This document shows, piece by piece, positions 1 to 52,332 of a stretch of 52,332 bases of DNA (positions are counted from its first letter, which is position 1; each line of letters opens with the position of its first letter). The notes under the pieces are model-generated. The model ran no database searches. It was not told the origin of the DNA and was given only the letters and a program-made list of their open reading frames with translations. Both the position numbers and the translations under genes were made by a program. The stretch is from Acidocella sp. Its GTDB lineage: Bacteria; Pseudomonadota; Alphaproteobacteria; Acetobacterales; Acetobacteraceae. Location: the NCBI RefSeq assembly GCF_028687955.1, contig NZ_JAQTZC010000005.1, positions 1-52,332 on the forward strand, in the 5' to 3' direction.

Positions 1-542
1 ATGCCGGTTTCAAAGAAGCTGTAAACGGCGGAAAGCCCGTCGCCGAGATGGTCGGTGAGACAGGCGCCGAGCAAGGCGCCCTGGGGGGTGCGGAATTCGA
101 TGAGCGAGGTTTCAATCGGCGTGTCCTCGACCATGGCGCGGTAGTCGTAAAAACTCATGCTCGCCATGTCGCCCTCGCCGTGGCGGGCCTGCTGGTAGCG
201 CTGGAAGAGCTGGTATTGCTCGGTGGTGGCGCGCGGCGGAATTTCCTGCACCACCAGATCGGCGTTGAGGCGGGCGATGCGCTTTTGCGTACGGTTGGGG
301 GTGAAGTCCCGCGCGCGGATGCGAATGGGTACGCAGGCGTTGCAGTTGGGGCAGACCGGCGCGTAGGCGATGTTGTGGCTGCGCCGGAAACCGCCGCGCG
401 ATAAGCGGTCATGCAGGGTTTCGGCCGAGACGCCGGCAAGCTCGATCACCACCTTGCGCTCAGTGCGGCCCTCCACATAGGGGCAGGGCAGCGGCGCCGT
501 GGTGTAGAAGAAATGCGGGCGGCGGGCGGGCTTGAAACTCAT
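1..542 (-). CDS. bpt: Aspartate/glutamate leucyltransferase (arginyltransferase family), partial at window edge
   Basis: Reverse complement from ATG at 542 reads MSFKPARRPHFFYTTAPLPCPYVEGRTERKVV...GGFRRSHNIAYAPVCPNCNACVPIRIRARDF, characteristic of the Bpt/Ate1 family; runs off the left edge. Confidence 0.9.
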   Translation of the reverse strand, partial: MSFKPARRPHFFYTTAPLPCPYVEGRTERKVVIELAGVSAETLHDRLSRGGFRRSHNIAYAPVCPNCNACVPIRIRARDFTPNRTQKRIARLNADLVVQEIPPRATTEQYQLFQRYQQARHGEGDMASMSFYDYRAMVEDTPIETSLIEFRTPQGALLGACLTDHLGDGLSAVYSFFETG

Positions 543-733
543 TATGTGTATGTTTGGGCGTTCAGGTGGCTGCGTCAACATCTGTTTTGCGGGGGCTGCC
601 CGCCGCGCAGGCACCGAACATGGCGCCGAACACGAATTGGGGGTTGGTTGTGGCGCGGCGCGGCATCATTTAAGCCATACCCGAGCCGCGCCGGATGGTC
701 GATTCCCGCACGGCGTTTGGCAAGGGATTGAGC

Positions 734-1585
734 ATGGCGCGGGCGAATTCGGTTAGTTATCTGCTGGGCACGAGCTTCCACAAAATGGCCTATGTCGAGT
801 TTGGCAACCCGGCCGCGCCTGCTGTGGTGTGCGTGCATGGGCTCTCGCGCAACGGGCGCGACTTCGACCCGCTGGCCGAGGCGCTCTCGAATCGCTTCCA
901 TGTCATCTGCCCGGATCTGCCGGGGCGCGGCAAGTCTGACTGGCTGCCCGGCGCCCTAGCCTACCAGCCGCCGAGCTATGTGACGGCGCTGACGCATCTG
1001 CTGGCGGCACTGAACAAGCCGGTAGCGTGGGTCGGCACCTCGCTGGGGGGCATCTGCGGCATGATGATCGCCGCGGCGCAAAACACGCCGATCACCCGGC
1101 TAGTGCTTAATGACATCGGCCCGCATATTCCCGCCGCCTCGCTGAAGCGCATTGGCGGCACGCTGGCCACGCCGGGCGAGCGTTTTGCCACCATGGCGGC
1201 GCTGGAGGCGCATCTGCGCGAGATCTACGCGCCCTTTGGCCGGCTGAGCGACAGGCAATGGGCGCATCTGGCGCGGTTTTCCGCCAGGGTGGTGCTGGAC
1301 CAGACCGGAGCCGGAGCGTTCGCCCTGAATTATGACCCCAAGATCGCCGAGCCTCTGCGCAACACCGTGTTGTTGGATGTGGATATGTGGCCGCTGTGGG
1401 AGATGCTGAAGCTCCCGATCATGGTTATTCGCGGCGCTGCCAGCGATTTGCTGCTGCCCAGCACCTTTGAGCGTATGCGCGAGGCCGGCGCGGAGGGTTA
1501 TGTGGTGGAGGATGCCGGGCATGCCCCGGCGCTGATGGACGCGCCCGCGATCGCGGCGGTAAGGGCGTTTTTGTTGCGCCAGTAG
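734..1585 (+). CDS. Alpha/beta hydrolase
   Basis: ORF 695..1585 with likely start MARANSV at 734; VCVHGLSRNGRDFDPLA oxyanion region, GTSLGG nucleophile elbow, C-terminal EDAGHAP catalytic His. Confidence 0.85.
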   Translation: MARANSVSYLLGTSFHKMAYVEFGNPAAPAVVCVHGLSRNGRDFDPLAEALSNRFHVICPDLPGRGKSDWLPGALAYQPPSYVTALTHLLAALNKPVAWVGTSLGGICGMMIAAAQNTPITRLVLNDIGPHIPAASLKRIGGTLATPGERFATMAALEAHLREIYAPFGRLSDRQWAHLARFSARVVLDQTGAGAFALNYDPKIAEPLRNTVLLDVDMWPLWEMLKLPIMVIRGAASDLLLPSTFERMREAGAEGYVVEDAGHAPALMDAPAIAAVRAFLLRQ

Positions 1586-1641
1586 TTGTGAAGCTTTCGT
1601 GGCGCGATTGCGCGGGACGGGAAAATCCGTAGGGTCAGCGC

Positions 1642-2508
1642 ATGATCGGCAGGATTCTGGACTGCGCGCATATGCCGTTTCTGCGGCGCTCCTTCGTGGC
1701 GGCGGGGCAGGCCACGGCCTCGCAGCGGGTTTCGCTGGTGGCGGCGGGCTGTGCTTTTTACGCGACGCTGGCGCTGTTTCCCACCATCACTATGCTCATC
1801 TCGTTCTACGGCCTGGTGTATAATCCGGCGACGGTGCAGCCGCAGTTGCAATATCTGCAAACCTTCATGCCGCCGGCGGCCTTCGCGCTGATCTCTGATA
1901 GAATCCAGAGCCTGGTGCAGGCCCCGGCGCAGGGGCTGGGGCTGGGCCTTGGGTTGAGCTTGCTGCTCTCGTTTTGGTCGTCATCGACGGGGACAAAATC
2001 AATCCTCAACGCGCTCTCGCTGGCGTATCACGAGCGCGAGGCGCGCGGGATCATCCGGTTTCAGCTGGTCTCGCTGGGCATGACGCTGGTGGCGGTGATT
2101 GGCGCGGCCCTGGCCATCGGCCTGCTGGTGTTCATCCCCGTCGCGCTGGCGTTTCTTGGCTTGCCGGGGAATACGAAAATCATCGTCAACCTGCTCAGCC
2201 TGGGGGCGATGGTGCTCTTCGTGCTGGTGGCGCTGGGGTTGCTCTATCGCTTTGGCCCGGCCGGGAGCAACCGGATTTTCTACGCGCCGGGGGCTGGCAT
2301 CGCGACCCTGCTGTGGCTGCTGGTGTCTTGGGCGTTTGGTTTCTACGTGGGGCATTTCGCGGCCTACAGCGCCACTTATGGGCCGCTCTCCACGCTGATC
2401 GGCCTGATGATGTGGTTCTATCTCTCGGCCTATGTGGTGCTGTTCGGCGCCGAGGTGAACGCGGCGATGGACCGCGAATGGAAGCGCCAGGCCGGGCGCG
2501 AGGTGTAG
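1642..2508 (+). CDS. YihY/virulence factor BrkB family membrane protein
   Basis: 288-aa polytopic protein; SLVAAGCAFYATLALFPTITMLISFYGLVY and LSTLIGLMMWFYLSAYVVLFGAEVNA are typical of the YihY/BrkB family. Confidence 0.9.
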   Translation: MIGRILDCAHMPFLRRSFVAAGQATASQRVSLVAAGCAFYATLALFPTITMLISFYGLVYNPATVQPQLQYLQTFMPPAAFALISDRIQSLVQAPAQGLGLGLGLSLLLSFWSSSTGTKSILNALSLAYHEREARGIIRFQLVSLGMTLVAVIGAALAIGLLVFIPVALAFLGLPGNTKIIVNLLSLGAMVLFVLVALGLLYRFGPAGSNRIFYAPGAGIATLLWLLVSWAFGFYVGHFAAYSATYGPLSTLIGLMMWFYLSAYVVLFGAEVNAAMDREWKRQAGREV

Positions 2509-2573
2509 CCCCGCATTGCCGCAGGTGGTGGAATGTGGAAACCTGACCGCAACATTCCAACCCGGGAGAGCAA

Positions 2574-3440
2574 ATGGGCGAGGCTGAGGTTAGGGCGCTG
2601 CCGGTCTGGACGGGGGAGATTAAAGTCTGGCCGCTCACCGGGGGGATCACCAACCGCAACTTCGGCGTGGAACAGGATGACGGGCGGCGGTTTGCCGTGC
2701 GGCTGGGCAAAGATATTCCCGAGCACGGGGTGATGCGCTTCAATGAGCAGGCGGCGGCCAGAGCAGCGGCGCGGGCCGGGCTTTCGCCCGAAATTTACTA
2801 CACAGCGCCGGGGGTGATGGTGAGCCGGCTGCTGGCGGGGCGCACGCTGAGCCCGGAGGAGATACGCGCGCCCGCGAACCTGCCGCGCGTGGCGGCGTTG
2901 ATAAAGCAATGCCACACCGGGCTGGGGCCTTATTTACAGGGGCCGATCCTGGCTTTCTGGGCGTTTCATATCAACCGCTCGTATGGGGCGGCGTTGCGCG
3001 GCAATCGCTCCAGCCTGGATGGACAGCTGGAGCGGCTGCTGGGGTTGAATGACATGCTGGAGCGCCGGATGGGGCCGGTGGAGGTCGTGTTCTCGCATAA
3101 CGACCTGCTGGCGGGGAATGTTTTTGACGATGGGGCGCGGCTGTGGCTGCTGGACTGGGATTACGCCGGGTTTAATTCATCGTTGTTCGATCTGGCGAAC
3201 CTCGCCTCCAACAACGGGTTTGGCCCGCAAGACGATGCGGCGCTGCTGGCGGCTTATTTCGGCAAGGAGCCGGGTGCCGCGGTGTGGGATGGCTTCAGGG
3301 TGAGCCAATGCGCCTCGCTGTTGCGCGAGACGCTTTGGAGCGCTGTCTCGGAGATCACCTCCAAGCTGAATTTCGACTATGAAGCGTATACGGCGGAGAA
3401 TCTGGCGCGCTTCGAGGGCGCGCTGGCGGGGCTTGGTTGA
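2574..3440 (+). CDS. Phosphotransferase, choline/ethanolamine kinase-like
   Basis: LTGGITNRNFGVE near the N-terminus; FSHNDLLAGNVF and LWLLDWDYAGFNSSLFDLANL kinase-like catalytic motifs. Confidence 0.85.
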   Translation: MGEAEVRALPVWTGEIKVWPLTGGITNRNFGVEQDDGRRFAVRLGKDIPEHGVMRFNEQAAARAAARAGLSPEIYYTAPGVMVSRLLAGRTLSPEEIRAPANLPRVAALIKQCHTGLGPYLQGPILAFWAFHINRSYGAALRGNRSSLDGQLERLLGLNDMLERRMGPVEVVFSHNDLLAGNVFDDGARLWLLDWDYAGFNSSLFDLANLASNNGFGPQDDAALLAAYFGKEPGAAVWDGFRVSQCASLLRETLWSAVSEITSKLNFDYEAYTAENLARFEGALAGLG

Positions 3441-3470
3441 ATTGCGGCGGGTGGGGATTATATTGGCGTG

Positions 3471-3710
3471 ATGGCAAATTCAAACGGTCCGGTGATCGAC
3501 ATGACACCGGAGGGCAACTTTATCGAGCCACCCAAACCCAGGCTGGGGGAGATCCTGCTCCGGCTGGTGATGTTCGGGCTTTTTTTATGCCTCGCCGGGG
3601 TGATGTTCTGGGTGATGTTCTGGGTCGCGATCTTCGTGGTCCCGGTTCTGGTGCTGCTCGGCCTCGCGGGGTTTTTGTTTATGAAGCTTCAGGGACAAGC
3701 AGGCCGCTAG
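3471..3710 (+). CDS. Small hypothetical membrane protein
   Basis: About 79 aa with a strongly hydrophobic C-terminal half (LFLCLAGVMFWVMFWVAIFVVPVLVLLGLAGFLFM), just downstream of the kinase. Confidence 0.6.
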   Translation: MANSNGPVIDMTPEGNFIEPPKPRLGEILLRLVMFGLFLCLAGVMFWVMFWVAIFVVPVLVLLGLAGFLFMKLQGQAGR

Positions 3711-3802
3711 AGCGCGATCGTTTGAGGCTCGCTCAGCTGAGCGAGCCGAAAGCGTGAATCGCCCTCAGAAAAATAACCAGAGCCTGATCGCACTTAAACC
3801 AA
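3711..3802. repeat. Palindrome-rich intergenic element
   Basis: Contains the perfect 22-bp palindrome GGCTCGCTCAGCTGAGCGAGCC (3726-3747) with partly complementary flanks, then CCTGAT...AATCAGG whose second arm reaches the stop codon of the next gene. Confidence 0.6.
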
Positions 3803-4669
3803 TCAGGTCAGCACCGGGTCCAGGTCCACATTCACCCGCAGCGCGTGCCGCCCGCCGCCGAGGATGATGCCGCGCAGCGGGCTGACATCCTGAAAATTAC
3901 GGCCCCAGGCGAGCGTTACGTGTTCATCGCTGACCAGCAGATTATTGGTGGGGTCAAAATCGACCCAGCCGATTTCCGGCCCAAGCCAGGCGGAGACCCA
4001 GGCGTGGGACTGATCCGCCCCGCGGCGCTTGGTTTGCCCGGCCGGAGGCGAGGTGCGCAGATAGCCCGAGACGTAGCGCCCTGGCAGGCCCAGTGAGCGC
4101 AGGCAGGTCAGCATGAAATGCGCATAGTCCTGGCAGACGCCGGCGCGGGTTTTGAAGACATGTGCAGCCGTGGTGGAATTGTTGGTCACACCTGGGGTGT
4201 AGGTCATGTCCGTCCAGATGCGCAGGTTCAGCTCCAGCAGGCCGGCCAGGATGGTGCGGCCGGGGGGAAAGCTGAGGGCGGTGTAGTCAGCGATTTCCCC
4301 ATTGGGTTTGGTCAGCGCGCTGGGCAGGCAGAATTCGGCGACATCCGGGTCTTTAAGACCCCATAGCGCGATGGCCTCCCATCGCGGCGTTTGCGCGGGC
4401 GGCGGCGGGGGAGGCTGTTCCACATCGATGGTGGCGCTGAGCGCCACGGAGAACTGCCGGTGCAGGGCGGTGAGTGAAACGGTGGTGGTGATGTTGCCGA
4501 AATGGTCGGTCTCGTCGCGCCTTGTTTCCGGTTGCGGGGAGACGCTGAGCATAGCCTCACGGATGAACTGGCCGGGCCGCGCGCGCGGCAGCAGGTGCAT
4601 GAAATGCGTGCCGAGGACGACTGGCTCCGCATAGTCGTAAGTGGTGGTGTGGTGCAGCCGGTAGATCAT
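3803..4669 (-). CDS. Transglutaminase-like cysteine peptidase family protein
   Basis: MIYRLHHTTTYDYAEPVVLGTHFMHLLPR N-domain; GVCQDYAHFMLTCLRSLGLPGRYVSGYL (Cys), SHAWVSAWLGPEIGWVDFDPTNN (His/Asp). Confidence 0.93.
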   Translation of the reverse strand: MIYRLHHTTTYDYAEPVVLGTHFMHLLPRARPGQFIREAMLSVSPQPETRRDETDHFGNITTTVSLTALHRQFSVALSATIDVEQPPPPPPAQTPRWEAIALWGLKDPDVAEFCLPSALTKPNGEIADYTALSFPPGRTILAGLLELNLRIWTDMTYTPGVTNNSTTAAHVFKTRAGVCQDYAHFMLTCLRSLGLPGRYVSGYLRTSPPAGQTKRRGADQSHAWVSAWLGPEIGWVDFDPTNNLLVSDEHVTLAWGRNFQDVSPLRGIILGGGRHALRVNVDLDPVLT

Positions 4670-6876
4670 TGCGCGGCTTCGAGCTCCAACTCGTCCTCGA
4701 GCTGGTGGGCCTCTGGCAGCAGGCTGAAGAAGCGACGGTGCACATGGTCGGAGATCAGCCGCAGGCGGGCGGCAATGGCGGCCAGCGGCTTGGCTAGGCC
4801 GATGGTCTCACCGCTAAGGTTTGCCGCCTCCTGCTGCAACAGTTTCAGGGATTCGGCGTCGTCCTCGGCGCCCAGATGTTGCAGGCAGCTACGCAACACG
4901 ATGAATTGATAAGCCAAGCTGCGCGGGTTGCCGGAATCGGCCAGCAGCATGGAGAGCACGGGGGCGGGCGCCAGAATGCCCGCGTGGCGCAAATCATAAC
5001 TAAGCACGGAATCAGCCAGCTCGATGCCGAGCGCCATGCCGGGTTCCAGCCGCTCGGGCGAGGCGTTAAGCAAAATGGCGAGGTTTTCGGCCAGGGTTTC
5101 GGCGCGCTCCAGCCTGCGGCCCATCTCCAGGAACAGCCAGCCGCCGTCGCGCGACATGTTCTCCGCCGCAATGCCCGCGAAAGTGGCGGCGAAACTGAGC
5201 ATGGCGGGCAGGGCCAGTTCCTCGTTGGGCAGGGATTCGGTGGCCTGGTTCAGGGCGAAGCGCACAGTGGCCAGCATGCTCGGGCTCAAGCGCTCGCTGG
5301 CGGCGTTGACCAGCCGGGCGACTTCCTGGAGCTGCCCGGTAATTGGCTTGCGCCGCGCCAACGCGCCGCGTAGCTGGCGGCCCGAGAGCGCGCCACCCGC
5401 GAGGTCAGCCGGGAGCAGCCCGGCCTGGGCGAGACATTTGGCGATCAGCCCGCGCTCGGCCAGATCACGCGGCAGCGAAGTGCCGGATTCCAGCCGGGGC
5501 AGCGCCAGCATCAGCAGGCGCGAGGCGGATTCCAGCCTCTCGACCGAGCGGCCGAGCCAGAACAGATTATCAGCCACGCGCGAGGGCAGATGCGCGGCGG
5601 CGAGGAACTGGGTGCGCTTGGGAACATCCGAATGGGTGGCGCCGGAAATGATGTGCGGCTCATCGGCATCCAGCACCCAGAGGTCCTTCATGCCGGCGAG
5701 GGTGATGCCCTGTGCCGCGTTCGTCTGCTCTAGGCCGAAACCGAGGCCGCCGGGAAGGACCTGCCAGGTGTTGCCGTTGTGCCATGCGTAAAGCCGAAAA
5801 AGGATGGGGGTGGAAACCAGATTGGTGCCGCTGACGAAAGGGGCGCGGGACGCGTTTGCCACCGGGTCGCCGGAGGCTTTCGCCAGTAGCGGGGCGGCGC
5901 CGAGCAGGCGTTGGAACAATGGTTCAATATATACCGCAATTTCAGCCGCTTCCATCAATGCGCTGCCGGGTGCGTTGAACATTTTCAGTGCCCCGGCGCG
6001 GATGGCGCCAAAGGCGCCGGGGATACCGGCGCCCGGCCGCCCGCCTTGCTCCAGCGGGTCCAGATCAATTCCCGGGAGCCCGCGGACGAGGCTGGCGACG
6101 GGCAGCAGGCCGCTCAGGGTTTTCATGTGCAGGCCGCCGTTGCGGGTGGCGAGGTCACCGGGTTCAATCAGCAGCACGCCGAGTGCGCGCGCGAGCAGGG
6201 CATCGTCCATCGCATCGGGCGCCAGGGCTGGGTTGGCGGCCCCGGCCGAAAGCACGGCGACCAGCCCGCCCTGGGCCGCGCGTTGCAGATGGTCCACCAG
6301 CATCTCGCGCACCGGGCGCAGGCTGCGCAGCCCCCCGGCGCGGAAAAGCTCAGGCACAGTGCCGGAGGCGATGCGCCGCAGCGACAGCGCATGGCCAAGA
6401 CCGGGGATGACGCCGGTATGGTCGCGCAGGACCTGGAAATGCCCGTCCGGCCCGCGGATGAGATCAGCCGCGTAGAGACTGAGGCGCGGGAAGTTGAGCG
6501 GGGTTTGCGTGTGCAGGCTGCGCAGGAAATGCGGGTTGCCCAGTACCAGCGCGGGCGGGAGGCTGCCGTCGCGCAGCAAGGTTTGCGGGCCGTAGAGGTC
6601 TTGCAGCGCGGCGCTGAGCAGTTGCGAGCGTTGCAGCAGCCCTGCCTCAAGCCCGGAGAATTCAAATGGGGTGAGCAGTGCGGGCAACGGGTCGTAATGG
6701 CGGGTTGGCGCGGCGCCGAAGGGGGCGGCAAGGCGCATCTGCCGGTTCAGCGCGGCGGCGCGGCGGGCCAGCTCCTCGTGCCCTACATCGCGCACGGCCT
6801 CGAGCAGTGGCGCCCAGTGGCCACGTATCCGGCCGGACCGGTCGATCATTTCATCGCAGGAAGCCACTGCACTCAT
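4666..6876 (-). CDS. Circularly permuted ATP-grasp-like domain fused to alpha-E domain; ATP-grasp half divergent
   Basis: N-half LLQRSQLLSAALQDLYGPQTLLRDGSLPPALVLGNPHFLR and YAADLIRGPDGHFQVLRD; C-half LPSRVADNLFWLGRSVERLESASRLL alpha-E signature. 4-bp overlap with the transglutaminase gene. Confidence 0.88.
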   Translation of the reverse strand: MSAVASCDEMIDRSGRIRGHWAPLLEAVRDVGHEELARRAAALNRQMRLAAPFGAAPTRHYDPLPALLTPFEFSGLEAGLLQRSQLLSAALQDLYGPQTLLRDGSLPPALVLGNPHFLRSLHTQTPLNFPRLSLYAADLIRGPDGHFQVLRDHTGVIPGLGHALSLRRIASGTVPELFRAGGLRSLRPVREMLVDHLQRAAQGGLVAVLSAGAANPALAPDAMDDALLARALGVLLIEPGDLATRNGGLHMKTLSGLLPVASLVRGLPGIDLDPLEQGGRPGAGIPGAFGAIRAGALKMFNAPGSALMEAAEIAVYIEPLFQRLLGAAPLLAKASGDPVANASRAPFVSGTNLVSTPILFRLYAWHNGNTWQVLPGGLGFGLEQTNAAQGITLAGMKDLWVLDADEPHIISGATHSDVPKRTQFLAAAHLPSRVADNLFWLGRSVERLESASRLLMLALPRLESGTSLPRDLAERGLIAKCLAQAGLLPADLAGGALSGRQLRGALARRKPITGQLQEVARLVNAASERLSPSMLATVRFALNQATESLPNEELALPAMLSFAATFAGIAAENMSRDGGWLFLEMGRRLERAETLAENLAILLNASPERLEPGMALGIELADSVLSYDLRHAGILAPAPVLSMLLADSGNPRSLAYQFIVLRSCLQHLGAEDDAESLKLLQQEAANLSGETIGLAKPLAAIAARLRLISDHVHRRFFSLLPEAHQLEDELELEAAQ

Positions 6877-7208
6877 TCATCCTGGTTAACAGACTGATTG
6901 CCCGCGGGCTATGGCCAATCAGGTTGCGCCGCAACATGAGCGGCGCGGGCATATGGTTCGTCAGCCGGTGGAGCCGGCTGGTCCGCGGTTTGCATGGCAC
7001 CCGGTGGGGGCTTGCGGGAATACCGATTTTGGATGCAGCCTGTCAGGGACCATAGTGAGAAGGTACTGTTGGATGGTTGGCAACTGATGAATTCCTTCGC
7101 GGTTATTTTTGCTTTGGCGCGAATTTGCGCAGTTTTTGACCATGACCTGACCGTTCCGGCGCCAGCCCCGCAGGCTGGCCTGGACAATTTCCGATCGGAG
7201 CCGCTGGT

Positions 7209-8684
7209 ATGAACGAAATCTTTCGCACCATCTGGCCGGAGTACGATCCGGGCCGCTATTTTTGTGAACTCACGCGCAAACGGGCCGATGCCGGCCCGGT
7301 GCCGGACTGGCTGATCCAGCGACTCGGGAGCATCGGGCTGGAGGCGTTGCGCGCGCGCGCCTCGGCCGCGGAGACCGATCTGATCGACCTCGGCGTGACC
7401 TTCACCGTGTATTCGGATGCCACCGCGATCGACCGGATTTTACCGTTTGACTGTATTCCGCGCGTGCTCACGGCGGCGGAATGGAGCCTGCTGGAGCGGG
7501 CGTGCATCCAGCGGGTAGCGGCGCTGAATGCGTTTCTGGGCGATATCTACGGGCCGGGGCATATCGTGCGCGATGGGGTGATCCCCGCTGAGCTGGTCTA
7601 TGGAAATTCCAACTACCGGCCGGAGATGAAGGATTTTCCAGTGCCGCACGGGACGTATGTGCATGTCTGCGGCATCGACATCATCCGCGAAGAATTCGGC
7701 GATTTCCGCGTGCTAGAGGATAATGCGCGCACGCCCTCCGGGGTGAGCTATGTGATTGAGAACCGGCACCTGATGCTGCGCGCTTTCCCCGATTTGATGG
7801 CGGGGATACGGTTGAAGCCGGTGGATGATTACGGGCGCAGGCTGCGCGCGGCGATGAGCGAGATCGCGCCGGGCGGGGCGGATGATCCGCAGGTCGTGCT
7901 GCTCTCGCCGGGCATTTATAACTCCGCTTATTTCGAACATGTGTTCCTGGCGCGCGAAATGGGCGTGCCGCTGGTGGTCGGCGCGGATCTGGTGGTGGAG
8001 GATGAGCGCGTCTACATGCGCACAACCAGCGGGTTGCGACGGGTGCATACGATCTACCGGCGTTTGAACGATGATTTTCTGGACCCGGCGGTGTTCCGGC
8101 CGGATTCCATGCTGGGCGTGCGCGGGTTGATCGGCGCGTGGAAGGCCGGGAATGTCGCGATCGCCAATGCAGTAGGCACCGGCGTTGCCGATGACAAGGC
8201 GGTGTATGCCTACATGCCGCGCATCATCCAATATTACCTCGGGCAGGAGGCGCTGGTGAAAAATGTGGAGACCTATATCTGCCGCGAGCCGGAGGGGCTG
8301 CAATATACGCTGGAGAATCTGCACAAGCTCGTGACCAAGCCGGTGGGCGAGTCCGGCGGGTATGGCATCACCATCGGGCCGCGCGCCAGCAAGAAGGAGC
8401 TGGAGGCGGCGCGGGCCGCCATTTTGGCCGATCCGGGCAACTGGATCAGCCAGCCGATGATCGGGCTTTCCGTCGCGCCGACGCTGGCGGCCGAGGGGGT
8501 CGGGCCGCGGCATCTGGACTTGCGGCCGTTCATCATCACCGGCCGGGAGAGCTGGGTGCTGCCCGGCGGGCTGACCCGCGTGGCGATGAAGCGCGGCAGT
8601 TTGATTGTGAACTCCAGCCAGGGCGGCGGCTCCAAGGACACCTGGGTTCTGGCGGATAATTTTGCCGAAGGGGGCGGAAAATGA
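7209..8684 (+). CDS. Circularly permuted type 2 ATP-grasp protein, stand-alone
   Basis: VHTIYRRLNDDFLDPAVFRPDSMLGVRGLIGAWKAGNVAIANAVGTGVADDKAVYAYMPRIIQYYLG, KLVTKPVGESGGYGITIGP, SWVLPGGLTRVA; full set of family motifs. Confidence 0.94.
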   Translation: MNEIFRTIWPEYDPGRYFCELTRKRADAGPVPDWLIQRLGSIGLEALRARASAAETDLIDLGVTFTVYSDATAIDRILPFDCIPRVLTAAEWSLLERACIQRVAALNAFLGDIYGPGHIVRDGVIPAELVYGNSNYRPEMKDFPVPHGTYVHVCGIDIIREEFGDFRVLEDNARTPSGVSYVIENRHLMLRAFPDLMAGIRLKPVDDYGRRLRAAMSEIAPGGADDPQVVLLSPGIYNSAYFEHVFLAREMGVPLVVGADLVVEDERVYMRTTSGLRRVHTIYRRLNDDFLDPAVFRPDSMLGVRGLIGAWKAGNVAIANAVGTGVADDKAVYAYMPRIIQYYLGQEALVKNVETYICREPEGLQYTLENLHKLVTKPVGESGGYGITIGPRASKKELEAARAAILADPGNWISQPMIGLSVAPTLAAEGVGPRHLDLRPFIITGRESWVLPGGLTRVAMKRGSLIVNSSQGGGSKDTWVLADNFAEGGGK

Positions 8685-9727
8685 GCGCGATGCGTTTTGA
8701 TGCCGTGCTGCTCTCGCGCGATGCCGAGGGGTTGTTCTGGATGGCGCGCTACCTGGAGCGGGTGGAAAATCTGGCGCGGCTGATCGACGTGACGCAGAGT
8801 TTCGAGAGTCCGGGATTTGAGACGGATGCCTGGTTCGGGCTGATCCGCATCAACGCGGATGAGAAGAATTTCGCGGCGCGCGGCTTCTCGCCGGATGCGG
8901 CGCATGTGAAGCGGTTCTATCTGCTGGACCGCGGCAACCCCACCTCCGTACCGGGCAATCTGGAGGACGCACGCACCAACGCGCGCACGCTGCGCCCGCT
9001 CATGAGTACGGAGATGTGGCGCCAGATCAATATGTTCCACCGCTTTGTGGGGCAGATTACGCCCGAGGACCTGGAAGGCGATGCGCTCTCGCGGCTGTGC
9101 ACCAGGCTGAAGGACGGCGTGCAGGCGCATACCGGTATCACCGAGGGGACGCTGTACCGCGACCAGGGATGGTATTTTTATGAGCTGGGCCGGTTGCTGG
9201 AGCGCGCCGACCAGACCACGCGCATGCTCGATATTAAATACACCGCGATCTTGCCGCAGGGGCACGAGGAAAAGCGCGTGGCCGAGATGACGCAGTGGAA
9301 CGCGATTTTACGCGCCGCCGCCGGGTATCATGCCTTCAAGCGCCGCTCGCGCGCCAGCTTTTCGGCGGAGGATGTGGTGCATTTCCTGCTGCGCGACCCC
9401 TCCTCACCGCGCTCGGCGCTGCTGTGCATGCGCAGGGCGGAGCTGCATCTGGACGATTTGCGGCGGATCTACGGGCTGTCAGCCGCGGCCGAGGCGATTG
9501 AGATGGCGCAATATTTGCGCGAATTGCTGCTGGAGAAGCCAATCAGCCATATTCTTGCCACGGGGCTGCACGAGTATCTGGATATGGTCCAGATCCATAT
9601 TCAGGCGCTCGCGGGCGCCGTCGGCCGTGCGTTTTTCCGCGACTGGCAACCGGCTGACCCGCTGGCGGCGGCCGCGCAAGGCCAGGTACAGAACCAGACA
9701 CAGGGACCGGCGGAGGCGCTTGCGTGA
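8681..9727 (+). CDS. Alpha-E domain-containing protein
   Basis: LLSRDAEGLFWMARYLERVENLARLIDVTQSF; overlaps the ATP-grasp stop (ATGA). Canonical partner of the ATP-grasp protein. Confidence 0.93.
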   Translation: MSAMRFDAVLLSRDAEGLFWMARYLERVENLARLIDVTQSFESPGFETDAWFGLIRINADEKNFAARGFSPDAAHVKRFYLLDRGNPTSVPGNLEDARTNARTLRPLMSTEMWRQINMFHRFVGQITPEDLEGDALSRLCTRLKDGVQAHTGITEGTLYRDQGWYFYELGRLLERADQTTRMLDIKYTAILPQGHEEKRVAEMTQWNAILRAAAGYHAFKRRSRASFSAEDVVHFLLRDPSSPRSALLCMRRAELHLDDLRRIYGLSAAAEAIEMAQYLRELLLEKPISHILATGLHEYLDMVQIHIQALAGAVGRAFFRDWQPADPLAAAAQGQVQNQTQGPAEALA

Positions 9728-11247
9728 ACAGACTGCGTGCGTTGTGTTGGCCGGTATTGGTGTTCGTGCTGGCGCTGCTGCCCCGGCTGAGCGGCCTGGG
9801 CGCCAGGCCGTTCTGGCTTGACGAGGCATTCACCTTCCAGCGCGCCTCGCTGGCGCCGGCGGCGCTGGTGAACGATTCCTTCCTCAACCACCATATGCCG
9901 AGCTTCTTCCTCATGCTCTCGCCGCTGGTGGGGCTGGGCGACCCGCAATATTGGCTGCGCTTGCCCTCGGCGGTGTTCGGCGCGCTGGCGGTGATGCTGG
10001 TGTATATGATCGCCTACCGGGTCGCCGGGCGCACCGCGGGGGTTATCGCGGCGCTCATCATCGGCCTCTCGCCCACGGCGCTGGCCTTCAGCCAGGAGGC
10101 GCGCTCCTATACGCTGGAGATGTTTCTGATTCTGGTCGCGCTCTATGGAATCACGCGGCTGGCCATGGATATTTCCGCCGCCTCAAAGCCGATCCGCTGG
10201 AATGTGACGGGGGCTCGCTGGGCGGTATTCATACTGGGCTCGGCGGTGGCGCTGGATGTGCTGGGCGACGGGCTGCCCTGGTTGATTGTTGCCAATGTCA
10301 TCGGTGCGGCGCTGCTCGTACAATCCCCGGACCGCTGGCAGCTGCTGCGCAATTTTCTGCTCTTCGATTTCATCGTCGCGCTATTGTGCGGGCCGTTCTA
10401 CTACCTGATGACGTTGCACCAGGGACAGGGCTACATCCGAAGCATGACGTGGATTCCACCGCTGAACGCCTCGCGGCTTTGGTATGATCTTGGCTCGGTC
10501 TACTTCATGCGGATCGCTGATTCGGTGACCTTCAAGTTCATGCATGTGCCCACCCCCCACGTGCTGGTTTGGGTAATTGACGCAGCCCTGGCCCTGGGCG
10601 TGGCCAGTGCCGCTTGGGCGCTGCGCCGCCGCCCCGCGGTGCTCGTGGTGCTGGGCATCTCGTTTTTGTTTCTACCGTTGATGTTCACGATCATTTCGAT
10701 CTGGCGGCCAATTCTGCTGCCCCGCTATATCCTATGGAGTGCCGCGCCCTTCGCGATCCTCGCCGGAATTGGCGGCGCGGCGCTGCTTGACCTTGCCGCG
10801 CCGCGCGCGCGCGTGATGGTGGTGGCGGGCGGGGTGCTGCTGCTGCTCGTGAACCTCGTGCCCTACTACAATGTCGAGACCAAACCGCGTTGGGATATCG
10901 CCGCGAAATTGTTGGCGCAGGATGTCAGCCCGGGGGATGTGGTGTATCTCTACGATACCGGGGCGTTGCCGATTTTGCGCATGTATCTGCCGCCGGGCGC
11001 GCGCAGTGTGGTGCTGAAGGATGCCGCGGGAAGCTTGAACCATGCCGAAAAGGCCGCGAGCCAGGGTAAGCGCGTGTGGGTGGTGTATGGCCACGCGGGG
11101 CAGAGCGCGGAGCATGCGGCGTTCTCCAAGTTTTTCGCCGGCGCGCAGGCGCTTGGCAAACCCAGCCTGACGCAGGTGGCGGGCAGCCGGATTATGATCG
11201 CGCTTTATGACCCGGCAAACCAGAATGGGGCCGGCACTGCTGAATGA
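9724..11247 (+). CDS. ArnT/PMT-like (GT39-type) integral membrane glycosyltransferase
   Basis: PFWLDEAFTFQRASL, SPTALAFSQEARSYTLEMFLILVALYG and multiple TM segments; GTG start overlapping the alpha-E stop. Confidence 0.85.
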   Translation: MNRLRALCWPVLVFVLALLPRLSGLGARPFWLDEAFTFQRASLAPAALVNDSFLNHHMPSFFLMLSPLVGLGDPQYWLRLPSAVFGALAVMLVYMIAYRVAGRTAGVIAALIIGLSPTALAFSQEARSYTLEMFLILVALYGITRLAMDISAASKPIRWNVTGARWAVFILGSAVALDVLGDGLPWLIVANVIGAALLVQSPDRWQLLRNFLLFDFIVALLCGPFYYLMTLHQGQGYIRSMTWIPPLNASRLWYDLGSVYFMRIADSVTFKFMHVPTPHVLVWVIDAALALGVASAAWALRRRPAVLVVLGISFLFLPLMFTIISIWRPILLPRYILWSAAPFAILAGIGGAALLDLAAPRARVMVVAGGVLLLLVNLVPYYNVETKPRWDIAAKLLAQDVSPGDVVYLYDTGALPILRMYLPPGARSVVLKDAAGSLNHAEKAASQGKRVWVVYGHAGQSAEHAAFSKFFAGAQALGKPSLTQVAGSRIMIALYDPANQNGAGTAE

Positions 11248-11257
11248 GCAGGCGAGG

Positions 11258-12418
11258 CTATAGAGGCTGCTTCCCGCCTGTTCCAAGTCTGGCGAGCACC
11301 CTGGCGGCGGCGGCGGATGAAGGGGTTCCGGCGGGCGCACGCAGGCTTGCCAGCGCGGTGGCGAAACCCGCGCGCTGCGTTGCGGCGGCCGCCTCGCCGG
11401 TGATCAACCCGTACAGCGTCTCGCTCAGTTTCGCCGGGGTGCAATCCTGCTGCAACAGCTCGGGCACCAGCGCGCGGCCTGCCAGCAGGTTGATCATGGC
11501 GACATGTTCCACCTTTATCATGCGCCGCGCCAGCATCGCGCTGAGCGGGTTGACCCGATAGGTCACCGCCATCGGCACGCCGGCCATGGCGAGTTCCAGC
11601 GTGGAGGTGCCAGATTTAGTCAGCGCCGCGCGCGCGGCGGCAAAAGCGTCGTAACGGGTGGCAACATCGCGCACGATGATGGGGGGCACCGGCCAGTCGC
11701 GCGTTTGGGCGGCCACGGCCTCGGCAATGCCGGCTGCGGCGGCGAGCACGGGTTGCAGCTGTGTGATGCGCGCGGAAAGCGCCACCATGCTCTGGCGGAA
11801 TACTGGCAGCAGGCGCGAGGTTTCAGTAACGCGCGAACCGGGCATGAGCACCACCGGCACGGCGTCCGCGCTGATGTTGTGCTGGGCGCGAAAGCGCGCG
11901 GCGTCGCCCTTATTGGCGCCCGATTCCAGCACCGGATGGCCCACGAACACCGGGTTCAGCCCATGCGGGGCGAAAAACGCGGGCTCGAAGGGGAGCAGGC
12001 AGAGCAACTCGTCCCACAGGCCGGGGTAATGCTTCACCCGCTCCTGCCGCCAGGCCCAGACCTGCGGGGCGACGTAATGGATGCACGAAATGCCGGTGCC
12101 GGAGATGCCTTTGAGCACACGCAGGCAGAAGCCTGGGCTGTCAATGGTGACGACGATATCCGGCCGGGTGGCTTCGATTGTCTCGATCGTCTGGTTGATG
12201 CGCCGTTTCAACGCAAAAATCCGGGGCAGGATTTCGGCTAGGCCCATCACCGCCAGCTCCTGCATGGGGAAGATGGACAAAAGCCCCGCCTCCGCCATGC
12301 GCGCCCCGCCGATTCCCGAGAACACCAGGCCATCACGTTGCGCGCGTAGCGCCGCCATCAGGCGCGCGCCCAGCACGTCGCCGCTGGCCTCGCCGGCGAT
12401 AAGGAAAACCCTGCTCAC
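11258..12418 (-). CDS. lpxB: Lipid-A-disaccharide synthase
   Basis: MSRVFLIAGEASGDVLGARLMAALR, FSGIGGARMAEAGL, IHYVAPQVWAWRQERVK, SGTSTLELAMAGVPMAVTYR; GTG start. Confidence 0.96.
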   Translation of the reverse strand: MSRVFLIAGEASGDVLGARLMAALRAQRDGLVFSGIGGARMAEAGLLSIFPMQELAVMGLAEILPRIFALKRRINQTIETIEATRPDIVVTIDSPGFCLRVLKGISGTGISCIHYVAPQVWAWRQERVKHYPGLWDELLCLLPFEPAFFAPHGLNPVFVGHPVLESGANKGDAARFRAQHNISADAVPVVLMPGSRVTETSRLLPVFRQSMVALSARITQLQPVLAAAAGIAEAVAAQTRDWPVPPIIVRDVATRYDAFAAARAALTKSGTSTLELAMAGVPMAVTYRVNPLSAMLARRMIKVEHVAMINLLAGRALVPELLQQDCTPAKLSETLYGLITGEAAAATQRAGFATALASLRAPAGTPSSAAAARVLARLGTGGKQPL

Positions 12419-12898
12419 GCCAGGGGCACCACGGGGCAGGGGGGGATTGCCTCTGGCCAGTCCCGGTGGTTGAACACTGCGCCCTGGGTGCGCAGATGCA
12501 GCGGGAATTCGCTATCATAACAGATGGAAACGCCGATGCGCCCGCAGCTGGTCTCGAACACCTGGGGTGGATTACCGCCGGTGATGCCCCATCGCTCGGC
12601 ATCGAAACGGGTCATGCATTGCTTGTCCTGAAAGGCCAGCGCACCGGAAGGGGCGATGAAGGCGGCGAGATTGTTGAGCACGCCGCCAACCCGCATGGGG
12701 ATGGAACACGCCAGCAGATAGATTTTATGCCGCGCGGCGCTCTCACGCAAGGCGGTGGTCAGCTCATCGGCCTGCGCGGCGGCAACGGCAAGCTCGGCCG
12801 CGAGATTTGGCGTGGTGACGCGGGCCCTGGCCAGGACCATGGAGAAATATTCCGGCTGGAGCGGCACGGCGGCCGCTCCCGTCAGGGTCTCGATGTTA
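12415..12898 (-). pseudogene. Nitrilase/carbon-nitrogen hydrolase internal fragment, truncated at both ends
   Basis: PEYFSMVL (Glu), AFQDKQCMTRFDAERWGI (Lys), CGRIGVSICYDSEFPLHLRTQGA (Cys). No plausible upstream start; after RTQGA the sequence departs from the fold (VFNHRDWPEAIPPCPVVPLA) and stops at lpxB. Confidence 0.7.
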
Positions 12899-14554
12899 AT
12901 TGGCGGCCGCGTTGATGAGCGGCTGCACGCTGGCGATGAAGTTCTGCATTGCCTGATATTTTGCGGCATTGCTCAGCCCGGCCTGGTTGGCGACCACAGG
13001 GCAGTATGCCGCGATGAGGTCGTTGGTCAGGTCGGCGTTGCTGATGGTGGTGTTGCCGGCGCGGATGGCCGAGATCAGCGTGCGAGTCCGGTTCGGCATG
13101 GTTGCCGGGGTGGCGTCCGCGTAGCTGTTTAACAGGTCGCTGCCAGGGTCCGCGACGCTAGTGGCCCCGCCGGCGGCGGAGATATGCGGGCAACCGAAGA
13201 GGTCAGCCGCTTTGGTGGCTGAGGGCGGCACCACGGCGATTGCACGCAGCTTCATCACATCATGCGGGGAGGCATCGGCGGTGGCATTGTTGCCCATGCT
13301 GGTGCGCACATAGTTGGTGACGGCGGCGATCTGCGCATCCGACAGGCTGTTGGCGAAAGCCGGCATGGCTGGGCCGTTGGCCTTCCAGGGGTCCAGCCCG
13401 CTCAGCACGGCGCCGATCACGTTTGTGGGTTCGGAGGCGGTCACGGAGTCATTGCCCGCGAGATTGGGAATGATCGGGGCCATGCCGCCGCCGGTCTTGC
13501 CGTGGCACCCGGCGCAGTTGGCGGTGTACACAGTGGCGCCAAGGGCGATGGAGGCCGCGGCGTTGGCCACCGCGGGGGTGGGCGGTACATGCTGCGGTGC
13601 CGTCTCGTTCTGTAGGTAGTTAGCGATGTCCACATCGTCAGACACGGGGATCTGGCTGGTGGAATGGTCCACAACCTCACCCATGGCGGCGTAGGGCGAG
13701 CCTTTGACCATGTTGCCGTCGTCATGAAGGTAGGCCACGAGGTCGGCCTGCGCCCAGCCGCCGACGCCGTATTTTTTGTCGGACGAGATGTTGGGGGCGA
13801 AGAAGGCGTCAATCGGCGCGCCGGCGTAGGCTTTGTCCAGCATCATGGCGCTCAGGAAGTTGCGCGGTGTGTGGCATTCGCCACAATGGCCCAGCGCCTC
13901 GGTGAGGTAGGCGCCGTTCTTCATGCTGTCATTCCAAGCCGGGTTCAAGTGAATCGGGCCCGAGCGGAAGAACAAGATGCGCCAGCCGAGCAGCACGGGC
14001 CGCTGGTTGAAGGGAAACAGCATGGTGCTCGGCGTGGGCGCCACGTTTACCGGCGGCAGCGAGAAGAGATATGCCTTGATCGCCATCACGTCCGCGTAGG
14101 AGAGCTTGGTGTAGGAGGTGTAGGGCATCGCCGGGTAGAGGAATTTGGGGAACAACAGATAAGAGCGGCCCGGCGCTTCGCCGTAATGCACGGCGTTGTA
14201 GAATTGCGCATCCGTCCAGTTGCCGATGCCGGTTGCTTTGTCGGGCGTGATATTGGGGGTGGCGAGGCCGCCGAAGGGCGTGGCCATGACCAGGCCGCCG
14301 GAGAAGGGCGCGTGGTTGGGTCCGGTGTGGCAGGGCATGCAGTCAGCCGCCTCTGTCAGGTATTTGCCGCGCGCGATCAACGCCGCCGGGTCAGTAGGGG
14401 CGCTGAGGCTGGCCGCCGGGTAGTCGGCGGTATCATCCGCATTTGCGAAGCGGCTGGTGGCCGCGCCACCAAGGAGAAGCGCAAGGGCCGCCATGGCGAT
14501 GACCGGGCGGGCGGAAAGGAATTTCGGCAGCTTGAGCGGCATGATCGGACCCAT
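12896..14554 (-). CDS. Multiheme cytochrome c (alcohol/gluconate dehydrogenase cytochrome-subunit-like)
   Basis: Signal-peptide-like N-terminus; three CXXCH sites (CMPCH, CGECH, CAGCH); about 100-aa C-terminal extension without CXXCH. Confidence 0.85.
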   Translation of the reverse strand: MGPIMPLKLPKFLSARPVIAMAALALLLGGAATSRFANADDTADYPAASLSAPTDPAALIARGKYLTEAADCMPCHTGPNHAPFSGGLVMATPFGGLATPNITPDKATGIGNWTDAQFYNAVHYGEAPGRSYLLFPKFLYPAMPYTSYTKLSYADVMAIKAYLFSLPPVNVAPTPSTMLFPFNQRPVLLGWRILFFRSGPIHLNPAWNDSMKNGAYLTEALGHCGECHTPRNFLSAMMLDKAYAGAPIDAFFAPNISSDKKYGVGGWAQADLVAYLHDDGNMVKGSPYAAMGEVVDHSTSQIPVSDDVDIANYLQNETAPQHVPPTPAVANAAASIALGATVYTANCAGCHGKTGGGMAPIIPNLAGNDSVTASEPTNVIGAVLSGLDPWKANGPAMPAFANSLSDAQIAAVTNYVRTSMGNNATADASPHDVMKLRAIAVVPPSATKAADLFGCPHISAAGGATSVADPGSDLLNSYADATPATMPNRTRTLISAIRAGNTTISNADLTNDLIAAYCPVVANQAGLSNAAKYQAMQNFIASVQPLINAAAN

Positions 14555-14596
14555 CAGAATTTTGCCCCTACTTATTTCGCTAAAATTGAAAATCTA

Positions 14597-14995
14597 TCAA
14601 GTGGAGGGGGGCGCATACTTGTAGAGCTGCTCCGGGTCGACGAGAGGCTTAGCGATTTCCACCAGCTCTCCGCCGCGCCAGGCCAGGAAAAAACAGTTTC
14701 GCCGGCCGGTGTGGCAGGCCACGCCCTTCTGGTCGACCAGGAGCAACAATGTGTCGCCGTCGCAGTCGAGTCTCAGCTCCACCAGCCTTTGTTCCTGGCC
14801 GGAGGATTCGCCCTTGCGCCACAGCTTCCGCCGCGAGCGCGACCAATAGCAGACCTGGCCGGTCTTGAGGGTCTCCTCGATGGAGTCGCGGTTCATCCAG
14901 GCCATCATCAGCACCTCACCCGTATCATGCTGCTGGGCGATGGCGGGGATCAGCCCGTTGGCGTCGAATGTGAGCTTGTCCAGCAGCGCGTTCAT
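14597..14995 (-). CDS. hisI: Phosphoribosyl-AMP cyclohydrolase
   Basis: GLIPAIAQQHDTGEVLMMAWMNRDSIEETLKTGQVCYWSRSRRKLWRKGESSGQ and CDGDTLLLLVDQKGVACHTGRRNCFF. Confidence 0.97.
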   Translation of the reverse strand: MNALLDKLTFDANGLIPAIAQQHDTGEVLMMAWMNRDSIEETLKTGQVCYWSRSRRKLWRKGESSGQEQRLVELRLDCDGDTLLLLVDQKGVACHTGRRNCFFLAWRGGELVEIAKPLVDPEQLYKYAPPST

Positions 14996-15747
14996 GAGGC
15001 GAGCATGCCGTTGGTGAGGCAGGCTTCATCGAACCGGCAGACGATCTCGCTATGGGTGTCGAGCGGGGTGGCGTCGGCATAGTCCACCCTGGTGATGAGA
15101 TCGGCGATAATCGCCATGCGGGCGGTTTTTTTGTCATTGGCGCGCACCACCATCCATGGCGCGGTGGCGCTGTCGGTCGCGCGCAGCATGGTGTTGCGGG
15201 CCTTGGTGTAGTCATCAAAATGTTTCAGGGCCTTCTCGTCGATCGGGCTGATTTTCCATTGTTTCAGCGGATCGTCATGGCGGGCCTCAAGGCGTTTTTT
15301 TTGTTCCTTGCGGTCGATGTCGAGGTAGTATTTGATCACCGTGATGCCGGAATCGGCCAGCATGGCCTCGAACACCGGCACGTTGCGCAGGAAGGTGTGG
15401 TAGTCATGGTCAGAGCAGAATCCCATGACATGCTCCACACCGGCGCGGTTGTACCAGGAGCGGTTGAACAGCACGATCTCGCCAGCGGCCGGCAGGTGGT
15501 TCACATAACGCTGGAAATACCACTGGGTGGCCTCAACGTCGGACGGCTTGGAGAGCGCCACGACGCGGATGTCGCGCGGGGAGAGATGCTCGATGATGCG
15601 CTTGATGGTGCCGTCCTTGCCCGCACCGTCGCGGCCTTCAAGGATGATGAGCACATTCTGGCCGCGTGAAATCACATGGCGCTGGAGCTTCACCAGCTCG
15701 ACTTGCAGGTGGTGCAGGGTTTTGTCGTAGCTCTTATCTTTTGCCAT
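14992..15747 (-). CDS. ppk2: Polyphosphate kinase 2
   Basis: LIILEGRDGAGKDGTIKRIIEHLSPR Walker A; GEIVLFNRSWYNRAGVEHVMGFC; KQWKISPIDEKALKHFDDYTKAR. Confidence 0.96.
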   Translation of the reverse strand: MAKDKSYDKTLHHLQVELVKLQRHVISRGQNVLIILEGRDGAGKDGTIKRIIEHLSPRDIRVVALSKPSDVEATQWYFQRYVNHLPAAGEIVLFNRSWYNRAGVEHVMGFCSDHDYHTFLRNVPVFEAMLADSGITVIKYYLDIDRKEQKKRLEARHDDPLKQWKISPIDEKALKHFDDYTKARNTMLRATDSATAPWMVVRANDKKTARMAIIADLITRVDYADATPLDTHSEIVCRFDEACLTNGMLAS

Positions 15748-15870
15748 ACGTAATCATAAACCCAAGCGGGTTTGGATGCCAGATCGCGCCGGAACCGAGG
15801 CATGCGCGAACAGAGACATGCGCGCGATTCAAGGCTATGACGTTCGGGCAAAAGGCCAGGGAGCACTTAT

Positions 15871-17298
15871 ATGGTTCTGGGGATATTGGCGGCCGGCGCC
15901 GCAGCGGGGCTGGCGGTGGTGTATTGGCGCGACACGCACCAGCAAAAGCACACGGTGCTGCGTAATTTTCCCGTTATCGGGCATTTCCGCTATTTCGCCG
16001 AGACCTGGGGCGAATATATGCGCCAGTACCAGTATCTGCCGGACTGGGCGGAGCGGCCGTTCAACCGGCTGGAGCGCAGCTGGGTGTACCGTTCGGCGAA
16101 AGGGGTTTCCAATCTGGTGAGCTTCGGCTCGGAGAATGTGCCGAGCTTTGTGTTCCGCAATGCCGCGTTTCCCGTGCTCGATGAGGAGAAGCGGCATTTT
16201 CCCGGTAAGCTGATCGGCATCGCCAACGGCCCAGGGGCGTGCGCGCAGCCTTACATGGGGCAGAATTTTTTTAACATCTCGGGCATGAGCTATGGCGCGC
16301 TGAGCCATGCGGCGGTGAGCGCGCTCTCGCGCGGGGCAAAGCTCGCGGGCGTGTGGATGAGCACCGGCGAGGGCGGACTCTCTAAATTCCATCTGGAGGG
16401 CGGGGCGGATATCATCATGCAGATCGGCACCGCCAAATATGGTGTGCGCGATGCCAACGGCGCGCTTTCAGAGGCGCGGCTGCGCGAGATCGCGGCGATG
16501 CCGCAGGTGAAGATGTTCGAGGTGAAACTGGCTCAGGGCGCCAAGCCGGGCAAGGGTGGCGTGTTGCCAGGCGGCAAGGTGACAGCGGAAATCGCCGCCA
16601 TTCGCGGCATTCCCGAAGGGCATGACAGCATCTCTCCCAACCGCCACCGTGATATCGGCAATATCGCAGAGCTGGGCGCCTTCATCGCCCGGGTGCGAGG
16701 GATCACCGGCAAGCCGGTGGGGGTTAAGTTCGTTGTCGGCGATCCGCGCTTCCTTGATGAATGGTTCAGCGACTGTGTGGAGAACCCAGAGCATTGCCCT
16801 GATTATATCCAGGTGGACGGCGGCGAGGGCGGCACCGGCGCGGCGCCGGAGCCGCTGGCTGACTATATGGGGCTGCCGATCACCCAGGCGCTGCCCTATG
16901 CGGTGGCGTTGCGCGATGAACATGGGCTGACCGGGCGGATACGCATCATCGCGGCGGGTAAATTGATAACGCCGGACAAGGTGGCCTGGGCGCTGTGCAT
17001 GGGGGCGGATTTCGTTTCCTCCGCGCGGGGCTTCATGTTTTCGCTCGGGTGCATCCAGGCGATGAAATGCGGCTCCGGGCGCTGCCCCACGGGGGTGACC
17101 GCCGCCGACCCGCGGTTGATCGCGGGGCTGGACCCGGCGGACAAGGCGGTGCGGGTAAGCCGCTATGCGGGGCGGCTGATGGATGAGGTGGAGATGATCG
17201 CGCATTCCTGCGGGCTGACGGACGCCAGCGGCTTGCGGCCGCGCCATGTCACCGAGATCGAGCGCGGTGTGGGCGGTTTCAGGGCGCATGCGGGATGA
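15871..17298 (+). CDS. FMN-binding glutamate synthase family protein with N-terminal TM segment
   Basis: NISGMSYGALSHAAVSALSRGAKLAG, WMSTGEGGLSKFHLEGGADIIMQIGTAKYGVRD, YIQVDGGEGGTGAAPEPLADYMGLPI, CPTGVTAADP. Confidence 0.93.
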   Translation: MVLGILAAGAAAGLAVVYWRDTHQQKHTVLRNFPVIGHFRYFAETWGEYMRQYQYLPDWAERPFNRLERSWVYRSAKGVSNLVSFGSENVPSFVFRNAAFPVLDEEKRHFPGKLIGIANGPGACAQPYMGQNFFNISGMSYGALSHAAVSALSRGAKLAGVWMSTGEGGLSKFHLEGGADIIMQIGTAKYGVRDANGALSEARLREIAAMPQVKMFEVKLAQGAKPGKGGVLPGGKVTAEIAAIRGIPEGHDSISPNRHRDIGNIAELGAFIARVRGITGKPVGVKFVVGDPRFLDEWFSDCVENPEHCPDYIQVDGGEGGTGAAPEPLADYMGLPITQALPYAVALRDEHGLTGRIRIIAAGKLITPDKVAWALCMGADFVSSARGFMFSLGCIQAMKCGSGRCPTGVTAADPRLIAGLDPADKAVRVSRYAGRLMDEVEMIAHSCGLTDASGLRPRHVTEIERGVGGFRAHAG

Positions 17299-19001
17299 TG
17301 TATCCGCTGCTGTTTCTCCTGGCCGCCGCGCTCAACATCGTGGCCGGGGCGCATCAATGGCCCGGCGTGCTCGCGGGCAGTTTGAACGATCCTGACAGCT
17401 ACATGCGCCTGTTGCGGCTGGAGGATGGCATCCGCGCCGGACATCTGGTGATCAGGGTGGCGCGTGATGATTCCGGCGCGGGGGTGATGGTGGAGTGGTC
17501 GCGCCTGCTGGATATAGTGCTGTGGCTGTTGGCGGCGCCCTTCGCGCCGTTTATCGGCTGGCACCGGGCGCTGTATGTGGCGGGGGTGGCGCTGGGGCCG
17601 CTGGGGGTTGGCGCGCTGGGGGCTGCCTGTGCCTGGGTGGCGGAGCCTTTCGCCGCGCGGCGCTTTTTATGGGCGGCGGCCGTGGCGGCGGCGCTGCTGC
17701 CGGGGCTGCAGGCCTTCGCCGTTCCGGGAATTGTGCATTACCATATTTTGCTGCTGGTGCTGATTGTGCTGACGGTGGGCTGCGTGGCGCGCGCCTGGCA
17801 CGATAATATCACCTACGGGCTGCTCGCCGGGGTGAGCGGCGGTTTCGCCATCTGGCTTACACCCGAGACCATGCCCTTTGTGTTGATGGCGTTCGCGGCG
17901 CTGCTGCTGCGCTGGCTGTATGTGCCCCTGGGTAAGACGATCACCGCTTGCGCGGCCGGATTTTTCGATGTGCTGAGCATCGCGCTGATGATTGACCCGC
18001 CCCAGGGCGGCTGGGGTGTGCCGGAGATTGACCGGCTGTCGCTGGTTTATGTGGTGCTGGGCATGCTCTTGCTGGCGGGCGCCGTCGGGCTGTGGCTGCT
18101 GGAGGCGCGCTGGCGGCCAAAACACGCCCGCCCGCTGGGGGTGGCGCTGATGGCGCTGGCCGTGGCGGGCTGGGTGGCGATGTTCCCGAAGGTGGCGCTG
18201 GGGCCGTATGGCATCATGCCGGCGGCGGATGCCCATAAATTTTTTGGGTTGATCCAGGAATTGCAGCCCGTGCGCGGGTGGGGGCTGCTGGTGTATCTGG
18301 GGCCAGGTGCGCTGGCGCTGGGCTATGCGCTATGGCGCGCGGCGGGATGGGCGCGCTGGCTGTGGCTCTATATCGCGGCGTGCACGGCTGTGGCGCTGGT
18401 CCTGGGCGTTCAATTCATACTGTTCGCCGCATTCGCGCCCGTGGCGGCGGCGGTGCTGCTGCCATTGGCGTTGAGCGAAGTGAGCCTGCGATTTGAGGCG
18501 CGGCCGATGGTGGCGATGCTCTCGCGCCTGGGGGTTTTGCTCGCCGTGCTGCTGGTGCCGGTGGCGGCCGCGGCGGGGCTGAATAAACCCTCAGCTGGGT
18601 CGGCCGGGACACATTATCCCTCCTGCAACCTGCGTGAAATTGCACCCTTGCTGGTTCCGGCGGCCGGGCAGGTGGTGCTGGCTCCGGCGGAGGATTCGCC
18701 CGAATTACTGTACCGCACGCGGGTGGAAACAGTGGGGTCGCTGTATCAACATGGCCTGCGGGGCTATTTGCGTGACCGCGCGGCATGGCGCGCCACGCCA
18801 GGCGCGCGGGTGCCGGGGGCGGTGCTGGCGGCTGGCGCGCGGTTCGTGCTGTTTTGCCCCACCGTGGCGCGCTACCCGCTGGTTGCGGATTTACCAGAAA
18901 CCACCCTGTGGGACGCGCTGGAGGCAGGCAACCAGCCCCCTTGGTTGCAGCCTTTGGGCAGCAACGCGCAGGGCTGGCGGCTTTATAAAATAACGTTCTG
19001 A
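17295..19001 (+). CDS. Polytopic membrane protein, GT-C/STT3-like candidate
   Basis: About 568 aa, many TM helices; NDPDSYMRLLRLEDGIRAGH and MVEWSRLLDIVLWLLAAPFAPFIGWHRAL near the N-terminus. Confidence 0.6.
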   Translation: MMYPLLFLLAAALNIVAGAHQWPGVLAGSLNDPDSYMRLLRLEDGIRAGHLVIRVARDDSGAGVMVEWSRLLDIVLWLLAAPFAPFIGWHRALYVAGVALGPLGVGALGAACAWVAEPFAARRFLWAAAVAAALLPGLQAFAVPGIVHYHILLLVLIVLTVGCVARAWHDNITYGLLAGVSGGFAIWLTPETMPFVLMAFAALLLRWLYVPLGKTITACAAGFFDVLSIALMIDPPQGGWGVPEIDRLSLVYVVLGMLLLAGAVGLWLLEARWRPKHARPLGVALMALAVAGWVAMFPKVALGPYGIMPAADAHKFFGLIQELQPVRGWGLLVYLGPGALALGYALWRAAGWARWLWLYIAACTAVALVLGVQFILFAAFAPVAAAVLLPLALSEVSLRFEARPMVAMLSRLGVLLAVLLVPVAAAAGLNKPSAGSAGTHYPSCNLREIAPLLVPAAGQVVLAPAEDSPELLYRTRVETVGSLYQHGLRGYLRDRAAWRATPGARVPGAVLAAGARFVLFCPTVARYPLVADLPETTLWDALEAGNQPPWLQPLGSNAQGWRLYKITF

Positions 19002-20065
19002 AGCCGCCCGCCGGTGAGCGGGCGGGCAACGCCGGTGGTGCCGGGCAGCGAGAGCGGTAGGCCCTTTAGCGCGCGCACGGCCAGATAGGCGAAGCACTGC
19101 GCCTCCAGCGCGTCGCCATCCCATCCGGCGGCTTCCACCGGTTGCACCGGCGCGGCGAATTGCGCTTGCAGCCCGGCCATCAGCACCGGGTTTTTGCGCC
19201 CCCCGCCGCCCACGAGCACGCGCAGCGGGGCAGCGGGCACCGGTGCGGTGGCGATGGCGCGGGTGCAAAAGGCAGCCAGCGTGGCCGCGGCATCCGCCGG
19301 TGGCAGCGCCGCCGTGGCCTGGGCGATGAGGGCGGAGAAGGTGAGGCGGTCCAGTGATTTTGGCGTCGGTCTGTTAAAATACGGGTGCGCCAGCAACGTG
19401 GCCAGCCGGGCTTCGTCCACAATGCCGGCGGCGGCCAGGGCGCCGTCCTTGTCATAAGGGAGGCCAAGATGCGCCTGCGCCAGATCATCCAGCGGGCCGT
19501 TGCCAGGGCCGGTGTCGCAGGCGAGAATCTCCCCATCAGCGCCAAGCCAGGTGATGTTGGCAACACCGCCGATGTTCACGATCAGCAATGGTTTGGGCAG
19601 ATCATGCGCCATCGCGGCGTGAAAGATCGGGGCCAGCGGCGCGCCCTGCCCCCCGGCGGCGACATCGGCGGAGCGGAAATCATGCACCACCGGAATACGC
19701 GCGAGCCGCGCCAGCTGGGCCGCATCGCCGATTTGCCAGGTGCGATGCTGTTCCGGCGCGTGCAAAATGGTCTGGCCATGAAAACCGATGATATCCGCAT
19801 TGCGCCCGGCCAAGGCAATGGCGATCGCATGTTCATAGGTGAGGCGCTGCTCCACGTCTTTCAGGAAGGCATCGTCCGGCGCGAGGGTGGGGGCGAGGTC
19901 GAGCAGGCGGCGCAGATCGGCGCGCAGCGAATCCTCATAGGCCAGCATGGCGGTGGGGCCGAAATGAGTGATGCGCTCGCCATCGGTCTCCAGCCAGGCA
20001 ACGTCCACGCCATCAAGCGAGGTGCCGGACATCAGGCCGATGGCACGGATTGATTTGTTTTTCAT
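18983..20065 (-). CDS. anmK: Anhydro-N-acetylmuramic acid kinase
   Basis: IRAIGLMSGTSLDGVDVAWLETDG, IGFHGQTILHAP, LLIVNIGGVANITWLG, CDTGPGNGPLDDL; start at MKNKS preferred. Confidence 0.96.
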   Translation of the reverse strand: MKNKSIRAIGLMSGTSLDGVDVAWLETDGERITHFGPTAMLAYEDSLRADLRRLLDLAPTLAPDDAFLKDVEQRLTYEHAIAIALAGRNADIIGFHGQTILHAPEQHRTWQIGDAAQLARLARIPVVHDFRSADVAAGGQGAPLAPIFHAAMAHDLPKPLLIVNIGGVANITWLGADGEILACDTGPGNGPLDDLAQAHLGLPYDKDGALAAAGIVDEARLATLLAHPYFNRPTPKSLDRLTFSALIAQATAALPPADAAATLAAFCTRAIATAPVPAAPLRVLVGGGGRKNPVLMAGLQAQFAAPVQPVEAAGWDGDALEAQCFAYLAVRALKGLPLSLPGTTGVARPLTGGRLQNVIL

Positions 20066-20081
20066 TGCTACAGTGTTAGGC

Positions 20082-21359
20082 TTAGGTATGAAAAGCATTC
20101 AAGGGCAAGCTGTTCTGGCAGGCGGGCGTCATGGCCGCGCGGCGCAGCAGCAGCGCCATGAAGGTAAGGGTGATCAGCGGATCCAGCGGGATATGCATTT
20201 GAGTGCGCAAAATCTCGGTCACCAGGGGCAGCGCGAACATCGCGGCCAGGGCGGTTTTCTCCCACGGCAGATAGGCTGTGCGCTCTACTTCGCGCAGCAT
20301 GTAGAGGATGGCCAGTCCGCTCATGGTCAGGTCGTAGCTGAGCATCACGGTAAGCAGCATCGGGAAGCTGGCGGCGAACATTGCCGCCCGGACGTTGAAA
20401 CTGGCCCGGCGCGTGGCGAAAATGCAATAGGCGCCAAACAGCATGCCCCCAGCCTGCACCGCCGCCGCCAGCACGCCGCCACCCCCCAGCAGGCGGACAG
20501 CCGAACCGGGTGTTACCATGAGCGCGTAGGAAAAACCGCCATGGGTGAACAGGAACTGGGCATGTGGCACGGTGACGAGAAAATAGCCAAGCCAGTTACG
20601 CCACCCGAACAAAACGGCGGAAAGCAGACAAAGTGCTGTACCTGTGAATGCGGCGCTCACCAGGGCGGCCAGATGCCGGCCAGCCAGCAGCAGCAAGATC
20701 ACCGGTAGCACGAAATTTGGCTTGTAACAGAGCGCACCGAAGCAGGCGCCGGCAAGGAGCGGCCGTTTTTCCAGGTTGAGCAGGCCAAATCCCACGAGCG
20801 CGGTGGATAAAAACGCATTCTCGCCTACGGCCGCGTTCTCGGTTATGGCCAGATAGGCCAGGGCTGGCCATGCCCGCAGCCAGCCGCCCATCATCTGGCG
20901 CAGGCAGCACCACAGCAAAGCGCCGCTCAGCCCCACCCAGAGCAGATAGGCCCTGTAATATGCCAACAGTGAAAGCGGCGCGCAGAGCAGCCAATAAACC
21001 GGGGGGTAGAAAAAACTGAAATACATCACCTGGGGATCGTGGCTCAGCGCGTGTTCCATCGCCTGATGCCCGGGCGGAACATGAAAAGAGGCAATATACG
21101 CATGGGCGGGAATGCCCGGCGCATACACCAAGGCCGCATGACCCGCCGCGGCCAGCCGGCCGGCGGCATAAAAACTCAGGAACTCAGTTGAAAAATGCGG
21201 CACCGGAGGGAACAGCCAGCCCGTCCCCCGGCAGATCGCAAGTGCAAGGCCGATAAGATTGGCGATGGCGAGCAGCCGCAGATAGCCGCGCGCGCGCTCC
21301 TGGGTCAGCCAGCTGCCGCTTTGCAGACGCGGCCAGATTGTGAGGTTTTGAACTGTCAT
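20082..21359 (-). CDS. DUF2029/GT87-type integral membrane glycosyltransferase candidate
   Basis: Multi-TM protein; VMYFSFFYPPVYWLLCAPLSLLAYYRAYLLW, ACFGALCYKPNFVLPVILLLLAGR. Confidence 0.75.
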   Translation of the reverse strand: MTVQNLTIWPRLQSGSWLTQERARGYLRLLAIANLIGLALAICRGTGWLFPPVPHFSTEFLSFYAAGRLAAAGHAALVYAPGIPAHAYIASFHVPPGHQAMEHALSHDPQVMYFSFFYPPVYWLLCAPLSLLAYYRAYLLWVGLSGALLWCCLRQMMGGWLRAWPALAYLAITENAAVGENAFLSTALVGFGLLNLEKRPLLAGACFGALCYKPNFVLPVILLLLAGRHLAALVSAAFTGTALCLLSAVLFGWRNWLGYFLVTVPHAQFLFTHGGFSYALMVTPGSAVRLLGGGGVLAAAVQAGGMLFGAYCIFATRRASFNVRAAMFAASFPMLLTVMLSYDLTMSGLAILYMLREVERTAYLPWEKTALAAMFALPLVTEILRTQMHIPLDPLITLTFMALLLRRAAMTPACQNSLPLNAFHT

Positions 21360-21395
21360 CGGGTTGTGCTACCCCGCGCGCAAGAGGATTAGAAG

Positions 21396-22628
21396 ATGGC
21401 AGTTAGTGGGTTTCTGGCCGAGGCGAAGGCGCGCGGCTTTGTGTTCCAGTGCACCGACGAGGAGGCGCTCGACGCCGCCTGCGCCGCGGGGCCGATTGCG
21501 GGTTATGCCGGGTTCGATCTGACAGCCGAGAGCCTGCATGTCGGCCATATGATCCCCATCATGCTGCTGCGCCTGTTCCAGAAGCACGGGCACCGCCCGG
21601 TGGCGCTGATGGGCGGGGGGACGACGCGGATCGGTGACCCCTCCTTCCGCGAGGAGGCGCGCCAGCTGCTCTCCGACGAGCAGATCGCCAAAAACCTCAT
21701 CGGCATCCGCGCGAACATCGAGGCGTTCATAACCTTTGGCGACGGCCCGAATGATGCCGTGCTGGTCAATAATGCCGACTGGCTGGACCGGCTGAGCTAT
21801 ATCGAGCTGCTGCGCGAAGTGGGCGTGCATTTCTCCATCAACCGCATGCTCTCGTTCGATTCCGTGCGCTCGCGGCTGGAGCGTGAGCAGGGGCTCACCT
21901 TCCTGGAGTTCAACTACTCCATTCTGCAAAGCTATGATTTTCGCGCGCTGAGCCGCCAATACGGCGTGGTTTTGCAGATGGGCGGCTCCGACCAATGGGG
22001 CAATATCGTCTCCGGCGTTGATCTGGTGCGCCGGACCGACCAGAAGGGTGTGTTTGGCCTCACGACCCCGCTCATCACCACGGCCTCGGGCGCGAAAATG
22101 GGCAAGTCGGCGGCGGGCGCGGTGTGGCTCTCGGCCGAAAAGCTCAGCCCGTATCATTACTGGCAGTTCTGGCGCAACACCGAGGATGCGGATGTTGGCC
22201 GCTTCCTGAAGCTGTTCACCGATCTGCCGCTGGATGAAATCGCGCGGCTGGAAGCGCTGGGCGGGGCGGAGCTGAACGGCGCCAAGGTGATTTTGGCGAC
22301 CGAGGCTACCGCGCTGGCGCATGGCCGCGCGGTAGCGGTGGATGCGGCGGTAACGGCGCATAAAATCTTCAGCCAGGGCGGCGTGGCCGAAGGGTTGCCG
22401 CGCGTGGAGATCCCCGCGGCGGAGTTTGGTACCGGGCTGGCGGCGTTCACGCTGTTTGCCCGCGCGGGGCTGGCCGCCAGCAATGGCGAGGCGCGGCGGC
22501 TGATACGCGGCGGCGGCGCGCGGCTGAATGATGAGGTGGTGGCCGACGAGGCGCAGGTGATCGCACCGGCGGCCGAGATGAAGCTCTCCGCCGGCAAGAA
22601 GCACCATGTTCTGGTGAAGTTGACCTGA
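21396..22628 (+). CDS. tyrS: Tyrosyl-tRNA synthetase
   Basis: [19 protein letters not shown] (HIGH-like), [31 protein letters not shown]-terminal S4 domain [15 protein letters not shown]. Confidence 0.97.
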
Positions 22629-22639
22629 GCTGCTGATTT

Positions 22640-22670
22640 TTCCGGCATCCTGCCCCGCGGGGTGCCGGAA
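22640..22670 (+). terminator. Strong hairpin downstream of tyrS
   Basis: TTCCGGCATCC...GGGTGCCGGAA, interrupted stem with GC-rich loop; no clear T-run follows, so terminator status is uncertain. Confidence 0.4.
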
Positions 22671-22791
22671 CTGTTCATTGAAAAATCAACTTCGTCTGCG
22701 CGCGCCGGATTGAACGATTCAGGCGGCATCTCCTACATTGCCAAACTTGTTTTTGCGTGGTGAGTGGCATTTATAAGCCCAAGGAGATCGC

Positions 22792-25700
22792 ATGTCCGTT
22801 CATGCCGCGATTACACATCGTACATCCTACAAATATGACCGCCCCGTGGCCCTGGGCCCGCAGACGATCCGCCTGCGTCCCGCCCCGCATGCGCGCACGC
22901 CGATCCTCTCATACGCCCTGAAAGTCTCGCCGCAGCCGCATTTTCTTAACTGGCAGCAGGACCCGCAAGGCAATTTCATGGCCCGGGTGGTGTTCCCCGA
23001 GCGGGTGACGAGTTTTGAGGTGGTGGTGGATTTGGTGGCCGACATGGCGACCATCAACCCGTTCGATTTTTTCCTGGAGCCGGAAGCGGAGACGTATCCG
23101 TTTAAGTACGATGAAATTCTCGCCGAGGAGCTGGCGCCGTTCCGCGTGCTGCGCAATCCGGGCAAAAAACTCCAGGCGCTCATCGGCGCGGTCCACGCCG
23201 AACATGGCAACAAAGAGCTGCGCATGGTGGACATGCTGGTGCTCATCAACCGGATGATTGCCGAGCGCATCTCCTATGTGGTGCGCATGGAGCCTGGCGT
23301 TTGGAGCCCCGAGCAGACCTTGACCAAAGCGAAAGGCTCCTGCCGGGATTCCGCCTGGCTGCTGGTGAATCTACTGCGCCACCTGGGCTTCGCGGCGCGG
23401 TTTGTTTCGGGCTATCTCATCCAGCTGACCGCCGATGTGAAGCCGGTTGATGGCGGCGCCGAGGGCCCCACCGCCGACTTCACCGATCTGCACGCCTGGG
23501 CGGAGGTGTATCTGCCGGGAGCGGGGTGGATCGGGCTGGATGCGACCTCGGGGCTGATGGCAGGCGAGGGGCATATCCCGCTGGCCGCCACACCCTCGCC
23601 AAGCTCGGCCGCGGCGATTTCGGGGCTGGTGGGCGCGTGCGAAACGGAATTTGAGTTCGACATGAAGGTGACCCGCGTGGCCGAGACGCCACGCGTGACC
23701 AAGCCTTACACCCCGCGCGTGTGGCAGGATATTCTGGCCCAAGGCCAGGCGGTGGATGCGGCATTGGCGCGCGGCGATGTGCGCCTCACCATGGGCGGCG
23801 AGCCGACATTTGTGGCTGCCTCCGATTTTGAGGCGCCGGAGTGGAATATCGATGCTTTGGGGCCAACCAAGCGCCAATTCGCCGGACGGCTGATCCGCAA
23901 GCTCACCCCGCTGTGGAGTAAGGGCGCGGCGCTCACCTATAACATGGGCAAGCATTATCCGGGCGAGCAGCTGCCACGCTGGGCGATTCATGCGCATTGG
24001 CGCGCGGATGGCGAGCCGGTGTGGAAAAACCCGGCACTGCTGGCCAGCGATGATGACAAGGACGACGCGGCGGCGGCGGATGCGGCGGCCTTTACCACCG
24101 CGCTGGCTGAGCGGTTGCAGGTGAACCCGGCGCTGGTGAACCAGGCGTATGAGGATATCCATTATTATCTGTGGCGCGAGAAGCGACTGCCCGCGAATGT
24201 GGTGGCCATGGAGTCCAGGCTGGGCGACGAGCTGGAACGCGCGCGGCTGGCGAAGGTGTTCGGCCAGGGGTTGGCGGCACCCGTGGGCAGCGTGCTGCCG
24301 CTGCGCCGGGTGGTCATGGCGGGTGAGCGCGCCTGGCAGAGCGGCAAATGGTTTTTCCGCGATGATGTGATGTTCCTGATCCCCGGTGATTCGCCCGTGG
24401 GGCTGCGCCTGCCGCTGGAGAGTCTGCCCTGGGCGGACCCGGCGCATAGGGAGGTTGAGTTCGAGACCGACCCGTTCGCCCCGCGCAAGAAATTGCCCAA
24501 ACGTGACTCCATGCAGCTGACGCGCGAGGGTTATGGCGGCAGCGGCATCGAGGGGTTCCGCCCCGTGCCGCAAGATGCGCCGGTGGTGGGGCGCGAGGAG
24601 CCGGGGCTGGTGCGCACCGCGCTGGCGGTGGAGGCGCGCGATGGGATTTTGCATGTTTTTTACCCGCCGCTTTACGATGTGAGCGACTGGCTGGAGCTGA
24701 CCGCCGCGGTGGAGGAAACCGCCGCCGCCATGGGCCGCAAGGTGGTGCTGGAAGGCTACCTGCCGCCCGAGGATGATCGGGTGATCAATTTTTCCGTCAC
24801 ACCGGACCCTGGCGTAATCGAGACGAATATTCACCCCGCCGCCAACTGGGGTGAGATCGTGGAGCGTACCGAACAGCTCTATGAGGTGGCGCGCGAAGTG
24901 GGGCTGATGACCGAAAAGTTCATGCTCGATGGCAGGCATGTCGGCACCGGGGGTGGCAACCATGTGGTGATGGGCGGCGCCACGCCCGCTGACAGCCCGT
25001 TTCTGCGTAGGCCGGATCTGCTGAAATCCATGCTGGGATTCTGGCATAACCACCCGAGCTTAAGCTTTTTGTTCAGCGGGTTGTTCATAGGGCCTTCGAG
25101 CCAGCATCCGCGCATCGACGAGGCGCGTGAAGACTCGCTGAACGAGCTGGAGATCGCGTTTCAGCAGGTGAGCAGCGCAACTTATACCCCGCCCTGGCTG
25201 GTGGACCGGCTGTTTCGCAACATTCTCGCGGATATGACCGGCAACGGCCATCGCACGGAATTTTGCATCGACAAGATGTATGCCCCCAATGGCGGCTCCG
25301 GGCGGCGCGGGCTGGTGGAATTCCGCGCCTTTGAGATGCCGCCGCACGCGCAGATGTCAGCCGCGCAGGTGTTGCTGATGCGCTCGGCCATCGCCGCATT
25401 CTGGAACAAACCTTATGAGCGGCGGCTGGTTCGCTGGGGCACGCGGCTGCATGATGAATTTCTGCTGCCGCATTACGCCGAGGCCGATTTCAAGGATGCG
25501 CTGGCCGAGCTTGAGGCTTTAGGGTTCGGGCTGGACCCGCAATGGTTTGCGCCGCATCTGGAATTCCGTTTCCCGCAGGTGGGCGAGATCGCGCTGCGTG
25601 ACATGCGCGTGGAGCTGCGCCACGCGCTGGAGCCGTGGCATGTTCTGGGCGAGGAACAAACCTCCGGTGGCACCGCGCGCTATGTTGATAGCTCCGCCGA

Positions 25701-26112
25701 GCGGTTGCAGGCGAAGGTCTCCGGCTGGGTGGATGAGCGTTACGCCCTGGCCTGCAACGGTGCCGCGCTGCCGTTGCAAAAAACCGAAGTGCCGGGTGAA
25801 TATGTGGCCGGTGTGCGCTTCAAGGCCTGGCAGCCTTATTCGGCGCTGCACCCCACCATCCCGGCGCAGGTGCCGCTGGTGTTTGATGTGTACGATAAAT
25901 GGTCCGGCCGCAGCATTGGCGGCATGAGCCATCATGTCGCGCATCCGGGCGGGCGGGCCTATGATGATTTCCCCGTGAACGCGAATGCGGCGGAAGCACG
26001 GCGGCGCTCGCGCTTCTTCCCCTTTGGCCATACGCCAGGGCCGATGCTCGCGCCGCGCGAGGTGCGCGCGGTTGAGTATCCGCGCACGCTGGATCTGCGC
26101 CGCAATGCTTAA
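22792..26112 (+). CDS. Transglutaminase-like plus DUF2126 (COOH-NH2 ligase/amidoligase fold) protein
   Basis: 1106 aa; GSCRDSAWLLVNLLRHLGFAARFVSGYL and DLHAWAEVYLPGAGWIGLDAT, then LTMGGEPTFV, GNHVVMGGATPADSPFLRRPDLLKSMLGFWHNHPSLSFLFSGLFIGPSSQHPRIDEAR typical of DUF2126. Confidence 0.93.
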   Translation: MSVHAAITHRTSYKYDRPVALGPQTIRLRPAPHARTPILSYALKVSPQPHFLNWQQDPQGNFMARVVFPERVTSFEVVVDLVADMATINPFDFFLEPEAETYPFKYDEILAEELAPFRVLRNPGKKLQALIGAVHAEHGNKELRMVDMLVLINRMIAERISYVVRMEPGVWSPEQTLTKAKGSCRDSAWLLVNLLRHLGFAARFVSGYLIQLTADVKPVDGGAEGPTADFTDLHAWAEVYLPGAGWIGLDATSGLMAGEGHIPLAATPSPSSAAAISGLVGACETEFEFDMKVTRVAETPRVTKPYTPRVWQDILAQGQAVDAALARGDVRLTMGGEPTFVAASDFEAPEWNIDALGPTKRQFAGRLIRKLTPLWSKGAALTYNMGKHYPGEQLPRWAIHAHWRADGEPVWKNPALLASDDDKDDAAAADAAAFTTALAERLQVNPALVNQAYEDIHYYLWREKRLPANVVAMESRLGDELERARLAKVFGQGLAAPVGSVLPLRRVVMAGERAWQSGKWFFRDDVMFLIPGDSPVGLRLPLESLPWADPAHREVEFETDPFAPRKKLPKRDSMQLTREGYGGSGIEGFRPVPQDAPVVGREEPGLVRTALAVEARDGILHVFYPPLYDVSDWLELTAAVEETAAAMGRKVVLEGYLPPEDDRVINFSVTPDPGVIETNIHPAANWGEIVERTEQLYEVAREVGLMTEKFMLDGRHVGTGGGNHVVMGGATPADSPFLRRPDLLKSMLGFWHNHPSLSFLFSGLFIGPSSQHPRIDEAREDSLNELEIAFQQVSSATYTPPWLVDRLFRNILADMTGNGHRTEFCIDKMYAPNGGSGRRGLVEFRAFEMPPHAQMSAAQVLLMRSAIAAFWNKPYERRLVRWGTRLHDEFLLPHYAEADFKDALAELEALGFGLDPQWFAPHLEFRFPQVGEIALRDMRVELRHALEPWHVLGEEQTSGGTARYVDSSAERLQAKVSGWVDERYALACNGAALPLQKTEVPGEYVAGVRFKAWQPYSALHPTIPAQVPLVFDVYDKWSGRSIGGMSHHVAHPGGRAYDDFPVNANAAEARRRSRFFPFGHTPGPMLAPREVRAVEYPRTLDLRRNA

Positions 26113-26287
26113 AAACCTGATCCGCCGACTCCAGCGCTACGTCTTTGCCGAATTGTTCAACGAGCTGGCGGCAATCAGGCTGGAGCTGGCGCGGCGCAAC
26201 GAGGTGCTGGAAGGCGCGCTGCTGGCGATTGCGCTGGAAAACGAGCGTCAGGAGGTTTCTAAAATCTCCAGCAGCGAGGCGGCATAA
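26105..26287 (+). CDS. Small hypothetical protein, 60 aa, coupled to the DUF2126 gene
   Basis: MLKNLIRRLQRYVFAELFNELAAIRLELARRNEVLEGALLAIALENERQEVSKISSSEAA; ATGCTTAA overlap with the upstream stop; heptad-like helical composition. Confidence 0.55.
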   Translation: MLKNLIRRLQRYVFAELFNELAAIRLELARRNEVLEGALLAIALENERQEVSKISSSEAA

Positions 26288-28395
26288 CGCGCCATGGCGT
26301 GCGCCGCGCAGTAGGCGTGGCGTTCGGCTTCGGTGTCATCATGCGCGCTCAGCCGCTCAATGAGCGCGGCGGCGATTTCAGTTGGGTCGAGCATGTCTGA
26401 AACGGTTTTGATGTAGCTGGGCGCTGCGATGTTGTCCGCAAGGTCATGGCTGGCCACGCTGGGCAGCCCAGCGGCTATGCAATCCTGCAAGGCGCCGGAG
26501 ATATTGCCGGGCAGCCCCTCGCGCAGTTGCAACGCGCAATCAGCGGCCAGCAGATAGTCGCGGTAATCGCGTTCGGGCACAAAGCTTTGGCCGAACGCCA
26601 CCCGGCCGCGAAGCCCCAGTTTTGCGGCCAATGTCTCGAATGCCGGGGTGTCGGGCGTGGGTTCGCCCACAAAAACCAGCCGCGCGCCGGGCAGCAGCGC
26701 CAGGGCATGCAGCGCGGCGGGGATGGCCTTGTTGCGGCTGATGAAGCCGAAGCTGACAATGAGCGTCTGCCCTGGCGCAATCCCCAGCGCCGCGCGCGCC
26801 TGCGCCCGGGCTGCCGCCGTGCGCGGGGCAAATTCGCGCTGGAGGGCGAAGGGCAGATGTTTTGCCGCCACGCCAAAGCGCGCCGCCACCTCAGCCACCG
26901 GCTGCGGGCTGTGAAAGATGAGCGGCCGCGCGGCGCGTGCGAGTTCACCCAGAAAGCAGGCTTCGCGCTGGCGTTCATCCCTGGCCCAGGCGATAATCTC
27001 GCGCGGCGCCACGTTGCGCCCCAGCTCCCGGCTGGCTTGGGCAGCGGCGGGTTTGGGGCCGTTGCGGGTCGCAAGGCCCAGCAGGCGCGAGTCGTGGCAG
27101 AGCACGGCGCTGCCCCATTTCACCGCCAGATCATAAATTTCACCATGCAGCGGCGCATTGCCGAGCACGCTGAGCACACGGTCATATCGCGGCGAGGTGT
27201 GAGCAATCGCGCAAGCCTGGGTGGTGGGGACGAGCGTGACATCGGCCAGCGGCACCAGCGCGCGCGCCGTGGCGGCGGCGTAACGGGCGATGCCGGATTT
27301 TTCCGGGGGCAGGGGGGTGAGCATGGCGATGCGGGGTTTTCCGCGCCGCAAAATGGCCGGCGCTTGCGGCGTCAACACCTGCCAGAGCCTGGCGGCGATG
27401 GCCTTGCCGCTGAAAGGGCGCCAGATGTCCGCCTGCGCGGAAATAATTACCGCCCGCCGCCCCGCATTATGTGCCAGCGTTTCCAGAATCCCAGTCAGCC
27501 CCGCTGCATCCTCCGGCGCGAAACGCTCCCCCGCCGCAACACCCAAGGCGCGGTGGGCCGCGATGTCCGAGGCGATGGAGGGCACACCCGCAGCGGCAGC
27601 CTCGATGACGGGCAGAGAAAACCCTTCCGCCCGTGAGGGGGTGACGACGCAGAGCGCCCGCGCATAGAGCGCGCGCATCTGCGCCTCGCTCACCCGGCCG
27701 GGAAGTTCTACCCGCGTGATGGCGCGCAGGCGCGCTGCCGTCTCCGCCCGGCAACTGCCACTGATCACCAGGGGAATACGGCGTAATATCGCGCTGGCGG
27801 CATGGGCGCGGGCCAGCACCTCGGGGTTTTTGCGGGCATCGTCCCCGCCGACCATGAGGATATGGCGCGGCGGCAGCGGCGTAATGCCCTCCGCCCAGGG
27901 CGGCAATGCCACGCCGGTTATCTGCGCGCGCACCGGGCCATAGAGGCCACGCAGGCGCTCAGCGGTGGCCTCCGAATTCGGAAAAAACACATCATAGCGC
28001 TCCAGCCATGCCATCGCGGCGAAATAGTCCAGCCGGTTGAGCGGGTGGGTGAGGTAGTTCTCCTGGTCGTCATAGGGGATGAAATCATGCACGCACACCG
28101 CCTTGGTGATGCCCGGGGCGTGCAGCAGGCGCGCCAGAAAATGCTGGTCAGGGCTCATCGGCGAGGGGTTGAGCAACACCGCCCCCGGCGATAGGCCCGG
28201 CAGGTAGGCATGGGGTGAGAGCGCCGCCGCCTGCGCGGCCATATCAGCGGGCAGCGGCGGCAGCGCGGGGTCGTACAGGCCGATGAACGGCTCCGGCGCA
28301 TGGGCGATGAGGTTGCGCGCATGGTTGCCGATGCCGCGTTCGCTATAGTTGCGGTCTTGCAAGCAGCGCATGTCGATAATGAGGCGGGGCGGCAT
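26248..28395 (-). CDS. Tandem two-domain glycosyltransferase (GT4-like)
   Basis: Start MPPRLIIDMRCLQDRNYSERGIGNHARNL; two GT-B modules: HILMVGGDDARKNPEVLARAH...RAEGFSLPVIEAAAAGVPSIASDIAAHRAL and LIVSFGFISRNKAIPAALHALALLPGARLVFVGEP. Confidence 0.88.
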   Translation of the reverse strand: MPPRLIIDMRCLQDRNYSERGIGNHARNLIAHAPEPFIGLYDPALPPLPADMAAQAAALSPHAYLPGLSPGAVLLNPSPMSPDQHFLARLLHAPGITKAVCVHDFIPYDDQENYLTHPLNRLDYFAAMAWLERYDVFFPNSEATAERLRGLYGPVRAQITGVALPPWAEGITPLPPRHILMVGGDDARKNPEVLARAHAASAILRRIPLVISGSCRAETAARLRAITRVELPGRVSEAQMRALYARALCVVTPSRAEGFSLPVIEAAAAGVPSIASDIAAHRALGVAAGERFAPEDAAGLTGILETLAHNAGRRAVIISAQADIWRPFSGKAIAARLWQVLTPQAPAILRRGKPRIAMLTPLPPEKSGIARYAAATARALVPLADVTLVPTTQACAIAHTSPRYDRVLSVLGNAPLHGEIYDLAVKWGSAVLCHDSRLLGLATRNGPKPAAAQASRELGRNVAPREIIAWARDERQREACFLGELARAARPLIFHSPQPVAEVAARFGVAAKHLPFALQREFAPRTAAARAQARAALGIAPGQTLIVSFGFISRNKAIPAALHALALLPGARLVFVGEPTPDTPAFETLAAKLGLRGRVAFGQSFVPERDYRDYLLAADCALQLREGLPGNISGALQDCIAAGLPSVASHDLADNIAAPSYIKTVSDMLDPTEIAAALIERLSAHDDTEAERHAYCAAHAMARYAASLLEILETS

Positions 28396-28431
28396 TGGCG
28401 TTGCGGGCTTTCCGGTTATAGAGCGGAGATT

Positions 28432-30018
28432 ATGGCAATTTATCCCAAACGCATAACCGGCCTGCGCCTGAACCTGAACCATGACGAAACGCAGCTGCGC
28501 GCCGCGGTTTGCGCGGCTTTCGGCGTGGCCGATGCGCAGCTGCTGGGTATGCAGGTGTTCCGCCGCGCCTTCGATGCACGCAAAAAGAGCGGCATCACGC
28601 TGGTCTACACCATCGATGCCGAGCTGTCCGTGCCCGTGGCTTACGGCGAGCCGGTGCCCGATGTTGCGTATAAATTTGTCACCCAGGCTAAGGCGCCGCC
28701 CGCCCGGCGCCCCGTGGTCATCGGCACCGGGCCGTGCGGCATTTTCGCGGCGCTGGTGCTGGCGCAGATGGGCTTCGCGCCCATCATTCTGGAGCGTGGC
28801 AAGGTGGTGCGCCAGCGCACGAAGGACACCTGGGGCCTGTGGCGGCGCGGCGTGCTCAACCCGGAATCCAACGTGCAGTTCGGCGAGGGCGGGGCGGGCA
28901 CGTTCTCGGATGGCAAGCTCTATTCGCAGATCAAGGACCCGCGCCATCTTGGCCGCAAGGTGCTCACCGAGTTCGTGAAGGCCGGCGCGCCGGAAGAGAT
29001 TCTCTATGTCGCCAAACCGCATATCGGCACCTTCCGCCTGGTCGGCATGGTTGAGACGATGCGGGCGGGCATCGAGGCGCTGGGCGGTGAATACCGCTTT
29101 GGCTGCAAGGTGACTGATATCGAGATCACCGAAGGGCAGGTGCGTGCGGTGGTGCTGGAATCGGGCGAGCGGATCGAGACCGGCCATGTCGTGCTGGCGG
29201 TGGGCCATTCCGCGCGTGATACCTTCGCGATGCTGCACCAGCGCGGCGTGTTCATGGAAGCGAAGCCGTTTTCGGTCGGGTTTCGCATTGAGCATCCGCA
29301 ATCGATGATCGACCAGCACCGCTTTGGCGCCTTCGCGGGCAACCCGATTCTGGGCGCGGCGGATTACAAGCTGGTACATCACGCGGGCAACGGCCGCTCG
29401 GTTTATAGCTTCTGCATGTGCCCCGGCGGCACGGTGGTGGCCGCCACCTCCGAGCCAGGGCGCGTGGTGACCAACGGCATGAGCCAGTATTCACGCAACG
29501 AGCGCAACGCCAATGCGGGCATCGTGGTCGGCATCACCCCGGCTGACTACCCCGGCGATGTGCTGGCCGGTGTGGAATTTCAGCGCCGCTGGGAGTCGGC
29601 CGCCTATGCCGCGGGCGGCGGCACTTACGCGGCGCCGGGACAGCTGGTGGGGGATTTCATCGCCGGGCGGGCTTCAACGGCGTTTGGCGAGGTGTTGCCC
29701 TCCTACAAACCGGGCGTTCACCTCACGGACCTCGCCCCCACCCTGCCTGATTACGCCATCGCCGCCATCCGCGAGGCGCTGCCAGCGTTTGAGAAACAGA
29801 TACGCGGGTTTTCCCGGCCCGATGCGGTGCTGACCGGGGTGGAAACCCGCACCTCCTCGCCAGTGCGCATCACCCGCGGGCAGGATTTCTGCTCGCTCAG
29901 CACGCGCGGACTCTATCCAGCGGGCGAGGGGGCAGGCTATGCGGGGGGCATTCTCTCCGCCGGTGTGGATGGCATCAAGGTCGCCGAGGCGGTCGGGCTG
30001 AGCCTGACGGGCGGATGA
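28432..30018 (+). CDS. NAD(P)/FAD-dependent oxidoreductase (COG2509-like)
   Basis: MAIYPKRITGLRLNLNHDET; RRPVVIGTGPCGIFAALVLAQMGFAPIILERG dinucleotide-binding fold; NVQFGEGGAGTFSDGKLYSQIKD; C-terminal GLYPAGEGAGYAGGILSAGVDGIKVAEAV. Confidence 0.92.
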   Translation: MAIYPKRITGLRLNLNHDETQLRAAVCAAFGVADAQLLGMQVFRRAFDARKKSGITLVYTIDAELSVPVAYGEPVPDVAYKFVTQAKAPPARRPVVIGTGPCGIFAALVLAQMGFAPIILERGKVVRQRTKDTWGLWRRGVLNPESNVQFGEGGAGTFSDGKLYSQIKDPRHLGRKVLTEFVKAGAPEEILYVAKPHIGTFRLVGMVETMRAGIEALGGEYRFGCKVTDIEITEGQVRAVVLESGERIETGHVVLAVGHSARDTFAMLHQRGVFMEAKPFSVGFRIEHPQSMIDQHRFGAFAGNPILGAADYKLVHHAGNGRSVYSFCMCPGGTVVAATSEPGRVVTNGMSQYSRNERNANAGIVVGITPADYPGDVLAGVEFQRRWESAAYAAGGGTYAAPGQLVGDFIAGRASTAFGEVLPSYKPGVHLTDLAPTLPDYAIAAIREALPAFEKQIRGFSRPDAVLTGVETRTSSPVRITRGQDFCSLSTRGLYPAGEGAGYAGGILSAGVDGIKVAEAVGLSLTGG

Positions 30019-30056
30019 AACATATTTCCTATCGGCAAACCATGGTATAGAGGGGA

Positions 30057-30062
30057 TATAAT
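30057..30062 (+). promoter_or_regulatory. Candidate -10 element (TATAAT) upstream of the Rrf2 gene
   Basis: TATAAT 28 nt upstream of the ATG at 30090; no convincing -35 seen. Confidence 0.3.
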
Positions 30063-30089
30063 TGCCCGTCACGCCACAGGAGCAGGAAA

Positions 30090-30530
30090 ATGCTGTCGCA
30101 AAAATGCAAATATGCGTTGCAGGCGCTGTTGGTGTTGGCGCGCGGGAACAGCGATGAGCTGCTGTTGGTGAGCGACATTGCCGAGCGTGAAAATCTGCCG
30201 AAAAAATTTCTGGAGGCGATTCTGCTAGAGCTCAACCGCAATGGCCTGGTACGCAGCCGCCGCGGCCGTGGCGGCGGCTACGCCCTGGCCAAACCGGCTG
30301 ATCTGATCACCTTTGGCCAGGTCGTGCGGATCATGGACGGGCCTTTGGCCCTACTCTCCTGCGTCAGCGTGAATTATTACCGTAAATGCGACGACTGCCG
30401 CGACGAGCAGACCTGCGAAATCCGCCGGGTCATGCGCCGGGTGCGCGATGCCGTGGCGCATGAGCTGGATGGCACCTCGCTGGCGCAGGCGCTGGCCGAA
30501 GGCAAGGCCCGCACTGTGCTGGAGGGTTGA
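30090..30530 (+). CDS. Rrf2 family transcriptional regulator, predicted Fe-S
   Basis: MLSQKCKYALQALLVLARG, ENLPKKFLEAILLELNRNGLVRSRRGRGGGYALAKPAD; cysteine cluster SCVSVNYYRKCDDCRDEQTCEIR. Confidence 0.94.
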   Translation: MLSQKCKYALQALLVLARGNSDELLLVSDIAERENLPKKFLEAILLELNRNGLVRSRRGRGGGYALAKPADLITFGQVVRIMDGPLALLSCVSVNYYRKCDDCRDEQTCEIRRVMRRVRDAVAHELDGTSLAQALAEGKARTVLEG

Positions 30531-30543
30531 GCAAGCCCGCCGC

Positions 30544-31326
30544 TCAGGCGGCTTTGGCGAGTTTCACTGAAAGCGGCACATGGTCCGAGGGCTGCGGCTT
30601 GGCACGTTCATCCTTATGGATGATCACATCCGTCAGCCGTTCCGCCAGACGCGGCGAGAGCAGCTGAAAATCAATCCGCAGCCCGGCGTTGCGGTCCCAC
30701 GCGCTGGCCTGATAATCCCAGAAGGTATAGAGGGTCTCGCTCGGGTAGAGCGCGCGGGTGGCGTCGGTCAGCCCGGTCCAAATCAGCGCGTTGAAGGCTG
30801 CGCGCGTCTCCGGGCGGAGCAGCGCATCGCCCGCCGGCAGGGCGCGGGGGGCGAAATCAGCATCGGTTGGGCAGACGTTATAATCCCCGGCCAGGACAAA
30901 GTCGGTATCCGCGTCCATGAGGCTCTCTGAATGCGCGCGCAGCGCCTCCATCCAGGCCAGCTTGTAGGCATAGCCTTCATCCCCGCCGGAATTGCCATTG
31001 GGCAGGTAGAGATTGCCAACCGTAATGCCTTGGGTGCGTACCTCGATGAAACGCGCATGCGTGTCGGACTCCGGCATGCCCGGCAGCCTGGGGTGCAAAA
31101 CCTCGACCGGGACGCGGTGCAGCACAGCGACACCGTTATAGGATTTCTGGCCGACGACCACGGCATCATAGCCTAGGTTTTTAAAGGCCATGCGCGGAAA
31201 CTGATGCTCCTCGCATTTGATCTCCTGGAGCAGCAACAGGTCCGGCTGCTCGCGCGCCAGAAAATCCGCCACATGCGACTCGCGCGTGCGCACCGAGTTC
31301 ACGTTCCAGGTGGTGATCTTAATCAA
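30544..31326 (-). CDS. xth: Exodeoxyribonuclease III
   Basis: MIKITTWNVNSVRTRESHVADFLAREQPDLLLLQEIKCEEHQFP, VLAGDYNVCPTDADF, LRIDFQLLSPRLAERL, KPQPSDHVPLSV. Confidence 0.96.
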   Translation of the reverse strand: MIKITTWNVNSVRTRESHVADFLAREQPDLLLLQEIKCEEHQFPRMAFKNLGYDAVVVGQKSYNGVAVLHRVPVEVLHPRLPGMPESDTHARFIEVRTQGITVGNLYLPNGNSGGDEGYAYKLAWMEALRAHSESLMDADTDFVLAGDYNVCPTDADFAPRALPAGDALLRPETRAAFNALIWTGLTDATRALYPSETLYTFWDYQASAWDRNAGLRIDFQLLSPRLAERLTDVIIHKDERAKPQPSDHVPLSVKLAKAA

Positions 31327-31660
31327 CTGAAAACGACGTGCCGCAGCCGCAGGAGGATTTGGCGATCGGGTTTTTCACCGCAAAATGCGCGCCCATCAGG
31401 GAGTCCTTGAACTCCAACTCCGCCCCAGCGAGCAATTCCAAGCTGCTGGGGTCGACGAACACGGTCGCGCCCTGCGCCTGGATCACCAGATCGTCAGGAT
31501 GCTGCTCGGCCGTTAGGTCGAACTTATACTGAAAGCCCGAGCAGCCGCCGGCCACCACTTCCACGCGCAGGGCTTTTTGCGCTGGTTCGCTTTGCAGAAT
31601 TTCCGCCACTCGCGCGGCGGCGGCCGGAGAAAGCCGGAAAGTTTCAAGTGTTTCGCTCAT
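31319..31660 (-). CDS. Iron-sulfur cluster assembly/insertion protein (ErpA/IscA family)
   Basis: LRVEVVAGGCSGFQYKFDL and C-terminal SSCGCGTSFSVD (C...CGC). Confidence 0.95.
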   Translation of the reverse strand: MSETLETFRLSPAAAARVAEILQSEPAQKALRVEVVAGGCSGFQYKFDLTAEQHPDDLVIQAQGATVFVDPSSLELLAGAELEFKDSLMGAHFAVKNPIAKSSCGCGTSFSVD

Positions 31661-31723
31661 GCCTGCTTATATAGTGCGTCCGGGCCTTGGAGGTAAGGGT
31701 GGGGATGGGTTAAGGCTGAACGT

Positions 31724-32866
31724 ATGATGTTAGCCCCTTATGCGGTGCAGGCGGCGCGCTCGCGCGGTCGGCAATTCGCTGAAATCCACTCCGATGATCG
31801 CAGCCCCTACCAGCGCGACCGCGACCGCGTGGTCCACTGCTCAGCCTTCCGCAAGCTGCAATACAAAACCCAGGTGTTCGTCACCCGCGAGGGCGATTTC
31901 TACCGCACCCGGCTGACCCACAGCCTGGAGGTGGCGCAGATCGCGCGCAGCATCGCGCGCAAGCTGGGGCTGGATGAAGACCTGACCGAGTGCCTCGCCC
32001 TGGCGCATGATCTGGGGCATCCGCCCTTCGGCCATGCGGGCGAACGCGGGCTGAACGAGGCGCTGGAAGCCTTCGGCGGGTTTGACCATAACGCGCAGAG
32101 CCTGCGTGTCGTCACCCTGCTGGAGCATCGCTACGCCGCGTTTGACGGGCTGAATTTGAGCTGGGAGACCCTGGAGGGCCTGGCCAAGCACAACGGCCCG
32201 CTGCGCAGCCCCCCGGCCTATATCGCCTCGTTTGACGTGAAATACCCGCTCGACCTGTTGCGCCAGACCTCCGCCGAGGCGCAGGTGGCGGCCTTCGCCG
32301 ATGACATCGCCTACAACACGCATGACATGGACGACGGCCTGCGCGCCGGGCTGTTCGGCTTTGCCGATATTGCCCATCTGCCGCTGATCGGGGGCGCCTT
32401 GCGCGAATCCCAGGCGCTGACAAACGAGACCAACCGCGTGCGCCATGAGCTGAGCCGGCGCATGATCAACGCCCTGGTGCACGATGTGCTGCGCGAAAGT
32501 GCCGCCCGGCTGGCGGCGCTGGCCCCGGTGGATGCCGACGCGATCCGCGATGCCGCAACCCCGGTGATCGGCTTTTCCCCCGCCCTGGCGGCGGCGCACC
32601 GCGAAATCAAGGCATTCCTGTTCGAGCGGATGTACCGGCACTGGCGCGTCAACCGTATGACCCACAAAGCCCGGGTGGTGACCACGGAGCTGGGCAGGCT
32701 GCTGCTGGAGCGCCCGTATCTGCTGCCTGACGACTGGCGGGTGCGCGCGGGCGAGCCGGGCAGCGCGCAGGCCGCCACCGTGGTGCGCGACTATGTGGCG
32801 GGCATGACCGACCGCTACGCATTGGACGAATACGCAAGATTGACCAACCCGGCAGTGCCGGCCTGA
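31724..32866 (+). CDS. dgt: Deoxyguanosinetriphosphate triphosphohydrolase-like protein
   Basis: YQRDRDRVVHCSAFRKLQYKTQVFV, RLTHSLEVAQIARSIARKLGL, LAHDLGHPPFGHAGERGLNEAL, FADDIAYNTHDMDDGLRAG. Confidence 0.95.
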   Translation: MMLAPYAVQAARSRGRQFAEIHSDDRSPYQRDRDRVVHCSAFRKLQYKTQVFVTREGDFYRTRLTHSLEVAQIARSIARKLGLDEDLTECLALAHDLGHPPFGHAGERGLNEALEAFGGFDHNAQSLRVVTLLEHRYAAFDGLNLSWETLEGLAKHNGPLRSPPAYIASFDVKYPLDLLRQTSAEAQVAAFADDIAYNTHDMDDGLRAGLFGFADIAHLPLIGGALRESQALTNETNRVRHELSRRMINALVHDVLRESAARLAALAPVDADAIRDAATPVIGFSPALAAAHREIKAFLFERMYRHWRVNRMTHKARVVTTELGRLLLERPYLLPDDWRVRAGEPGSAQAATVVRDYVAGMTDRYALDEYARLTNPAVPA

Positions 32867-32870
32867 AAGA

Positions 32871-34610
32871 GTGATGATGACCGAGAACATGTTCGCCCAG
32901 GCCCGCGCCTGGGTTCTGGAAGACCTTGCGGCTCTGCTGCCAGGCTTGCCCGGAGAGATTTTAGCCCGCATCGAGGTGACGCCGACCAAGGACGCCGCCC
33001 ATGGCGACATGGCGAGCAACGCGGCGATGGTGGCAGCCAAACCGGCGGGCAAAAACCCGCGCGAGATCGCCGCCGCCCTGGCTTCCAGCCTGGGCATGCG
33101 CCCCGGCATCGCCAAGGCGGAGCCGGCCGGGCCGGGGTTTCTCAACCTCACGCTGGAGCCCGCTTTGCTGCTAGCGCAGGTGCCGGTGATCCTGGCGGCG
33201 GGCGAGGGGTACGGCCAAGGTGCGGGGCGCGGGCGCGTCAACGTGGAATATGTCTCCGCCAACCCCACCGGGCCGCTGCATGTCGGCCATTGCCGCGGCG
33301 CTGTGGTGGGCGATGCGCTGGCGAACCTGCTGGCCAAGGCGGGGTATGCGGTCACCAAGGAATTCTACGTCAACGACGCGGGGGCGCAGGTCATCGCGCT
33401 CGGCCGTTCGGTCTATGTCCGCTATCTGGAGGCGTTGGGCCTCTCGCCGCAGGCCTATATCGATACCGTTTCCGGCGGCATGCAATATGGCGGCGCGTAT
33501 CTCATTCCCATCGGCGCCGCGCTGGCGGAAAAATATGGCGATGAGTTCGCCGAAACGCCGGAAGCCCATTGGCTGGATATTTTCCGGGACTTCGCCGTGG
33601 CGGAGATGCTGAAGCTGGTGCGCGAGGATCTGGCGGCGCTGGGCGTGGTGCATGATGTGTTCTCCTCCGAGCGCGCAATGGTGGAAGCTGGCGGCGTGGA
33701 GCGTGCTTTGCGCCAGTTGCAGGATCGCGGGCTGATCTATGAGGGCGTGCTGGAGCCGCCCAAGGGCAAAACGCCGGAGGACTGGGAGCCGCGCGAGCAG
33801 ACGCTCTTCCGCTCCACTGAATTTGGCGACGACGTTGACCGTCCGGTGATGAAATCTGACGGCAGCAACACCTATTTCGCCAATGATGTCGCCTACCACG
33901 CGGACAAGATGGCGCGCGGCTTCAGCGCGATGATCGACGTGTGGGGCGCCGACCACGGCGGCTATGTGCGGCGCATGCAGGCGGCGGTGAAAGCCCTGGC
34001 GGGCGATACCCCGGCCCGGCTGGATGTGCTGCTGTGCCAGATCGTGCGCGTGATGAAGGACGGCGCCCCGGTGCGCATGAGCAAGCGGGCGGGGACCTTC
34101 GTGGAACTGCGCGACCTGATCGACGAGGTCGGCCCGGACGCGGTGCGCTTCATCATGCTCATGCGCAAATCCGACGCGCAGATGGATTTCGACCTCAACG
34201 CCGCGGTGGCGCAGACGCGCGATAATCCGGTGTTCTACGTGCAATACGCCCATGCGCGCTGCCGTTCGGTGCTTCGCGCGGCGGGAGCCGTGGATGCGCG
34301 GGCTGAGCTGTCATCGCTCACCGCCCCGGAAGAACTGGCTCTGATCCGCCGGCTCATCAGCTGGCCGCGCATGGTCGAGCAGGCGGCGGAAGCCCGTGAG
34401 CCGCACCGGATTGCGTTTTATCTGTATGAATTGGCGGGAGATTTCCATGCGTTGTGGAACGCCGGGCGCGACAATGCCGCCCTGCGCTTCATCCAGGCTG
34501 AATCCCCCGTGGAAACGGCGGCGCGGATTGCCCTTGTCGCGGCCACGGCCACCGTGCTGCGCTCAGGGTTAGCGGTGCTAGGTGTCACCCCGGTTGAGGA
34601 GATGAGATAG
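32871..34610 (+). CDS. argS: Arginyl-tRNA synthetase
   Basis: NVEYVSANPTGPLHVGHCRGAVVGDALANLL (HIGH-like), VWGADHGGYVRRMQAAVKAL, PVRMSKRAGTFVELRDLIDEVGPDAVRF. Confidence 0.97.
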   Translation: MMMTENMFAQARAWVLEDLAALLPGLPGEILARIEVTPTKDAAHGDMASNAAMVAAKPAGKNPREIAAALASSLGMRPGIAKAEPAGPGFLNLTLEPALLLAQVPVILAAGEGYGQGAGRGRVNVEYVSANPTGPLHVGHCRGAVVGDALANLLAKAGYAVTKEFYVNDAGAQVIALGRSVYVRYLEALGLSPQAYIDTVSGGMQYGGAYLIPIGAALAEKYGDEFAETPEAHWLDIFRDFAVAEMLKLVREDLAALGVVHDVFSSERAMVEAGGVERALRQLQDRGLIYEGVLEPPKGKTPEDWEPREQTLFRSTEFGDDVDRPVMKSDGSNTYFANDVAYHADKMARGFSAMIDVWGADHGGYVRRMQAAVKALAGDTPARLDVLLCQIVRVMKDGAPVRMSKRAGTFVELRDLIDEVGPDAVRFIMLMRKSDAQMDFDLNAAVAQTRDNPVFYVQYAHARCRSVLRAAGAVDARAELSSLTAPEELALIRRLISWPRMVEQAAEAREPHRIAFYLYELAGDFHALWNAGRDNAALRFIQAESPVETAARIALVAATATVLRSGLAVLGVTPVEEMR

Positions 34611-34612
34611 GC

Positions 34613-35308
34613 TTGAGCGATCCCGGCGACGACGAATTCATCTACCAGACCCACCGGCCCGGGCAGCCGATGGACCAGGCCGTCCGCAAGATGGTGCTGG
34701 GCGCGGGCGGTGTTTCCGTATTGCTGATTCTGGTGGCGCTGCTGTGGGGCGGTGTGCGCGCCACGGGTTTTGGCCCGCCGCCTGTCATCGGCCCGCCGCC
34801 GGGGCCGCTGCGGGTCGCGCCGCTTGATCCTGGCGGCCTCACAGTGCCGGGGGCCGACCAGCAGATCATGTCTGGCGATGCCTCCGGCGCGCCGCCGCAG
34901 TTGGCGCCCGCCACCCCGCCACCCGATGTCGCGCAGCTGGACCAAGCCGCAGGCATCAACCAGCCGCCGCCATCACCCGCGCCAACGCCCGCATCACCGC
35001 CCGCATCAACGCCTTCTGTGCCAACACCCACGGCAACGCCCGCATCAACGCCCGCGCCAGCCGGTCCCGCGCAGGTGCAACTCGCCGCCACGGCTGATGA
35101 AGCAGGCGCGCAAAGCGTATGGGATGGGCTGAAGCGCAAAATGCCTGATGTTCTGGCCGGTAAATCGCCTGTCATTCTTCCCGCCGTGGTCAACGGCAAG
35201 AGCGTTTGGCGCCTGCGGGTGGACGGGTTTTCCACCCCCGCAGCGGCGCAGGCATTTTGCACCGCCGTGGCGGCAAAAGGGGCGGCCTGCACCGTCGCGC
35301 CGTTTTGA
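34613..35308 (+). CDS. SPOR domain-containing protein
   Basis: One TM segment, Pro/Ala/Thr-rich linker, C-terminal SVWRLRVDGFSTPAAAQAFCTAVAAKGAACTVAPF; TTG start. Confidence 0.8.
   Translation: MSDPGDDEFIYQTHRPGQPMDQAVRKMVLGAGGVSVLLILVALLWGGVRATGFGPPPVIGPPPGPLRVAPLDPGGLTVPGADQQIMSGDASGAPPQLAPATPPPDVAQLDQAAGINQPPPSPAPTPASPPASTPSVPTPTATPASTPAPAGPAQVQLAATADEAGAQSVWDGLKRKMPDVLAGKSPVILPAVVNGKSVWRLRVDGFSTPAAAQAFCTAVAAKGAACTVAPF
34970..35065 (+). repeat. Degenerate short repeats encoding a Pro-Ala-Thr-Ser linker
   Basis: Reiterated (gcc)cgcatca(a/c)cgcc(cgc) units in the SPOR protein linker. Confidence 0.55.
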
Positions 35309-36159
35309 AGCCGGCGATCCTCGGCATTTCGGGCTTGCATCTCCTGCCCGGCGAACGGGTGCTGTTGCGCGCGCATCGCCCCCGGGGGGTCATCCTGTTC
35401 AGCCGCAACATTCAAGACACGCATCAGCTCTCGGAACTTACGGGGCAATTGCGTGAAGCACTGCCGCCCGGCGCGGTCCTGATGGTTGACCAGGAGGGCG
35501 GCCGCGTCGCCCGGCTGCGCCCGCCGCACTGGCCAGCGCTGTCCGCCGCCGGGACGCTGAAAACTCCCGAGGCTGCTTACACCCACGGTCTCGCGCTTGG
35601 CCAAATGGTGCGCGCCGCCGGTTTTGATGTTGCCGCCGCCCCGGTGCTGGACCTTCGCCACCCCGGCGCCAGCGATATCATCGGCGACCGCGCCCTCTCG
35701 CACGACCCGCAGGTGGTGGCGCAACTGGGTGCGGAAATGGCGCGCGGCATTATCGCCGCGGGGATCATCCCGGTGATGAAGCACATACCCGGCCACGGCC
35801 GCGCGCTGGTGGACAGCCATCTCGCCCTGCCGCGCGTGGAGGCGGCCGATCTGAGCGCCGATTTTTATCCTTTCGCGCGGAATAACAACCTGCCCTGGGC
35901 GATGACGGCGCATGTCATCTACGAACATCTCGACCCGCAAAACCCGGCCACGATCTCCCCCACGGTGATCCGTGATATCATCCGCGGGGAAATCGGTTTC
36001 TCCGGCACGCTGGTGAGCGACGATCTGGCGATGCACGCGCTCTCCGGCAGCCCGGCTGAGCGTGCGCTGGCGGCGCTGGCGGCGGGGTGCGATATCGCGC
36101 TCTACTGCCCCGGGGACATGGCGGGAAACACCCAAATTCTGGAAGCTCTGGGCGCATGA
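35305..36159 (+). CDS. nagZ: Glycoside hydrolase family 3, beta-N-acetylhexosaminidase
   Basis: GVILFSRNIQDTHQLSELTGQLRE, MVDQEGGRVARLRPPHWP, VMKHIPGHGRALVDSHLALPRV, FSGTLVSDDLAMHAL; TTG start overlapping the SPOR-gene stop. Confidence 0.9.
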   Translation: MKPAILGISGLHLLPGERVLLRAHRPRGVILFSRNIQDTHQLSELTGQLREALPPGAVLMVDQEGGRVARLRPPHWPALSAAGTLKTPEAAYTHGLALGQMVRAAGFDVAAAPVLDLRHPGASDIIGDRALSHDPQVVAQLGAEMARGIIAAGIIPVMKHIPGHGRALVDSHLALPRVEAADLSADFYPFARNNNLPWAMTAHVIYEHLDPQNPATISPTVIRDIIRGEIGFSGTLVSDDLAMHALSGSPAERALAALAAGCDIALYCPGDMAGNTQILEALGA

Positions 36160-36842
36160 GCACCGGCACTCTGGAGGTCATCCTCGCGCTGGTCATTTCC
36201 GTAGTGCTGCATGAGCTGGCGCATGGCGCGGTGGCGCGGCTGCTGGGCGACACCACGGCCGAGCGGGCAGGGCGGCTCACGCTCAACCCGCTGAAACATA
36301 TCGACCCGTTCGGCAGCATCCTCTTCCCGCTGATTCTGGCGGTGGGCCAGCTCACCACCATCGGCCATGTCGCCTTCATGTATGGCTGGGCGAGGCCCGT
36401 GCCGGTCAACCCCATGGAGTTGCGGCTGAACGGCGCGCGCCATCCGCGCCAGTTGATGGCGGTGGTGGCCGCCGCCGGCCCCCTCATGAACTTCGCCCTG
36501 GCGGTGCTCGGCGGCTTTTTGCTCAACGCCGGGCACAGCGTTGATTTTCTGGTTTATTTTATTGAAATCAACCTTGTTCTCGGCCTTTTTAACCTGTTTC
36601 CCATGCCGCCGATGGATGGCGGGCGCATTGCCGTCGGCGTGCTGCCGCTGCCCGCCGCGCGCTGGCTGGCGGGGTTTGAGAGGCAGGGTATCATACTGGT
36701 TTTGCTGGTCATATTCATCCTGCCCCTGGTGCTGGCGCAGTTCGGCCTGCGGTTTGACCCGTTTCAGGAAGCCATGGGCCGCATCCTACCCTGGGCGGAA
36801 CAGATTATCCTGCAAATAACGGGGCATGGCAGTGGAAACTGA
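36156..36842 (+). CDS. Site-2 protease (M50) family protein
   Basis: VVLHELAHGAVARLLGD (HExxH), RAGRLTLNPLKHIDPFGSILFPL, NLFPMPPMDGGRIAVGVLP. Confidence 0.94.
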   Translation: MSTGTLEVILALVISVVLHELAHGAVARLLGDTTAERAGRLTLNPLKHIDPFGSILFPLILAVGQLTTIGHVAFMYGWARPVPVNPMELRLNGARHPRQLMAVVAAAGPLMNFALAVLGGFLLNAGHSVDFLVYFIEINLVLGLFNLFPMPPMDGGRIAVGVLPLPAARWLAGFERQGIILVLLVIFILPLVLAQFGLRFDPFQEAMGRILPWAEQIILQITGHGSGN

Positions 36843-37581
36843 GTCGCTTGTTCTGCAGCTTGAGGGTTTTGAAGGCCCGCTGGATTTGCTGCTGGAGCTG
36901 GCGCGCGCGCAAAAGGTAGATCTGGCGAAAATCTCCATCCTGGCGCTGGTCGAGCAATTTCTCGCCGTGATCGAGGGCGCGCGGAAAATCCGCCTGGAGC
37001 TGGCGGCTGATTGGCTGGTAATGGCCGCCTGGCTCACCTGGCTGAAGTCGCGCCTGCTGGTCCCGGCCCTGGGTGAGCCGGAGGACGCGGAGAACGCGGC
37101 CGAGACGCTGGCGAGCCGCCTGCGTGATCTCCAGGCCGTGCGCGCCGCCGCCGCTTGGATGGGCCAGCGCCCGCAGCTCGGGTGGGATTTCTTCCATCGC
37201 GGCACGCCCGAGGAATTCACCGAGACTGACCGTTCAGGCCTGCGCCTGGAGCTGAGCGGGCTGCTCAGCGCCTATCTTGCCGCGCGCCGCCGCGCTGGGG
37301 CAAAATTGCAGTACAAACCCCGGCCGATGGTGTATTTCTCGGTGCAGAACGCGCTGGAGCGCCTGGCCCGGCTGGTCGGCTCGCTGCCGGACTGGTCGAG
37401 CCTGGAACAATTTCTGCCCGAAGGGCTGGAGGACGGCATTCCCCGCCGCGCCGCCATCTCCGCGACACTGATCGCAGGGTTGGAAATGGCCAAGGGCGGC
37501 AGTTTGCAATTGCGTCAGGACCAAATTTTTGGCCCAATTCTGTTGCGTAATACGGGCGAGAGTGAGGCCGTTGATGATTGA
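36826..37581 (+). CDS. scpA: Segregation and condensation protein A
   Basis: LVLQLEGFEGPLDLLLELARAQKVDLAKISILALVEQFL, AWLTWLKSRLLVP. Confidence 0.95.
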   Translation: MAVETESLVLQLEGFEGPLDLLLELARAQKVDLAKISILALVEQFLAVIEGARKIRLELAADWLVMAAWLTWLKSRLLVPALGEPEDAENAAETLASRLRDLQAVRAAAAWMGQRPQLGWDFFHRGTPEEFTETDRSGLRLELSGLLSAYLAARRRAGAKLQYKPRPMVYFSVQNALERLARLVGSLPDWSSLEQFLPEGLEDGIPRRAAISATLIAGLEMAKGGSLQLRQDQIFGPILLRNTGESEAVDD

Positions 37582-38137
37582 GACAGACCAAAACCAGGCG
37601 TTGCGTCTGGCCGAGGCGGTGGTGTTCGCCGCCACCCAGCCGGTGACCCCCCGTGTTCTGGCAAACCTGCTGCCCGAGGATGCGGATGTGGACGCGGTGA
37701 TGGCCGCGCTGGCCGCGCTTTATGCGCCGCGCGGGGTTAATCTGGTGCAGGTGGCGGGGGGCTGGCTGTTCCGCACCGCGCCGGACATCGCGCCAGCCTT
37801 GCGCAAGGTGGTGGAGCTGCCGCGCCGGCTGCCGCGTGTGGCGATGGAGACGCTGGCCATCGTCGCCTACCACCAGCCCGTTACCCGCACCGAAATCGAG
37901 GAGATCCGCGGCGCCTCGCTCTCCCAGACCACGCTGGACCTGTTGCTGGAGAACGGCTTGGTCACGCCCAAGGGGCGGCGCGAGACCCCAGGCCGGCCCA
38001 CGCTCTGGGGCACCACGCCCGCCTTTCTGGCGCAATTCGGCCTCAACAGTCTGCGCGATCTGCCCCGGCGCGAGGAATTGCTCATCGACCCCTCCGGCCC
38101 GTCCACCGCGGCGGCGGAGGCTGGAGCCGGCGCATGA
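37574..38137 (+). CDS. scpB: Segregation and condensation protein B
   Basis: LRLAEAVVFAATQPVTPRVLANLLP; LPRVAMETLAIVAYHQPVTRTEIEEIRGASLSQTTLDLLLENGLVTPKGRRETPGRPTLWGTT. Confidence 0.95.
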   Translation: MIETDQNQALRLAEAVVFAATQPVTPRVLANLLPEDADVDAVMAALAALYAPRGVNLVQVAGGWLFRTAPDIAPALRKVVELPRRLPRVAMETLAIVAYHQPVTRTEIEEIRGASLSQTTLDLLLENGLVTPKGRRETPGRPTLWGTTPAFLAQFGLNSLRDLPRREELLIDPSGPSTAAAEAGAGA

Positions 38138-38805
38138 TCCTGAAGCTGACCCGCGAATCCCTGTTGGACGGCACTTTGCGGGCCTACCAGGAGTCGCAGG
38201 CGTTGATCTGCCCGAACGATACTCCTCAGCGTACCGACGCCGAAATGGCCGCGCTGCTCGACGCCAGCCTCGCCCGGCACGACCCTGGCCAGGATTTGTG
38301 GGTGTTCGGCTATGGCTCGCTCATCTGGAACCCGGCGTTCGAGTATGCCGAGGCCCGCCCGGCGCATCTGCACGGCTGGCATCGGCGATTCTGCCTCAAA
38401 ATGTTCATGGGCCGCGGCACGCGCGAGACTCCGGGGCTGGTCCTGGCGCTGGACCACGGCGGCGCCTGCCGGGGGCTGGCGTTTCGCATCAAAGCCCCCG
38501 TGGTGCGCCAGGAGCTGGAAATTTTATGGCAGCGCGAGATGTTCGGCGGCGCCTATCATGCGCGCTGGGTGATGCTGCGGGCCGGGGAAGCGCGCTTTCC
38601 CGCGCTTACTTTCGTCGTCAACGCCGCCCATCCGCGCTACATAAAAGAGCTGAGCGTGGCGCAAACGGCGGCGATGATCGCCGCCGCGAAGGGCGATCTG
38701 GGCACCTGCCGGGAGTATCTGGAGAACACCATGGCGCATCTGCACGCGCTCGGGCTGGGTGATGCCGGGCTGGCCCGCGTCGCCGCAGCTTTGCCCAACC
38801 CTTAA
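38134..38805 (+). CDS. Gamma-glutamylcyclotransferase (ChaC-like)
   Basis: DLWVFGYGSLIWNPAFEYAEARPAHLHGWHRRFCLKMFMGRGTRETPGLVLALDHGGACRGLAFRI. Confidence 0.93.
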   Translation: MILKLTRESLLDGTLRAYQESQALICPNDTPQRTDAEMAALLDASLARHDPGQDLWVFGYGSLIWNPAFEYAEARPAHLHGWHRRFCLKMFMGRGTRETPGLVLALDHGGACRGLAFRIKAPVVRQELEILWQREMFGGAYHARWVMLRAGEARFPALTFVVNAAHPRYIKELSVAQTAAMIAAAKGDLGTCREYLENTMAHLHALGLGDAGLARVAAALPNP

Positions 38806-38826
38806 GGCTCTGCTAGCAAGCGAATA

Positions 38827-39261
38827 ATGTTCGGATTTTCCTGGGGCGAGATTGGTCTGATAATGGCGGTGGCACTGGTTGCCATCGGGCCGAAGGATTT
38901 GCCTGTGGCGATCCGCACTGTCACCAGCCTGATCAAGAAGGCGCGCGGCATGGCGGCCGAATTCCAGGGCCATGTTGATGAAATGATGCGCGAGGCCAAT
39001 CTGGCCGATGTGAAGGGCGAGCTGAGCAGGCTCCGCAATTTTGACTTCAAGAGCGCCGCGGAACAAACGGTTGACCCCGATGGCACGCTGCGCGGGGAGC
39101 TGGCCAAGGCCACGGGCGATGTGGCGGCGCCGGCCTATGTGCCGCCCGCCCCGGTGGTGGAAGAAACGCCCGAGTCGCCGGCCTTCATCCCGCCGGACGC
39201 GGCGCGCAAAAAGCCGGTTCCGGCCTTTATTCCGCCGGGCACGAAACGCTGGGGGTATTAA
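38827..39261 (+). CDS. tatB: Sec-independent protein translocase TatB
   Basis: MFGFSWGEIGLIMAVALVAIGPKDLPVAIRTVTSLIKKARGMAAEFQGHVDEMMREANL. Confidence 0.93.
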   Translation: MFGFSWGEIGLIMAVALVAIGPKDLPVAIRTVTSLIKKARGMAAEFQGHVDEMMREANLADVKGELSRLRNFDFKSAAEQTVDPDGTLRGELAKATGDVAAPAYVPPAPVVEETPESPAFIPPDAARKKPVPAFIPPGTKRWGY

Positions 39262-40071
39262 GTGGCCGAGATGGAAACGCCAGCCGTGGGGCCGGATGAC
39301 GAGATCAACGATCGGGAAATGCCGCTGATGGAGCACCTGACCGAGCTGCGCAAGCGGCTGATGTGGTCAGGGATCACCTTCATCATCGCGTTCATCGTTT
39401 GCTACCATTTCGCCGCGCGGATCTATGAATTTCTGGCGGCCCCGCTGGCGCACGCGCTGGAGGCGCGCGGCGAGAAGCCGGAGCTGATCTACACCGCGCT
39501 GTTCGAGGCGTTTTTCACCTATGTGAAGGTCTCGGTGTTTGCCGCCGCGTTCATCTCTTTTCCCATGATCGCGGGGCAGCTTTGGCTGTTCGTGGCGCCG
39601 GGGCTCTACAAGCGCGAGAAGCGGGCGATGCTGCCGTTTCTCATCGTCACGCCCATTTTGTTCTTCATGGGCGGCGCGTTGGCCTATTATGTGTTCTTCC
39701 CCGTCGCGTGGAAATTCTTCCTCAGCTTCCAGACCAGCGGCGGCAATGGCGATGTACAGATCGCCCTGCTGGCCAAGGTGAGCGATTATCTGAACGTGGT
39801 GATGAAGCTGATTTTCGCCTTCGGCCTCAGCTTCGAGCTGCCGGTGCTGCTCACCCTGCTCGGGCGCGTGGGCATCGTGAACGCCACCGCTTTAAAAAAA
39901 TACCGCCGCTACGCTTACGTCGGCTGTTTCATCGTGGCCGCCATCATGGCGCCGCCGGATGTGCCCTCGCAATGTTTAATGGCCGGGTTGTTGATTTTTT
40001 TGTTCGAGATTTCGCTTTTCGCCGTGAAGATGGTGGAGCCGAAAGTGCCGCTGGAGGCAGACCATGCATGA
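39262..40071 (+). CDS. tatC: Sec-independent protein translocase TatC
   Basis: [76 protein letters not shown] start. Confidence 0.96.
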
Positions 40072-41335
40072 TATAAAGGCGATCACCCAGGACCCTGCGG
40101 CGTTTGACGCGGCACTGGCCCGGCGTGGGATTTTGCCGCTCTCGGGCGAGTTGATCGCGCTGGACGGCGAGCGCCGCGCGGCCGTGGCGCAGTTGCAGGA
40201 GCTTCAGGCCGGCCGCAACGCGCTGGCCAAACACATCGGCGAGGCCAAGCGCGCCAAGCAGGACACCAGCGTCCTGGAAGCCGAAGGCGGCGCCCTGCGC
40301 GGCCAGATGGAGACGCTGGAGGCCGAGGTTCCGCGCCTGGACCTGCTGATCCGCGAGACCTTATCCGCCATCCCCAATGTGCTCGACGCCGCCGTGCCGG
40401 AAGGCCGCGATGAGAACGCCAACATTGAGGTGAAAACCTGGGGCAAGAAGCCGGCGTTTGCCTTCACGGCGCGGGAGCATTTCGAAATCGGCGAGGCCCT
40501 CGGGCTGATGGATTTCCAAGGCGCCGCCCGGCTGGCCGGCTCGCGCTTCACCGTGCTGCGTGGCACCCTGGCCCGGCTGGAGCGCGCGCTTGGCCAGTTC
40601 ATGCTCGACACTCACACCACGCAAAACGGCTACACTGAAACCGTGGTGCCGCTGCTGGTCAACGACAGCGCGATGTTCGGCACCGGCCAGTTGCCCAAAT
40701 TCGCCGAGGATCTGTTCAAAACCACCGACGGCCGCTGGCTGATCCCCACCGCCGAGGTCTCGCTGACCAATCTGGCGGCCGGTGAAATTCTCCCCGCCGC
40801 GCAATTGCCCATCCGCGTGACCGCGCTCACCCCCTGTTTCCGCTCCGAGGCAGGCTCCGCCGGGCGCGATGTGCGCGGCATGCTGCGCCAGCACCAGTTC
40901 GCGAAAGTGGAGCTGGTCAGCATCACCCGGCCCGAGGAGTCCGAGGCCGAGCATGAGCGCATGACCGCCTGCGCCGAACATATATTGGAAGCCCTGGAGC
41001 TGCCCTACCGCCGCATGCTGCTCTGCGCCGGGGATACAGGGTTCTCCGCGGTGAAGACCTACGATCTGGAAGTCTGGCTGCCGGGGCAGGGGATGTACCG
41101 CGAGATTTCCTCCTGCTCCAACACCCGCGCCTTCCAGGCCCGGCGGATGAACGCGCGTTACCGCATACCCGAGGGTAAGCCGGATTTCGTGCACACGCTC
41201 AACGGCTCGGGCGTCGCGGTGGGCCGCGCGCTCATCGCGGTGCTGGAGAACCACCAGAACGAGGATGGCTCGGTGAGCGTGCCCGCCGTGCTGCGCCCCT
41301 ACATGGGCGGGCTGGAGCGCATCGCCGCGCTCTAA
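40064..41335 (+). CDS. serS: Seryl-tRNA synthetase
   Basis: [22 protein letters not shown] coiled-coil arm; [56 protein letters not shown]. Confidence 0.97.
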
Positions 41336-41444
41336 CGCAATCCAAGACCGGGTTACTCTTTGTCATCAACCCGCAAACTCTTCGCCGGGACAAGCGCATT
41401 GTAACGGGCTATAGACCCTACGAGTTTGGTGGGGAGAGAGTAGC

Positions 41445-42590
41445 GTGGTTAACCCTGTGGCAGCGCCCGAGCGCGGCAAAAAACGCTGGATTTTCGCGGC
41501 GCTCGCGCTCCTTCTCGCTGGCTTCATCTGGTATCGCCACGCGGGCACCGGCGCCGGCACGCATAAGCCAGGGCCGCAGGCTGTCGGTGTTGCCAAGGCT
41601 GTCAGCGGGGCGATGCCCGTGGTGCTCGACGAGCTTGGCACCGTCACCCCCACCGCGACCATCACCGTGCTGCCGCAGCTCAGCGGCTATCTCACCCAGA
41701 TCGCCTTCACCGAGGGCGAAAACGTCACCAAGGGCCAGTTCCTTGCCGAGATCGACCCCCGCCCTTACCAGATTCAGCTTGAGCAATATCAGGCCGCGCT
41801 GGCGAAGGACACGGCGGCCCTCGGCCAGGCGAAATCAGACCTCGCGCGCTACCAGATTCTGGCCCGCCAGGACTCCATCTCCGCGCAGCAGGTGAGCGAC
41901 CAGACCTTTCTCGTCGCGCAGGACACCGCCGCCACCAAATCCGATCAGGCGAATATCGACCAGGCACGCCTCAACCTCGCTTACTGCCACATCACCTCAC
42001 CGGTAGCCGGCAAAGTTGGCCTGCGGCTGGTGGACCCCGGCAATTACGTCACCCCCGCCAGCAGCACCGGCATCGCCGTGGTCACCACCATGTCGCCAAC
42101 CACGGTGATCTTCTCCGTGGCTCAGGCGGATCTAGCGCCGGTGCTGGTGCGGCTGGGGCAGGGGGCCACACTCCCCGCCACCGCCTACGCCAGCGATGAC
42201 ACCACCAGGCTGGAAAAGGGCGTCCTCACCGCGGTTGACAACCAGATGGACACCGCCACCGGCATGGTGAAGCTGCGCGCCAAATTCGCCAACACCGATG
42301 GCGCGCTCTTTCCCAATGAGTTCGTCAACATCCATCTGCTGGTGAACACCTTGCAAAACGCCACGCTGGTGCCAAGCCAGGCCGTGCAGACCGGCGCACC
42401 GGGCACATATGTCTATGTCGTCAACGCTGATGACACCGTGCGCGTGCAGCCCGTCACCACCGGGCCCTCTGATGGCACCAACACCGTCATCACCAAGGGC
42501 ATCACCCCCGGCGAGTTGGTGGTGACTGACGGCGTGGACCGCCTGAGCGGCGGCGCCAAGGTGAGCGTGGCCGCGACCGCCGCCCCGTGA
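41445..42590 (+). CDS. RND efflux periplasmic adaptor (MdtA-like)
   Basis: [88 protein letters not shown] start. Confidence 0.94.
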
Positions 42591-45500
42591 ATCCCTCCAA
42601 AGTTTTCATCCTGCGGCCGGTGGCGACTTCGCTGCTGATGCTCGCCTTTGTCCTGGCCGGGCTGGTCGCGTTTAAATACCTGCCCGTCTCGGCGCTGCCT
42701 GATGTCACCTACCCCACCATCCAGGTGCAAACTTTCTACCCCGGCGCCTCGCCGCAGGTGATGACCTCTTCCATCACCGCGCCGCTGGAGCGCCAGCTCG
42801 GCCAGATGGAAGGGCTGAACCAGATGTCCTCGGCCAGCTCCGCCGGGGCTTCGGTCATCACCTTGCAGTTCAACCTCTCGCTGAGCCTCGATATCGCCGA
42901 GCAGGAGGTGCAGGCGGCGATCAACGCAGCGGGCAACCTGCTGCCCGCCGATCTTCCCGCCCCGCCGGTCTACGCCAAGGTGAACCCGGCCGACGCCCCG
43001 GTGCTCACCCTGGCGATCACCTCCAAAACCATGAAGCTGACGGATGTGGAAGCACTCGCCAACTCACGTCTGGCGGCGCGCATCTCGGAGGTTCCCGGCG
43101 TCGGCCTGGTGACGGTGAGCGGCGGCAACACCCCCTCGGTGCGTATCGAGGTCAACCCGCGGGCGCTCGCCGCCTACGGCATCAGCCTGGACAATATCCG
43201 CACCCTCATCGGCAATCTCAACGTCAACACCCCCAAAGGCAGCTTCTCCGGCCCCACGCAGAGCTACACCATCAACGATAACGACCAGATCACCCGCGCC
43301 GCCGAATATCAGAAGATCGTGGTGGCGTATAAAAATGGCACCCCGGTTTATCTGGGCGATGTCGCCAAGATCATCGCCGCCCCGGAGAACGCCGAGCTGG
43401 GCGCCTGGGCTAACCGCACGCCCGCCATCATCCTCAACGTGCAGCGCCAGCCCAACGCCAATGTCATCGCCACGGTGGATGCCATCAAGCGTGAGCTGCC
43501 CAGCCTTACCGCGGGGCTTCCGGCGGCGATGGTGGTCAGCGTCATGAGCGACGGCACAACCTCCATCCGCGCCTCGGTCAACGATGCCGAGTTCGAGCTG
43601 ACCTTGAGCATCGGCCTCGTCATCGCCGTCATCTTCGTGTTCCTGCGCAATCTGCGGGCCACCATCATCCCCAGCATCTCCGTGCCGGTCTCGCTCATCG
43701 GCACGCTGGCCTTCATGTATCTGAGCCATTTCTCCATCGACAATCTCTCCCTGATGGCGCTGATCGTGGCGACCGGCTTCGTGGTGGATGACTCCATCGT
43801 GATGATCGAGAATATCTCGCGCTACATTGAAATGGGCGAGCCGCCGTTGCAGGCGGCGCTGAAGGGCGCCGGCCAGATCGGCTTCACCATCATCTCGCTC
43901 ACCGTCTCGCTCATCGCGGTGCTCATCCCGCTGCTGTTCATGGGCGATGTCGTGGGGCGGCTGTTCTCTGAGTTCGCGGTAACTTTGGCGATCACCATCA
44001 TCATCTCCGCCGTGGTCTCGCTCACCCTGGTGCCGATGCTCTGCGCGCGCCTGCTGCACAAAAAGGGCGAGGACACACCTTCACGTTTCGAGGCATGGAA
44101 CGAGCGCCAGTTCAACCGCCTGCTCGCCGCCTACGGGCGCGGGCTGGAGCGCGTGCTGGCCCATGCGCGCCTCACCCTGGGGGTGGCCATCGCCACGCTG
44201 GTGCTCACCATCGCGCTCTATGCGTTCATTCCCAAGGGTTTTTTCCCGGTGCAGGATACCGGCGTCATCGCGGGCATTTCCCAAGCGGCGCAAACCACCT
44301 CCTACGCCGCCATGGCCCAGCACCAGCAGGCGCTGGCCGATGCGCTCCTGAAAGACAAAGACGTTGTCAGCCTCACCTCCTATATCGGCGTTGACGGCAC
44401 CAACATCACGCTCAACCAGGGGCGCTTTCTCATCAACCTGAAGCCCAAGGGCGCGCGCAGCGCTCCGGCCGCGCAGATCATCGCGCGGTTGAGCCGCGAG
44501 GCCGCCGCCGTGCCGGGCATTTCGCTCTATCTGCAACCGGTGCAAAGCCTCACGCTCAACACCATGGTCTCTCCGGCGCAGTATCAATTCGTGCTGCAAA
44601 GCCCCTCGCAGGCCGCTTTTGCCCGCTACATCCCCCCGCTCATGGCCAAACTGCGCGCGCTGCCGCAGCTCACCGATGTCGCAAGCCAGCTCCAGGCCGC
44701 GGGCAACTCCGTTTTCATTAACATAGACCGCACCAACGCCGCCCGCTTTGGCATCACCCCCGCCACCGTGGACAGCGCCTTGTACGACGCGTTCGGCCAG
44801 CGGATCATCTCCACCATCTTTACCCAGACTGACCAATACCGCGTAATTCTCACGGTGAACCCCGCGCAGATGACGAGCATCGCCTCGCTGGGCAATATCT
44901 ACCTGCCGTCCTCCACCGCCACCGGCGGCCAGGTGCCGCTCTCGGCCATCGCCACCTTCACCAGCCAGCCCGAGCCTCTGGTGCTGGAGCATCTCGGCCA
45001 GTTTCCCGCCAGCACCATCTCCTTCAACCTCGCCCCCGGCGCCTCGCTCGGCGGCGCGGTGAAAGCGATCACGCGGGCGGAAAAATCCCTCAACCTCCCG
45101 CCCTCGGTCACGATGACTTTCACCGGCGCCGCCGAGGCGTTCCAAAGCTCGCTCAACAACGAGGTGTTCCTGCTGCTGGCGGCGCTCATCGCCGTTTATA
45201 TTGTGCTTGGCGTGCTCTATGAGAGTTTCATCCACCCGGTCACCATCATCTCCACGCTGCCCTCGGCCGGCGTGGGGGCGCTGGTGTTCCTCTGGCTGGC
45301 GGGCGATGGGCTGGATGTCATCGGCATCATCGGCATCGTGCTGCTTATCGGCATCGTGAAGAAAAACGCGATCATGATGATCGACTTCGCCCTGCACGCC
45401 GAACGCAATGAGGGCAAATCCCCGCGCGAGGCGATTTTTGAAGCCTGCATGCTGCGCTTTCGCCCCATTCTCATGACAACTCTGGCCGCCATGTTCTCCG

Positions 45501-45664
45501 GGCTGCCGCTCATGCTGGCGGGCGGCATGGGCTCGGAGCTGCGCCAGCCGCTGGGCCTGGCCATCATCGGCGGCCTCGCGGTCAGCCAGGTACTCACTTT
45601 GTTCACCACGCCGGTCGTCTATCTGGCGTTTGACAATCTCTCCCGCCGCCTGAAACCGGCATGA
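42587..45664 (+). CDS. RND multidrug efflux permease (MdtB-like)
   Basis: 1025 aa; [85 protein letters not shown]. Confidence 0.95.
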
Positions 45665-48600
45665 ACCTCTCTTCCATCTTCATCCGCCGGCCGGTCGCCA
45701 CCACGCTGCTCACCCTCGGCATTGCGCTTTCCGGGGCGCTTGCCTTCTTCAAGCTTCCTGTCGCGCCGCTGCCGCCGATCTCCTTTCCCACCATCCAGGT
45801 CCAGGCCAACATGGCCGGCGCCAGCCCGGACACCATGGCCGCCACCGTGGCCGAACCGCTGGAACGCCACCTGGGCACCATCGCCGATGTCACCGAGATG
45901 ACCTCGCAATCCGGCGTCGGCGTCACGCGCATCGTCCTGCAATTCGGGCTGAACCGCAGCGTCAACGGCGCGGCGCGCGATGTAGAGGCCGCCATCCAGG
46001 CTTCGCGGGCAGATCTGCCAAGCACCCTGCGCGCCAACCCGCAATACGAGAAGTTCAATCCCGCCGACGCGCCGATCATGGTCCTGGCGCTCACCTCCAA
46101 AACCATGACCCCTGGCCAGCTCTACGACGCCGCCGATACCGTGTTGCAACAGCAGTTCTCGCAGATCGACGGCGTAGGCAATGTCGAACTCGGCGGCTCC
46201 GCGCTGCCCGCGGTCCGGGTGGAATTGCAACCAGGGCCGCTTGCGCGCTACGGCATCGGGCTGGAGGATGTGCGCGCCGCCCTGGCGGCCGCGAACGCCA
46301 ACGCGCCAAAGGGATATTTTGACGCCGGCGGCATGCGCTACCAGATTTACACCAACGACCAGGCCAGCGTGGCCGCGCAATACCGCAACCTCGTCATCGC
46401 TTACCGCAACGGCCAGGCGGTGCGGCTCTCGGATGTCGCGCAGGTCACCAACTCGGTGGAGAACCTGCACAATGCCGGGCTCTACAACGGCCAGCATGCC
46501 GTGCTCGTCATCATCCATCCCAGCCCAGACGCCAATGTCATCCGCACCGTGGACCAGCTGCGCGCCATGCTCCCCACCCTGCGCGCGGCGCTGCCCCCAG
46601 CCATCCATTTCGGCATCGCGCTGGACCGCTCGCAATCCATCCGCGCCGCGCTGGCCGATACTGAGCGCACCCTCTTCATTGCGGTGCTGCTGGTGGTCGC
46701 GGTGGTGTTCGTCTTTCTGCGCTCGCCGCGCGCAACTCTCATCCCCGGCATCGCCGTGCCCATCTCCATCATTGGCACCTTCGGGCCGATGTACCTGCTC
46801 GGCTTCTCCATCGATAATCTCTCCCTCATGGCGCTCACCATCGCCACTGGCTTCGTGGTGGATGACGCGGTCGTGGTGGTGGAGAACACCATGCGCCACC
46901 TGGAAGAGGGCATGGCCCCGCATGAGGCCGCCCTGCGCGGCAGCGCCGAGGTCAGCTTCACCGTGCTGTCCATGAGCCTCTCGCTCATCGCGGTGTTCAC
47001 ACCCATTCTGCTCATGCCCGGCCTGCTTGGCCGCCTGTTTCAGGAATTCGCAGAGACCCTCTCGATCACCATCCTCATCTCGCTGCTCGTCTCGCTCACC
47101 GCCACGCCAATGCTCTGCGCCATGTTTTTGCGCTTGGAGCCGCCGGGCAAAACGCCAAACCGGCTGCTGCGCTGGCTGGAGAACGCCTTCAACGCCACGC
47201 TGGAGGGTTATGCCCGCTCGCTGCGCTGGGCCTTGCGCCACGCCAGGCTGGTCGGCGCCGTTCTGGTGCTCACCATCTTCCTCAACGTGCTCCTCTTCAT
47301 CGTGGTGCCAAAGGGGTTTTTCCCCGAGCAGGACACAGGGTTGCTGATCGGCACGGTGCAGGCCGACCAGAGCATCTCCTTCCCGCTGATGAAGCAGAAA
47401 CTCACAGAGCTGGAGGCCATCGTGCAGCATGACCCCGGCGTTGCCTCGGTCGCCGGCTTCACCGGCGGGCGCGCCACCAACAGCGGCTTTCTTTTCATCA
47501 CCCTCAAACCCATGGCCCAGCGCCATGCCTCGGCCACCGCCATCGTGGCGCTGCTGCGCAAACCGCTGGCGCGCATCCCCGGCGTGCAAACCTTTCTGGT
47601 CGCGGCGCAGGATCTGCGCGTCGGCGGGCGCTCCAGCAATGCCGAATACCAATACACGCTCAAAAGCGATGCCCCTGATGCGTTGAACATCTGGATTCCC
47701 AAAATTATCGCGGCGCTGAAGCAGCAGAAAGACTTGGCGGATGTCAGCTCCGATCTGCAGCAAGGCGGGCTGGAGACCAACATCATCATCAACCGCGCGC
47801 AGGCCGCGCGCATGAACATCACCCCCAGCGAAATTGACAGCACCCTTTATGATGCCTTCGGCCAGCGCGCCGTCTCCACCATTTATAACGAGCTGAACCA
47901 GTATCAGGTGGTGATGGAGCTGGCGCCGCAATACCAGAGCACCCCGGCTGATCTTTCGCGCATCTACATTTCCACCTCCGGCGGCGTGGCCAGCGGCACA
48001 TCGCAGACCAACGCCCCCGTCGGCACCGTGCTCGCCAGCACGAAGGCCGCCAGCGCCAGCGGCACGGTGGCCAGCGTGGCGCTGGATTCAGCCACCAACG
48101 CCGCCATCAACGCCATTGCCGCCAGCGGCAGGTCCGCCGCCTCGGCGGGCAGCGCCGTCAGCACCCATGCTGAAACCATGGTGCCGCTCTCCGCCATCGC
48201 CAGCTATGCGCGCGGCTCCACCGCCATTGCCGTGAACCATGATGGCGGGCGCGTCGCCGCCACCATCTCCTTCAACCTGCCCGCCGGCGTGGCGCTGGGC
48301 ACCGCGGCTGCCACCATCACCCGCACCATGAGCAATCTGGACGTGCCGCTCACCATCACCGGCAATTTCGCAGGCACCGCCGCCGCTTTCCAGTCCACCG
48401 CCAGCGCCGAGCCACTGATCATCCTGGCGGCCCTGGCCGCGGTTTATATTGTGCTGGGCATCCTCTACGAGAGCACGATGCATCCGCTCACCATCCTCTC
48501 CACCATTCCCTCCGCCGGGGTGGGCGCCACCCTGTTCCTGCTGGTGCTCAACGTGCCGCTCACCATCATCGCGCTCATCGGCGTTATACTGCTCATCGGC

Positions 48601-48957
48601 ATCGTGAAAAAAAACGCCATCCTGATGATCGACTTCGCCCTGCAATTGGAGCGCGGCCAGGGCCTCTCGCCCGAGGATGCGATCTATCAGGCCGCCACCT
48701 TGCGCTTCCGCCCGATCATGATGACAACCTTCGCCGCCGTGCTGGGCGCCTTGCCGCTCGCCATCGGCCTTGGCCAGGGCGCCTCGCTGCGCCAGCCCTT
48801 GGGCCTCACCATCATTGGCGGCCTCATCGTCAGCCAGGCGCTCACCCTTTATACCACCCCCGTCATTTATTTATGGCTGGACCGGCTCGCCACCCGCCTG
48901 CGAGGCCGGCCAGACACCGCCGTGCCGCGCGCGGGCAGCATTGTGGAGGCGCGATGA
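45661..48957 (+). CDS. RND multidrug efflux permease (MdtC-like) with periplasmic low-complexity insertion
   Basis: 1098 aa; [87 protein letters not shown]. Confidence 0.95.
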
Positions 48958-50402
48958 AACCGATGACCAGCAAATGGGCGTTCAGCCTCCTCGGCCTTCT
49001 TGGCCTCTCCGGCTGCATGGTGGGGCCGGACTACCACCGCCCGCAACTGGCCATGCCCGCCAGCTACCAAGCCGCCGCTGGCTGGGTGCGCGCCGCCCCG
49101 GCTGATGGCGCCCCCAAAGGCAACTGGTGGCAGGCCTTTGGCGATCCGCAGCTCAACCGGCTGGAACCCCAGGTAGCGGTGCGCAACGCAACCCTGCTGG
49201 CTGATTATGATGCCTACCGGCAATCGCTGGAGATCGTGCAGGAGGCTCGCGGCGGGTTGTTCCCCAGCCTCGGCCTCACCGGCAGCGCGACGCGGGCCAA
49301 GCAGAGCACCAGCGGCCTTGGCGCCGGGCCGCGCACCTCCGGCACATTTGAGGGCAGCGCCGCCTGGACGCCTGACATCTGGGGCAAGATACGCCGCCAG
49401 GTGCAGGGGGATGTGGCGGCAGCCCAGATCAGCGCCGCGGACCTTGCCAACGCTACCTTGAGCGCCCAGGCCGCGCTGGCGGCTGATTATGTGGATCTGC
49501 GCGCCGCCGACGCCGCAACCGCGCTCTACCAGGCCACCGTCGCCGCCGACACGCGCAGCCTGCAAATCGCCCAGAACCAGGCGGCGGCGGGTGTTGCCCC
49601 TCCCTCCGATGTCATCACCGCCCGCGCCCAGCTTGACGCCGCCCAAGCCCAGCTCATCAACGCCGGGGTGACGCGCGCGCAATATGAGCACGCCATCGCC
49701 GTGCTGGCCGGGCAAACGCCCGAGTCTTTCAGCCTGCCCCCCGCCGCGCAGATCACCATGGTGCCCGTGGCCCCGCCCGGCGTTCCCAGCACCTTGCTCC
49801 AGCGCCGACCCGACATCGCCGCCGCCGAACGCGCCATGGCCGAGGCCAACGCCAAAATCGGCATCGCGGAGGGCGCCTATTACCCTGATTTAAGCCTCTC
49901 CGCGCTGGGCGGTTACGCGGCGGACCCCATCGGCGGGCTGTTCTCGGTCAGCAACAGCCTGTGGTCGCTGGGGGCCAATCTATCCGCCACCCTGTTCGCG
50001 GGCGGCACCCGCAGCGCCAGCGTGCGCGCGGCGGAATTCGCCTATGACCAAAGCGTGCAGACCTACAGGCAAACCGTGCTGAGCGCCCTGCAGGCGGTGG
50101 AGAACGATCTCTCAGGCTTGCGGATTCTCGCGGCGCAGGCGCAGGTTGAAGCCCGCGCCGTGGCCGACGCGCAAAGTGCCCTGCGCATCGCCCTCAACCA
50201 GTACCAGGCCGGCACCGTGAACTACACCACGGTGGTGAGCGCCCAGCTTATCCTGCTGGGCGACCAGCAAGCTGAGCTTGCCGTGCAGCAAAACCGCCTG
50301 CTGGCCAGCGTTGCCCTGTTCCAGGACCTGGGCGGCGGATTTCAGGCATCTGTCCTGCCCGGGGCGGGGGCAATCCAGGCCCGTCTCCCCTTCGCGCCTT
50401 AA
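48954..50402 (+). CDS. Outer-membrane efflux lipoprotein (NodT/TolC-like)
   Basis: Lipobox LLGLSGC then MVGPDYHRPQ; NWWQAFGDPQLNRLEPQV; LLQRRPDIAAAERAMAEANAKIGIAEGAYYPDLSLSA. Confidence 0.94.
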   Translation: MKPMTSKWAFSLLGLLGLSGCMVGPDYHRPQLAMPASYQAAAGWVRAAPADGAPKGNWWQAFGDPQLNRLEPQVAVRNATLLADYDAYRQSLEIVQEARGGLFPSLGLTGSATRAKQSTSGLGAGPRTSGTFEGSAAWTPDIWGKIRRQVQGDVAAAQISAADLANATLSAQAALAADYVDLRAADAATALYQATVAADTRSLQIAQNQAAAGVAPPSDVITARAQLDAAQAQLINAGVTRAQYEHAIAVLAGQTPESFSLPPAAQITMVPVAPPGVPSTLLQRRPDIAAAERAMAEANAKIGIAEGAYYPDLSLSALGGYAADPIGGLFSVSNSLWSLGANLSATLFAGGTRSASVRAAEFAYDQSVQTYRQTVLSALQAVENDLSGLRILAAQAQVEARAVADAQSALRIALNQYQAGTVNYTTVVSAQLILLGDQQAELAVQQNRLLASVALFQDLGGGFQASVLPGAGAIQARLPFAP

Positions 50403-50568
50403 TTCATTGTTTGTGGTCCGGGCAAAACTGGCGTATAGGGTGGCCACGGCGCTTTTCGTTTCTTGTTGTTGCGTGCTTTCTCTGCTTTTGCGGTCCGACG
50501 CTTCCCCAACAATCTGAAGAGTATTTTGGCCTGCATGTTGCGGGTCGCTGTTTGTTAGGAGATGCGAC

Positions 50569-50775
50569 ATGGCATCAGGTACAGTGAAGTGGTTTAACGC
50601 AACCAAGGGTTATGGTTTCATCCAGCCCGACGACGGCTCCAAGGATGTGTTCGTGCACATTTCGGCTGTTGAGCGTTCCAGCCTTGGCACCCTCAACGAG
50701 GGCCAGAAGATTCGCTACGAGATTCAGGCTGGCCAGCAGGGCAAGCTCTCGGCGGAAAATCTGCAGGCCGGCTAA
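50569..50775 (+). CDS. cspA: Cold-shock domain protein
   Basis: [52 protein letters not shown], textbook CSD. Confidence 0.97.
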
Positions 50776-50797
50776 TCGCCGCTTGCCGGAGGAATGG

Positions 50798-50826
50798 GGC
50801 GGTGCAGTTTGCACCGCCTTTTTTTT
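50798..50826 (+). terminator. Rho-independent terminator of the cold-shock gene
   Basis: GGCGGTGCA-GTT-TGCACCGCC stem-loop followed directly by TTTTTTTT. Confidence 0.92.
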
Positions 50827-51020
50827 GCCCGGCGCACAGGCTTCTCAACGCCCCCCATCCTTATTATAGTGGCTGGTGTTGTAACTGATTTTCAAGGACT
50901 TTTGGCTACACCTCCGGCGCACCGCCGCCACCCGCCCTCTCGCTGTTCCCGCTTGATCCTGGTCAATGCGGCTTTCTTCTATGTCGTTAACACTTCGCGC
51001 CAGAAGCCTGGTGCAGGGAA

Positions 51021-52235
51021 ATGAATATGAATGAAATAGCCGGATATAACGAGCCCGCCCGCCCGCTGGACCTTGTGGCCTTTCTCAGTGACCCGGACAG
51101 CCGCGACCTTGTGCAGTCCTTGGTGTTCGACCTTGAGTTGAAGAACGCCGTGGTCCGGCAAGGCAGCATCGGCGACGCGCTCGGCTTCGTCAAAACCCTT
51201 CCATCCTGGCCGCACCAGATCCTGGTTGACATATCCGATTCCTCCGAGCCGCTGAACGACATGACCCGCGTCGCCAACCTCGCCGAGCCAGGCACGCGCA
51301 TCATCGTCGCGGGCGACCGTAATGATGTCGGCCTGTTCCGTGATCTCATGCAGCTCGGCGTCGCTGATTATCTGCTAAAGCCCCTCACCGCGGCCATGCT
51401 GCGCCGCGGCCTTAACCTTGGCGCGCATGCCAGCGAGCCGGCCCGCGCCCCGCGTGCCGGTAAGACCATCGCCGTGCTCGGCGCGCGCGGTGGCGTTGGC
51501 GCCACCACATTGGCATGCAGCCTGGCCTGGCATCTGGCCTATGGATTTTCACGCCGGACCGTGGTGGTTGATCTGGACGTCTACAACGGCGCGGTGAACC
51601 TGGTGTTCAACCTGCCGCCCAGCCATGGTCTCGTGGCGGCGTTGCAGAACATCGCCGGGCTGGACCATCTGGGGCTGGAAAAAGTCCTCGCCCTGCGCGG
51701 GCCGCGGCTGTTCACGCTCACCGCTGATAACGGCCTCATGGCCGCCGATCCCATCACGCCGGATAGTTTGAAGGAGTTGCTTACCGTATTGGTCGAGCAT
51801 TTCCACTTTGTTGTTCTGGATGCCGCCTCGCGCAGCGGCGCGGTGGTCAACACCGTGCTGGACCAGTCCGGCTTCCTCATCATGCTGGCTGATCCGACGA
51901 TCCTCGCCGTGCGCAATGCCGCGCGGATCATGCGCGGGCATGAAGCCGCCAGCACCGGCCAGCGCAGCATTCTGGCCATAAACAACCTGTGCCCGAAAAC
52001 CCTGGAAACCCTAACCGCCAGCGCCATGGAATCGGCCCTGGGCCGCGCCATTGACCACACGCTGCCCTACACCACCGGGTTGACCAAGGGCCAGAACCTG
52101 GGCCGGCCGCAGGAATTCCTGCCCGCGGCTTACAGCAAGGCCGTGCTGGATATCGCCACAGATATCACCGGCGGCGGCCCCGAGAAACAGGGTGAACACC
52201 CTCCCTCCGTCTGGAAGCGCATTTTCAGCAACTGA
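51021..52235 (+). CDS. cpaE: CpaE/TadZ-like pilus assembly ATPase
   Basis: N-terminal receiver-like domain; GKTIAVLGARGGVGATTLACSLAWHLA atypical Walker A; VVVDLDVYNGAVNLVFNLPPSHGLVAALQN. Confidence 0.87.
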   Translation: MNMNEIAGYNEPARPLDLVAFLSDPDSRDLVQSLVFDLELKNAVVRQGSIGDALGFVKTLPSWPHQILVDISDSSEPLNDMTRVANLAEPGTRIIVAGDRNDVGLFRDLMQLGVADYLLKPLTAAMLRRGLNLGAHASEPARAPRAGKTIAVLGARGGVGATTLACSLAWHLAYGFSRRTVVVDLDVYNGAVNLVFNLPPSHGLVAALQNIAGLDHLGLEKVLALRGPRLFTLTADNGLMAADPITPDSLKELLTVLVEHFHFVVLDAASRSGAVVNTVLDQSGFLIMLADPTILAVRNAARIMRGHEAASTGQRSILAINNLCPKTLETLTASAMESALGRAIDHTLPYTTGLTKGQNLGRPQEFLPAAYSKAVLDIATDITGGGPEKQGEHPPSVWKRIFSN

Positions 52236-52238
52236 ACC

Positions 52239-52267
52239 CGGCCCCGCGCAAGGGGCCGCATCTGTTT
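52239..52267 (+). terminator. Candidate terminator after the cpaE-like gene
   Basis: CGGCCCC-GCGCAA-GGGGCCG hairpin right after the stop, followed by catctgtttt. Confidence 0.65.
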
Positions 52268-52276
52268 TGAACACTC

Positions 52277-52327
52277 ATACCAGCCCGCCAAGAGCTTGAC
52301 TCTCTGGGTTTGGTGGCGGGCTGGTAT
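52277..52327. repeat. Long inverted repeat
   Basis: ATACCAGCCCGCCA (52277-52290) and its exact reverse complement TGGCGGGCTGGTAT (52314-52327), with a nested AGAG/CTCT mini-stem in the spacer. Confidence 0.8.
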
Positions 52328-52332
52328 AAGCT

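Follow-up and report, generated by a model that had tools for sequence, protein, structure and literature searches.

A predicted ATP-grasp pseudoenzyme fused to Alpha-E, with repeated loss of the ATP lid, in Acidocella and its relatives

Introduction

In 2009, Iyer et al. reportedly described a predicted amidoligase or peptide-tagging system that brings together a circularly permuted (CP) ATP-grasp, a GS-like ligase, Alpha-E, a transglutaminase and Anbu. The Alpha-E-fused copy of the ATP-grasp may already be called inactive there; if so, what is new here is the repeated loss of the ATP lid and the quantification. Otherwise, the additions are a quantified split between dead and live proteins, the repeated lid loss and an association with DUF2126. 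In the passages of later papers that relay the 2009 work, the components and a predicted role in peptide synthesis or tagging are credited to Iyer et al. (PMC5666114, PMC6376114, PMC3597751). The ATP-grasp of the Yersinia bercovieri Anbu operon liberates phosphate from ATP, and when the proteins of the Yersinia Anbu operon were co-expressed, Anbu as bait pulled none of them down specifically (PMC6376114). Our literature search found no paper on an inactive ATP-grasp of this type or on DUF2126, no biochemistry of any fused member and no substrate of the system. The Pseudomonas rlo system, which pairs an ATP-grasp with an inactive transglutaminase, was set aside, as no Alpha-E is mentioned.

How does the Acidocella locus compare? 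The window, which is the whole stretch of 52,332 nucleotides analysed here (contig NZ_JAQTZC010000005.1), holds the linked CP-ATP-grasp, Alpha-E, transglutaminase and GS-like (DUF2126) ligase genes of the Iyer system within 3.8-26.1 kb, that is, everything but Anbu: no Anbu NTN-hydrolase was found in this 93%-complete genome, where the sole proteasome-fold match is an HslV-like ORF of 189 aa. Unlike that system, the window has an extra ATP-grasp which is predicted to be dead and is also truncated. The neighbourhood is laid out as follows:

3803 to 4669, minus strand: transglutaminase-like protein, overlapping the fused gene by 4 nt; Cys-His-Asp triad by inspection
4666 to 6876, minus strand: predicted pseudo CP-ATP-grasp fused to Alpha-E, 736 aa, a single uninterrupted ORF; Pfam CP_ATPgrasp_2 partial, Alpha-E complete
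6877 to 7208: intergenic region separating two divergent gene sets
7209 to 8684, plus strand: live stand-alone CP-ATP-grasp, with all catalytic positions intact in the alignment; CP_ATPgrasp_2 positions 1-374 (Pfam)
8681 to 9727, plus strand: stand-alone Alpha-E (Pfam), overlapping the live ATP-grasp by 4 nt
22792 to 26112, plus strand: transglutaminase-DUF2126 (TG-DUF2126) putative amidoligase, found directly upstream of the fusion in many relatives

The Yersinia ATP-grasp is of the same kind as the live 7209-8684 protein, and its release of phosphate from ATP thus supports activity of the live type; unlike the window's fused protein, it is separate and catalytically competent.

Loss of catalytic residues in the fused protein

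The original prediction concerned positions 5100 to 6876, which span the ATP-grasp half and part of the Alpha-E half of the fused gene; the motif strings that it quoted are all present in the translations, and the frame is intact, as it had stated. The features of the fused gene are these:

5665 to 6876, minus strand: predicted pseudo-ATP-grasp domain, about aa 1-404
6418 to 6426, minus strand: R151-D152-H153, replacing E170-D-N172 of the live protein
5871 to 5872, minus strand: deletion junction, about aa 335/336, placed approximately; live residues 355-413 are gone in the alignment of 114 fused and 67 stand-alone proteins
5800 to 5802, minus strand: L359, replacing live D437 (of DLRPF)
4726 to 5589, minus strand: Alpha-E domain, with GRxxER, GRRLER and PRS motifs intact in the motif alignment

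By sequence, the protein belongs to both families: it scores 220.4 bits for CP_ATPgrasp_2 (PF14403; curated cut-off 32), with aa 65-334 matching positions 1-270 of 374 only, and 146.7 bits for Alpha-E (PF04168), with aa 430-717 matching the profile from 1 to 294 of 294, a full-length helical domain whose ER motifs align. The ATP-binding segment had been described as missing, and so it is, although by eye it was put at 75-100 residues and the alignment gives 59, equivalent to live residues 355-413. This stretch holds the ATP-binding lysine (K377) and the glycine-rich SGGYG loop of the live protein; the KPxxxSGGYG signature of an active CP-ATP-grasp has thus been deleted. The other signature residues fare no better: in live numbering, E170, N172, R174, D437 and N468 have each been substituted or lost, EDN reading RDH, DLRPF reading LFRLY and NSSQGGG being gone. 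By analogy with ATP-grasp enzymes in general and glutathione synthetase, these residues would serve in Mg and ATP binding. A Pfam search for an intact ATP site elsewhere in the 736-aa protein found none. The ATP-grasp half of the fused protein is predicted, from the residues that it lacks, to be catalytically dead.

Predicted inactivity across the fusion family

Did the deletion inactivate the enzyme? The alignment sample comprised 67 stand-alone proteins and 114 fused ones, both short and full-length, drawn from within the window's own family, class and phylum; about a third of the fused proteins are from close Acidocella relatives, and 92 fused and 30 live representatives are left at 80% identity. 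E170, N172, R174, K377, Q415 and N468 occur in 67/67 stand-alone proteins and D437 in 66/67, with E in the remaining one; among the fused proteins, E170, N172, D437 and N468 occur in 0/114 and K377 in 7/114. In most fused proteins outside the Acidocella clade the segment is near full length (commonly 146-152 residues versus 147 in live proteins), so these would have died with the lid still present. Since the same catalytic residues are gone from fused relatives of full length, the missing segment is not the cause of inactivity: the family appears to have been a pseudoenzyme already, and the segment was deleted later.

The pattern extends to plasmid-borne fused proteins of Granulicella (Acidobacteriota), Tsukamurella (Actinomycetota), Enterobacter, Sinorhizobium and Burkholderia, which are without the E, N and D positions; stand-alone proteins of Enterobacter and Hymenobacter have them intact. 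Phyla beyond Pseudomonadota were sampled through plasmid records. In the tree, the fused proteins form one clade separate from the live ones (support 0.938). Judged by these residues, the ATP-grasp is predicted to be dead throughout the sampled fusion family and not in this one protein alone. The annotation of the family, "circularly permuted type 2 ATP-grasp protein", gives the impression of a working ligase; because the ATP-grasp half looks dead in every copy examined, experiments on ligase activity that used the fusion would target the wrong protein.

A separate observation concerns the single stand-alone protein in which D437 has become E. This 485-aa copy (L175, from genome G346) also has an altered glycine loop (SGPRNM) and is possibly heading toward inactivity.

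Repeated loss of the ATP lid

The lid segment has been deleted at least three times. It is fully lost in the Acidocella clade (together with genomes G023 and G096), in G089 and in G142, and partly lost in G043 and G051; on a tree from which the lid columns were left out, the trait requires three changes. A single origin is ruled out: forcing the lidless proteins, a group defined after an earlier tree had been seen, into one clade is rejected by the AU test (p = 1.5e-6). With 1.14 changes per column, the Acidocella clade has a long stem, which points to fast evolution there. The short form is common to about 30 genomes of Acidocella or near relatives and to two verrucomicrobial genomes and is therefore not an assembly error.

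The two verrucomicrobial copies, from Verrucomicrobia bacterium LP2A (L055) and Methylacidimicrobium tartarophylax (L056), are lidless fused genes with 65-67% identity to that of Acidocella. L055, whose fused gene lies on a 1.3 Mb contig, is nested within the Acidocella clade with starred support in the lid-free tree, and the earlier tree nests both; this placement suggests horizontal transfer between acidophiles.

Selection and fold

If the enzyme is dead, is the gene decaying? In pairwise comparisons with the five nearest relatives, Nei-Gojobori dN/dS comes to 0.07-0.19 in the dead half, as compared to 0.08-0.11 for the live ATP-grasp and about 0.09-0.10 for the fused Alpha-E half. The dead half thus combines the two marks of a pseudoenzyme, being a homologue without catalytic residues that is kept under purifying selection; taken together, the dN/dS values and the short form common to about 30 genomes rule out gene decay or an assembly artefact. 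A first AF2 model, of the whole fused protein, was too weak for use (pLDDT 57.5). The N-terminal 435 residues, modelled with live homologues in the input alignment, gave pLDDT 81.9 and pTM 0.85, with 3N6X as the top PDB match (TM 0.76/0.74); as the live homologues aid the model, the result speaks for compatibility with the 3N6X fold and is not proof of it. Compared to stand-alone CP_ATPgrasp_2 proteins (PF14403; 3N6X, Methylobacillus flagellatus), the window's protein shares the fold in the model and keeps 39/43 positions at which live and long fused proteins are both conserved, but it is without the catalytic positions and the 59 ATP-lid residues and bears Alpha-E. The original reading of the fused gene as a retained pseudoenzyme that is not decaying is well supported by the absence of E170, N172, D437 and N468 from every fused protein sampled, by purifying selection and by the model.

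Role of the fused protein

Why would a dead ligase be kept? Probably, we think, as a pseudoenzyme subunit, non-catalytic, which carries Alpha-E in a predicted amide-ligase system with a partner that we infer. The circularly permuted glutathione-synthetase-type ATP-grasp domain would no longer bind Mg-ATP or form acyl phosphate and would survive as a folded platform covalently attached to Alpha-E; its most likely role would be to present Alpha-E, perhaps with a substrate, to the TG-DUF2126 amidoligase and the live ATP-grasp. As to its origin, an adjacent ATP-grasp/Alpha-E gene pair may have been duplicated and then fused, with catalysis lost before the sampled lineages split; the lid segment, freed from ATP binding, would have disappeared on three or more later occasions, one of them in the ancestor that Acidocella shares with its near relatives.

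The choice of partner draws on co-occurrence in 100 Acetobacteraceae genomes, tallied by hand from result tables: the fusion is present in 57, a live stand-alone copy in 79 and a DUF2126 protein in 62. The fusion and DUF2126 are found together in 54 genomes and both missing from 35 (phi 0.78, Fisher p 8e-16, shared ancestry ignored); the exceptions, three with the fusion only and eight with DUF2126 only, count against the subunit reading, as does the negative pull-down with the related Yersinia proteins. Gene order is also informative. TG-DUF2126, fused gene, TG is a common arrangement in long-form genomes, and an Enterobacter plasmid carries live ATP-grasp, Alpha-E, TG-DUF2126, fused gene and TG within 9.2 kb; in Acidocella, the fusion instead adjoins the live pair.

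A special case, which overlaps the subunit reading and was raised in the original prediction, is that the fusion regulates the live paralogue as a heterodimer. The live ATP-grasp is present in 55 of the 57 fusion-bearing genomes, and in Acidocella the two genes are adjacent and divergent, while in several other lineages they lie near each other. However, this association (phi 0.49, shared ancestry ignored) is weaker than that with DUF2126, the live gene is often present without the fusion (24 genomes, against two with the fusion only and 19 with neither), and genome G031, listed as 100% complete, combines the dead fusion with DUF2126 in the absence of a live copy, making it a natural test of the need for the live paralogue. 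A regulatory heterodimer is thus a possibility to be taken seriously, though we would not expect it.

Could Alpha-E be the only working part, with the dead ATP-grasp kept as a passive tether for its folding or solubility? The Alpha-E motifs are fully intact, the lid was repeatedly lost while the gene was kept, and the 90 residues past the junction (aa 335-424) evolve faster, with dN/dS of 0.14-0.54 over all pairs. What makes the proposal unlikely is that stand-alone Alpha-E proteins occur without a fused ATP-grasp and that the dead half, besides its low dN/dS, has fused-specific residues of its own: E276 in 34/34 members of the Acidocella clade and E309 in 30/34. Such residues might instead mark a new function, the dead domain binding or converting a new ligand; several reach 90% conservation or more among long fused proteins and hardly occur in live ones. 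But the most conserved of them, the Trp that aligns with live position 357, is absent from the shortened form together with several more. No one new site is therefore shared by all fused proteins, and we regard neofunctionalisation as decidedly improbable. That the fusion is still an active ligase with an unusual site can be dismissed: the R of DLRPF is present in 114/114 fused proteins and the overall fold remains in the model, but the ATP-binding Lys, the glycine-rich loop and the conserved acidic and Asn positions are all missing from the window's protein.

The subunit reading invites a broader one, which we offer tentatively and on which we would not rely: all bacterial ATP-grasp/Alpha-E fusions might belong, as a dead subunit of ancient origin, to a two-ligase machine for amide formation, with the DUF2126 ligase doing part of the chemistry and convergent lid loss marking full conversion to a scaffold. 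A predicted dead subunit that persists in at least three phyla, and whose lid was repeatedly and convergently deleted, offers a concrete handle on what such a subunit binds, and its lid-bearing and lidless versions can be compared.

Other features of the neighbourhood

Two reports touch on nitrogen: nitrogen limitation upregulates Anbu in Pseudomonas putida (PMC5666114), and related genes are NtrC-dependent in Burkholderia cenocepacia (PMC5491218). Because of the latter, a sigma-54 site was sought in the divergent intergenic region; one site with one mismatch (6979-6994) was found and rejected, as the count in the whole window is that of chance (14 found, 14.4 expected). A glutamate-synthase-domain protein (15871-17298, plus strand) is encoded between TG-DUF2126 and the locus of the live ATP-grasp and is a possible link to nitrogen metabolism. 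Directly after the live ATP-grasp/Alpha-E pair comes a membrane glycosyltransferase-like gene (9724-11247, plus strand; PMT_2, a weak match), which keeps this position throughout Acidocella.
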